Shown: piece after piece, positions 1-33,742 of the stretch | Numbering within the stretch: position 1 is the first letter of the stretch | Layout of the letters: every line of letters starts with the position of its first letter | Translations under genes and position numbers: made by a program | IMG/VR virus record: IMGVR_UViG_3300025634_000007 | Coordinates: 1-33,742 of that record | Direction: 5' to 3' (one strand) | Source of the DNA: a virus | Length of the DNA: 33,742 nucleotides | Notes under the pieces: generated by a model | The model's input: the letters and a program-made list of their open reading frames with translations, nothing else | What the model was told of the DNA's origin: nothing | The model's database searches: none

Positions 1-2963
1 ATCAGCGTCGGGCGGCTGAACATCGCGTCCAGGCCGGAGCCATACCAGCCGTAGGCCTGCTCGTGCGCCCACGCGGCGATCGGGTCTCCGTACCTCTGGG
101 CGATGTAGTTGGCCATCGCCGTGGCCTGGCCCGCGTAGGTGGTCGAGTTCCCGCCGTACTGGGCGTACTCGGACGGCCCGTTAATGAACTGGGCCATGCC
201 GTAGGCCCCGCTGCTGGGGTTCGTCGCGGTCAGCGAGTAGCCGGCCTCGCGCATTTCCACGTTGTTCAGCGCGGCCCACTCGGCGGCACTCGTCCATCCG
301 TGCTTGGCCGCCGCTGATTTCAGGGCCGCGACGCCGCTGGCGTTCGATACGCCTCCGCTGCCCATCGCCCCGGCCGCGGCCGCGCCCGCCGCTGCCGCGG
401 CCGCGCCAGACGCCTTCTGGAAGACGCCCTGCGCCTGGGTCATCCCGATGCCCAGGCCGTTCATGATTTCCTTGCCGGCGTCGATGGCCCACTGCGGCGG
501 CGACTTGATGCCGAGGAACTTCAGGATCTGCCCGGGGATCCCCTTGATGAAGTTCCACACACTGCCGATGACGCTGGTCATCCCGGCGAGCAGCCCGTTG
601 ATGACCCCGGCGCCCCACCCGGTCAGGACGCTCCCGGCCGACCCGAGGGCGCTGGTGATCTTGCCGGGGATCGCCTTGAAGAAGTTCACCACGGTGTTAA
701 TCCCGTTGGTGACTTTGGTGACCGTATCGGACCAGACCAGGTTCCAGGCGTTCGCGATGTCGGTCCGGACGATCCCGAACGCGGTGACCGCGCCCGTCTG
801 CAGGGTGTGCCACCAGGTGGCGACGGTCCGCACGCCGTTGGTGACCTTGGTGACCGTGTCGGACCAGATCAGGCTCCAGGCGGTCGCCGCGCCGGACTTG
901 ACGGCGCCGAGCGCGACCAGGATGGCGTTCTTCAGGCTGTTGTAGCCGGCCTCGACGTCGTGGCCGCCCTGGATCGCCCGGCCGATCGTCTGGGTCCACG
1001 TCTTATTCCACGCGTCGATCGTGTTCGACATGATCTCGTTCATGACGGCGGCGATGTCATGGCGCCCGGTGTCAAAGTACCCGGCGAGGTCGTGGAACCC
1101 CTTCGCGGTGCGCGTGATCGTGTTGTTCCAGACCAGGTCCCAGTCCTGCTCAACGCCAGTGCCGAACGACGCGAACGCGTGACGCATGCTGTCGATCGAG
1201 GAGAGGAACTTGGTTTTCCACTGGGTGAAATCCTCGAACTTGCCGGTCGTGATCTTGCTGTACAGCTCGCCGATGGCCACGGCGATCAGGGCAGCACCGC
1301 CGACTACCGTCCCCAGCCCCACCCCCGCTCCGCCTGCGGCTGCTCCCTCACCTGCGCCTGCCGCCGCTCCGCCCTTGCCTGCGACTCCCGCGCCAGTCAT
1401 CGTGTCGGCCGCCCGCTGCATCGCGACCGCAGCGGCGCCCATCGTGTCGCCGGCCTTCTGCATCCCGGCCGCGCCGAGCTCGGCGACCGCGCCGCCGCTG
1501 AACAGCTTGCTGATCCACCCGGCCGCCAGCCCGACGAACTTGACCCCGACGGAGAACACGCCGAGCTTGTTCAGGATCAGCAGCGTCCCCGCCACGTCCG
1601 CCAGCGGCTTCGCGATCGACGCCGGCAGTTTCGCGACCCACCCGAAGAAATCCGAGATCAGCTTCAGCTCGAGCGTGCCCCCGGCGGACAGCCCCGGCGC
1701 GAGAGCCTTCAGCGCCCCGCCGATGTTCTTCAGCAGCCCCCCGACCACCGGGCCGTTGGTGCTGAACCAGTTCATGAACTTGGTGATGTCGTCGGCGGCC
1801 TTCTTGGAGCTCGACCACTTCAGCACCGCCGGTCCGAGGTCGCCGATCCACCCGACAGCCTTCTCGATCAGCGGGTTGAATTCCGGCAGCAGGATGACAA
1901 ACGACTTGACCAGGTCGATGATCGTGCCGCCGGCCGCACCGACCGCCTGGGAGCCGGTCCCGGCGATGAAATCCCGGAACGCCGTGAACGCCGGGGAGTT
2001 GATCAGCCCGTCGAACTGGACGCCGAGGTCCTTGATGACCGGGGACACTTTCGCGATGATCGGCCCCAGCTTGGAAGTCAGGTCGGTGACGGCCTTGAGC
2101 CACGGCTGCAGCGCCCCCGCCACCACGGGGGTCTGCGCGGCCTTCAGGTTCTGCCACCCGTTCGCCATGTCGCCGAGCTGCTTGGACAGGGCGATCTGCG
2201 CGGGGGACAGCTCGGAGTAGGCCAGGTTGATGGCCTTCTGCTCCGTCGCGTACGCCGTGGATTGCTTGGCACCCGCCGCGATCGCGGAGTTGTAGGTGTC
2301 CTGCGCGGTCTGGACGGCCTGCTCGGCGGTCAGCGCGGCGGACAGGACCGGCTTGGCGACGGCACCGAACGCGCCCACCGCCCCAGCCGCGGCGGCGAAC
2401 GCGCCAGCTATGCCGGCAGCGGCACCCACGGTCACCCCGGCCAGGGTGCCGGCGGCCGGGGCGAGCGCCAGCGCCGGGCCCAGCCACGCCGGACCGCCCC
2501 CGCCCTTCGCCGAGTCCGCGGCCTTCTGCAGCTTCTGCAGCGCGGAGTCGTCGACCGTGACCTTAACGTCCAGAGCCTTGTCGATCCGGGCGCCGGCCAC
2601 CTTGGCCTCGGCGTCCATGATGGCGAGTTTCGCCTTGTACGCCCGGTCGTCGATCTGTGCCGCGAACTGCGGGAACGTGGCCTTCAGCTTGTCGGCGCGC
2701 ACCCGGATGTCATCGAGCTTCGCCGTCGCTTTGGCGGTCAGGATCTGGACCTCGACCGGCTTAGCTGCCGCATCCGCGACGGACTTCAGGTCGGCGCGGA
2801 AAATCTGGAGCTTCGAGGTCGCTGCGGCGGAATCTACTTTCAAGGCATAAGTGGGGAAAGCCTTTTTCAAAGCCTCGGCCCGAGCGTCGATCGCGTCGAG
2901 CTTGGCCTTGGATTCAGCGTCGCCGGAGACGGACAGGTCGATCTCGACTGACTTGACAACCAA
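1..2963 (-). CDS. Tape measure protein, partial (3' end outside window)
   Basis: This frame stays open from a TTG at 2963 to the left edge, giving 987 codons without a stop. The N-terminal ~170 residues are charged and helical with repeated K/R-x-K-L-type segments. An Ala/Gly-rich hydrophobic stretch follows near residues 170-215, then amphipathic helices with many Trp, as in siphovirus tape measures that set tail length and line the tail tube. The last ~80 residues visible resemble a lytic transglycosylase (SLT-like) domain: E906 in MREAG, then NPSSGAYGMAQF and AAWAHEQAYGWYG. Such domains help cut peptidoglycan during DNA entry. The TTG start follows GGAGG by 9 nt, and a TGA lies in frame just upstream. 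The product identity is firm; the exact start is inferred. Confidence 0.93.
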   Translation of the reverse strand, partial: MVVKSVEIDLSVSGDAESKAKLDAIDARAEALKKAFPTYALKVDSAAATSKLQIFRADLKSVADAAAKPVEVQILTAKATAKLDDIRVRADKLKATFPQFAAQIDDRAYKAKLAIMDAEAKVAGARIDKALDVKVTVDDSALQKLQKAADSAKGGGGPAWLGPALALAPAAGTLAGVTVGAAAGIAGAFAAAAGAVGAFGAVAKPVLSAALTAEQAVQTAQDTYNSAIAAGAKQSTAYATEQKAINLAYSELSPAQIALSKQLGDMANGWQNLKAAQTPVVAGALQPWLKAVTDLTSKLGPIIAKVSPVIKDLGVQFDGLINSPAFTAFRDFIAGTGSQAVGAAGGTIIDLVKSFVILLPEFNPLIEKAVGWIGDLGPAVLKWSSSKKAADDITKFMNWFSTNGPVVGGLLKNIGGALKALAPGLSAGGTLELKLISDFFGWVAKLPASIAKPLADVAGTLLILNKLGVFSVGVKFVGLAAGWISKLFSGGAVAELGAAGMQKAGDTMGAAAVAMQRAADTMTGAGVAGKGGAAAGAGEGAAAGGAGVGLGTVVGGAALIAVAIGELYSKITTGKFEDFTQWKTKFLSSIDSMRHAFASFGTGVEQDWDLVWNNTITRTAKGFHDLAGYFDTGRHDIAAVMNEIMSNTIDAWNKTWTQTIGRAIQGGHDVEAGYNSLKNAILVALGAVKSGAATAWSLIWSDTVTKVTNGVRTVATWWHTLQTGAVTAFGIVRTDIANAWNLVWSDTVTKVTNGINTVVNFFKAIPGKITSALGSAGSVLTGWGAGVINGLLAGMTSVIGSVWNFIKGIPGQILKFLGIKSPPQWAIDAGKEIMNGLGIGMTQAQGVFQKASGAAAAAAGAAAAGAMGSGGVSNASGVAALKSAAAKHGWTSAAEWAALNNVEMREAGYSLTATNPSSGAYGMAQFINGPSEYAQYGGNSTTYAGQATAMANYIAQRYGDPIAAWAHEQAYGWYGSGLDAMFSRPTL

Positions 2964-2998
2964 GGTCAGGAACCTCCGGTCAGGTCAGTTGCTGCAGG

Positions 2999-3376
2999 TC
3001 AGTGATAGCCCAATTCCGCCGCCCAATCGTCAACGACGCCCGCGAAGATCTCGACCACCTGGTCCTCCGTGGCGTCAATCGCCTCCAGGAGGAAGGGTCG
3101 CGGGACCTGCCTCACCCAGGTCCATTTCTCCCGCGGCCCGTGCCCGTAGACAGGGTGGGCGATCGGCGCACCCGACTCGCGGCCCTCCATCGTGTAGGCC
3201 TGGGGCGCGGCACGCCCGCCCGCCGCGATGGTGATCCGCGACGCGCCGCCCTGCAACCGCACCGACGCCGGCACGCGTACCGACCAGCGGGCCGATGACG
3301 CCCGCGCGAAGTCGGCGACGGGCTGCGCGGCGAGCCGGAGCCGGTCGGCGAGGATGGCCTGGTCCGTTCCGGGCAT
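2999..3376 (-). CDS. HK97 gp10-like putative tail completion/minor tail protein
   Basis: This 125-residue protein lies directly upstream of the tape measure gene. The ATG at 3376 is preceded by AGAGG at a good distance. The C-terminal half has the pattern HPVYGHGPREKWTW followed by RPFLLEAI and a final helix. That pattern is typical of HK97 gp10-like and related minor structural proteins, which act at the head-tail joint or tail end. Such proteins normally sit in the connector module before the tail tube gene, so the position after the chaperone is unusual. The family assignment rests on this pattern only. A minor tail protein of unknown role is the alternative. Confidence 0.6.
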   Translation of the reverse strand: MPGTDQAILADRLRLAAQPVADFARASSARWSVRVPASVRLQGGASRITIAAGGRAAPQAYTMEGRESGAPIAHPVYGHGPREKWTWVRQVPRPFLLEAIDATEDQVVEIFAGVVDDWAAELGYH

Positions 3377-3401
3377 CGCGGGCACCTCTCGCTTGCGTTC
3401 G

Positions 3402-3419
3402 TGGTACCAAGCTGGTACC
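3402..3419. promoter_or_regulatory. Tandem TGGTACC operator-like repeat
   Basis: Two direct copies of TGGTACC (3402-3408 and 3413-3419) are spaced 11 bp apart, one helical turn. Each contains the palindrome GGTACC. They sit between the divergent starts of the gp10-like gene (3376) and the plus-strand cluster (3450). A possible -10 hexamer TATCAT for the plus strand is at 3427-3432, with no good -35. Ribbon-helix-helix dimers commonly bind tandem short sites one turn apart, and the second plus-strand gene encodes such a protein. Autoregulation is therefore a reasonable inference. Confidence 0.45.
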
Positions 3420-3449
3420 GTTCGGGTATCATCTAGAGAGGGAGACGCC

Positions 3450-3629
3450 ATGAACGAGCAAGAGCGCCAGGCGGCAGTCCGGCGCGTCATCGCACGTGGC
3501 AGCGACCCGGAAGCCATCGCGGAAGCCGAGGGCGACTTCGGTCCAGAGGGCACCTTCCGGCTGGACGGCTGCACCTGCTCGCCGGTTCGCGGTTCGCACC
3601 GGCCGTCCTGTCCCTGGAACGCCCGGTGA
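3450..3629 (+). CDS. Small Cys-containing protein of unknown function, first gene of the plus-strand cluster
   Basis: This is a 59-residue protein on the strand opposite to the late operon. The ATG at 3450 follows a purine-rich GAGAGGGAG Shine-Dalgarno sequence. The N-terminal half is charged and helical (MNEQERQAAVRRVIARG). The C-terminal half has three Cys and a His (CTCSPVRGSHRPSC) and could bind a metal. Its TGA overlaps the GTG start of the next gene, which implies translational coupling. I do not recognise the family. The strong ribosome site and coupling support a real gene. Confidence 0.6.
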   Translation: MNEQERQAAVRRVIARGSDPEAIAEAEGDFGPEGTFRLDGCTCSPVRGSHRPSCPWNAR

Positions 3630-3772
3630 GCACCTTCAGCATGCGCCTGGACGATGACCTCGAAGCTGAGGTCGTCGCCTGGGCCAAGCACCACGGCCTC
3701 AGCAAGTCCTCCGCCATCCGCATCCTGCTGCGGATGGCGCTTGAAGAACGAGCAAGTCATGAGAACCGCTAG
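3626..3772 (+). CDS. Ribbon-helix-helix (CopG/Arc-like) DNA-binding protein
   Basis: This 48-residue protein starts at a GTG that overlaps the stop of the upstream gene (GTGA). A short beta strand (FSMRLDDDLEAEV) is followed by two helices with HHGLSKSSAIRILLRMALEE between and within them. This is the classic ribbon-helix-helix layout of small dimeric repressors such as CopG/Arc. It probably controls its own cluster through the TGGTACC repeats upstream of 3450. The gene ends inside the start of the downstream lipoprotein gene, so the three genes form one transcription unit. Confidence 0.75.
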   Translation: MSTFSMRLDDDLEAEVVAWAKHHGLSKSSAIRILLRMALEERASHENR

Positions 3773-4109
3773 ACCCCTGGCCGTCCTGGCGATCGCCGTG
3801 ACAGCCCTGGCCCTGGCCGCGTGCGGCGGCACGTCCGCGCCGCCCGGCCAGGCCGCTAACGTCATCGTCTGCCAGCACTACAAGGTGCAGCGCGCCACCG
3901 TGAAGAACCTCGCCGAGCCGACCGTGGCCGACGCGGTGAAGTTCAGGGGATGGGTCGCGGTCGACGCCGCGCAAGCCACCCCGGGTACTGCGGTGGCCCG
4001 CGACCTGGGCGTCATGGCCACCGCGCAGACCGCCGACGCCGCGTACTACGCCGCCTCCGGCCGGGTGCTGGCCGACTGCACCGCGCTCGGCGTCACCTTC
4101 CAGCCGTGA
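3759..4109 (+). CDS. Small secreted lipoprotein
   Basis: This 116-residue protein starts at ATG 3759 and overlaps the regulator gene by 14 nt; GAAGAACGAG acts as its ribosome site. It begins with MRTAR and a hydrophobic segment (PLAVLAIAVTALALAAC) that ends in the lipobox LAAC at about residue 22. It should be lipid-anchored on the outer face of the cytoplasmic membrane. The mature part has two more Cys and several helices (VKNLAEPTVADAV). Phage lipoproteins expressed apart from late genes often block superinfection, as with Ltp of Streptococcus phage TP-J34. That role is an inference here. Similar Streptomyces lipoproteins of unknown function also exist. Confidence 0.75.
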   Translation: MRTARPLAVLAIAVTALALAACGGTSAPPGQAANVIVCQHYKVQRATVKNLAEPTVADAVKFRGWVAVDAAQATPGTAVARDLGVMATAQTADAAYYAASGRVLADCTALGVTFQP

Positions 4110-4279
4110 GGATCAGGCGGCGGCGGACGTGGAAGCCGCTGATCGGGCGCCTGTGGTTTCCCGGGCGCCCGCGCCGTTCCCGGCCGGGCGAGTGGGCCGA
4201 GGAAGACGTCACCGCTGCCCCTTCTCCGCGGCGGCCCGGTCTTCGGCCTCGACCTGATACCAGGCCATCCACTCCGTAA
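4106..4279 (+). CDS. Possible Arg-rich small protein after the lipoprotein
   Basis: A GTG at 4106 overlaps the lipoprotein stop (GTGA) and opens 57 codons. The product is strongly basic (VRIRRRRTWKPLIGRLWF) with a Pro/Arg-rich tail. Its last ~70 bases lie antisense to the end of the tail assembly chaperone, which makes the C-terminus suspect. Coupling to the upstream gene is the only positive evidence, so it may not be expressed. Confidence 0.28.
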   Translation: MRIRRRRTWKPLIGRLWFPGRPRRSRPGEWAEEDVTAAPSPRRPGLRPRPDTRPSTP

Positions 4280-4753
4280 GCTCGGCTGACGAGATGCGGC
4301 CGAGGAGTTCTTCGACGGTCATGCTGAGCTCGCGGGCTAGGCCGAAGCAGAATCTCCTGACGGGGCGGTCTCGGAGGCTTTTCCCATCTCGTCCAGTGCG
4401 CCCTTGTTTATGCCGGACAGCCGGGCCGCCACGTCCCACACCCGGTCCAGCGCGGCGGCGGACAGCTCACCGAGCGCGGCGACATCGCGCTGGGTGAACA
4501 GAGGCTCGCCGTCCTCGCCGACGATGGTCCAGGCGGCGAGCTTGGCCCGGGCGTTCGCCACGTCGGGCACCATCTGGCCGCCGCGCTGCACGGCCATCGA
4601 CGCTTCCCATTCATCACGCTCACGTCCTCGCAACTCCCGCACCAGCACCACGTCCGAGCCGCTGGCCGGGTCGGCCCATTCCGGAACCCTTACCTCCTCG
4701 GTGCGCAGTGCGGAGGCCTTCAGGATCGCGTCCCGGCCGAGGTAGGAGCCCAA
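4209..4753 (-). CDS. Tail assembly chaperone, long form made by -1 frameshift (gpGT-like)
   Basis: The long product joins two overlapping frames. Translation starts at 4753, slips back one base at GGGAAAA (base 4379 read twice) and ends at 4209, giving 181 residues. After the slip the sequence runs SLRDRPVRRFCFGLAREL, then MTVEELLGRISSAELTEWMAWY. This is the typical C-terminal part of siphovirus chaperones between the major tail and tape measure genes. In lambda the G and GT proteins coat the tape measure during tail tube assembly. Gene position, slippery site and the family match of both halves agree. The ratio of the two forms cannot be seen from sequence. Confidence 0.85.
4337..4753 (-). 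CDS. Tail assembly chaperone, short form (gpG-like)
   Basis: The unshifted product is 138 residues. It starts at TTG 4753, weakly supported by AAAGG upstream, and begins in the way of this family (LGRDAILKA, then VRVPEW and VRELRGRERDEWEAS). The start overlaps the end of the HNH gene at 4720, which suggests that the nuclease gene was inserted directly in front of it. The final residues after GGAAAA (ASETAPSGDSASA) are low complexity, as expected of a tail used only when no frameshift occurs. Confidence 0.82.
   Translation of the reverse strand: MGSYLGRDAILKASALRTEEVRVPEWADPASGSDVVLVRELRGRERDEWEASMAVQRGGQMVPDVANARAKLAAWTIVGEDGEPLFTQRDVAALGELSAAALDRVWDVAARLSGINKGALDEMGKASETAPSGDSASA
4379..4385 (-). 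promoter_or_regulatory. Programmed -1 ribosomal frameshift site GGGAAAA
   Basis: On the minus strand the heptamer GGGAAAA lies in the correct phase: G from ATG, then GGA, then AAA. It matches X_XXY_YYZ and is followed by an open -1 frame encoding the conserved chaperone C-terminus. The zero frame stops 42 bases later at 4337. Confidence 0.85.
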
Positions 4754-5217
4754 GTTATTTCGCCTTTCGCGTGGTCAAGGATGCAATGCTCGCCCCTGCC
4801 CTTGCTTTGATTGCAGCGTCGGCAGAGCGTCTGATAGCCGGGCGGGAAACCCTGCTTGACCAGCCAGAAATAGAAGGTGTTGCCCGCGCGGCCCTGCGAG
4901 TGGCCGAATAGTGCCTCACGGTGCCGCTTGCCGTTGCCGTCGACGTGATCGATGCTCGGGTTTTCCGTCGTGCCGCAGCAGGCACAGGACCAGCCGTAGT
5001 GGTCGAAAACCTGCGATCTGTGACTGCCCTGATATTTACGCTTACCCTCAGCCGCTGGCCGGCGGTGGGTTTCGTAGTAGCTGCGCGACCGCGAACAGGT
5101 GCAGTCCCGGCAGTCATTTCTGCGTCCGTCAGGCGCGCCGTCTCCGCGGCGGTAGAAATCATCCAGCGGTTTGACCTGGCCGCATACGACGCAGCGTTTC
5201 GTGGCAATATCAGGCAT
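4720..5217 (-). CDS. HNH homing-type endonuclease between major tail protein and chaperone
   Basis: This 165-residue protein starts at ATG 5217 after AAGGTGAG. The N-terminal zinc-binding region has C9-x2-C12 and C36-x2-C39. The HNH nuclease part has C77/C79/C80, the metal-binding D89-H90 in IDHVDGNG, and C131-x2-C134-N135 in CRRCNQSKG. Free-standing HNH nucleases of this type act as selfish elements in phage genomes. Its 3' end overlaps the chaperone start by about 34 bases, so it appears tightly packed into an existing tail operon. All expected catalytic and zinc residues are present. Confidence 0.9.
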   Translation of the reverse strand: MPDIATKRCVVCGQVKPLDDFYRRGDGAPDGRRNDCRDCTCSRSRSYYETHRRPAAEGKRKYQGSHRSQVFDHYGWSCACCGTTENPSIDHVDGNGKRHREALFGHSQGRAGNTFYFWLVKQGFPPGYQTLCRRCNQSKGRGEHCILDHAKGEITWAPTSAGTRS

Positions 5218-5301
5218 GGCTCACCTTCAGGCTTAGCGGCTAGGTGGGTCTGGGGCCGTCCGGCATTCACCCGGGCGGCTCCTCCTATTATTGCAGGTCA
5301 G

Positions 5302-5781
5302 CTAAGGGATAAGGACGTTGTTGGCCGGAACTTTGGTGATACTGAAGCTCACGTCGACGAGTTCTGCGGCCGTCATGTTGCCGTTCACTGCGCTGGCGGT
5401 GACCGTCGCCGGGAAAATGTCCATTCGCTGCCCCGTGACATCACCCTCCCAGAGGAGCACCACGAATCCGATGGTGCCGCGGGGTAGCGTCAGCCGGATG
5501 TCGCTGCTGGTGTTGGTCGCGTAGATCGACAGGGAGCAGGATGCGGCGGTGATCGCGCCGGGGATCTCGGAGGTGAACCGGCTGGACAGGTCCGGCGTGG
5601 GGGTCGTCGCGCTCGTGACGGTGAACCCGGTGACGGCGGCGACCTCATTGGACAGGTCGATGCCGGCGTTCAGCTCGGCGCGGAGCGGCGCGGTGTAGGT
5701 CGCGATCGTGGTGACCCAGTAGATCTTCCGCGTACCTGGCGGTATGTAGCGGATTGTCGGCGTCAGCGGCGTGGGGGGCAT
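5302..5781 (-). CDS. Major tail (tube) protein
   Basis: This is a 159-residue beta-rich protein with ATG 5781 after GAGGAG, two bases from the upstream stop. It lies just before the chaperone/tape measure pair, the canonical place for the tail tube subunit. Features common in actinophage major tail proteins include RYIPPGTRKIYWV near the start, LRAELNAGIDLSNEV, and a central SSRFTSEIPG. It should polymerise around the tape measure protein to form the tail tube. The assignment rests on position plus family resemblance. Confidence 0.85.
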   Translation of the reverse strand: MPPTPLTPTIRYIPPGTRKIYWVTTIATYTAPLRAELNAGIDLSNEVAAVTGFTVTSATTPTPDLSSRFTSEIPGAITAASCSLSIYATNTSSDIRLTLPRGTIGFVVLLWEGDVTGQRMDIFPATVTASAVNGNMTAAELVDVSFSITKVPANNVLIP

Positions 5782-6030
5782 TTACTTCTCCTCGCTGGTT
5801 CCGGCCTCGTCGGCCTGCTCCGCAGCTTCGGCCGCCTTGGCGGCCTTGGCCTGGGCCCTGGTCACCGGCGGCGGCTCCGGCACAGGTTCCGGCGCGGGCA
5901 CCTCGTCCTCGCCGAGCAGCCGCCACCCGCCCGCGTAATGCTGGGAGAGGGAGGCCCGGTGCACGCGGCCGGTGCCGCCGGTCTCCGGGTGGATGATCGT
6001 CACCCAGTCGGCCTGGTCGGGTTCGCTCAT
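5782..6030 (-). CDS. Small conserved phage protein with acidic/Ala tail
   Basis: This 82-residue protein starts at ATG 6030 after AAGGAG. The N-terminal half (WVTIIHPETGGTGRVHRASL, then GGWRLL) is a short beta domain found repeatedly in actinophage structural operons. The C-terminal half is Pro/Glu/Ala rich and probably disordered. It is translated directly before the major tail protein. Related short domains occur at 16640 and perhaps 13316-13630. Its function is unknown; a minor neck or tail component is possible. Confidence 0.75.
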   Translation of the reverse strand: MSEPDQADWVTIIHPETGGTGRVHRASLSQHYAGGWRLLGEDEVPAPEPVPEPPPVTRAQAKAAKAAEAAEQADEAGTSEEK

Positions 6031-6042
6031 GGCCCCTGCTCC

Positions 6043-6393
6043 TTAGCTGCTGATGGCGACGACAGCGCCGCTGATCGTGCCCGCCGCGACGTCGAACGTG
6101 GCGAGACCGGTGACCGGGTCGCCGTAGACGAGGGAGACCAGCGGGATGATGGTGACGGCGCCGATCGTGGCCGGCAGCGTCACCGTCCGGTTGGGGATGA
6201 CCAGGCCGTCGAACGTGGTGGCGGCCGGCACGTGCATCGTGATGATGCAGGTGGCGGCGGCGCCGTTGATGAGCATGAGCCCGAGGCCGGAGCCGCAGGG
6301 CGCCGTGTTGCCGCTGACGCCGCCCAGCCCGGTGGTGAGGGTTACCGGGTTCAGCCCGGCGTGCGGCGCGACCTGCGATGTGAGAGCCGCCAT
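6043..6393 (-). CDS. Beta-rich virion-associated protein, function unknown
   Basis: This is a 116-residue protein. ATG 6393 was preferred over a GTG six bases upstream because GGAGGTG sits just before the ATG. The sequence is rich in Thr, Val, Gly and Ala (HAGLNPVTLTTGLGG, later FDGLVIPNRTVTLP), consistent with an all-beta domain. It has no charged clusters or membrane segments. It lies between the tail terminator and major tail genes, so a tail or decoration role is likely. I do not recognise the family. Confidence 0.7.
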   Translation of the reverse strand: MAALTSQVAPHAGLNPVTLTTGLGGVSGNTAPCGSGLGLMLINGAAATCIITMHVPAATTFDGLVIPNRTVTLPATIGAVTIIPLVSLVYGDPVTGLATFDVAAGTISGAVVAISS

Positions 6394-6523
6394 GGGCACC
6401 TCCGGGTTGAGTGGTGGCGAGTAAGATCAGAACTGCGGGGTGGCGAGTGCGGCCGTTTGAGGATGGCGAGTCTGTGGCCATCCGAGGTCCCGGGAGTTGA
6501 GCCCCGGCGCCCCGCCCCGTCGG
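6394..6523. other. Non-coding spacer with three TGGCGAGT repeats
   Basis: This 130-base gap has no convincing ORF. TGGCGAGT occurs at 6415-6422, 6441-6448 and 6464-6471. No clear promoter or terminator is visible. Confidence 0.45.
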
Positions 6524-6985
6524 TCAGCGGGTGGTGTACGCGTCGCAGGTGACAGGAAAGACGATCCTGGCGAGCGCCCCCCGCGTCGTCTGCTGCTGCG
6601 TCAGCGACCCCATCCCGGGCACCGCGCGCAGCACCTTGCCGCCGAGCGTGTGATCAACGGCGATCGCCGCGCCGCACGCCGCATGCAGCTGGTAGGCCCG
6701 GGTCCGCGCCGCGCCGATGTCGCCGTCCGGGTCGATGACCTCGGCGGTGCACATGACGGCGTACCGTTCCCGGTCGGGCCCGGTGCCCAGTCCTTCGGGG
6801 GTGGAGGTGCCGGTGACGACATTCTGGTTCTGGCTGGGCGTGTAGCCGACCGCGACGCCTTCCACGGCTTCGAGGGCGGTGAGCTGCCAGCCGTCCCGGA
6901 CCTGCGTCGCGGCCAGCGCGGGCGCGGCCGTGAACGCGGCGACCAGCGCGGCGATCGCGGCGGGGACGGATGAGGAGTAGGTCAC
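6524..6985 (-). CDS. Putative tail terminator / tail completion protein
   Basis: This 153-residue protein starts at GTG 6985, four bases after the upstream stop. The layout (N-terminal helix PAAIAALVAAFTAAPAL, a middle strand RERYAVMCTAEV, then helix GAARTRAYQLHAACGAAI and a final strand) fits lambda gpU-like or HK97-type tail terminator proteins. These cap the tail tube and join it to the head. The order adaptor, terminator, major tail protein supports this. The call is based on fold-like pattern and position rather than a specific motif. Confidence 0.6.
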   Translation of the reverse strand: MTYSSSVPAAIAALVAAFTAAPALAATQVRDGWQLTALEAVEGVAVGYTPSQNQNVVTGTSTPEGLGTGPDRERYAVMCTAEVIDPDGDIGAARTRAYQLHAACGAAIAVDHTLGGKVLRAVPGMGSLTQQQTTRGALARIVFPVTCDAYTTR

Positions 6986-6989
6986 CCGG

Positions 6990-7700
6990 TCAGTCCCATG
7001 TCAGCGTCCACGCTTCCTCGGTCACGGCGTCCGGCCAGCAGGCCGGGTCGTACAGCTCACCCCACGACCACGAGCCGTCCGGCGTGGCCAGGACGGTATG
7101 CGGGCCGGGCAGATCGACGCCGAGCAGCACCGCATTATGCTGGACGCTCTGGGCGGTCGGCTGAGGCAGGTACCCCGAGACCGAGCGGTCGGTCGTGACG
7201 GATGCTCCGGGATCCGCGCCTATTACCGTCACCGGCCGCCCAGGGCCTATCTCTGCGAACCCCGCCAGCCGCGCGCCCGCCAGCCCGAACTCGCAAGCGG
7301 CTTCCAGCGTGGCCAGGATGCTCGCCCCCGCGTCCGGGTCGCTGGCGGTCCGCCAGTAGAGGGCCAGCACGTCAGCGTCGCTCACCGGGCGCCCTGTGAG
7401 CCGCAGGGACGCGGCGACGGCTTCGGCCGAGCAGCACGCCACGCCCGCGCCGAGGGCCAGCTGCCGTTTCGCCGGCGCGGGTGCCGGTTTCCCTATGTGA
7501 GCCAGGTGCGCGAGATGGGCCACGTGGGCCAGGTGCGCGGCGTGCGCGGCCTTGGTGCCCTTGACCTGCGCGGCGGTCGGCTTGGCGGCCGGTTTCTTAG
7601 CGGCGGCCGGTTTCTTGGCTGCTGTCTTCTTAGCGGCGGCCGGTTTCTTGGCTGCTGTCTTCTTAGCGGCGGCCGGTTTCTTGGCGACGGGCTTCTTCAC
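6990..7700 (-). CDS. Papain-like cysteine peptidase-like protein with histone-H1-like N-terminal tail
   Basis: This is a 236-residue protein. Residues 1-41 are a Lys/Ala/Pro tract built from 11-residue units (KKPAAAKKTAA), like histone H1 tails. Residues 53-69 carry a helix with His every third residue (HAAHLAHVAHLAHLAH). Residues ~80-236 form a globular domain with C89/C90 at the head of a helix (CCSAEAVAASLRLTGRP), H188 in HNAVLLGV and D208 further on. This layout resembles C39/papain-like folds. Such domains appear in some actinophage neck operons, but activity is unproven. The start overlaps the adaptor gene stop by 4 bases. A DNA-binding or internal virion protein is an alternative role. 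Confidence 0.6.
   Translation of the reverse strand: MKKPVAKKPAAAKKTAAKKPAAAKKTAAKKPAAAKKPAAKPTAAQVKGTKAAHAAHLAHVAHLAHLAHIGKPAPAPAKRQLALGAGVACCSAEAVAASLRLTGRPVSDADVLALYWRTASDPDAGASILATLEAACEFGLAGARLAGFAEIGPGRPVTVIGADPGASVTTDRSVSGYLPQPTAQSVQHNAVLLGVDLPGPHTVLATPDGSWSWGELYDPACWPDAVTEEAWTLTWD
7584..7685. repeat. 33-bp tandem repeat encoding Lys/Ala units
   Basis: Two exact 33-base units (7600-7632 and 7633-7665) plus partial copies on both sides encode the 11-residue KKPAAAKKTAA repeat at the N-terminus of the papain-like protein. Exact repetition at DNA level suggests recent slippage or recombination. Confidence 0.85.
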
Positions 7701-8581
7701 ACGTACGCCTCGGTCATCAGCGGCATCCCGTTGAAGCTGCCGTCGAGAAGCTCAGCGGCCTGGTTGGGGATGGCGAACCCGAACCCGGGCACGGTGGCCA
7801 TCTCCTCGGCTCCCGCGGCCAGCAGGGCAGGGCCGCGCTGGGGCTGCCAGAGGTGCTGCAGGATGATCGCCGCGGCGCTGCCGAACGCGGCCGGGGCTGA
7901 TGTGCCCCATCCGGCGACGTAGACGACGGTGACCTGCGGCAGCCAGCTAAAGAAAGGACCGTAAAACGGCAGGCCCAGCTGGCGGCGGATCAGCCCTGCA
8001 TTGGCGTCGAGGTCGAGGCCCGCGCTGATGTTGATCGCGCCGCCGCTGGCGCCCGTGATCGACGTGACCGACACGAGGGGCCGCTGCCGCACCGGGATGA
8101 CGGTCTGGCCGCTCATCATCTCGGACCGCTCGGTGATCGTCCTGTTGACGAGCGGGCCGCCGGTGTACGACTCCAGGCACGATTCGATCGTCGCGATGAG
8201 CCTCTGTATCTGGGTGTCGTTCGTGGTTGTGGCCTGCGGGATGTTCAGCGCGTCCTTGGCGTCCTGCAGCGGCAGCACGGCGACTTCGAACGGGTCGAAC
8301 ACGTCGAAGTCGCCGAAGCTGACCCCCGCGCCGGTGCCGGTCGCCGTCCACGCGAACTGGTAGTGGCCGATGGCGGCCAGGTCGGTGACGGGAATGTCCT
8401 GATGATAGGCACCAGTGGAATCATTGGCAGGACTGCCGTAGGTGCCGGTGGTGAGCTGGGTGCCGTCGGCCTGGGCGGTCTTGACGAGCAGGGTGAGCGC
8501 CCCGGCGTTGACGAGGTTCCCGTTGACGTCCTTGACGGTCGTCGACACCCTAACTGGCTGGTTCAGGGGATAGCGGGACAC
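7697..8581 (-). CDS. Head-tail adaptor (gp6-like) with N-terminal Ig-like domain
   Basis: This 294-residue protein starts at GTG 8581. Residues ~1-105 look like an Ig-like beta sandwich (NQPVRVSTTVKDVNGNLV, then GHYQFAWTATG). The rest matches HK97 gp6-type adaptors: helix LQDAKDALNIPQ, TNDTQIQRLIATIESCLESYTG, strand VTVVYVAGWG and helix AFGSAAAIILQHLW. Adaptors form a ring under the portal. The C-terminus ends four bases inside the next gene. The fused Ig-like domain may reach the virion surface. Confidence 0.8.
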   Translation of the reverse strand: MSRYPLNQPVRVSTTVKDVNGNLVNAGALTLLVKTAQADGTQLTTGTYGSPANDSTGAYHQDIPVTDLAAIGHYQFAWTATGTGAGVSFGDFDVFDPFEVAVLPLQDAKDALNIPQATTTNDTQIQRLIATIESCLESYTGGPLVNRTITERSEMMSGQTVIPVRQRPLVSVTSITGASGGAINISAGLDLDANAGLIRRQLGLPFYGPFFSWLPQVTVVYVAGWGTSAPAAFGSAAAIILQHLWQPQRGPALLAAGAEEMATVPGFGFAIPNQAAELLDGSFNGMPLMTEAYV

Positions 8582-8582
8582 G

Positions 8583-10517
8583 TCACACCGCCTGGACGGT
8601 CATGATTACCGGCCCGGTCGTGCTCGTGCTCGGCGCGGTCGACGTGGAGGCCAGAGCGAACATCGTGATTTGCACGCTCGACGGCGACGCCACCATCAGG
8701 TCGAAATTATAGGTAGAGGCCGCAGTCAGCCCGGTCACGAGGAACTTCATCGTGTACTGGCGGCTGGCCCCCACGGCGTTGTCGAGGAACACGACGTTAC
8801 TGGCCAGCATCGGGGTCAGGGTGCCGTGGGCGGCCAGCCCGAACGCGAACTTGTCAGACGCGGTGGCGATGTTCGCGATGAGCGTGGCCTCGACCATGAC
8901 CGAGCCGGACACGGGCGCGGTGAAGTTGCCGGTGCTGATGTTCGGGACGGCGACCGCGCCGGTCCCGGCGCCCGTAAGGGTGACGGCGCCCCCGGTCGCC
9001 ACGGTGCCGGCCGGGGAGCCGGACACGTAGGCGCAGCCGGTCAGCGTGTTCGCGGTGACCCCGGTGTAGGTGACGACTGCCGTGGTCGGCCCGGATGCCG
9101 CGACGTTGACGGTCCCCGCCGTGGGCCAGCCTGCCGTGTTCGCCACGGCGAGAACCCCCGCGCTGGGGGTGGCCCAGGCCGCGATGCCGGAGATCGTGCC
9201 GCCGTTGCTGCCCGCTGCCACCGTCGTCGCGGCGGCGTTAAGCGACGCCATCGTGGCCGAGAACGTGGAGAGCTGGACGACCGTCGCCGGAGCGTACGCC
9301 GAGGGCGGGCACAAGAACACGGACGGGCCGTTGAGTGGCAGCGCGTACGGCGTGACCTGGGCATAGGACGAGGTGAGCTGCCGGTTGCCGGACCATTCGG
9401 AGCCGGGCGGCAGGCTGCCGGACAGCAGCGTCGTGACGTTTACGAAGTTGTTGTCGCGCATCCGGCCGTACTGGCTGCCGCCGGAGGTGTTGAGGATACC
9501 CGTGCCCGCGTTGGTGAAGGTGTTGCCCGCGATGTCGATGAGCCCGGCGCCGGAGTTGAAGTGAATCGCATATGTGGGCGGCGTGCCCGCGTTCCCCTCG
9601 AACCGGTTGTCGGTGACGGTGCCGCCGGACTGCTTGGGGTAGAGCAGTGCCTGCCCCTGGAAATTGGTGACCGAGTTTCCCGAGCAAGTCACGTCGAGCT
9701 GATTCTCCAGGAAGATGCCGGCGGAAGATGCGGTGGCGGTGCTGCCGCCGCCGTAGCCGGCGTTCCCGGTGACCGAGTTGCCCTGGCCGGGGCTGCCCGC
9801 CAGGCCGGACAGGCCGCCGAGCGAGAAATGCGAGTCGACCGGGTTATAGGAGGCGTTGCCGGACATGACGCAGCCCGCGCACTGCCCGTCGAAGACCACG
9901 TTCCACACGCAGCCCGCGACGATGTTGCCGGACATGACGCCGTACAGGACCGGGTTCACGGTGGCGGACTCGGTGCCGAAGAAATGCGTGCCGGAGTGCC
10001 CGGTCGCGTTCTGCACGTAGCAGTCGCGGATGTAGACGTAGGTGCCGCCGAGGAACACGATCCCGGACGTGGCGGTGCTGTTCGCGTTGACGCCCAGGTC
10101 GCGGACGCCGCACCCGGTCGGGTTGACGGCGGCGATGATGGCCGCCCAGTTGGTCGTTCCCGGGCTGAAGTCGTAGCCGGACCCGGCCGGGTTGGCCAGG
10201 ATGGTCGAGGCGAACCGGCCGGCGCCGGCCAGCTCGACGCCGGTGGCCAGGAGGATGGCCGCGCTGACCAGGAAGGTTCCCGGGGGTATGAACACCCTGC
10301 CGCCGCCTGCGGCCGAGGCCGCATTGACCGCGGCCTGGATCGCCGCGGTCGAGTCGGCTACCCCGGTAGGGTCAGCGCCTCCGGCGAACGCGGCGTTGAG
10401 GACGTTGAGGCCGGCGCCCGTCGCGGTGAGCGCGTCGATGATGTTGTCGATGTCCTGCGGCGGGTTGCCGGACCCGACGATGCGGGTGTCAGGAGGCAGG
10501 GTGAAGTCGACGGGCAT
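8583..10517 (-). CDS. Pectate-lyase-fold tail spike / putative depolymerase
   Basis: This is a 644-residue protein with ATG 10517 after GGAGGAC. Residues 47-64 (GADPTGVADSTAAIQAAV) and IPPGTFLVS are the hallmark of the Pectate_lyase_3 family. A long right-handed beta helix follows, with repeated N-x-V/F-T turns (SGNSVTNFQG, VTDNRFEGNAG, IAGNTFTNAG). The last ~250 residues form separate beta domains, perhaps for trimerisation. Such spikes bind and often cut host polysaccharide. Genes of this kind usually lie after the tape measure gene; here it lies between capsid and adaptor genes. Catalytic residues cannot be assigned by eye. Confidence 0.8.
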   Translation of the reverse strand: MPVDFTLPPDTRIVGSGNPPQDIDNIIDALTATGAGLNVLNAAFAGGADPTGVADSTAAIQAAVNAASAAGGGRVFIPPGTFLVSAAILLATGVELAGAGRFASTILANPAGSGYDFSPGTTNWAAIIAAVNPTGCGVRDLGVNANSTATSGIVFLGGTYVYIRDCYVQNATGHSGTHFFGTESATVNPVLYGVMSGNIVAGCVWNVVFDGQCAGCVMSGNASYNPVDSHFSLGGLSGLAGSPGQGNSVTGNAGYGGGSTATASSAGIFLENQLDVTCSGNSVTNFQGQALLYPKQSGGTVTDNRFEGNAGTPPTYAIHFNSGAGLIDIAGNTFTNAGTGILNTSGGSQYGRMRDNNFVNVTTLLSGSLPPGSEWSGNRQLTSSYAQVTPYALPLNGPSVFLCPPSAYAPATVVQLSTFSATMASLNAAATTVAAGSNGGTISGIAAWATPSAGVLAVANTAGWPTAGTVNVAASGPTTAVVTYTGVTANTLTGCAYVSGSPAGTVATGGAVTLTGAGTGAVAVPNISTGNFTAPVSGSVMVEATLIANIATASDKFAFGLAAHGTLTPMLASNVVFLDNAVGASRQYTMKFLVTGLTAASTYNFDLMVASPSSVQITMFALASTSTAPSTSTTGPVIMTVQAV

Positions 10518-10518
10518 C

Positions 10519-12825
10519 CTAGCTCGGTCCTCCCGTCCTGGTGCTGGTGGCGGTCAGCGTCCCGGAGGCCGGGGCGCCGTAGGTGCCGGCGTACTCCGCC
10601 TGGTATTCCGCGTCGGAACTTGCCGCGGCGGCTGTGCTGGCCGTCAGCGTCCCCGCAGACGCCGCTGCGGTCAGGACCCCGGCGGGTACCCCGTTGGCTG
10701 TCAGCGTCGCGCCTGGTGTCGTGGAGGTCGTCAGGGCGCCGACGGTGAACGCGACCTGCAGGCTGCCCGCCGCGGTGACCGCGCCGGCGCCGGTGATGGC
10801 CGCGATGGCCTGCTGGGCGGCCAGGGCGGACAGGACCCCCGCGCTAGCCGCGCCGGCCACGGCCTGCTGGGCGGCTTTCGCGGTAGCCGCAGCCGCCCCG
10901 GCCACGTTCGCGGTGCCGGTGATGTACCCGGCCGCCGTAACTGATCCCGCTCCGGCTGCGGCCGCCTTCGCGGCCTGAGCCGCCGCGGCGGCGACCGCCC
11001 CGGCGCCGGCTGCAGCGCCCGTGGCGGCCTGGGCAGACGCCGCAGCGGCCGTTCCGGCACCGGCGACGTTAGCGGTGGCCCCCGCGCCGGTGACGCTGCC
11101 CGCCGCCGTGACCGACCCGGCACCGGCCGCGGACGCGATGACGATCTGGGTGGCGACGTCAGCGACGGCGCCCGCGCCCGCCGCGGACCCGGCGGCAGAC
11201 TGGGCAGCGGTCCCGGTGGCCGCACCCGCGCCAGCGGCAGACGCGGGAGCGATCTGGGTGACGACCGCCGTGACCGACCCGGCCCCGGCGCCGGCCGCCG
11301 TTGACTGGCCGGATACCGATCCCGCCGCAGTGACCGCCCCGGCACCTGCGGCCGAGGCGACGGCGATCTGCGTCGCGACGTCGGTGACGGCGCCTGATGC
11401 CGCCGCGCCCGCGCCCGCTGCCTGGGTGACGGGCGCCGGTCCAGATGTCCCGGCACCCGCCGCGGCGGCACCAGCGGACTGGACCGCGACCGTGCTGGCC
11501 ACGCCAGCACCTGCCGCGGCTGCCTTGACGACCTCAGTGGTGACCGCGCTGGCCGACCCGGTCCCGGCCGCCGTAGCGACCGCGATCTGGGTGGCGACGT
11601 CAGATGCCGACCCGCTGCCCGCAGCGGCCCCGGGTGCGGCCTGAATGGCAGGCGCGGGCCCGGCTGTCCCGGCTCCGGCTGCGGTGGCACTGGCTGCCTG
11701 AACGGCTTGAGTGGTGACGGCCCCGGCGCCAGCTGCAGCCGCCGGGGCGGTCTGGGTGGCGACGGCCGTGACCGATCCGGCCCCGGCCGCCGCAGCGGTG
11801 GACGCGCCTCCCACCGACCCGGCCGCGGTGACCGACCCGGCGCCAGCTGCGGCGGCACCGGCGATCTGGATCACTACGTCAGTGACAGCGCCAGCACCTG
11901 CCGCGGCTGCGGTAGATCCCTGGACGGCTGTCGCGGTCTCTGCGCCAGCCCCGGCCGCAGCCGCTACGGCGATCTGGGTGACGACCGTGACCGCTGCGCC
12001 AGCGCCAGCCGCCGTAGCCTTGGCCGCCTGCGTCGCGATGGCGGTGACAGCCCCGGCCCCGGCGGAGGCGCCCGGCGCGACCTGGGTCGCTACGGCAGAG
12101 GCAGCCCCGCCGCCAGCTGCGGAGGCCGGGACGATGACCGTCGCAGCCGCCGTGACCGAGCCGGCGCCTGCGGCGGCAGCCGTAGCATTTGCCTGGTAGA
12201 ACGTGGCGGCAACGGCGGTGTAAACGCTGGAAGCCAGCGTTCCGGAGAACGTGCAGGTGCCCGTTGCCGAGACGATCTGGTAGCCGCCCGCCCACCCCGG
12301 CGCTACGGTCCCGGTGCTGCCTGTCAGGGCGGTCCAGGTTCCCGCGCCGGTCACCGTGAGCGCGGTACCCGCGCAAGCCGTCCCGAAGAAAATCTCGTTA
12401 GCCTGCGTCGTAGTGGCGGTGGCCAGGGAGGTGAACGTGGTGGCCGCGGTATGGACCTGGCCCTGCGTCTTGTCGGCGGCCAGGACCCCCGGGATCTCGT
12501 AGGCCACGGCGTAGACGGAGACGCTCCCGCTGCCCGAATAGGTGACGACTACCGATGTCGCCCCGGATACGCTGACACCCGGGTCTGACCAGATTTCCGC
12601 GTCGGTCTCGACAACGTTCTGCACCGACTTCACTGACGCGAAATGGTCGGCGTTACCGCCGAGCTTGATGCCGCTGACCACGGGGTTGGTCGTAGCCCCC
12701 CCGGCGCCGAACAAGACGACGACGGTGTTCCCCGGGGTGACCGCGCTGCCGAAAGTGCAGGTGACGGTGCTGGCGGCGGTGGTGCTGGTTGCTACCGCCG
12801 TTACCTGGACCGGGGTCAGGGTCAC
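10519..12825 (-). CDS. Large Ala/Gly repeat fibre-like protein
   Basis: This is a 768-residue protein starting at GTG 12825. Residues ~1-212 form a Thr/Val/Ser-rich beta domain with few charges. From ~213 to ~640 the sequence is a long array of ~18-residue units of the type AAAGAGAVTxVATQIA, with Gly-Ala-Gly turns followed by a short beta strand. The last ~100 residues return to Thr/Ala-rich beta sequence, with EYQAEYAGTYGAP. The array suggests a solenoid or fibrous stalk. It lies directly before the spike gene, with its stop one base from the spike ribosome site. It may be a fibre, or a stalk that carries the spike. I know no characterised homologue. Confidence 0.7.
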   Translation of the reverse strand: MTLTPVQVTAVATSTTAASTVTCTFGSAVTPGNTVVVLFGAGGATTNPVVSGIKLGGNADHFASVKSVQNVVETDAEIWSDPGVSVSGATSVVVTYSGSGSVSVYAVAYEIPGVLAADKTQGQVHTAATTFTSLATATTTQANEIFFGTACAGTALTVTGAGTWTALTGSTGTVAPGWAGGYQIVSATGTCTFSGTLASSVYTAVAATFYQANATAAAAGAGSVTAAATVIVPASAAGGGAASAVATQVAPGASAGAGAVTAIATQAAKATAAGAGAAVTVVTQIAVAAAAGAGAETATAVQGSTAAAAGAGAVTDVVIQIAGAAAAGAGSVTAAGSVGGASTAAAAGAGSVTAVATQTAPAAAAGAGAVTTQAVQAASATAAGAGTAGPAPAIQAAPGAAAGSGSASDVATQIAVATAAGTGSASAVTTEVVKAAAAGAGVASTVAVQSAGAAAAGAGTSGPAPVTQAAGAGAAASGAVTDVATQIAVASAAGAGAVTAAGSVSGQSTAAGAGAGSVTAVVTQIAPASAAGAGAATGTAAQSAAGSAAGAGAVADVATQIVIASAAGAGSVTAAGSVTGAGATANVAGAGTAAAASAQAATGAAAGAGAVAAAAAQAAKAAAAGAGSVTAAGYITGTANVAGAAAATAKAAQQAVAGAASAGVLSALAAQQAIAAITGAGAVTAAGSLQVAFTVGALTTSTTPGATLTANGVPAGVLTAAASAGTLTASTAAAASSDAEYQAEYAGTYGAPASGTLTATSTRTGGPS
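10860..12195. repeat. Degenerate ~54-57 bp coding repeat array
   Basis: Repeated GC-rich units encode the Ala/Gly repeats of the fibre-like protein. Units differ in third positions and in a few codons, so they are ancient or diversifying rather than fresh duplications. Borders are approximate. Confidence 0.7.
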
Positions 12826-12856
12826 GGCTTACCGCCCTCCGGTCAGGCGGATGCTC

Positions 12857-13315
12857 TCACGTCAGCGAGATCTGCAGGCCAGCAGCGGCCCCCGAGCCAC
12901 CAACTACCTGGAAGGTGTTCCCGGATGCCACGTTGACCGGCTGGCCGTTGAACGGCCCCCACCAGGCCCGCGTGCCCGAGTTCCCCACCAGGTCGAAGCT
13001 GACGACCGCAGTGGGCGACCCGTTCGAGACGAACGACTGGGTGGTGAGCGGCACGCCCACCGCCGACCCGGCCGAGCTCGTGGTGGACGCTCCGGCCAGC
13101 AGCCACCCACCGTTGGTCGCGGTGGTGTACCCGGACGTCTGGGTGGCGATCTCGGTGCCCGCCGCGCTCGCCGTGCTCAGCGTCGAGTTGAGCCGGATCC
13201 GCATCGCCGACGTGCCCAGCGGCGTGCCCAGCGCCGTCCCGGGGATGCCTGCCGCCCCCGTCGGCGTCAGCGCGTTGAGGATGAGGGACACCAGCGTCTG
13301 GTCGATGGCCGCCAT
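12857..13315 (-). CDS. Small tail-fibre-like virion protein
   Basis: This 152-residue protein has ATG 13315 following GAGGAG. A short N-terminal helix (QTLVSLILNALTP) is followed by a beta-rich body with GTEIATQTSGYTTA and FNGQPVNVASGNTFQV. The pattern matches a widespread group of small phage fibre proteins annotated next to virion genes. It starts immediately after the stop of the 40-residue gene upstream and precedes the repeat fibre gene. A surface or fibre role is likely; the exact place in the virion is unknown. Confidence 0.65.
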   Translation of the reverse strand: MAAIDQTLVSLILNALTPTGAAGIPGTALGTPLGTSAMRIRLNSTLSTASAAGTEIATQTSGYTTATNGGWLLAGASTTSSAGSAVGVPLTTQSFVSNGSPTAVVSFDLVGNSGTRAWWGPFNGQPVNVASGNTFQVVGGSGAAAGLQISLT

Positions 13316-13438
13316 TTACGTCTCCTCGCCTGCGTCCGCGGACGCATCCAGTACGGTCTGCGGCCCGGCCGCTACCACGCTGCCGTCCGGGTCGAGCACC
13401 TGCCACCCGGCCAGCTCATCCGCTGGCGGCTCGCTCAT
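13316..13438 (-). CDS. 40-residue protein, paralogue of the next upstream gene
   Basis: ATG 13438 opens 40 codons ending in TAA that abuts the next ATG. The core GWQVLDPDGSVVAAG matches GWRVLDPDGHVVDAG of the neighbouring gene at 13439-13630, so the two are tandem paralogues. The function is unknown. Tight stop-start packing on both sides supports expression. Confidence 0.65.
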   Translation of the reverse strand: MSEPPADELAGWQVLDPDGSVVAAGPQTVLDASADAGEET

Positions 13439-13630
13439 CTAGCGCTCCTGACCGGTGCCGAGCAGCGGTATATGCGCGAGCGCGCCCATCGAATCGAGCA
13501 GGTCCAGCGTCGCGTGCGCGACCGTCTTGCCCCCGGCGTCCACCACGTGGCCGTCGGGGTCGAGTACGCGCCAGCCCTGGTCCGGCTCCCACGGCGGGAT
13601 GACCAGCCGCGCCACGCCCAGCAGGTGCAT
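13439..13630 (-). CDS. 63-residue protein with WRVLDPDG motif
   Basis: ATG 13630 overlaps the stop of the upstream gene (TAATG). A hydrophobic N-terminus (MHLLGVARLVIPPWEP) precedes the shared GWRVLDPDGHVVDAG core and a helical tail. It is related to the downstream 40-residue protein and probably arose with it by duplication. The function is unknown; small beta domains of this sort recur in the structural operon. Confidence 0.65.
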   Translation of the reverse strand: MHLLGVARLVIPPWEPDQGWRVLDPDGHVVDAGGKTVAHATLDLLDSMGALAHIPLLGTGQER

Positions 13631-13956
13631 TACCAGGCCTTGCCGCCGGCGGGGTGCTCGCCCTGCGCCGGCTTCTTCACCGTGCCGCTGTGACTGGCAC
13701 CCCCGGCGTCGCGCTCATCCGCGGCGGCCTGCTTCTTCGCGGCCTTCTCCGCGTCGACGGCGTCATCGACCGCGGACTGCGCCGCCGCGTCGCCTTCCGC
13801 GCGCACCTCCGCCTGGTATTCCTGCTCAGCCTCGGCGTCTTCCCGCGCCTCGGTGGCCTGCTCGGCGGCGGCGGCCGACTGCGCGGCCTTCGCTTCGCCA
13901 GCGTCGCGCCCGACCTTGGCGGCTGCGTCCTTGCGTACCTTCTCCGCGTCGCTCAC
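13630..13956 (-). CDS. Ala/Glu/Lys-rich coiled-coil protein
   Basis: This 108-residue protein starts at GTG 13956 after GAGGAGGAC. The open frame continues upstream, but the strong ribosome site fixes the start. The sequence is almost entirely helical and charged (DAEKVRKDAAAKVGRDAGEA, AEAEQEYQAEV), ending in a disordered Gly/Lys/Pro tail. Composition resembles short scaffold or coiled-coil proteins, yet it lies far from the capsid genes. The function is unknown. Confidence 0.6.
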   Translation of the reverse strand: MSDAEKVRKDAAAKVGRDAGEAKAAQSAAAAEQATEAREDAEAEQEYQAEVRAEGDAAAQSAVDDAVDAEKAAKKQAAADERDAGGASHSGTVKKPAQGEHPAGGKAW

Positions 13957-13969
13957 AGCGGTCCTCCTC

Positions 13970-13994
13970 AGATCAGAATGGTTGTCTTGACGTG
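13970..13994. repeat. Copy of the 3' end of the glycosyltransferase gene (left copy)
   Basis: This 25-bp segment matches 14304-14328 at 22 of 25 positions. On the minus strand both encode HVKTTILI followed by a stop. The three differences are synonymous. The two copies flank the plus-strand gene at 14012. Confidence 0.8.
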
Positions 13995-14011
13995 TCGTTA
14001 ATCTCGTGAAC

Positions 14012-14305
14012 ATGACGGACGTAACCCCGGAACAGGCGCACACGGCAAAGCACCTCGTGAACTCGGCCGGGGCGTACGGCGCGCTCATCGCCTTGGCCGC
14101 GCAGCTCCCGGCTGAGACCCTCACCTTGATCCGCTCGGCGCACGAGGACGCAACTGTCGACATGTGCTGCAACGCGCACTGCGAGGGGCGGGAATGCTGC
14201 ATCGACGTCCTGCTCGATGACCCGGCTAGGTACGCGCCGGACAAAGTAGCCGAGGCGAAAGAACTGCTGCACCGTTACCGTGAGCAGCTTCAGCAGCCTT
14301 CCTAG
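14012..14305 (+). CDS. Plus-strand small protein inserted behind the glycosyltransferase gene
   Basis: This ORF encodes 97 residues from ATG 14012; a GTG six bases upstream is also possible. The product is helical and mixed in charge (TPEQAHTAKHLVNSAGAYGA, APDKVAEAKELLHRYREQL) with a Cys-rich centre (MCCNAHCEGRECC) that may bind a metal. Its TAG and the TAG of the opposite gene share the same CTAG. The gene is antisense to the late operon and is flanked by near copies of the glycosyltransferase 3' end, which marks it as an insertion. There is no clear Shine-Dalgarno site. The function is unknown. Confidence 0.6.
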   Translation: MTDVTPEQAHTAKHLVNSAGAYGALIALAAQLPAETLTLIRSAHEDATVDMCCNAHCEGRECCIDVLLDDPARYAPDKVAEAKELLHRYREQLQQPS

Positions 14306-14970
14306 ATCAGGATCGTCGTCTTGACGTGGCCCACGCGCACCCCAGTGCAGACGTGGACGGGGATCCCGGCCGCGCCGCACCGCAGGCAGAACGTCATGTC
14401 CTCCCCGACCAGCGCTGACCCGATCACCGACTCGCGAAACCACGGCGCGGCCCGGTCCCCGGACGTCTTCTCGACGTGATCGAGCGCGTTCCGGTGCATC
14501 AGCAGGAACGCCGCGCCGGTCGCGCTGACCGGCATGCACGCGTCCTGCGGCCAGATCTTGTAGCGCGCGAACCCCACCTGGCCGCTGTCCTCGTCCTTGA
14601 CGAGCTCGTACATCGTCGGCTGCTTCTGGCCGGTGGTCCCGTCCTGGGAGTAGCACAGGGCACCCAGGACGGGGCGTGTTGCCGGATCGGCTGCGCTGAC
14701 CAGCCGGTCCACGTCTGCGGGGGTGAACACCATGTCCGTGTCGATCATGAGCAGCCACGGCGCGCGGCATTCCTCGAGGAACCGGCGGACGGTCAGGTTC
14801 CGGGCCTCGGAGATGTTCGGGCCGGACGGCGCGTCGAGGAACACCTCGATTCGGGCGCCGCCGCTCTTGCGGGCCAGGGCCAGCATCGAGGCGAGGAACT
14901 CGGCGCGGACCGTGCCGCCGTGGACGTAGCCGACCGCGACGTGCTCCGGCGGCGTCCGGCCGTGCGGCAT
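14302..14970 (-). CDS. Glycosyltransferase family 2-like (GT-A fold)
   Basis: This is a 222-residue protein. The GT-A core shows an N-terminal strand/helix (VAVGYVHGGTVRAEFLASML), SEARNLTVRRFL, and the metal-binding D77-T-D79 in LLMIDTDMVF. Further conserved-looking parts are ATGAAFLLMHR and GEDMTFCLRC. It probably transfers a sugar from a nucleotide-sugar donor. Lying among virion genes, it may glycosylate a capsid or tail protein, as known for some actinophages. The acceptor is unknown. Its last codons are duplicated at 13970-13994. Confidence 0.82.
   Translation of the reverse strand: MPHGRTPPEHVAVGYVHGGTVRAEFLASMLALARKSGGARIEVFLDAPSGPNISEARNLTVRRFLEECRAPWLLMIDTDMVFTPADVDRLVSAADPATRPVLGALCYSQDGTTGQKQPTMYELVKDEDSGQVGFARYKIWPQDACMPVSATGAAFLLMHRNALDHVEKTSGDRAAPWFRESVIGSALVGEDMTFCLRCGAAGIPVHVCTGVRVGHVKTTILI
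14304..14328. repeat. 3' end of the glycosyltransferase gene (right copy)
   Basis: This is the original position of the 25-bp direct repeat shared with 13970-13994. It encodes the functional C-terminus of the glycosyltransferase. Confidence 0.8.
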
Positions 14971-14973
14971 CGC

Positions 14974-15519
14974 CTAGCTGGTGCCGTACGTGGTGAGGCC
15001 GGACTGCACGGTGCCCGGGTAGTTCCCGCCGGGAGTGTCCATGCTGCCGCCGTCCGGGGCGCCTGGGACCGGGCCGCCCTCGTCGCCGCCGTACTGCGGG
15101 ATGCCGTCCTGCATCGTGCCCGGGTACTCGCCGGTGTGGCCCTGGATCGGGTTCTCCATGTTCGCGCCAGGGTCGATGTCCGAGGACTCGTAGTCGGGGA
15201 AACCCGAGGTCACGTTCATCGCAGGGGCGCCGGCCGGGGACATCAGGATCGCCTCGGACTCCTGCTGCCGGGGGCTGTCCCGGTCGGGGATGCCCGCGCC
15301 GGGCCCCGAGCCTTCCCCGCCGCCGGACAGGTCCATCGCCGCCGTCAGCGCCGCCTCGATCCCGCCGATGTCCTGCGGCGCGCTGATGTCGTACGGCGCG
15401 GTGCCCTGGCCGTCCGGGGTGACGCCCGAGTACCCGGCGGCGTCGCCCGGGCTGTCGGCGGGGGTGACCGGGTCCGGTGCGCCCTGCGGGTCAAGGCCCT
15501 GGAAAAACTCAGACATCAT
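14974..15519 (-). CDS. Gly/Pro/Asp-rich disordered protein with YPGT repeats
   Basis: This 181-residue protein begins at ATG 15519 (a second ATG follows directly) after GAGGAGAG. The N-terminus MSEFFQGLDPQG has some helical character; the rest is acidic and low in hydrophobics. Two related units near the C-terminus, EYPGTMQDGIPQYGG and NYPGTVQSGLTTYG, show internal duplication. The start overlaps the upstream membrane protein stop. It resembles the 180-residue protein at 15756 in composition and phrases such as SGP-DP. The function is unknown. Confidence 0.7.
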   Translation of the reverse strand: MMSEFFQGLDPQGAPDPVTPADSPGDAAGYSGVTPDGQGTAPYDISAPQDIGGIEAALTAAMDLSGGGEGSGPGAGIPDRDSPRQQESEAILMSPAGAPAMNVTSGFPDYESSDIDPGANMENPIQGHTGEYPGTMQDGIPQYGGDEGGPVPGAPDGGSMDTPGGNYPGTVQSGLTTYGTS

Positions 15520-15755
15520 CTCTCCTCTGGAGGGGGCATCTGCGCCATCCGCCGGTGCCGCATGCAGGACCGGAACCCCGTGGCGGGGGTCCGGTGGCCG
15601 GCTATCCGCCAGCAGCCCTTCTCATGACAATTCAGCCAGTGCCATATCACGGCCACGATCGCGAGCTCGCCCAAATCGGAACCGAACCCGGACCACGCGA
15701 GATACCAGCCGCCGGAGGCGTCATCGAGGCCCAGGACGTGCGCCAGCCAGTGCAC
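15516..15755 (-). CDS. Small membrane protein with Cys/His C-terminal part
   Basis: This is a 79-residue protein with ATG 15755. After MHWLAHVLGLDDASG there is one predicted membrane segment (ELAIVAVIWHWL), then NCHEKGCWRIAGHR and a basic tail with CMRHRRM. Similar small proteins recur in actinophage genomes with unknown roles. The Cys/His pattern after the membrane segment may bind zinc on one membrane face. Stop and start overlap with the downstream gene (ATGATG). Confidence 0.7.
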   Translation of the reverse strand: MHWLAHVLGLDDASGGWYLAWSGFGSDLGELAIVAVIWHWLNCHEKGCWRIAGHRTPATGFRSCMRHRRMAQMPPPEER

Positions 15756-16298
15756 TCAGGCCGGCTCGTTACCGGTGCTGATGAACGTCTCCGGTGCGCC
15801 GCCGCGCGGCGGGTCGTAAAACTGGCCCGAGGGATCGGTGCCGCCCTTGAGGCCGCCGACCGCGCCGGGGTCGAGCGGCGACGGCGGGAATGTCATCAGG
15901 TCCCCGATGGTGGACCCGGCGCCGTTGTCACCCTGGAACTCCTGCCAGCGGCCCGTCGCATTCGCGACCGCCCCGGCCACCGTGCCGGACACGTCGTCGC
16001 GGCCGCCCGCGTCCGGGTCACCCATCGCGTCGATCGGCGACAGCGGGCCCGCGTAGTACGGCGCGTCGGCGGTCCCGGCGGCGATGTCATGCGCTGCGGG
16101 AGACTCGGTCGTGCCCAGGCCTACGACCCCGGACATGATGTCCGCGGCCGGGTCCGACAGAGGGCCCATCTCCGCGGCGTAGTCCGGCGGCTCGGGGGAC
16201 AGGTCAGCGCCCGCGTACGGCACAGGTGCCGGGCCGGAGTTCGGCGCCGCGGGCATCTGCAGGCCCGGGTCACCGGGCGAACCGTGGATGTCAGCCAT
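15756..16298 (-). CDS. Acidic Pro/Gly-rich virion-operon protein
   Basis: This 180-residue protein starts at ATG 16298, overlapping the upstream stop (TGATG), with GGCGAGGCAG as ribosome site. The open frame extends further upstream but overlaps a better gene there. The sequence is rich in Pro, Gly, Asp and Ala (MADIHGSPGDPGLQMPA, DPDAGGRDDVSGTVAGAV), with a C-terminal PSGQFYDPPRGGAPETF. It is probably flexible. It is similar in style to the 14974 protein. The function is unknown. Confidence 0.65.
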   Translation of the reverse strand: MADIHGSPGDPGLQMPAAPNSGPAPVPYAGADLSPEPPDYAAEMGPLSDPAADIMSGVVGLGTTESPAAHDIAAGTADAPYYAGPLSPIDAMGDPDAGGRDDVSGTVAGAVANATGRWQEFQGDNGAGSTIGDLMTFPPSPLDPGAVGGLKGGTDPSGQFYDPPRGGAPETFISTGNEPA

Positions 16299-16639
16299 CA
16301 CTGCCTCGCCTGGACGAAGATCTTGGTACGGGTCGCGTCCGCCGTGGTCTGCACGATGCGGAACCGGACGTACGGGGTCAGGACCGCGACGAGCAGCCCG
16401 GTCGTGAGCTGCGAGGCCCCGGCAAGCGCGGCGTAGGTCACGTCGGTGTCGAGCGTCGCGCCGTCGAAGCTGCCCTCGATCGTCGGCGTGGTCGTCCCCG
16501 TCGAGTTGGTGAACACCCACGCCAGCAGCATGTTCGTGAAGCCGGTCGTGTCATACCACCCCGACACGATCGGCGACAGCGCCAGCGTCGCCGGGGTCAC
16601 GTACTCGAAGAGCCGGTTGCCCGGCAGCGTCCACGCCAT
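16298..16639 (-). CDS. Beta-sandwich virion protein (putative decoration/minor structural)
   Basis: This 113-residue protein is predicted all-beta: MAWTLPGNRLFEYV, SGWYDTTGFTNMLLAWVF, TIEGSFDGATLD and YVRFRIVQTTADATRTKIFV. The alternation resembles galactose-binding-like or other surface domains of phages. It sits in a run of small genes downstream of the capsid gene, where decoration proteins often occur. The role is inferred from fold pattern and position only. Confidence 0.65.
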   Translation of the reverse strand: MAWTLPGNRLFEYVTPATLALSPIVSGWYDTTGFTNMLLAWVFTNSTGTTTPTIEGSFDGATLDTDVTYAALAGASQLTTGLLVAVLTPYVRFRIVQTTADATRTKIFVQARQ

Positions 16640-16921
16640 CTACGCCGACTTCCCCGCGGTCTTCGGGGGAGCCTTCGCCGGCGCGGTCTTCACCGGCTCC
16701 TGCGGCGGCTCAGCCTTCGCCGGCTCGCTTTTGGGCTCCTCCGGCTCATCCTCGCCGCCCAGGTCCAGCGGCCGGAACAGCGTCCCGGACCCGTCCCGGT
16801 CCCGCTTCACCAGCGGATGCCCGAACGACAGCACCTGGCCCTTGGTGATCAGGTGGTCGCTGCCGTCCTCCATCGTCGCCACGAACGTGTCCGTCGCCTG
16901 CATCGGCGGCTGCTGTGCCAT
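16640..16921 (-). CDS. Small conserved phage protein with Pro/Lys/Glu tail
   Basis: This is a 93-residue protein. The second of two adjacent ATGs (16921) is preferred because AGGAGG lies only two bases before the first. The N-terminal ~55 residues (TDTFVATMEDGSDHLITKGQ, GHPLVKRDRDGSGTLFRPLD) form a small beta domain common near actinophage head genes. The tail is Pro/Glu/Lys-rich and likely disordered. It may be a head-neck accessory protein; the function is unknown. Confidence 0.7.
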   Translation of the reverse strand: MAQQPPMQATDTFVATMEDGSDHLITKGQVLSFGHPLVKRDRDGSGTLFRPLDLGGEDEPEEPKSEPAKAEPPQEPVKTAPAKAPPKTAGKSA

Positions 16922-16930
16922 CATGCCCTC

Positions 16931-17470
16931 CTAGAATTCCGGGCCCGCCGTGTGGACCGCCAGGTACTGCAGCATGCCCGGGCTCACGTGGCCCTGGCCC
17001 GCCACCGGCGCGGTCACGCTGAACGCGGACGGGTTCGCCGCCACCGCCGGGTGCGCCGAGTCCCGCAGCGCGCCCGCCATCGTCAGGATCGAGCTGATCT
17101 CCGCGCCCGAGACGGCCGGCGGCGTCGCCGCGGTGCCCGCGGTGCCCGTGTCGGTGTAGGCCACCACCGCGCCGAGCGTCGCGACCAGCACGTTCTCTGT
17201 GGCCGTCACCGTGCCGCGGTACACCTTCACCGCGGTCGTGCCGGCCGGGAGCGCCGCCCACGTCAGGCTCGCGGTCCCGTTCAGCGCCACCGAGCATGTC
17301 GCCTCGTTGCTCGCGGTCGTCTCGCCGCGGCCGTTCAGGCCGGTGATCTTCCAGAAGTAGGCAGCCGCCGCGAACGAGCCGCCGCCCACGTTCGGCGACG
17401 CGGCCAGCGTCGACGGGGGCGCCAGGATCGTCGCGAGGACGAAACTGTCCGTGCAGTACCTGGCAGTCAT
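16931..17470 (-). CDS. Structural protein with fibronectin III-like domain
   Basis: This 179-residue protein begins at ATG 17470, two bases after the HNH stop. Residues ~30-105 form an FnIII/Ig-like unit (AYFWKITGLNGRGETTASNE, AVKVYRGTVTATENVLVATL, VAYTDTG). The remainder is helical then beta. FnIII-like domains are frequent on phage surfaces and may aid weak binding to carbohydrates. As the first gene after the capsid/HNH block, it may be a capsid-surface or neck protein. Confidence 0.7.
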   Translation of the reverse strand: MTARYCTDSFVLATILAPPSTLAASPNVGGGSFAAAAYFWKITGLNGRGETTASNEATCSVALNGTASLTWAALPAGTTAVKVYRGTVTATENVLVATLGAVVAYTDTGTAGTAATPPAVSGAEISSILTMAGALRDSAHPAVAANPSAFSVTAPVAGQGHVSPGMLQYLAVHTAGPEF

Positions 17471-17472
17471 CG

Positions 17473-18141
17473 TCAGCCTGCTTTCCCGGCCAGCATGTCC
17501 AGCATGGCAGCCGCGTGATACTCCGCGATGTACTCCATCAGGTCCTGCACCCGCTGGCCGGTCGGCTGCACCACAAGCCACAGCTCCAGGTTCTCCGGGT
17601 ACCGGTTATCTGACTTGATGCCGTTCTTGTGGTGGACATTCTCGATGCCCGCCAGGCGCCGGCCAAGGGCTTGCTCCATAACGAGCACGTGCTCGAGGAC
17701 CCGGCGGCCATCTGGCAGCGTGCGCCGGACGTATCCCTCTTTCGTCGGCTTGACGACGCCTCTGACCCGTATCGGCTGCGCCGGGCCTACCTCGCCTGTG
17801 CGGCGCAGTCTCTCGCCGTGGAGGTGGCAGTAGGCCGCGCCCTTGCGGCGGCGGTCGCAGCCTTCAACCGCGCAGGACTGCTGCGGGGCTGGCGTGCGCC
17901 CCGGCCGCATCCGGCCTGCCGGGCCTGGTTCGCCGGTGGCCCGGATCCGGGATCTGTGCATGGCGCAGTAGCCGCGCGACTCGGTGACTTTCTCGCAGCC
18001 CTCAACCGAGCATTGAGACTTAGGCTGCCATTCGCGGGCTTCGAGCGTTCCCGCCCGGCGCAGCCGGGTGTAGTGCATGCGGCAGAGACCGCGAGCCACT
18101 ACGACCCGGCTGCACCCTTCGACACTGCATATCTCGTTCAT
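17473..18141 (-). CDS. HNH homing endonuclease with three zinc-finger modules, next to the intron-bearing capsid gene
   Basis: This is a 222-residue protein with ATG 18141. Three N-terminal modules of the type C-x4-C-x9/10-C-x2-H lie near residues 5-24, 44-63 and 90-109 (CSVEGCSRVVVARGLCRMH is the first). A linker with GYVRRTLPDGRRVLEHVLVM precedes the HNH_3-type core ENVHHKNGIKSDNRYPENLE near residues 166-187. The gene lies 45 bases after the 3' exon of the capsid gene and outside the intron. Free-standing nucleases can mobilise a nearby intron that lacks its own ORF (collaborative homing), which fits here. Activity and target are inferred. Confidence 0.9.
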   Translation of the reverse strand: MNEICSVEGCSRVVVARGLCRMHYTRLRRAGTLEAREWQPKSQCSVEGCEKVTESRGYCAMHRSRIRATGEPGPAGRMRPGRTPAPQQSCAVEGCDRRRKGAAYCHLHGERLRRTGEVGPAQPIRVRGVVKPTKEGYVRRTLPDGRRVLEHVLVMEQALGRRLAGIENVHHKNGIKSDNRYPENLELWLVVQPTGQRVQDLMEYIAEYHAAAMLDMLAGKAG

Positions 18142-18153
18142 ACCCCGAACTTA

Positions 18154-18167
18154 CCAGAATATGAACC
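18154..18167. repeat. Second copy of the intron 3' splice-junction sequence
   Basis: CCAGAATATGAACC here differs at one base from CCAGAACATGAACC at 18244-18257, which spans the predicted 3' splice junction. The copy lies in the gap between the capsid gene stop and the HNH start. Confidence 0.6.
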
Positions 18168-18186
18168 CGATAATGCGGTTTTCTGG

Positions 18187-19902
18187 TCAGGCGCCCTTCA
18201 TTACGCGGAAAGCGTTGGGAACGGCGACCTGGCTGGATGTCCTCCAGAACATGAACCACGGATTGTTACTCACTCATCACGGTAAGTGAGGCCAGGTCAT
18301 TTCTGCCTGGCTCTGCATCTTTGCCATCGATGCAGACCGGACTATATCTTCAGCTCCAGCCCTGCTCAGCTATGCCGGCTTCACAGGTCTATCGGAGTTG
18401 CCTCGCGTGTAGTCTCTACGGACTCCCCGGCACGGGTTGCCTCGGTATTCCCCTTGGATTGGCGGGGTTCACCGATACAGCGTGGTTTTCACTGACAGAT
18501 CGCTCTGTCAGGCGGCCAGTTCGAATTGACCGGCCTGCCCTCCGGGCAGGATGCCACCCGTCTGCTTGACGAGCGGCTCATAGATGAGCGAAACGCCCAC
18601 TCGGTCAACCACTATGAATTGCCCGAAGTCGCCCATGACGGTTTCGAGGGCGCCGCTGGTGGTGACGCCGCCCATCGTGGTCGACTCGTAGATCGGCGCG
18701 CCGAGCAGCGTCTCCGGCTGCCCCTTGCCGAGGTTGGTCCAGAACGACGCGCCGCCGGCGGTGTCGAGCTGCCGGAACTTGTTGATGATCGCCACGTTGG
18801 CGACCCATGCGCAGCCGGGAGCGTTCCGGAACCGCGGCGGGAGCGCGCCCTGGACGGCGTAGATGTCGCCGACCGCGACGACCAGCGTGGTCGCCGTGGT
18901 GATGACCGTGGTGGCGCCGGTGATGACGCCCTGCGGGACGCCGCCCGATCCGGCGCCGGTAGCGAACGCGGCCTCTTCCAGCCGGTCCTTGGCGTCCGCG
19001 AGGAGCCGGGGGAGCTGCTGGCCGAAGTCGGTGTCCTCCAGGACTTCGTACGAGCCGAACACCCAGGCCGCGGCCTTCTGCGGGGTGATCTGGACGTTCC
19101 CCACGGTCGGCGTGTTGTCGGTGGTGATCGTGCCTTCAGTGAGCCACGCCGCGTTCACGCCCGCCGACGTGACGCCGTTCCACGTGTTGCTGGTGGTCTG
19201 CTTGACGTTGCTGATCCGCCGCCACGGGTTCGCCGACCCCGTGTTCGTCAGGATTATGGTCGGGTCGAGAACAAAAGGCAGGAGGTACCCGCCGTTCGCG
19301 AGGGTCAGGCTCAGCGCGGCGCGCTGGGCGTTGCCCTGCGGGTCCTCCATGTAGGCGCGGAACGCCTCCTGGTACTCCTCGGACCCGGTGGTCAGCATGT
19401 GCTCGGCGACGCCGCGGCCGAGGGTGCCGGGATTCTCCTGCACCATCCGGGTCGCGTTCTCCGCGAAGTCGCTGGCGAGGTTGCCGCGCTTGACTTCCAT
19501 CTCGATCGCGTCGAACGCCCGGCCGCGGAGCTCGTTCGTGCGGACAGTGTGGTGGCGTACCGCGTCGAGGTCCTCGTACGGGTTGCGGTACCGGCTGCCG
19601 ATCAGGTCCGGGTTGCCGCCGCGGTAGGGGCTGTCCCGCCTGCCGTCGCCCGCGTTCTGGTTGATGGTGCCGTCGGGCCGCTCGAGGTTGCCCTCGTCGT
19701 CGGCGGCGCGGGTGATGCCGCGGATCCGCTCCATCCGCTCGATGAGCGGCTTGGACTTGGCGTCCAGTTCCTCCCAGCGGGTCAGGAGGCTGTCGCGGTA
19801 GTCGCCGTCGGCCTCCTCGGTGATCTCCTCGGAGTTCTCCATCCGCTGGAGCTCGATCTTGATCCTCGCCTGTTCGTCGAGGTATTCCTGCAGCGTGGCC
19901 AT
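18187..19902 (-). CDS. Major capsid protein (HK97 fold), gene split by a group I intron
   Basis: The gene is read as exon 1 (19902-18529, 458 codons) joined to exon 2 (18255-18187, 22 codons plus stop), giving 480 residues. Residues ~1-125 are the charged helical delta domain (MATLQEYLDEQARIKIELQ), which the prohead protease should remove. The HK97 body follows (GGYLLPFVLDPTIIL, WVFGSYEVLEDTDFGQQLPR, FGQFIVVDRVGVSLIYEP). Without splicing, the frame stops after GGQAGQFELAA and lacks the usual last strand. Splicing gives GGQAG then FMFWRTSSQVAVPNAFRV, the typical HK97 ending with WRT and P-N-A-F-R. Exon phase is preserved. Exact junctions are predicted. Confidence 0.88.
18256..18528 (-). ncRNA. 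Group I self-splicing intron in the capsid gene (273 nt, IA-like)
   Basis: Read on the minus strand, the core elements appear in order. P1 pairs exon CGGU plus intron CA with UGGCCG (18518-18513), with a U-G wobble at the splice site. P2 is CTGACAG/CTGTCAG (18511-18505, 18498-18492). P3 is TATCGG/CCGATA (18477-18472, 18395-18390). P4 is CCCCG/CGGGG (18467-18463, 18429-18425). P7 is GACTA/TAGTC (18414-18410, 18344-18340), within the classic S element AAGATATAGTCC (18350-18339). A GAG-GCAA-CUC hairpin between P7 and P3 resembles P7.1 of subgroup IA. Three hairpins follow (P9 series: 18336-18312, 18311-18291, 18290-18269). The intron ends in G. It has no ORF. Confidence 0.87.
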
Positions 19903-19923
19903 GCGCCACGTCCTTTCGGCTGG

Positions 19924-21246
19924 TTACCAGGCCAGCCCGAGCCGTTCCCGCGCCTCCTTGCTGCGGAGGGCGTACAGCGCGTGCTGGTGATACCGGGCCG
20001 AGTGCTCGTCACCGTCTGCACGGCTGAGCGGGTCGCCGGCGGCGGGTTCCTCGTCTTGGGGAAGTGCCTCATCAAGCTCGTCCGGGTCCGGGCCGGAGCC
20101 GGGAGTGGACATGCGGACGCCGAGGATCTCGGCGCCCGAGTACGCGGGCCACAGGACCGGGCCGTAGTCACGCAGGCCCAGCTCGGTGCGGCGGACGGTG
20201 CGCAGCTGCCCGGCGCTGTCGCGCCGGTGCTGGTCGCCGCGGCGCAGCTGCGGGTCCGAGCGCATGATCGGGCCGACGAACGACTGGGCGGTGATCGACC
20301 CGTTGCGGATGTTCTCCAGCACCTCATCGGCGAGCGGCGTCTCGGAGTACCGGGTGCGGGTCAGCACGCCGCGGGCTTCGGCGGCGATGTGGACCGGGAC
20401 GCCGATCGGCATCGAGAACCGGTCGGAAGGGGCGCCGGACAGGTCCCGGCCGTGGTTCCACAGAACTTTCACCGAGGACGGGAAGCCGCCGCGGGCCCGG
20501 GACGCGTGGTCGATCGCCCGGTTGAACGCGCTGGGCTCGATGACCTCGATGTAGTGGCCTTCGTGGTCGTGGATCTCGGCTTCCTGCCCGAACACCGCCG
20601 CGTACGCCTCGACGACGCGGCCGTCGCCGCCCTGCTCGGAGCGGATGATGTGGATGTCCTCGAGCGAGTAGATCCGCATGAACTCCGCGCGGGACGCGCC
20701 GTTGCTGGCGCCGCTGCTGCTGTCATCGCTCACCTGGACTCCGAACTTCTTGGCCGCGGCCTTGATCGCGGGCATGGCCTTGTCTGCGAACGGTGACTTC
20801 GAGGCCTGCGCCAGCGCGTTGCGGACGTGCGCGGCGTCCTGGATAGGGAAATGCCGCAGCGACCGGGGGATTGTGCGGCCCGACCCGTCCTTGGTGCCGC
20901 CGCTTTCGATGTACGCGAACGCGGAGTCGGGCAGGTCGTTGATGTCTGCGGTCGCCATCTGGGCCCGCTGCGTCGTCGTCACCGATGACCTCCCGGTCGC
21001 CTTCTTGATCTCCGCCGCGTGGGTCGCCGGCCAGATGCCGAGCGCGTCGTGGTGCGCCTGCGCGCAATATCCGTGCGCGTCGTCGAGGAACTTCGACAGA
21101 TGCAGCACGCACCTGTCGTAATCGCCTGGCTGGCCCCAGCGGATTTTCGCCGCGCCGTCGCCGTGAACCCAGTACTCGTGCAGCCGCTCAGTATCGGCCG
21201 GGTGGGCAGTCTGGCCGCCGAGACGGACCGCGCCGTACTCGTCCAT
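19924..21246 (-). CDS. Prohead maturation protease (HK97/U35 family) with N-terminal accessory domains
   Basis: This is a 440-residue protein with ATG 21246, overlapping the upstream stop (TGATG). Residues ~20-85 form a region with YDRCVLHLSKFLDDAHGYC seen in some actinophage proteases. Residues ~103-170 contain a second accessory domain (LPDSAFAYIESGGTKDGSG, RHFPIQDAAHVRNALAQ). The protease begins near residue 190 and shows H265 in VLWNHGRD and S322 in GSITAQSFVG, the expected catalytic pair of U35 proteases. It should cleave the capsid delta domain during maturation. An internal ATG at residue 190 could give a shorter form. Confidence 0.88.
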   Translation of the reverse strand: MDEYGAVRLGGQTAHPADTERLHEYWVHGDGAAKIRWGQPGDYDRCVLHLSKFLDDAHGYCAQAHHDALGIWPATHAAEIKKATGRSSVTTTQRAQMATADINDLPDSAFAYIESGGTKDGSGRTIPRSLRHFPIQDAAHVRNALAQASKSPFADKAMPAIKAAAKKFGVQVSDDSSSGASNGASRAEFMRIYSLEDIHIIRSEQGGDGRVVEAYAAVFGQEAEIHDHEGHYIEVIEPSAFNRAIDHASRARGGFPSSVKVLWNHGRDLSGAPSDRFSMPIGVPVHIAAEARGVLTRTRYSETPLADEVLENIRNGSITAQSFVGPIMRSDPQLRRGDQHRRDSAGQLRTVRRTELGLRDYGPVLWPAYSGAEILGVRMSTPGSGPDPDELDEALPQDEEPAAGDPLSRADGDEHSARYHQHALYALRSKEARERLGLAW

Positions 21247-21737
21247 CAGAGCTTCGCTGCCTGCGCGTCGAGTGCCGCGGCCTGCGTCAGCAGCGTGTGG
21301 ATCTGATGCTGCAGGTGGGCGACGTGCGCCGCGTGATGCGACGGCTTCTTTTTCGCCGTCGCCGTCTTCTTGGCGGGCGTCTTGGCCGGCGCTTTGGCGG
21401 CCGCCTTCGCGGCCGCGGTCGCCTTCTTGACTGACGCCAAGGCCGCGTGCTGCTTCTGCGAGGCGGCCAGCTCGGCCTTCAGCGTGGCCGCCTGCGCGCG
21501 GTCGGCTTTGGCCTGGGCGAGCAGCTGCGCCTTGCGGGCCGCGTTCGCGGCGGCGGCGCCGCTGGCCGCGCTCTTGCCCTTGGCCGGGGCGCTCGTCTTG
21601 CTGCTGCCGCCGCTGGCGGTGCCGAACTGGCCGCCCGTCGATGACCCGGCCGCGACGTGGGTCATGTTGTAGCGGGACACATCGGCCGCGCCGGACGCCC
21701 ACGCCCGCGCCCAGGCGGCCGTCCAGGTGTCAGGCAC
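21246..21737 (-). CDS. Lys/Ala-rich protein with GGQF motif and His-periodic tail, between portal and protease
   Basis: This is a 163-residue protein. GTG 21737 overlaps the portal stop and is the likeliest start; ATG in NMTHVAAG (near 21665) is an alternative. THVAAGSSTGGQF is a short motif often seen in phage head-operon proteins. Long Ala-rich helices follow (KADRAQAATLKAELAASQKQ), then an H1-like Lys/Ala/Pro tract (KAPAKTPAKKTATAKKK) and the His-spaced SHHAAHVAHLQHQIH. The same pair of motifs occurs in the papain-like protein at 6990. A scaffolding role is possible, since such genes often sit between portal and protease. Confidence 0.65.
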   Translation of the reverse strand: MPDTWTAAWARAWASGAADVSRYNMTHVAAGSSTGGQFGTASGGSSKTSAPAKGKSAASGAAAANAARKAQLLAQAKADRAQAATLKAELAASQKQHAALASVKKATAAAKAAAKAPAKTPAKKTATAKKKPSHHAAHVAHLQHQIHTLLTQAAALDAQAAKL

Positions 21738-23160
21738 GGCCGTTCGCGCCTTCGAGCTCGCCGCGCCGGGCGCTGGACGGCCGCGGGGTCGGCCGCGTGC
21801 CGTTCCCGCCGTCACCCGGCGACGTGGAACCGACCGGCAGCCGCGGCATCGTCGGCGGGAGAGGGTCAGCGGTCGCGCCCGGCTGGCCGGGCTGCGGCAG
21901 AAGGTGCTGCACGTTCCCGGCCGGGAGCGGCGGCGGCTCGGCAGCCTCCGTCAGCTGGCCCATGTCGCCGGCCTCGATCGCCTTGACCGCGCTCATCTTG
22001 TCGTATCCGCTCTGCTGCAGCGCCAGCAGCGCCTGGGCGCGGATCAGCGTGACCTGCGCCCGGACCTGCTCGCCGTCCTGCAGCGCCGCGATGTCGGCGG
22101 TGTCCACCCACAGCCGCGACCCGGCCGGGACACCCGGTACGAGTTGCTCCAGCGCGCCGCACAGCGACCGCCACAACGGCCGCAACGTTAGGTCCCCGAA
22201 CCGGCGGATCACTTCCTGGTACGACTTGCCGGCGCCCTTGATGGACTCCAGGCCCACCAGCAGCGGCGGCACTCCCGCCGCCGCAAGGACCCGCTCGACG
22301 CCCAGCGCCTGGACGTTCGTGAAGTCGATCTGCGTGAGCGAGTTGCCGACCGCGACCAGGTCCGCGCCCTGGTCCAGGATCAGCGTCTTGCCCGCATTCG
22401 ACGGGCCGCCGTACCGGGCGGTCATCCGCTCCCGGATCGCGTCGACCGTCCCCGGCTGCAGCTTCTGCGCGTACTTGATGACCAGGTTCGGGGTAGCGTT
22501 GGCTTGCAGGTAGCGGATCTTGAACTGGGACATCGCGTCGTCGCCCTGCACGTCCCGCATCACCGGAGTCAGCCACGACATGCCCCGGAAGTTGGCCTGC
22601 GGGTCGGGGATCGGAGCCCAGTGCGCCACCTCGGCGGCGGGGGCCATGAACCCGGCGCCCTGGTCCAGGACCGTTTTCGGCGGCTCATGCCAGTAGCCGA
22701 TCTTCCGCCGGTACGTGCCGCCGCCCGCGACGGGCACCATCTCGCTGACGATCGTCACCCAGTCCGGGCGCAGGCGGACCAGCACGTCCTCGCCCGGAGG
22801 CGACCACGTGTAGGAGTTCCCCGCCACGCTGGCGTCCTGCTCGCAGCGGGCGATCAGCTCACCCGACGTCGTATCCGGGCCCCACGGATGCTCCAGCACA
22901 GCCAGCGAGGTGTTGCCGTACAGGTGCTTGTCGTCTTTGGCCTGCAGCTGGAACGCCGCTTCGGACAGGAGCATCATCCGGACGAGGATGGCGGCGAAGA
23001 CGGGGGAAGCGTTGGCGTTGGCGTTCTGCGCGAACGCGGTCAGCGACGGCAGGATCGCCTCACGGTCCGGGCTGCCGTAGGTGCTGGTCAGGACCGCCGC
23101 GCCGCTGGCCAGGCCCTCCCAGTAGCCGTCCCGGCGGATCAGCCGGTCCAGCAGCCTCAC
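21730..23160 (-). CDS. Portal protein (HK97 family)
   Basis: This 476-residue protein starts at GTG 23160 (GTGA overlap with the upstream stop). Family features include LTAFAQNANANASPVFAAIL, AAFQLQAKDD, VAGNSYTWS, the wing region with FRGMSWLTPVMRDVQ, DAMSQFKIRYLQANATPN and ALGVERVLAAAGVPPLLVG, followed by SYQEVIRRFGDLTLRPLW. It forms the dodecameric DNA channel at one capsid vertex. The C-terminal ~60 residues are Pro/Gly-rich and flexible. It lies between the terminase and the protease, as expected. Confidence 0.92.
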   Translation of the reverse strand: MRLLDRLIRRDGYWEGLASGAAVLTSTYGSPDREAILPSLTAFAQNANANASPVFAAILVRMMLLSEAAFQLQAKDDKHLYGNTSLAVLEHPWGPDTTSGELIARCEQDASVAGNSYTWSPPGEDVLVRLRPDWVTIVSEMVPVAGGGTYRRKIGYWHEPPKTVLDQGAGFMAPAAEVAHWAPIPDPQANFRGMSWLTPVMRDVQGDDAMSQFKIRYLQANATPNLVIKYAQKLQPGTVDAIRERMTARYGGPSNAGKTLILDQGADLVAVGNSLTQIDFTNVQALGVERVLAAAGVPPLLVGLESIKGAGKSYQEVIRRFGDLTLRPLWRSLCGALEQLVPGVPAGSRLWVDTADIAALQDGEQVRAQVTLIRAQALLALQQSGYDKMSAVKAIEAGDMGQLTEAAEPPPLPAGNVQHLLPQPGQPGATADPLPPTMPRLPVGSTSPGDGGNGTRPTPRPSSARRGELEGANGRA

Positions 23161-23345
23161 GACGGCGGCTCCAGCACTTCCAGGGTCGTACCGCCGGACA
23201 AGATCATCACCGGCACATCATCCGGAAGCCACGCGGTCAGCCCTTTCATGAGCACGGACGCCTTGGCCTTATCGATGTGTTCCGGGACGTGCACGACGAC
23301 CCGGTCGCCGGGCTTCAGCGTCAGCCGCTGGACGTCGACCTTCAC
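23157..23345 (-). CDS. Small beta protein of unknown function before portal
   Basis: This is a 62-residue protein; ATGA/GTGA overlaps on both sides place it in a tight three-gene unit with the membrane protein and portal. The sequence RLTLKPGDRVVVHVPEHIDK followed by a helix and VPVMILSGGTTLEVL suggests a compact alpha/beta fold. Comparable ORFs are common beside actinophage portals. No function is known. Confidence 0.7.
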   Translation of the reverse strand: MKVDVQRLTLKPGDRVVVHVPEHIDKAKASVLMKGLTAWLPDDVPVMILSGGTTLEVLEPPS

Positions 23346-23563
23346 CCGGACCGCCGGGCCCGTTCCAGCACGGTCGCCAGCGTCGGCACCTCATGCACGG
23401 CCGGCTGCGCCCGGCCCTGGCCGTCGTCGCGGGACAGCGCCCACGCGCCCACCGCCAGCGAATCAGCGATGACGCACAGGCCGAAGCCGAGACGGCCGGT
23501 CAGCCACCCGCCCGCCAGGACGCCGAGCAGGGAGATGGCCAGGAGGGCGGCGGACAGGCGCAC
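23342..23563 (-). CDS. Small two-helix membrane protein
   Basis: This 73-residue protein starts at GTG 23563 after AGGAGG. Two hydrophobic segments (LSAALLAISLLGVLAGGWL and LGFGLCVIADSLAVGAWAL) precede a charged cytoplasmic-type tail. It is coupled to the next gene by a 4-base overlap. The function is unknown; membrane microproteins of this sort could serve in superinfection exclusion or remain accessory. Confidence 0.7.
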   Translation of the reverse strand: MRLSAALLAISLLGVLAGGWLTGRLGFGLCVIADSLAVGAWALSRDDGQGRAQPAVHEVPTLATVLERARRSG

Positions 23564-23585
23564 GGCGACCTCCTAAGCTGCGGGC

Positions 23586-23693
23586 ATGAGCGACGACACG
23601 ATAATGACGATCGCCGTGATCCTCGCGGCCCTGATCGTTGCGGCACTCCTGGCGCTGGCGTTCGCTGCTGCGGTGCACTACGGGTGGTTCTGA
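23586..23693 (+). CDS. Possible plus-strand membrane microprotein
   Basis: This 35-residue ORF has a short acidic start (MSDDTIM), one long hydrophobic segment (AVILAALIVAALLALAFAAA) and the end VHYGWF. It is divergent from the minus-strand membrane gene. There is no convincing Shine-Dalgarno site, so the evidence is the clean membrane-protein profile alone. Confidence 0.4.
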   Translation: MSDDTIMTIAVILAALIVAALLALAFAAAVHYGWF

Positions 23694-23873
23694 CGGGACC
23701 TGCGGCGGGCGGTCCGTCCAGCCGCTCTCTGCTGGCAAACGGGGTGATGCCGCCTCTTACCTGCGGCTCGGCCGCAGTCAGACCCGCCCAGACGCCTGGA
23801 TTAACTGCTAATTGAGTGCTCCAGGCGACCCTATTAGCACCCGGGAGCCTGGTTACTTGCCTGGAGCACGCGC
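23694..23873. other. Non-coding spacer between terminase and portal block
   Basis: Together with the preceding microprotein, this fills a 310-base stretch without a minus-strand gene. It contains an inverted repeat and the outer copy of a direct repeat of the terminase 3' end. No clear promoter is seen. Confidence 0.6.
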
Positions 23874-23891
23874 CTAGACCGCCCAGACGCC
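23785..23891. repeat. Direct repeat flanking a palindromic insert at the terminase 3' end
   Basis: CGCCCAGACGCC occurs at 23785-23796 and 23880-23891; with flanks the match is 16 of 17 bases. The second copy is part of the terminase coding end (PGVWAV, stop). Between them lies a perfect 11-bp inverted repeat, GTGCTCCAGGC (23816-23826) and GCCTGGAGCAC (23859-23869), with a 32-base loop. This resembles a small insertion with duplicated target, or a hairpin terminator. Confidence 0.65.
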
Positions 23892-24380
23892 CGGCGTGGC
23901 CAGTTCCTCCCACCGCGCGAACGCCCACGCGGCCAGCGTCGCCGCGACCAGCGGCGACTGATCCACGGCCACCTTCGGATCCCACGCCTGCGCGCCCGCC
24001 AGCGGCCTTTGCTGACCGCCGCGCACAGCAGCGGTCAAAGGTGCCTGGTCCAGGTGCGCCAGCCGGCCGTCGTTCACCAGGTCGAGGAACTCGCCATGCG
24101 CCACCGCCATGTCCTGCGTGTCCGGCTGCGTCACCAGGATTCCCGCCTCGGCCAGCGGCCTGATCAGCGTCCCCGACTGCGCCTTCGGGTTCACCACCAC
24201 CGCGACCGGGTCATGCTTGGCCCACAGCCCGGACATCCGCGCCACGACGCCGCGCGGATGGTCATACCAGACCAGGTCCACGACCAGGCGCGTGCCGCCC
24301 TGCTCACGGCCAGCCGCCACGATCGACGAGTGATTGCGGTCCTCGCTGATGGCCACCCCGAAGGCGACCTCGCCGCTCAC
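23874..24380 (-). CDS. Large terminase, nuclease-domain ORF (second half)
   Basis: GTG 24380 overlaps the stop of the ATPase ORF (GTGA), in the -1 frame. The 168-residue product matches the RNase H-like C-terminal half of HK97-type large terminases: GEVAFGVAISEDRNHSSIV, VVVNPKAQSGTLIRPLAEAG and WDPKVAVDQSPLVAATLAAW. This domain cuts concatemeric DNA. The first acidic position expected in the strand FGVD is Ala here, and a second expected Asp is Asn (VVVNP); D in AVDQSPL is kept. The two ORFs together total about 480 residues, normal for one intact protein. Confidence 0.8.
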   Translation of the reverse strand: MSGEVAFGVAISEDRNHSSIVAAGREQGGTRLVVDLVWYDHPRGVVARMSGLWAKHDPVAVVVNPKAQSGTLIRPLAEAGILVTQPDTQDMAVAHGEFLDLVNDGRLAHLDQAPLTAAVRGGQQRPLAGAQAWDPKVAVDQSPLVAATLAAWAFARWEELATPGVWAV

Positions 24381-25315
24381 AGCCGCACGCCTGGCACGGC
24401 GGACGCGGTCCACGTGTCCTTGCCGATGACTTCCCAGCCCGGCTTGGCCACGTCCGGCCACTGGCACAAATAGGCTCTGCGAAACTCGGGCAAATCCATC
24501 AGCTCGAAGTCGGCTTTCACGGTCTCCTCGCTCACCGTGATCCCCAAAGCGGGCATCCGCCGCCACCACGTCGCAGGATCCGCCGGGTCCTCGTCATCAG
24601 CCGCGCTGTACCCGATGTAGCAGCCGTTCGACGTCACGCCCATCTCCGCGCGGGCCCGGCCGTCCTCGACCTTCCCCCGGAAGTACGCCGACTTCTCCGT
24701 GCCCGCCGCGGACACCACCCACAGCTGCGCGTCGCGGGTCATCATCGCCGGGCGCATCGCCTGCTCCAGGTGGTCATCCTGCTGCGCCCACGCCTCGTCG
24801 ATCACGCCCAGGTCCACGACGTCGCCGTGGCCGGACGTCTGCGTACCGCTGACCAGGCCCAGCATCGACCCGTTCCTGAACACGTACGCCTCGCTGCCCG
24901 AGCCGCGGCGCACGTCGATGAACCGGCGCAGCTTCGACCGCTCGATCAGCGGCCACCACACATCCAGCAGCCGGTGCCGCGCGTCCAGCCTGGTCTGCGC
25001 CGTGTAGCTGATCTGCGTCCCCGGGCGCCGCAACCCCCGCGCCACCATCATCGACAGCAGGTCAACCGTCTTGCCCTGCTGCCGCATCACCTCGATCACG
25101 ACCTGCCGGTACGCGAACCGGCCGTCCGGGCCCAGCTCCGTCGTGACGGCGTTGACGTCATCCTGCCACGGCATCAGCCCAGGTCCGAGCGACGTGCGGA
25201 AGCCGAGCAGCCGCGCCGTCTGCCCGATCCCGGCCGCCAGGTTCGGGCGCCCGGTCGCGGGGGTGGCGAACCTAGGCCGAGCCGAGGGCGCCGAACAGTC
25301 CCGCGAGGTCGTCAT
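24377..25315 (-). CDS. Large terminase, ATPase-domain ORF (first half)
   Basis: This 312-residue protein starts at ATG 25315, overlapping the small terminase gene. The Walker A-type P loop is VMRQQGKT (residues 76-83), Walker B is LGVIDEAW (169-176) and the coupling motif is SAAGT (202-206). It ends with the segment EFRRAYLCQWPD that normally links to the nuclease domain. It drives ATP-dependent packaging through the portal. Its TGA at 24377 separates it from the nuclease part. Reinitiation at the overlapping GTG is the simplest route to two polypeptides. No slippery heptamer is seen; a sequencing error cannot be excluded. Confidence 0.88.
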   Translation of the reverse strand: MTTSRDCSAPSARPRFATPATGRPNLAAGIGQTARLLGFRTSLGPGLMPWQDDVNAVTTELGPDGRFAYRQVVIEVMRQQGKTVDLLSMMVARGLRRPGTQISYTAQTRLDARHRLLDVWWPLIERSKLRRFIDVRRGSGSEAYVFRNGSMLGLVSGTQTSGHGDVVDLGVIDEAWAQQDDHLEQAMRPAMMTRDAQLWVVSAAGTEKSAYFRGKVEDGRARAEMGVTSNGCYIGYSAADDEDPADPATWWRRMPALGITVSEETVKADFELMDLPEFRRAYLCQWPDVAKPGWEVIGKDTWTASAVPGVRL

Positions 25316-25613
25316 CCGGCTTCTCCGCGCGCTTCCCGATCAGCTCCACCAGCGTCTTGCGGAGCTCCGCGCCCAGGATCGCGTTCGACGGGTCCTCCCG
25401 GTGCGCGCAGACCATCCGGGCGGCCAGGTCGCGCAGTTCCGCCGCCGGGTCAAACGCCGGGCCACTTGCCAACTCGGTTGCCAAGTCCGGCACCGAGGTT
25501 GGCAACCCACTTGGCGACCCGCTCCGGACGGCTGCGCAGCGGCGGCACAGCGAGTGGTCGCCCGCTTTGTGCAGTCGCTTCCGACGCGACCGCAGCGCCT
25601 CGCTATCCGCCAT
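25272..25613 (-). CDS. Putative small terminase subunit
   Basis: This is a 113-residue protein with ATG 25613. The basic Cys-containing start RSRRKRLHKAGDHSLCRRC is typical of proteins placed before actinophage large terminases. A Pro/Ser linker is followed by helices (AELRDLAARMVCAH, LGAELRKTLVELIGKRA) suited to oligomerisation. It overlaps the large terminase start by 44 bases, which fits coupled expression. It would recognise the packaging site. The call rests mainly on context. Confidence 0.7.
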   Translation of the reverse strand: MADSEALRSRRKRLHKAGDHSLCRRCAAVRSGSPSGLPTSVPDLATELASGPAFDPAAELRDLAARMVCAHREDPSNAILGAELRKTLVELIGKRAEKPDDDLAGLFGALGSA

Positions 25614-25616
25614 GCC

Positions 25617-26399
25617 TCATCCGATCATCGCCAGTTGCTCCTGATCGCAGCGGGCCGCCCGGCCGCAGTTGCAGCCCAGGTGCGCCGCGCGCTTATTCGC
25701 CGCCGTATCGTCGCCGCCCTTCGATATCGGCGCTATGTGGTCGATGCTCTTCGAGCGCGGATCCGGCCACTTGAAGTCCTTGCCGATCGGCTTCCGGCAG
25801 ATCCCGCACCGCCAGTGGTCGCGCTCCAGTATCTCGGCATCGGTGACGCCATCCCACGTCTCGCGCCGCCGCTGCTTCCGTATCCGGTCCTGCCGCAACT
25901 TCCGGGGCATGTCCCCGGCCACATAGCGCCGGTAGGGCGGCCGTGAACCATTACGCCACGCCGTCGTGCATGACTTCGAGCAGAACCGCTGGCCGGCCCG
26001 GTGCTGCGGCTTCGGAACATAGGACTCTCCGCACAGGACGCAAATCCGTGGCGCTGCCGTCCGGGGTGGCAGCCGGCAATCCCGGCAACGCCGACGATCA
26101 GGCGGCGCGGAACTCGCGGTCACCTGAACTGTCTTGCCGCACTCTGAGCAAACGCCGTGCCCGGCACGCTCGGGGTTGCACAGGCTGTGATCGCCGGCTC
26201 TGTGGCGTGCCAGCTCTTCTAGCGGCCGTCCTGGCTTCTTTTCAGGGGCCTCTGCACGCGACTGCGCCAGCAGGCACTTAGAGCACGCCGGCCTGCCCTT
26301 ATAGGTTCCGCCGCCGCAGGATACGCAGACGCCGCCGCGTTCCTTCGGACCCGGTGGCGGCCGGGACATCGACCAGGCAAAAGCCCGCAGATCGCGCAT
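25617..26399 (-). CDS. HNH endonuclease of the packaging module
   Basis: This 260-residue protein starts at ATG 26399. Several CxxC pairs occur in the N-terminal half (CVSCGG, CSKC, CSEC, CRDC, CVLC), with a basic linker PRKLRQDRIRKQRRRETW. The C-terminal HNH nuclease has RDHWRCGICRKPIG, SIDHIAPISKGGDD and HLGCNCGRAA. HNH proteins encoded beside the terminase assist DNA cutting at packaging in HK97-like phages (HK97 gp74). A homing role is an alternative. The ribosome site lies within a strong hairpin just upstream. Confidence 0.9.
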   Translation of the reverse strand: MRDLRAFAWSMSRPPPGPKERGGVCVSCGGGTYKGRPACSKCLLAQSRAEAPEKKPGRPLEELARHRAGDHSLCNPERAGHGVCSECGKTVQVTASSAPPDRRRCRDCRLPPRTAAPRICVLCGESYVPKPQHRAGQRFCSKSCTTAWRNGSRPPYRRYVAGDMPRKLRQDRIRKQRRRETWDGVTDAEILERDHWRCGICRKPIGKDFKWPDPRSKSIDHIAPISKGGDDTAANKRAAHLGCNCGRAARCDQEQLAMIG

Positions 26400-26403
26400 G
26401 AAG

Positions 26404-26439
26404 CTCCCAGAGACTGCGGCAGCGCCCGCTCTCTGGGAG
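26404..26439 (-). promoter_or_regulatory. Hairpin overlapping the HNH ribosome binding site
   Basis: CTCCCAGAGA (26404-26413) and TCTCTGGGAG (26430-26439) form a perfect 10-bp stem with a 16-base loop. On the minus strand the 3' arm contains GGGAG, the only Shine-Dalgarno candidate for the ATG at 26399. The structure could hide the ribosome site and set the level or timing of translation. Confidence 0.55.
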
Positions 26440-26490
26440 GACGAGCGCTGCCTGACCCTCAGTGATCAATTGAGGGCTCACACTAGGTAA

Positions 26491-26496
26491 ATCATA
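26491..26496 (-). promoter_or_regulatory. Possible -10 element of a late promoter
   Basis: TATGAT on the minus strand, about 90 bases before the HNH/terminase operon. The -35 region at a 16-18 base distance is poor, so another sigma factor or an activator would be needed. Confidence 0.3.
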
Positions 26497-26727
26497 CCGC
26501 GCCACGTGGCACGTAACTCTGCGTGTACGCGACGTGGCTGCGGAGTCGGCTGACCTGTTCTAACTTCACACGCGATTCGATTTCTTCGGTTGACCTGGCG
26601 TTGTTCGTTCGAACACGAAGACATCGCCAGATGGTGGGGTAGTCACTGATGACCGGGCGGGTGGTCAGTCCTGACCGTGGTCACTGCCTGTCACTGCGCT
26701 CGGGGCACTGTCTGCGCTGCGCACCGT

Positions 26728-26802
26728 CATGTGCGCTGGCAACCGCCGTCTGCAATTGCGCCCGTCATGTGCGCTGCAAACGGGACCGCTGCATGTGCGC
26801 TG
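26728..26802. repeat. Three direct copies of CATGTGCGCTG
   Basis: Exact 11-mers are at 26728-26738, 26766-26776 and 26792-26802. The last two lie at the very end of the small ORF at 26765. They may be protein-binding sites, but spacing is irregular (38 and 26). Confidence 0.5.
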
Positions 26803-26953
26803 CGCCGGTCACCGTGTCGTTCACCAGCGGCCCGTTCGCCAGCGCTTCCGGGGTGGTGGAGTTCTCCAGGACGGCGACGTACAGCCACTCAATCTGCGCC
26901 CCGGCTGTCACGCCCCAGTTGCCCGGAATCACCACTGCCTCGCTGACTGCCAC
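26765..26953 (-). CDS. Possible 62-residue protein after the HNH-like gene
   Basis: GTG 26953 overlaps the end of the HNH-like gene by 25 bases and opens 62 codons. The sequence has a plausible globular pattern (VVIPGNWGVTAGAQIEWLYV, LENSTTPEALANGPL). Its C-terminus is encoded across the CATGTGCGCTG repeats. The family is not recognised. Confidence 0.4.
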   Translation of the reverse strand: MAVSEAVVIPGNWGVTAGAQIEWLYVAVLENSTTPEALANGPLVNDTVTGAAHMQRSRLQRT

Positions 26954-27261
26954 GTCCTGATCCTGCCGCGCTTCCGGTTGCCGCGGATCGCGCCGTCCGC
27001 CCGGTTGTGCGCCCGGCACGCAAGACCGGGTAGATATCCGCTGCGGTCCGCGGTGTGCGGCAGGTCGAGGTAACGCCGTGCGACAGCGAGCGGCCACCAC
27101 GTCAGCGGTTCGCCGCCGTGCGCGCACCGGTCACCGGGCCTGTACTGCGCTAGCCGCCGTTCCCGTTCGGCCTGGTGTGACTGGCCGTAGCCGCGCTGTG
27201 CGGTCGTGCCGGTCCACCGCTTGCGTGCTGGTGCGCGGCGTTGCGGCATGGTGCGCGCCAT
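26929..27261 (-). CDS. Small HNH-like endonuclease
   Basis: This is a 110-residue basic protein. The segment RGYGQSHQAERERRLAQY, then CAHGGEP, LDLPHTADRSGY and LACRAHNRADGA, follows the plan of short actinophage HNH nucleases (RGYG, Cys pair, DxxH, CxxHN). The first Cys pair is imperfect (one Cys then His-Gly-Gly), so zinc binding may be weakened. It lies upstream of the packaging operon. The function could be packaging-related or homing. The start is ATG 27261; an internal ATG at MPQRR is possible. Confidence 0.7.
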   Translation of the reverse strand: MARTMPQRRAPARKRWTGTTAQRGYGQSHQAERERRLAQYRPGDRCAHGGEPLTWWPLAVARRYLDLPHTADRSGYLPGLACRAHNRADGAIRGNRKRGRIRTWQSARQW

Positions 27262-27263
27262 GG

Positions 27264-27446
27264 TCAGCGACCGCCGGAGTCATCTAGCAGCGCCGACTCG
27301 CCGGCGGTGTGGCCGTCGTAGTAGCCGTCCATCCAGTCGCGTTCCCCGTCGGTCACGGCGAAGCTGAACGCGTGGTCCTCGCTGCAGAGCGCATCGGTGA
27401 ATCCCTGGTCGTATCCCTGCTTCCAGGAAACGGTGCGGACAGCCAT
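27264..27446 (-). CDS. Small acidic protein of unknown function
   Basis: This 60-residue protein starts at ATG 27446. Aromatic and acidic residues dominate (SWKQGYDQGFTDALCSEDH, ERDWMDGYYDGHTAGE). The G-Y-x-x-G-F and D-G-Y-Y-D-G patterns resemble short phage proteins of unknown role. It ends two bases before the next gene. The regular packing of this region supports a real gene. Confidence 0.65.
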   Translation of the reverse strand: MAVRTVSWKQGYDQGFTDALCSEDHAFSFAVTDGERDWMDGYYDGHTAGESALLDDSGGR

Positions 27447-27452
27447 GGCGGC

Positions 27453-27764
27453 TCAGGCGGCTGGCGGCGCTGCTGGCGGCGCGAGCGCGGCGACGGTGGT
27501 AACAGCGCCGGTCAGGTCAGCGGCGGCCTTGTCGAGGCCGGTCAGGTCGAGCGCCGGGTTGGCCACCTTCAGCGCGGCGATCTCAGCGGTGATCGCGGCC
27601 GCGGCGGTACCGAGGTTCGCGACGCCGGCCTCGATGGTGGTGACGTCGGCGGTGATGTCGTCTTGCTGGCTCATGAGCACATCCAGTTTCAGGTTGATGG
27701 TGTTGAGCTGGGCGAGGATCTGGTCGAGTGTCGCTGGCATCTTGAACAGGTTCCAGGTGGTCAC
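27453..27764 (-). CDS. Coiled-coil protein of unknown function
   Basis: This is a 103-residue protein. GTG 27764 gives the longest form; ATG 27740 (MPATLDQILAQLN) is a credible alternative. Heptad-like pattern LDQILAQLNTINLKLDVLMS and DITADVTTIEAGVANL indicates a parallel coiled coil, ending in a Pro/Ala tail. Similar short proteins are widespread in phages. No enzyme motif is present. Confidence 0.7.
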   Translation of the reverse strand: MTTWNLFKMPATLDQILAQLNTINLKLDVLMSQQDDITADVTTIEAGVANLGTAAAAITAEIAALKVANPALDLTGLDKAAADLTGAVTTVAALAPPAAPPAA

Positions 27765-27767
27765 GGG

Positions 27768-27989
27768 TCAGCGGGTGATGATGCGGCCGGGGTGGTCCTG
27801 CGCCTCAGCCATGGCGTCGCGGATCCGGTCCTCATCGGAGGGCGTGTCCTCGACGGCTAGATTGCCGAGCCGCACGACGACGGTGCTGTCGCCGACCGCC
27901 CCGTCCACTCTCACCACGGCGACGTCGACACCAAACGCCACGATGGTGGCGGTCAGGATGACCGTGTCGCCTGCCTTGTGCTCAGCCAT
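27768..27989 (-). CDS. Small beta-barrel-like protein of unknown function
   Basis: This is a 73-residue protein from ATG 27989. Alternating hydrophobics (GDTVILTATIVAFGVDVAVV, STVVVRLGNLAV) suggest a small beta barrel with a charged helical C-terminus (DEDRIRDAMAEAQDH). It is packed three bases from its neighbours. The family is unknown. Confidence 0.65.
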   Translation of the reverse strand: MAEHKAGDTVILTATIVAFGVDVAVVRVDGAVGDSTVVVRLGNLAVEDTPSDEDRIRDAMAEAQDHPGRIITR

Positions 27990-27992
27990 GGT

Positions 27993-28199
27993 TCAGGCCT
28001 CCGCGGACAGGCCGGGGTCCTCGCCGGAGGCTGCGCTGCTGGCCGGAATCCGGATGTCCATGGTGACCACGCCGTCCTCGCCGACGCTGAGCTCGACGAC
28101 CGCGCCGTCGAGGTCCGTGCCGCGCGGGACGCGCAGCGTGCGGTCCTCGTAGTCCGGTTCCGGGTTTTTCCCGTAGGTGGCGTTGCTGAGCGCGGCCAT
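27993..28199 (-). CDS. Small acidic protein of unknown function
   Basis: This 68-residue protein starts at ATG 28199, two bases after the membrane microprotein stop. The segment YEDRTLRVPRGTDLDGAVVE and DGVVTMDIRIPA suggests a short beta domain, followed by an acidic Ser/Ala tail. There is no recognisable family. Confidence 0.65.
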   Translation of the reverse strand: MAALSNATYGKNPEPDYEDRTLRVPRGTDLDGAVVELSVGEDGVVTMDIRIPASSAASGEDPGLSAEA

Positions 28200-28201
28200 G
28201 G

Positions 28202-28276
28202 TCAGCGCCTCCGCAGGAACAGGATCAGGACGACAATGAGGATGATGACCAGGACAGCGCCGAGGCCGATGTACAT
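28202..28276 (-). CDS. 24-residue membrane microprotein
   Basis: ATG 28276 overlaps the upstream stop (TGATG). The product is one hydrophobic helix, MYIGLGAVLVIILIVVLILF, followed by LRRR, a classic single-pass protein with a positive inside end. It was too short for standard ORF cut-offs. Overlap with the next membrane gene supports it. Confidence 0.6.
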   Translation of the reverse strand: MYIGLGAVLVIILIVVLILFLRRR

Positions 28277-28386
28277 CAGACGGCTCCGCCTCTGCCGTAG
28301 CGGCCGGACCGGTTCCAGCCCCACGCCACCTCAGCGCACACCAGCGCCAGGCCGATGAGAAGCAGCCAGATGATCCAGTCGGGCAT
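28276..28386 (-). CDS. 36-residue membrane microprotein
   Basis: ATG 28386 opens 36 codons. The product MPDWIIWLLLIGLALVCAEV begins with one membrane segment and ends in a basic tail (WGWNRSGRYGRGG). Coupled by TGATG to the 24-residue membrane protein, the two may work as a pair. The function is unknown. Confidence 0.6.
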   Translation of the reverse strand: MPDWIIWLLLIGLALVCAEVAWGWNRSGRYGRGGAV

Positions 28387-28407
28387 CGTTTTACCGCCTT
28401 CGCTTGG

Positions 28408-28602
28408 TCAGGCGTCCGGCGCGTGCAGGCTGCCGGAGACGTGGCTGCCGCCGAAACTCGACGCCGACGCCCCGTACTTCGGATCGGACAGCACCGCCTT
28501 CAGTGCCTCGTACAGCTCCATCTCGATGGCCGCGCTGTCGGCGGGGGTCGAGGACGGATCCGGTGCGGGGACGTGACCTGACGCGTTCAGGCTCCAGCTC
28601 AT
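28408..28602 (-). CDS. Small protein of unknown function, first gene after the intergenic promoter region
   Basis: This 64-residue protein starts at ATG 28602 with AAAGGA as ribosome site. Residues ~22-45 form a helix (DSAAIEMELYEALKAVLSD); both ends are Ser/Gly/Ala-rich. It is the first gene downstream of the candidate promoter at 28767-28794 and a strong leader hairpin (28621-28653). The family is not recognised. Confidence 0.6.
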   Translation of the reverse strand: MSWSLNASGHVPAPDPSSTPADSAAIEMELYEALKAVLSDPKYGASASSFGGSHVSGSLHAPDA

Positions 28603-28766
28603 GATGTCCTTTCACATGGTCAGGCCCGGCGTCCTGACGGACCGCCGGGCCTGTACCTTTCGCCGGGTGAACCCGCAGAATGGGCTTCGCAGGGGGCCGC
28701 GGGTTCATCATTTGGCCTGAGCCGCTGCCCGTGATGCGGGTACGGGCACACTGCTCCTAGGCGCAC
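28603..28766. other. Leader with two strong hairpins
   Basis: CAGGCCCGGC (28621-28630) pairs with GCCGGGCCTG (28644-28653), and TGAACCCGC (28668-28676) with GCGGGTTCA (28699-28707). No gene or tRNA is evident. On a leftward transcript these would form an attenuator-like leader before the ATG at 28602. Confidence 0.55.
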
Positions 28767-28794
28767 GTTATATGACGCCAACCGGAGATGTCTA
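28767..28794 (-). promoter_or_regulatory. Candidate sigma70-type promoter, leftward
   Basis: On the minus strand TAGACA (28794-28789) and TATAAC (28772-28767) are separated by 16 bases; each matches the consensus at five of six positions. It would drive the small gene block from 28602 leftward. Confidence 0.55.
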
Positions 28795-28807
28795 CCTTCG
28801 GCGTCAT
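28772..28807. promoter_or_regulatory. Operator-like inverted repeat around the promoter
   Basis: ATGACGCC (28772-28779) and GGCGTCAT (28800-28807) form a perfect 8-bp inverted repeat. The left arm touches the -10 hexamer and the right arm lies just upstream of the -35. A related copy is found at 30358-30373. Confidence 0.5.
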
Positions 28808-28815
28808 CTGCCGGC
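28800..28815. repeat. Inverted repeat, left copy
   Basis: GGCGTCATCTGCCGGC is repeated in inverted orientation at 30358-30373 with one mismatch in 16. The pair flanks the secreted-protein gene and its terminator. Confidence 0.65.
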
Positions 28816-28826
28816 GCGTCGTTCCG

Positions 28827-28865
28827 CCATGGCCCGGCCGCGCGCGCTGAGCGGCCGGGCCATGG
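28827..28865 (-). terminator. Strong hairpin terminator after the secreted-protein gene
   Basis: CCATGGCCCGGCCGC (28827-28841) and GCGGCCGGGCCATGG (28851-28865) form a perfect 15-bp stem with a 9-base loop, six bases beyond the stop at 28872. There is no U tract, as is common in high-GC actinobacteria. Confidence 0.8.
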
Positions 28866-28871
28866 TGCCTC

Positions 28872-30278
28872 CTACGGCAGGTGCGCGTTGTCCTTCCACG
28901 TGTAGTGGTCGGACGTGCCGCCGATCGCGGTCGCGCTGCCGCGCAGCTGCGCGCCGATGCCGTCCGGCCGCACGACCAGGCCGGTGGCCACGTCCTGCAG
29001 CTGGCTGGGCTCGCCGGATAGCAGCCTGAACTGCTGCCACGGGCCGGTGTTGCACGGGGTGAGGATCAGGCCGTCCGGCACCGGGTCAGGCCAGCCGCCG
29101 CCCGGGTCGGACACGCACAGCCCGGTAGCGACGCCGCCGGCCCTGGTCGCCTCGAACTGCCACACGCCCGAGCCGCGGTTGATGCGGATGAACAGGGTGG
29201 CCGGGTCGCTGTTGTTGGCGGGCCAGCCGGCGATGATCGCGCCGGCCGCGTAGTGCTGGCGGAACACGTCGAACCCGTTGCCGAACGCGTTGACCTCATC
29301 GCCGAAGTTGCCCATGGCCGACGGCGGCGGGGTAGATGTGCTCGTGCCGGTCGGTGACGGGCTGGGCGACGGCGTGGACGGGGGGCCCGTGACGCACGGG
29401 TTCGCGTCGCTGTTGAGGAAGAAGACCCCGCCAGAGGTGGTGGAGATCCCGCTGAGGGTGAAGAACACCTGGTCGTACGGGCCGAAGCCGACACCGTTGC
29501 CGGACGTCACTACCTTGAACTCGGGGTCGGTGCCATTGACCCCGGTCAGGACGTCCGTCGTGCCGTTGAAAGTCCAGCCTGGGTTGGAACCGAACAGCGA
29601 GAACGCTACCGGAGTCGAGCCGGGGATATGCAGGGTGCTCGCGATCGCCGAGAGCGTCAGCGAGGTGCTGGTTGCGCTGCCGCCGTTCAGCTGAATGGTG
29701 AGCGCGCCAGTGGCGTTGTTGAACGTGTTGCCCTGGTACGTCAGCGTGGTGAACGTCGAGCCGTTGCTGTTCACCTGGACCTGATACTGCTCAGTGCCCT
29801 TCGCGCCGACCGAATCCTGGCCGTGGTCCCGGATCGTGTAGGTGTTCGTCCCAGTCGCCGCGCTGGCGTTGTGTATCCAGGGCGTCCCGAGTGCCACCGC
29901 ACCAGGTCCATAGGCTGCGACCTCGCCAGTGACCGAGTTGATCTGCACGCCAGGAGGCGGACCGCTCGCCCACGGCATGGTTACGCTCGGACTCAGCCAC
30001 CACAGGCTGTACGTGACAGGCGGTGTTGCGTGACTGAGGATGCCGCCGGCGTTTCCGTACGTGTCCGTGATCGGTGAAGTCGAGTCAAGCGGGTCGTTCA
30101 TGATCACGGAGTCTGTGACGCAGTTCGGCGAGCCGAGACCGAGCGTCGTCGTCGCCGGGTAAGGAGGCAGCGGCGTGGACGCCTCCGCCTGCCCCTGCCC
30201 TATCAGCCAGCCGGTGCCGGTGAGGAGCGCGAACGCGGCTCCGGCGGCTGCCAGTGACCTGATCTTGCGTCTGAACAT
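28872..30278 (-). CDS. Secreted protein with C-terminal ricin-like domain
   Basis: This 468-residue protein starts at ATG 30278, with GGAGAC eight bases upstream. The signal peptide has basic MFRRKIRS, a hydrophobic core (LAAAGAAFALLTGTGWLIG) and a likely cut after AEA near residue 33. The mature part to ~300 is Thr/Ser/Gly-rich beta sequence, perhaps Ig-like. A Pro/Ser/Thr linker (PSTPSPSPSPTG) leads to a ~140-residue C-terminal domain with LCVSDPGGGW and GPWQQFRLLSG, resembling a ricin B-type carbohydrate-binding repeat. The gene stands alone between its own terminator and a spacer. A host-modifying or cell-surface role is inferred; no catalytic motif is seen. Confidence 0.75.
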   Translation of the reverse strand: MFRRKIRSLAAAGAAFALLTGTGWLIGQGQAEASTPLPPYPATTTLGLGSPNCVTDSVIMNDPLDSTSPITDTYGNAGGILSHATPPVTYSLWWLSPSVTMPWASGPPPGVQINSVTGEVAAYGPGAVALGTPWIHNASAATGTNTYTIRDHGQDSVGAKGTEQYQVQVNSNGSTFTTLTYQGNTFNNATGALTIQLNGGSATSTSLTLSAIASTLHIPGSTPVAFSLFGSNPGWTFNGTTDVLTGVNGTDPEFKVVTSGNGVGFGPYDQVFFTLSGISTTSGGVFFLNSDANPCVTGPPSTPSPSPSPTGTSTSTPPPSAMGNFGDEVNAFGNGFDVFRQHYAAGAIIAGWPANNSDPATLFIRINRGSGVWQFEATRAGGVATGLCVSDPGGGWPDPVPDGLILTPCNTGPWQQFRLLSGEPSQLQDVATGLVVRPDGIGAQLRGSATAIGGTSDHYTWKDNAHLP

Positions 30279-30357
30279 GGGCGTTCGTCTCCTGATGTGG
30301 TCGGTTCTGAGCACTCAACCTAACAGGACGCGGCAGGAGACCGCGAGGATTACCGGT

Positions 30358-30373
30358 GCCGGCAAATGACGCC
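30358..30373. repeat. Inverted repeat, right copy
   Basis: GCCGGCAAATGACGCC is the reverse complement of 28800-28815 with one mismatch. It lies about 80 bases upstream of the secreted-protein start, in a 231-base spacer (30279-30509) without a gene. The spacer should hold that gene's promoter, but no clear -35/-10 pair was found. Confidence 0.65.
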
Positions 30374-30509
30374 AGCTCGTGATAGAGACGCTTACGGGCG
30401 CCGCCAGGTTTACGGCCGCCCGCAGTTGATCGCGCCTGTGGCCCGGTAAGCTCGGGAAGGCCAGGGGGTCTCAGTACGCCTCGCGCCGACCGGGCCTCCT
30501 GGCGCCGGA

Positions 30510-30713
30510 TTACGGACGTCCGCAGTCCGCGCCGTCGAAGCGTTCCCCGCCGAGCCACCGTGCCAGCCGGGCCATGTCCGCTTCCGTCACCATGGCCGGG
30601 CACGTGCCGCAGCGCCACGCCATGTCACGCCAGGTCATCGGGCCGTGGTCGGGACATTCGACGGTCACCTGGCCGCAGCGGCTGGCGGGCAGGCTGATAC
30701 GCGGGTTCAGCAC
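30510..30713 (-). CDS. Small zinc-ribbon-like protein
   Basis: This 67-residue protein starts at GTG 30713. Residues C19-P-D-H and C35-G-T-C38 (VECPDHGPMTWRDMAWRCGT, then CPAMV) suggest a zinc site, followed by helix EADMARLARWLGG. The C-terminus FDGADCGRP is short. Similar small Cys proteins are frequent in early regions of actinophages. The function is unknown. Confidence 0.7.
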   Translation of the reverse strand: MLNPRISLPASRCGQVTVECPDHGPMTWRDMAWRCGTCPAMVTEADMARLARWLGGERFDGADCGRP

Positions 30714-30787
30714 GCCTGATTTTTACCATGGTTCACGCTGGTCACACGACCGGCGCCGGTTCGGGCGGTACTCATCCCTCCGCCTCA

Positions 30788-31363
30788 TCAAGCGTTAGCC
30801 ATGACCGGGGCTGCCAGCCGCTCTCCCCTCTTGGTGTGGGCATACACGAGCGGCATGGACTCCTGGGCGCGGAATGCCGCCCACTCCACGCTGACCGCGC
30901 CGCTCCCGGGAAACAAGTCGTCTAGCTCATCATCAGGCGTAATACCTAGCAGGTCGATGATCCAGCGGACGAACGGCCTCGGTTTCTGGCCAGTGATGGC
31001 GTTTCCCTGATACCCCTGGAGCGCGCCGCAGGTGAGCAGGTCGCGGACACATGGACCCTCACCCCATTTGAGGCGCCCTCCGCGAGTGATCACGGGTTCC
31101 CAGCTCTGATGCCAGCGGCCAGCCCCGGAAAACGGCCGGCGGTTGGTCACGTTCCATACGGCCACGCGCACATCAGGCGGGCACAGGGTCAGGACGTCCC
31201 GCAGGGCCTCAACTGACGTAGACAACGCCCACCCGTCAGGGTATCCGCTGCACAGCCGCTCAACCAGCGCTGCATGATCTACCTCACCCGCATAGTCGGA
31301 GTGACCGCCATACAGGCGTTTGGACTGCCCCGGATACGGCGGGTCTGCGTAGGCGAACCTCAT
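30788..31363 (-). CDS. DNA methyltransferase (DPPY, N6-adenine/N4-cytosine type)
   Basis: This is a 191-residue protein; ATG 31363 overlaps the upstream stop (ATGA). D7-P-P-Y10 in FAYADPPYPGQSKRLYGG is the catalytic motif IV, and DDLFPGSGAVSVEW near residues 156-169 fits the AdoMet-binding motif I. The order IV before I is that of beta-class enzymes. A middle region (RPFSGAGRWHQSWEPVI) may contact DNA. No restriction enzyme gene is adjacent, so it is probably an orphan enzyme protecting phage DNA from host restriction. The target base and sequence cannot be told from sequence alone. Confidence 0.85.
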   Translation of the reverse strand: MRFAYADPPYPGQSKRLYGGHSDYAGEVDHAALVERLCSGYPDGWALSTSVEALRDVLTLCPPDVRVAVWNVTNRRPFSGAGRWHQSWEPVITRGGRLKWGEGPCVRDLLTCGALQGYQGNAITGQKPRPFVRWIIDLLGITPDDELDDLFPGSGAVSVEWAAFRAQESMPLVYAHTKRGERLAAPVMANA

Positions 31364-31593
31364 TCGCGGCCCTGCACGACCAGCCATGGTGCCAGCGCAC
31401 TATGAAGCCGTTGCAACTGGCCGATTTCATACAAGGCCTGCCCGCGTCCGCCTTTCGCGCCTGATGACGTCTCGCCGATGCGCTCGAGCTGGGCGACGCG
31501 GACGGCCGCGCGGAACCGCTTCGGGTCGACGGGCATGCCCTGCCGCGCGAACTCGGCCAGCGCCTCGTCTATGGTCCAGCCGTCGCCGGTCAT
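31360..31593 (-). CDS. Putative helix-turn-helix DNA-binding protein
   Basis: This is a 77-residue protein from ATG 31593; the frame is open further upstream but overlaps the plus-strand gene. Helices TIDEALAEFARQGMPVDPKR, FRAAVRVAQLERIG, then GRGQALYEIGQLQRLHSALA suggest a small helical DNA-binding domain, with the SSGAKGGRG loop as a possible wing. It is coupled to the methyltransferase by a 4-base overlap. The two may form a regulated pair. The family assignment is tentative. Confidence 0.6.
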   Translation of the reverse strand: MTGDGWTIDEALAEFARQGMPVDPKRFRAAVRVAQLERIGETSSGAKGGRGQALYEIGQLQRLHSALAPWLVVQGRE

Positions 31594-31629
31594 CCGGGGG
31601 ACGCCATCAGGAAGCCATAGAATCGCTGC

Positions 31630-31845
31630 ATGAACACTACGGCAACAGCAGAGCGCATCACCGTCTCCCTCATCCCGAAAGCATCCTCCGGCCTCGCCGC
31701 GCTCAGCGAGCGGACCGGGCTGAACAAGACTGACCTCGTGAACCGGGCCATCGCCCTGTATGAGTTCATCGATTCCCGGATGGCGGCCGGCGCGGAGATC
31801 CTCGTACGGGACGGGGACGGCACCAGCGTAGTCAAGCTGCTGTGA
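31630..31845 (+). CDS. Plus-strand CopG-like small DNA-binding protein
   Basis: This 71-residue protein runs opposite to its neighbours. RITVSLIPKASSGLAALSER supplies the strand and first helix, and TGLNKTDLVNRAIALYEFID the second helix of a ribbon-helix-helix-like domain; the end (EILVRDGDGTSVVKLL) is a beta hairpin. Close relatives are common in Streptomyces and their phages. TAGAAT lies seven bases before the ATG, so the transcript may be leaderless. It is divergent from the helix-turn-helix gene at a 36-base spacing, which may allow mutual control. Confidence 0.75.
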   Translation: MNTTATAERITVSLIPKASSGLAALSERTGLNKTDLVNRAIALYEFIDSRMAAGAEILVRDGDGTSVVKLL

Positions 31846-32056
31846 CGATGCGCGGGACGACGCGGCGGCCGCCGCGCGACAGACAGGGCACGCCGCGCTT
31901 GTTGCCGTCCGGCTCATCGCGCATGTGCGGGCTGAGGGCGACGAACTCCCGGTCGGCGGCGGCGCGCTGGACGCCGACCGCGCGGCCGGAGATGACGCGT
32001 TCGCATTCCGGGCACCGGCCTTTGGCGCGGACGCCGGTCGTGGCTGCCACGCTCAC
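31832..32056 (-). CDS. Small zinc-ribbon-like protein
   Basis: This 74-residue protein starts at GTG 32056, overlapping the upstream stop (GTGA). It contains RCPECERVISGRAVG and a later single Cys in GVPCLSRGG, giving a possible zinc site. The rest is basic. Its end overlaps the plus-strand gene by 14 bases. The function is unknown. Confidence 0.65.
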   Translation of the reverse strand: MSVAATTGVRAKGRCPECERVISGRAVGVQRAAADREFVALSPHMRDEPDGNKRGVPCLSRGGRRVVPRIVTAA

Positions 32057-32679
32057 CCGTCGATGTCCGGCACGGTCTCGACTTTGCCGTCAGCCCACGC
32101 CAGGACCGGGCGGCCGTGCTCGTCGGTGCCCATGGTCGCGGCCGGGCGCAGGCCGTTGCTGTCGGCGCAGCCCGGCACGAAGCAGGTGATGATCACCGGG
32201 CGCGCGTCCATGTCGCCGCGCAGGAACCAGCATCCGCAGAACGGGCACGCACGCGACGGCAGCGGCCGCCACAGCCGGGCCTCGTCGATCGCGGGCAGCG
32301 ACCTGGCCTCATTGATCCACCGCTCCAGGATCCGCGCCGCCGCGCCGTCAGCGTCCGCGCCGAGGCCAGCCACGAGGCGCGGGATTGAGTCGAGGGCTTC
32401 ACGCGTGTTCCCGGCCGAGCCGCCGCGGCGCTGGCCCGGATGACCGGCGGGCCCGGCGTACCGCAGCGCGGACTCAAGGCGGCGCACGCCCTCGTGGGCG
32501 TCCATCAGCGCGCGGCCGGCCTGCGCGTCCCACGGCTCCGGAGCGTCAGCGGCGCGAGGTGTCATGCCAGCCGCGCCGCCGGGTGCCGACGACGGCTCGG
32601 CGACCAAGCGCTCGAGCACCGGCAGGTACCCGGCCAGCAGCGTGCACGCTTCGCGTGCCAGGTCAGCCGGGTCCGCCAA
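32053..32679 (-). CDS. Conserved actinophage protein with central helices and Cys-containing C-terminal domain
   Basis: This is a 208-residue protein from TTG 32679 with AGGTGG upstream. Helices include DLAREACTLLAGYLPVLERL, ALMDAHEGVRRLESALRYA and AAARILERWINEARSLPA. The C-terminal domain has ACPFCGCWFLR and TCFVPGCADSNG, a probable zinc-binding unit, and ends with GRPVLAWADGKVETV. Similar proteins occur often in actinophage early regions, with no known biochemical role. Confidence 0.75.
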   Translation of the reverse strand: MADPADLAREACTLLAGYLPVLERLVAEPSSAPGGAAGMTPRAADAPEPWDAQAGRALMDAHEGVRRLESALRYAGPAGHPGQRRGGSAGNTREALDSIPRLVAGLGADADGAAARILERWINEARSLPAIDEARLWRPLPSRACPFCGCWFLRGDMDARPVIITCFVPGCADSNGLRPAATMGTDEHGRPVLAWADGKVETVPDIDG

Positions 32680-32733
32680 AGGTCCACCTGCCCGTATCCG
32701 GAGTTGCGCGGAGCTATCCGGAGTCTAGGGTAT

Positions 32734-32913
32734 TCAGGCAGGTGACGGTCGCATCCTGTCCCGCTTCCGCTCCCACTCGGCCACCTCTTCCGGGTGGCAT
32801 GCCTGGGTCGCCGGGAAGAAGCAGCAGTGACCGCCATGGGCGTTCGTGATGTATGCCCACGACGTCATGCACTGACACGGCTCAGGCTCGGGCTCGGTGC
32901 CCGTCTCAGCCAT
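32734..32913 (-). CDS. Cys-rich small protein
   Basis: This is a 59-residue protein from ATG 32913, overlapping the upstream gene by 8 bases. It holds EPCQCMTSWAYITNAHGG, HCCFFPATQACHPEE and a charged helix AEWERKRDRM. The Cys/His spacing fits a small zinc-binding module. The function is unknown. Confidence 0.65.
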   Translation of the reverse strand: MAETGTEPEPEPCQCMTSWAYITNAHGGHCCFFPATQACHPEEVAEWERKRDRMRPSPA

Positions 32914-33079
32914 CAATCGGCCCGTCGCATGACGGGCAGCGGCCGCAGTTCGCGCACGCGGCCTTGGGGACCGCACACTTCTCGCACGTCACCGACGCGG
33001 TGGCGTGATGGCAGCCCTTGCACCAGGCGACAACGACCGCCTTGGGGCCGTCCGGCTCGTTCTCTGTGCCGTCAGCCAC
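32906..33079 (-). CDS. Cys-rich zinc-binding-like small protein
   Basis: This 57-residue protein starts at GTG 33079, overlapping the upstream gene. Four C-x2-C-type pairs are present: WCKGCHHA, TCEKCAVPKAACANC and RCPSCDGP. It is probably a two-zinc ribbon. The genes on both sides overlap it, which supports expression as part of the early operon. The function is unknown. Confidence 0.65.
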   Translation of the reverse strand: MADGTENEPDGPKAVVVAWCKGCHHATASVTCEKCAVPKAACANCGRCPSCDGPIDG

Positions 33080-33344
33080 CGGACGCCTCCGTGACCTGCG
33101 CGGTGGCCTGGAGTTCCGCGATCTCCTGCGCCGCCTGCGCGGCGACGGCGGACAGTTCCGCCAGGCCGACGCGGCTCTGCTCCAGGTCGTCATAGCCGGG
33201 GCGCAGGTCAATCCTGATCGCGACGCGTCGGCCCGGGTCAAGGTAAAGGAACAGTCCGGTCTCATCGCGGTCCAGCTTCACCGCGCCCGCCTGCATCCCG
33301 TGAATGAAGGCGCTGAAAAGGGCCTCGGAGTTGTTCTTGCTCAC
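33072..33344 (-). CDS. Small protein with C-terminal coiled coil
   Basis: This 90-residue protein starts at GTG 33344 after GGGAGC. A beta part (TGLFLYLDPGRRVAIRIDLR) is followed by a helix (LAELSAVAAQAAQEIAELQA). The start overlaps the upstream gene by 4 bases. Both this gene and the next upstream share an almost identical leader (CAGGGAGCACG). The family is unknown. Confidence 0.7.
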   Translation of the reverse strand: MSKNNSEALFSAFIHGMQAGAVKLDRDETGLFLYLDPGRRVAIRIDLRPGYDDLEQSRVGLAELSAVAAQAAQEIAELQATAQVTEASGG

Positions 33345-33586
33345 GTCGTGCTCCCTGTGCCGTTGTCGCTATCGGCGGCCGCGCCGTCCCAGTCGAACTC
33401 GGCGAACTCGGCGTGAACAGCGGCCACCTCGCCCAGGCCCAGCCAGGTGATCCGCACTTCCGGCCGCTCGGTCGTCGTCCACTTCAGGTTCCGCAGCTCG
33501 CCGAAGACCGGGGACGCCCCGGTGCTGAAGTCCTCAACGTCGGCCTTGATCTGAACGCCGCTCTTCAGCGTGATGACCATCTTCAT
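33341..33586 (-). CDS. Small beta protein of unknown function
   Basis: This is an 81-residue protein from ATG 33586 with GGGAG as ribosome site. Strands MVITLKSGVQIKADVEDF, NLKWTTTERPEVRITWL and EVAAVHAEF suggest a small beta barrel with an acidic disordered tail. It is coupled on both sides by 4-base overlaps. The function is unknown. Confidence 0.7.
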   Translation of the reverse strand: MKMVITLKSGVQIKADVEDFSTGASPVFGELRNLKWTTTERPEVRITWLGLGEVAAVHAEFAEFDWDGAAADSDNGTGSTT

Positions 33587-33742
33587 GCCGTGCTCCCTGG
33601 TTTGCCGTTCCTGACGCGCTGGATTGTCTTGGGGGACACGCCTGCGATCCTGGCCAGCTCTGCCTTGTCCGCTGGCTTGTCCAGGTGCGGGTTGTCCCGG
33701 ATGGCGGCGGCGGCCTTGTCCATGGCTGTCCGCGCCGGGATG
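33583..33742 (-). CDS. Helix-turn-helix protein, partial (5' end outside window)
   Basis: The frame is open from the right edge to TGA at 33583. The visible part includes MDKAAAAIRDNPHLDKPADK and AELARIAGVSPKTIQRVRNG, a clear helix-turn-helix (first helix AELARIAG, turn VSP, recognition helix KTIQRVRN). An ATG at 33704 could be the true start, giving 40 residues, or the protein may be longer. It likely regulates early genes. Its stop overlaps the next start (ATGA). Confidence 0.65.
   Translation of the reverse strand, partial: IPARTAMDKAAAAIRDNPHLDKPADKAELARIAGVSPKTIQRVRNGKPGSTA

What the first reader, a model, noticed from the sequence alone, without database searches (positions are those of the whole stretch)
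18187..18540. Unrecognised group I intron splits the major capsid gene 22 codons before its end
The minus strand shows ordered P1, P2, P3, P4, P7 and P9-type helices with the classic S element AAGATATAGTCC. The capsid frame as read ends abnormally (GQFELAA, stop). Removing 18256-18528 keeps phase, leaves U at the 5' exon end and G at the intron end, and restores a normal HK97 C-terminus (FMFWRTSSQVAVPNAFRV). Automatic gene calling would report a truncated capsid protein and miss exon 2.
Basis: partly seen in the sequence, partly recalled or inferred. Interest (0 to 1): 0.92.

Follow-up and report, generated by a model that had tools for sequence, protein, structure and literature searches.

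The report
Self-splicing intron inside phage capsid gene
A soil phage's capsid gene is interrupted 23 codons before its end by a small self-splicing RNA (a group I intron) that standard screens miss; it belongs to a known family, first proven in mycobacteriophages, which in related phages has invaded capsid genes up to five times in one gene.

Summary
The intron is real, but its 3' border was placed 3 nt too far. The correct intron is 18259-18528 (minus strand, 270 nt), ending ...AACAAUCCG | UGG. The corrected border also gives a 6-bp P10 instead of 2 of 6 pairs. Spliced MCP is 481 aa, and the Pfam Phage_capsid match then runs to profile position 279/280. RF00028 hits the intron (35.9 bits, E 2.6e-7) but below gathering. 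A 16-intron alignment supports a group I fold including the P3/P7 pseudoknot: 93% of cells paired, 28 of 55 pairs change on both sides.

It is 74% identical to introns of cluster J mycobacteriophages, where splicing was shown by RT-PCR, one of them in a capsid gene (PMC3706429). So this is a new member of a known kind.

New here: relatives occupy at least nine sites in this capsid gene, three in one gene in two phages, and up to five in a different capsid gene. The 5' ends are site-specific but cores are shared between sites, which suggests core exchange. An in-frame stop follows the guide sequence in 21 of 21 introns. Splicing in this phage is inferred, not shown.

The parts
18529..19902 (-). 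Exon 1 of the HK97-type major capsid gene, 458 codons, ends ...QAG (GGU|)
   Evidence: Pfam Phage_capsid E 6.7e-34, PHROG phrog_10; contiguous homologues
18259..18528 (-). Group I intron, 270 nt, no open reading frame inside; starts CAAUUC, ends AACAAUCCG
   Evidence: RF00028 E 2.6e-7; R1 293 bits; empty sites; covariation; 74% identity to BAKA/LittleE introns
18187..18258 (-). Exon 2, 23 codons plus stop: WFMFWRTSSQVAVPNAFRVMKGA*
   Evidence: extends the Pfam Phage_capsid match from profile position 245 to 279/280
18513..18516 (-). Internal guide sequence GCCG (P1 3' strand), pairs with exon end CGGU (18529-18532) with a U.G wobble at the splice site
   Evidence: exon GAU sites carry GUC(G), exon GGU sites carry GCC(G)
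18517..18522 (-). P10 strand GAACUG, pairs 6/6 with exon 2 start UGGUUC (18253-18258)
18508..18510 (-). In-frame UGA just after the guide sequence; ends the unspliced frame at GQFELAA
   Evidence: in-frame stop at this position in 21 of 21 capsid introns
18493..18510 (-). P2 hairpin UGACAG/CUGUCA
   Evidence: 5 of 6 pairs with changes on both sides
18401..18485 (-). P3 strands CCACGC (18485-18480) and GCGAGG (18406-18401), enclosing P4, P5 and P6 and crossing P7
18340..18414 (-). P7 strands GACUA (18414-18410) and UAGUC (18344-18340), guanosine-binding helix, pseudoknotted with P3; P8 between its strands
   Evidence: 3 of 5 P7 pairs change on both sides
18269..18336 (-). P9, P9.1 and P9.2 hairpins
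17473..18141 (-). Free-standing HNH endonuclease ORF (222 aa), 45 nt after the capsid stop; candidate homing partner
   Evidence: Pfam HNH_3 E 5.1e-7, Zf_WRKY19, PHROG HNH endonuclease E 6e-24; relatives downstream of capsid in 5 of 6 same-site intron records

Best explanation
A small, ORF-less group I intron sits in phase 0 after Gly458 of the major capsid gene. Late in infection the capsid mRNA is made with the intron in it (inferred). The ribosome reads exon 1 and stops at the in-frame UGA just after the guide sequence, so it does not enter the ribozyme (stop position shown; effect inferred from published work on bacterial group I introns). The intron folds, guanosine bound at P7 cuts at U18529, P10 aligns exon 2 at U18258, and the exons are joined to give a 481-aa capsid protein (structure and empty site shown; reaction inferred from proven relatives). 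The intron belongs to a mobile lineage found mostly in phage structural genes. The neighbouring HNH gene probably cuts intron-less capsid genes and helps the intron spread in mixed infection (inferred, weak).
For: RF00028 full-length hit; exact empty sites in homologues up to 91% identical and a Trp conserved in all of them printed; same-site introns in five other records and other-site introns in four; named group I structure with pseudoknot: 93% of cells paired against 35-40% when slid, 28 of 55 pairs with changes on both sides, covariation 0 of 500 shuffles; RNAalifold finds P2, P3, P4, P5, P9 and P9.1 on its own; P10 own against swapped exons p=0.013; in-frame stop 21 of 21; 74% identity to BAKA and LittleE introns, for which RT-PCR splicing was reported (PMC3706429); spliced protein completes the Pfam domain.
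Against: No transcript of this phage has been seen. The score is below Rfam's gathering cut-off. P1 is short (4 contiguous pairs) and P3 has one A.A mismatch in this copy, shared with three other members. The HNH link is weak: p=0.03 without correction for kinship, and the HNH family also stands downstream of many intron-less capsid genes.
Confidence: 0.95

Rival explanations
1. The intron is a decayed, non-splicing remnant and the phage makes the 464-aa truncated capsid protein.
For: Score under the Rfam gathering cut-off; no expression data.
Against: Catalytic core helices intact and covarying; core 95% identical to the intron at another site in L055; exon 2 keeps its frame, its Trp and the FMFWR motif; no homologue shown ends at QFELAA.
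Confidence: 0.03
2. Group I intron with the first reader's 3' splice site at 18256 (273 nt), giving QAG-FMFWR.
For: Keeps phase and ends in G.
Against: Removes the Trp present in all homologues printed; P10 pairs 2/6 instead of 6/6; introns at the other sites end with the same AACAnnnnG block.
Confidence: 0.02
3. Mobility is by reverse splicing into the abundant capsid mRNA followed by reverse transcription, not by the HNH enzyme.
For: The guide sequence needs only 3-6 nt; relatives sit at many sites of late structural genes; nearly identical cores at different sites; no endonuclease gene inside the intron.
Against: 5' ends are site-specific and conserved between phages with different cores, which fits DNA-level exchange at fixed sites better; sites lie in the most conserved codons, as expected for homing endonuclease targets.
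Confidence: 0.25

Closest known systems
BAKA/Optimus minor tail gene intron, cluster J mycobacteriophages (PMC3706429)
   Same: 74% identical over 81% of the query, 265 nt, ORF-less, U|...G|, ends GUAACAAACCG, splicing shown by RT-PCR in that paper
   Different: lies in a minor tail gene; in-frame stop further inside (nt 31)
LittleE major capsid gene intron, cluster J mycobacteriophage (PMC3706429)
   Same: capsid gene, core 74% identical over 188 nt, splicing shown by RT-PCR and N-terminal protein sequencing in that paper
   Different: about 819 nt, carries its own endonuclease gene; sits near the processed N-terminus of its capsid gene rather than the C-terminal end
T4 td/nrdB/nrdD and other T4-type phage group I introns
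   Same: phage mRNA group I introns; in-frame stop just inside the intron is a general feature (PMC3073962)
   Different: only 3 nt between P7 and P3' here, no room for P7.1/P7.2, so not subgroup IA, which I recall for the T4 introns (from memory)
Staphylococcus phage Twort introns (from memory: one gene with three introns)
   Same: several group I introns in one phage gene
   Different: here relatives reach three in this capsid gene (L058, L062) and five in another capsid gene (L143, L173), in uncultivated phages

Membership tests
Group I intron (RF00028) | Conserved core helices P3-P8 with P3/P7 pseudoknot | tested here: met
   RF00028 model 1-253 aligned; named structure with pseudoknot covaries
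Group I intron (RF00028) | Score at or above Rfam gathering cut-off (50 bits) | tested here: not met
   35.9 bits; this is an annotation cut-off, not a biological criterion; 13 relatives found by R1 in 50 records also fail it
Group I intron (RF00028) | U at the end of exon 1 in a U.G pair with the guide sequence, and G as last intron base | tested here: met
Group I intron (RF00028) | Intron-less alleles lacking exactly the insert | tested here: met
Group I intron (RF00028) | Guanosine-dependent self-splicing | not testable with these tools
   shown for relatives only as splicing in vivo (PMC3706429)
Cluster J mycobacteriophage intron family | Sequence identity over the core | tested here: met
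   74.4-74.8% over 232 nt, E about 1e-31
Mobile intron with free-standing homing endonuclease (collaborative homing) | Adjacent endonuclease whose presence goes with the intron | tested here: inconclusive
   5/6 against 16/47, p=0.03, not corrected for kinship
HK97-fold major capsid gene | Pfam Phage_capsid domain completed by exon 2 | tested here: met
   profile 1-279/280 after splicing, 1-245 before

The most novel reading that the evidence does not exclude
A lineage of minimal, ORF-less group I introns is specialised on late structural genes of phages, above all major capsid genes. It re-targets by keeping site-specific 5' ends (guide sequence, P10 strand, in-frame stop) while exchanging its catalytic core between sites, and it can load one capsid gene with up to five introns without blocking the most highly expressed protein of the virus.
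Probability: 0.4. Interest if true: 0.68.

Novelty: new member of a known kind. Interest (0 to 1): 0.47.

Why it matters
Capsid gene calls in such phages are truncated or split, and the Rfam cut-off hides the cause: none of the 50 related records reached it, while a family-specific model found 13 introns in 8 of them. The wider family turns a published curiosity of three cluster J phages into a recurrent pattern of uncultivated phages. It also makes an open question testable: how a gene that must give hundreds of copies per virion tolerates several self-splicing introns, and how ORF-less introns move to new sites.

Tried and rejected
Intein: excluded, because the insert has in-frame stops and a ribozyme fold. 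Frameshift or sequencing error: excluded by the same insert in independent records. Rfam at the gathering cut-off: no hit. AlphaFold2 of the L001 capsid with 32 homologues: mean pLDDT 45.9, not used. Search for the intron family in bacterial genomes (exact pattern) and plasmids: nothing. Search for the capsid in bacterial genomes: no relatives, so the host remains unknown. Exclusive capsid specificity: rejected, since the wider family also lies in tail, portal, tape-measure and ribonucleotide reductase genes. P1 swap test alone is not significant (p=0.125), because most sites end in GGU.

Full report
What is there. The minus strand of the window carries a siphovirus-like head module: terminase, portal, protease, major capsid, then an HNH gene. 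The capsid frame as read ends at GQFELAA (18508). A permissive scan with Rfam finds RF00028 over its full length at 18313-18581 with 35.9 bits and E 2.6e-7; at the curated cut-off nothing is reported. The record is an uncultivated virus of 33,742 bases.

Empty site and exact borders. Sixty-three capsid homologues were found in IMG/VR. Most are uninterrupted. All of those printed have a W right after the site, usually in the context QAG-W-FMFWR. Moving the 3' splice site 3 nt upstream (intron 18259-18528, 270 nt) restores it and still leaves U before and G at the end of the intron. P10 then pairs 6 of 6 (UGGUUC with GAACUG) instead of 2 of 6. With exon 2 the Pfam capsid match runs to position 279 of 280 instead of 245.

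Relatives in the same gene. Fourteen further introns were delimited in nine records. In two multi-intron records, L058 and L062, one capsid gene carries three; L061 carries two. Counting L087, insertion points fall after NGG, LD, AWV (two-base phase), VFG, YEV (two-base phase), NLG, DRV (two-base phase), RVG and QAG: nine sites. In all complete genes the spliced frame restores a normal capsid protein; L063 runs off its contig. The sites lie in the most conserved segments (mean 95% against 85% for residues 200-475; random sites reach this with p=6e-4; two of the site numbers used there were off by one or two residues). Same-site introns are patchy on the capsid tree; the closest relative, L001 (91%), lacks the intron.

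Structure. On an alignment of 16 introns the named group I structure with the P3/P7 pseudoknot has 93.0% of cells paired (35-40% when partners are slid), 28 of 55 pairs changed on both sides, and a covariation score reached by none of 500 shuffles. RNAalifold finds P2, P3, P4, P5, P9, P9.1 and part of P9.2 unaided. Only three bases separate P7 from the P3 3' strand, so there is no room for the P7.1/P7.2 helices that mark subgroup IA (sequence; subgroup rule from general knowledge). A covariance model built from these introns matches the window exactly at 18259-18528 with 293 bits and nowhere else in the window (the window was in the training set).

Translation. In 21 of 21 capsid introns an in-frame UGA or UAG follows the guide motif directly, although the introns interrupt two different codon phases and their 5' segments before the stop vary from 12 to 31 nt. 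The lengths are thus adjusted to frame. That most group I introns carry such a stop, to keep ribosomes out of the ribozyme, is published (PMC3073962).

Mosaic ends and cores. The window intron has a 5' end 100% identical to that of L002 at the same site but a core only 71% identical; against L055 at another site the core is 95% and the 5' end 61% identical. Over 20 introns, same-site pairs are more alike than different-site pairs in the 5' end (p=0.0005) and in P2 (p=0.005), but not in the core (p=0.21) or overall in the 3' end (p=0.12). I read this as exchange of cores between sites with retention of site-specific 5' ends. Ectopic jumps followed by convergence of the guide region are not excluded.

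Mobility. The intron has no ORF. A free-standing HNH gene begins 45 nt after the capsid stop. A relative stands downstream in 5 of 6 records with the same-site intron and in 16 of 47 without it (one-sided Fisher p=0.03, not corrected for kinship). Other endonuclease-like ORFs stand at the same place in intron-less records. Collaborative homing is therefore plausible, not shown. Two wider relatives carry endonuclease genes near or inside the intron (L098, L093).

Wider family. In a scan for a 32-base P9 pattern, the hits outside the records above were almost all in major head protein genes of several families; L089 and L091 lie in a gene of unknown function (phrog_13692). A looser pattern gave 121 model hits in 71 loci. 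There the most frequent assigned genes are major head proteins, but major tail, portal, tape-measure, minor tail and ribonucleotide reductase genes occur too. Against an uninterrupted homologue (L212) a capsid gene of PHROG 1357 type is split by four introns in L161 and five in L143 and L173; exact junctions there are drafts.

What is known. Cluster J mycobacteriophages carry an intron of this family in a capsid gene (LittleE) and in a minor tail gene (BAKA, Optimus), with splicing shown by RT-PCR and, for LittleE, by N-terminal sequencing; [quoted passage not shown] The window intron is 74% identical to these. It is therefore a new member of a known kind. My literature searches did not turn up a report of phage capsid genes with several such introns, but the library is partial.

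Noticed in passing
window 24377-25315 (-) and 23874-24380 (-): The large terminase is encoded in two pieces: an ATPase ORF ending VPGVRL* and a separate nuclease ORF starting at an overlapping GTGA. The same split, with a spacer in two of them, is present in three related records (L106, L107, L108), so it is not a sequencing error.
   Followed up: partly
L143:1664-4062 (-), L173:5663-7898 (-), L161:4439-6428 (+): Capsid genes of PHROG 1357 type carry five (L143, L173) or four (L161) group I introns of this family in one gene of about 330 codons, judged against uninterrupted L212.
   Followed up: partly
L140:5453-9761 (-): Up to seven model hits in 4.3 kb of a gene family of unknown function (phrog_13692) with endonuclease-like ORFs between them.
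   Followed up: no
L167:2210-3182 (+): Two introns of the family in what reads like a portal gene, upstream of a capsid gene that also has introns on the same contig (IMGVR_UViG_3300044719_000213).
   Followed up: no
downstream of the capsid gene in many homologues (e.g. L001, L003, L036): The spot just after the capsid stop is occupied by different kinds of endonuclease-like ORFs (HNH with zinc fingers, endonuclease VII-like, and a GIY-YIG-looking kind) in both intron-plus and intron-minus phages.
   Followed up: partly
window 4720-5217 (-): Second endonuclease-like ORF (HNH/endonuclease VII PHROGs).
   Followed up: no
window 10519-12825 (-): 768-aa ORF made largely of repeated Ala/Gly/Val-rich units (AAAAGAGSVTA...), no Pfam or PHROG match.
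   Followed up: no
window 28872-30314 (-): 480-aa ORF with a signal-peptide-like start and a C-terminal part that looks like a ricin-type lectin repeat by eye; no Pfam match.
   Followed up: no
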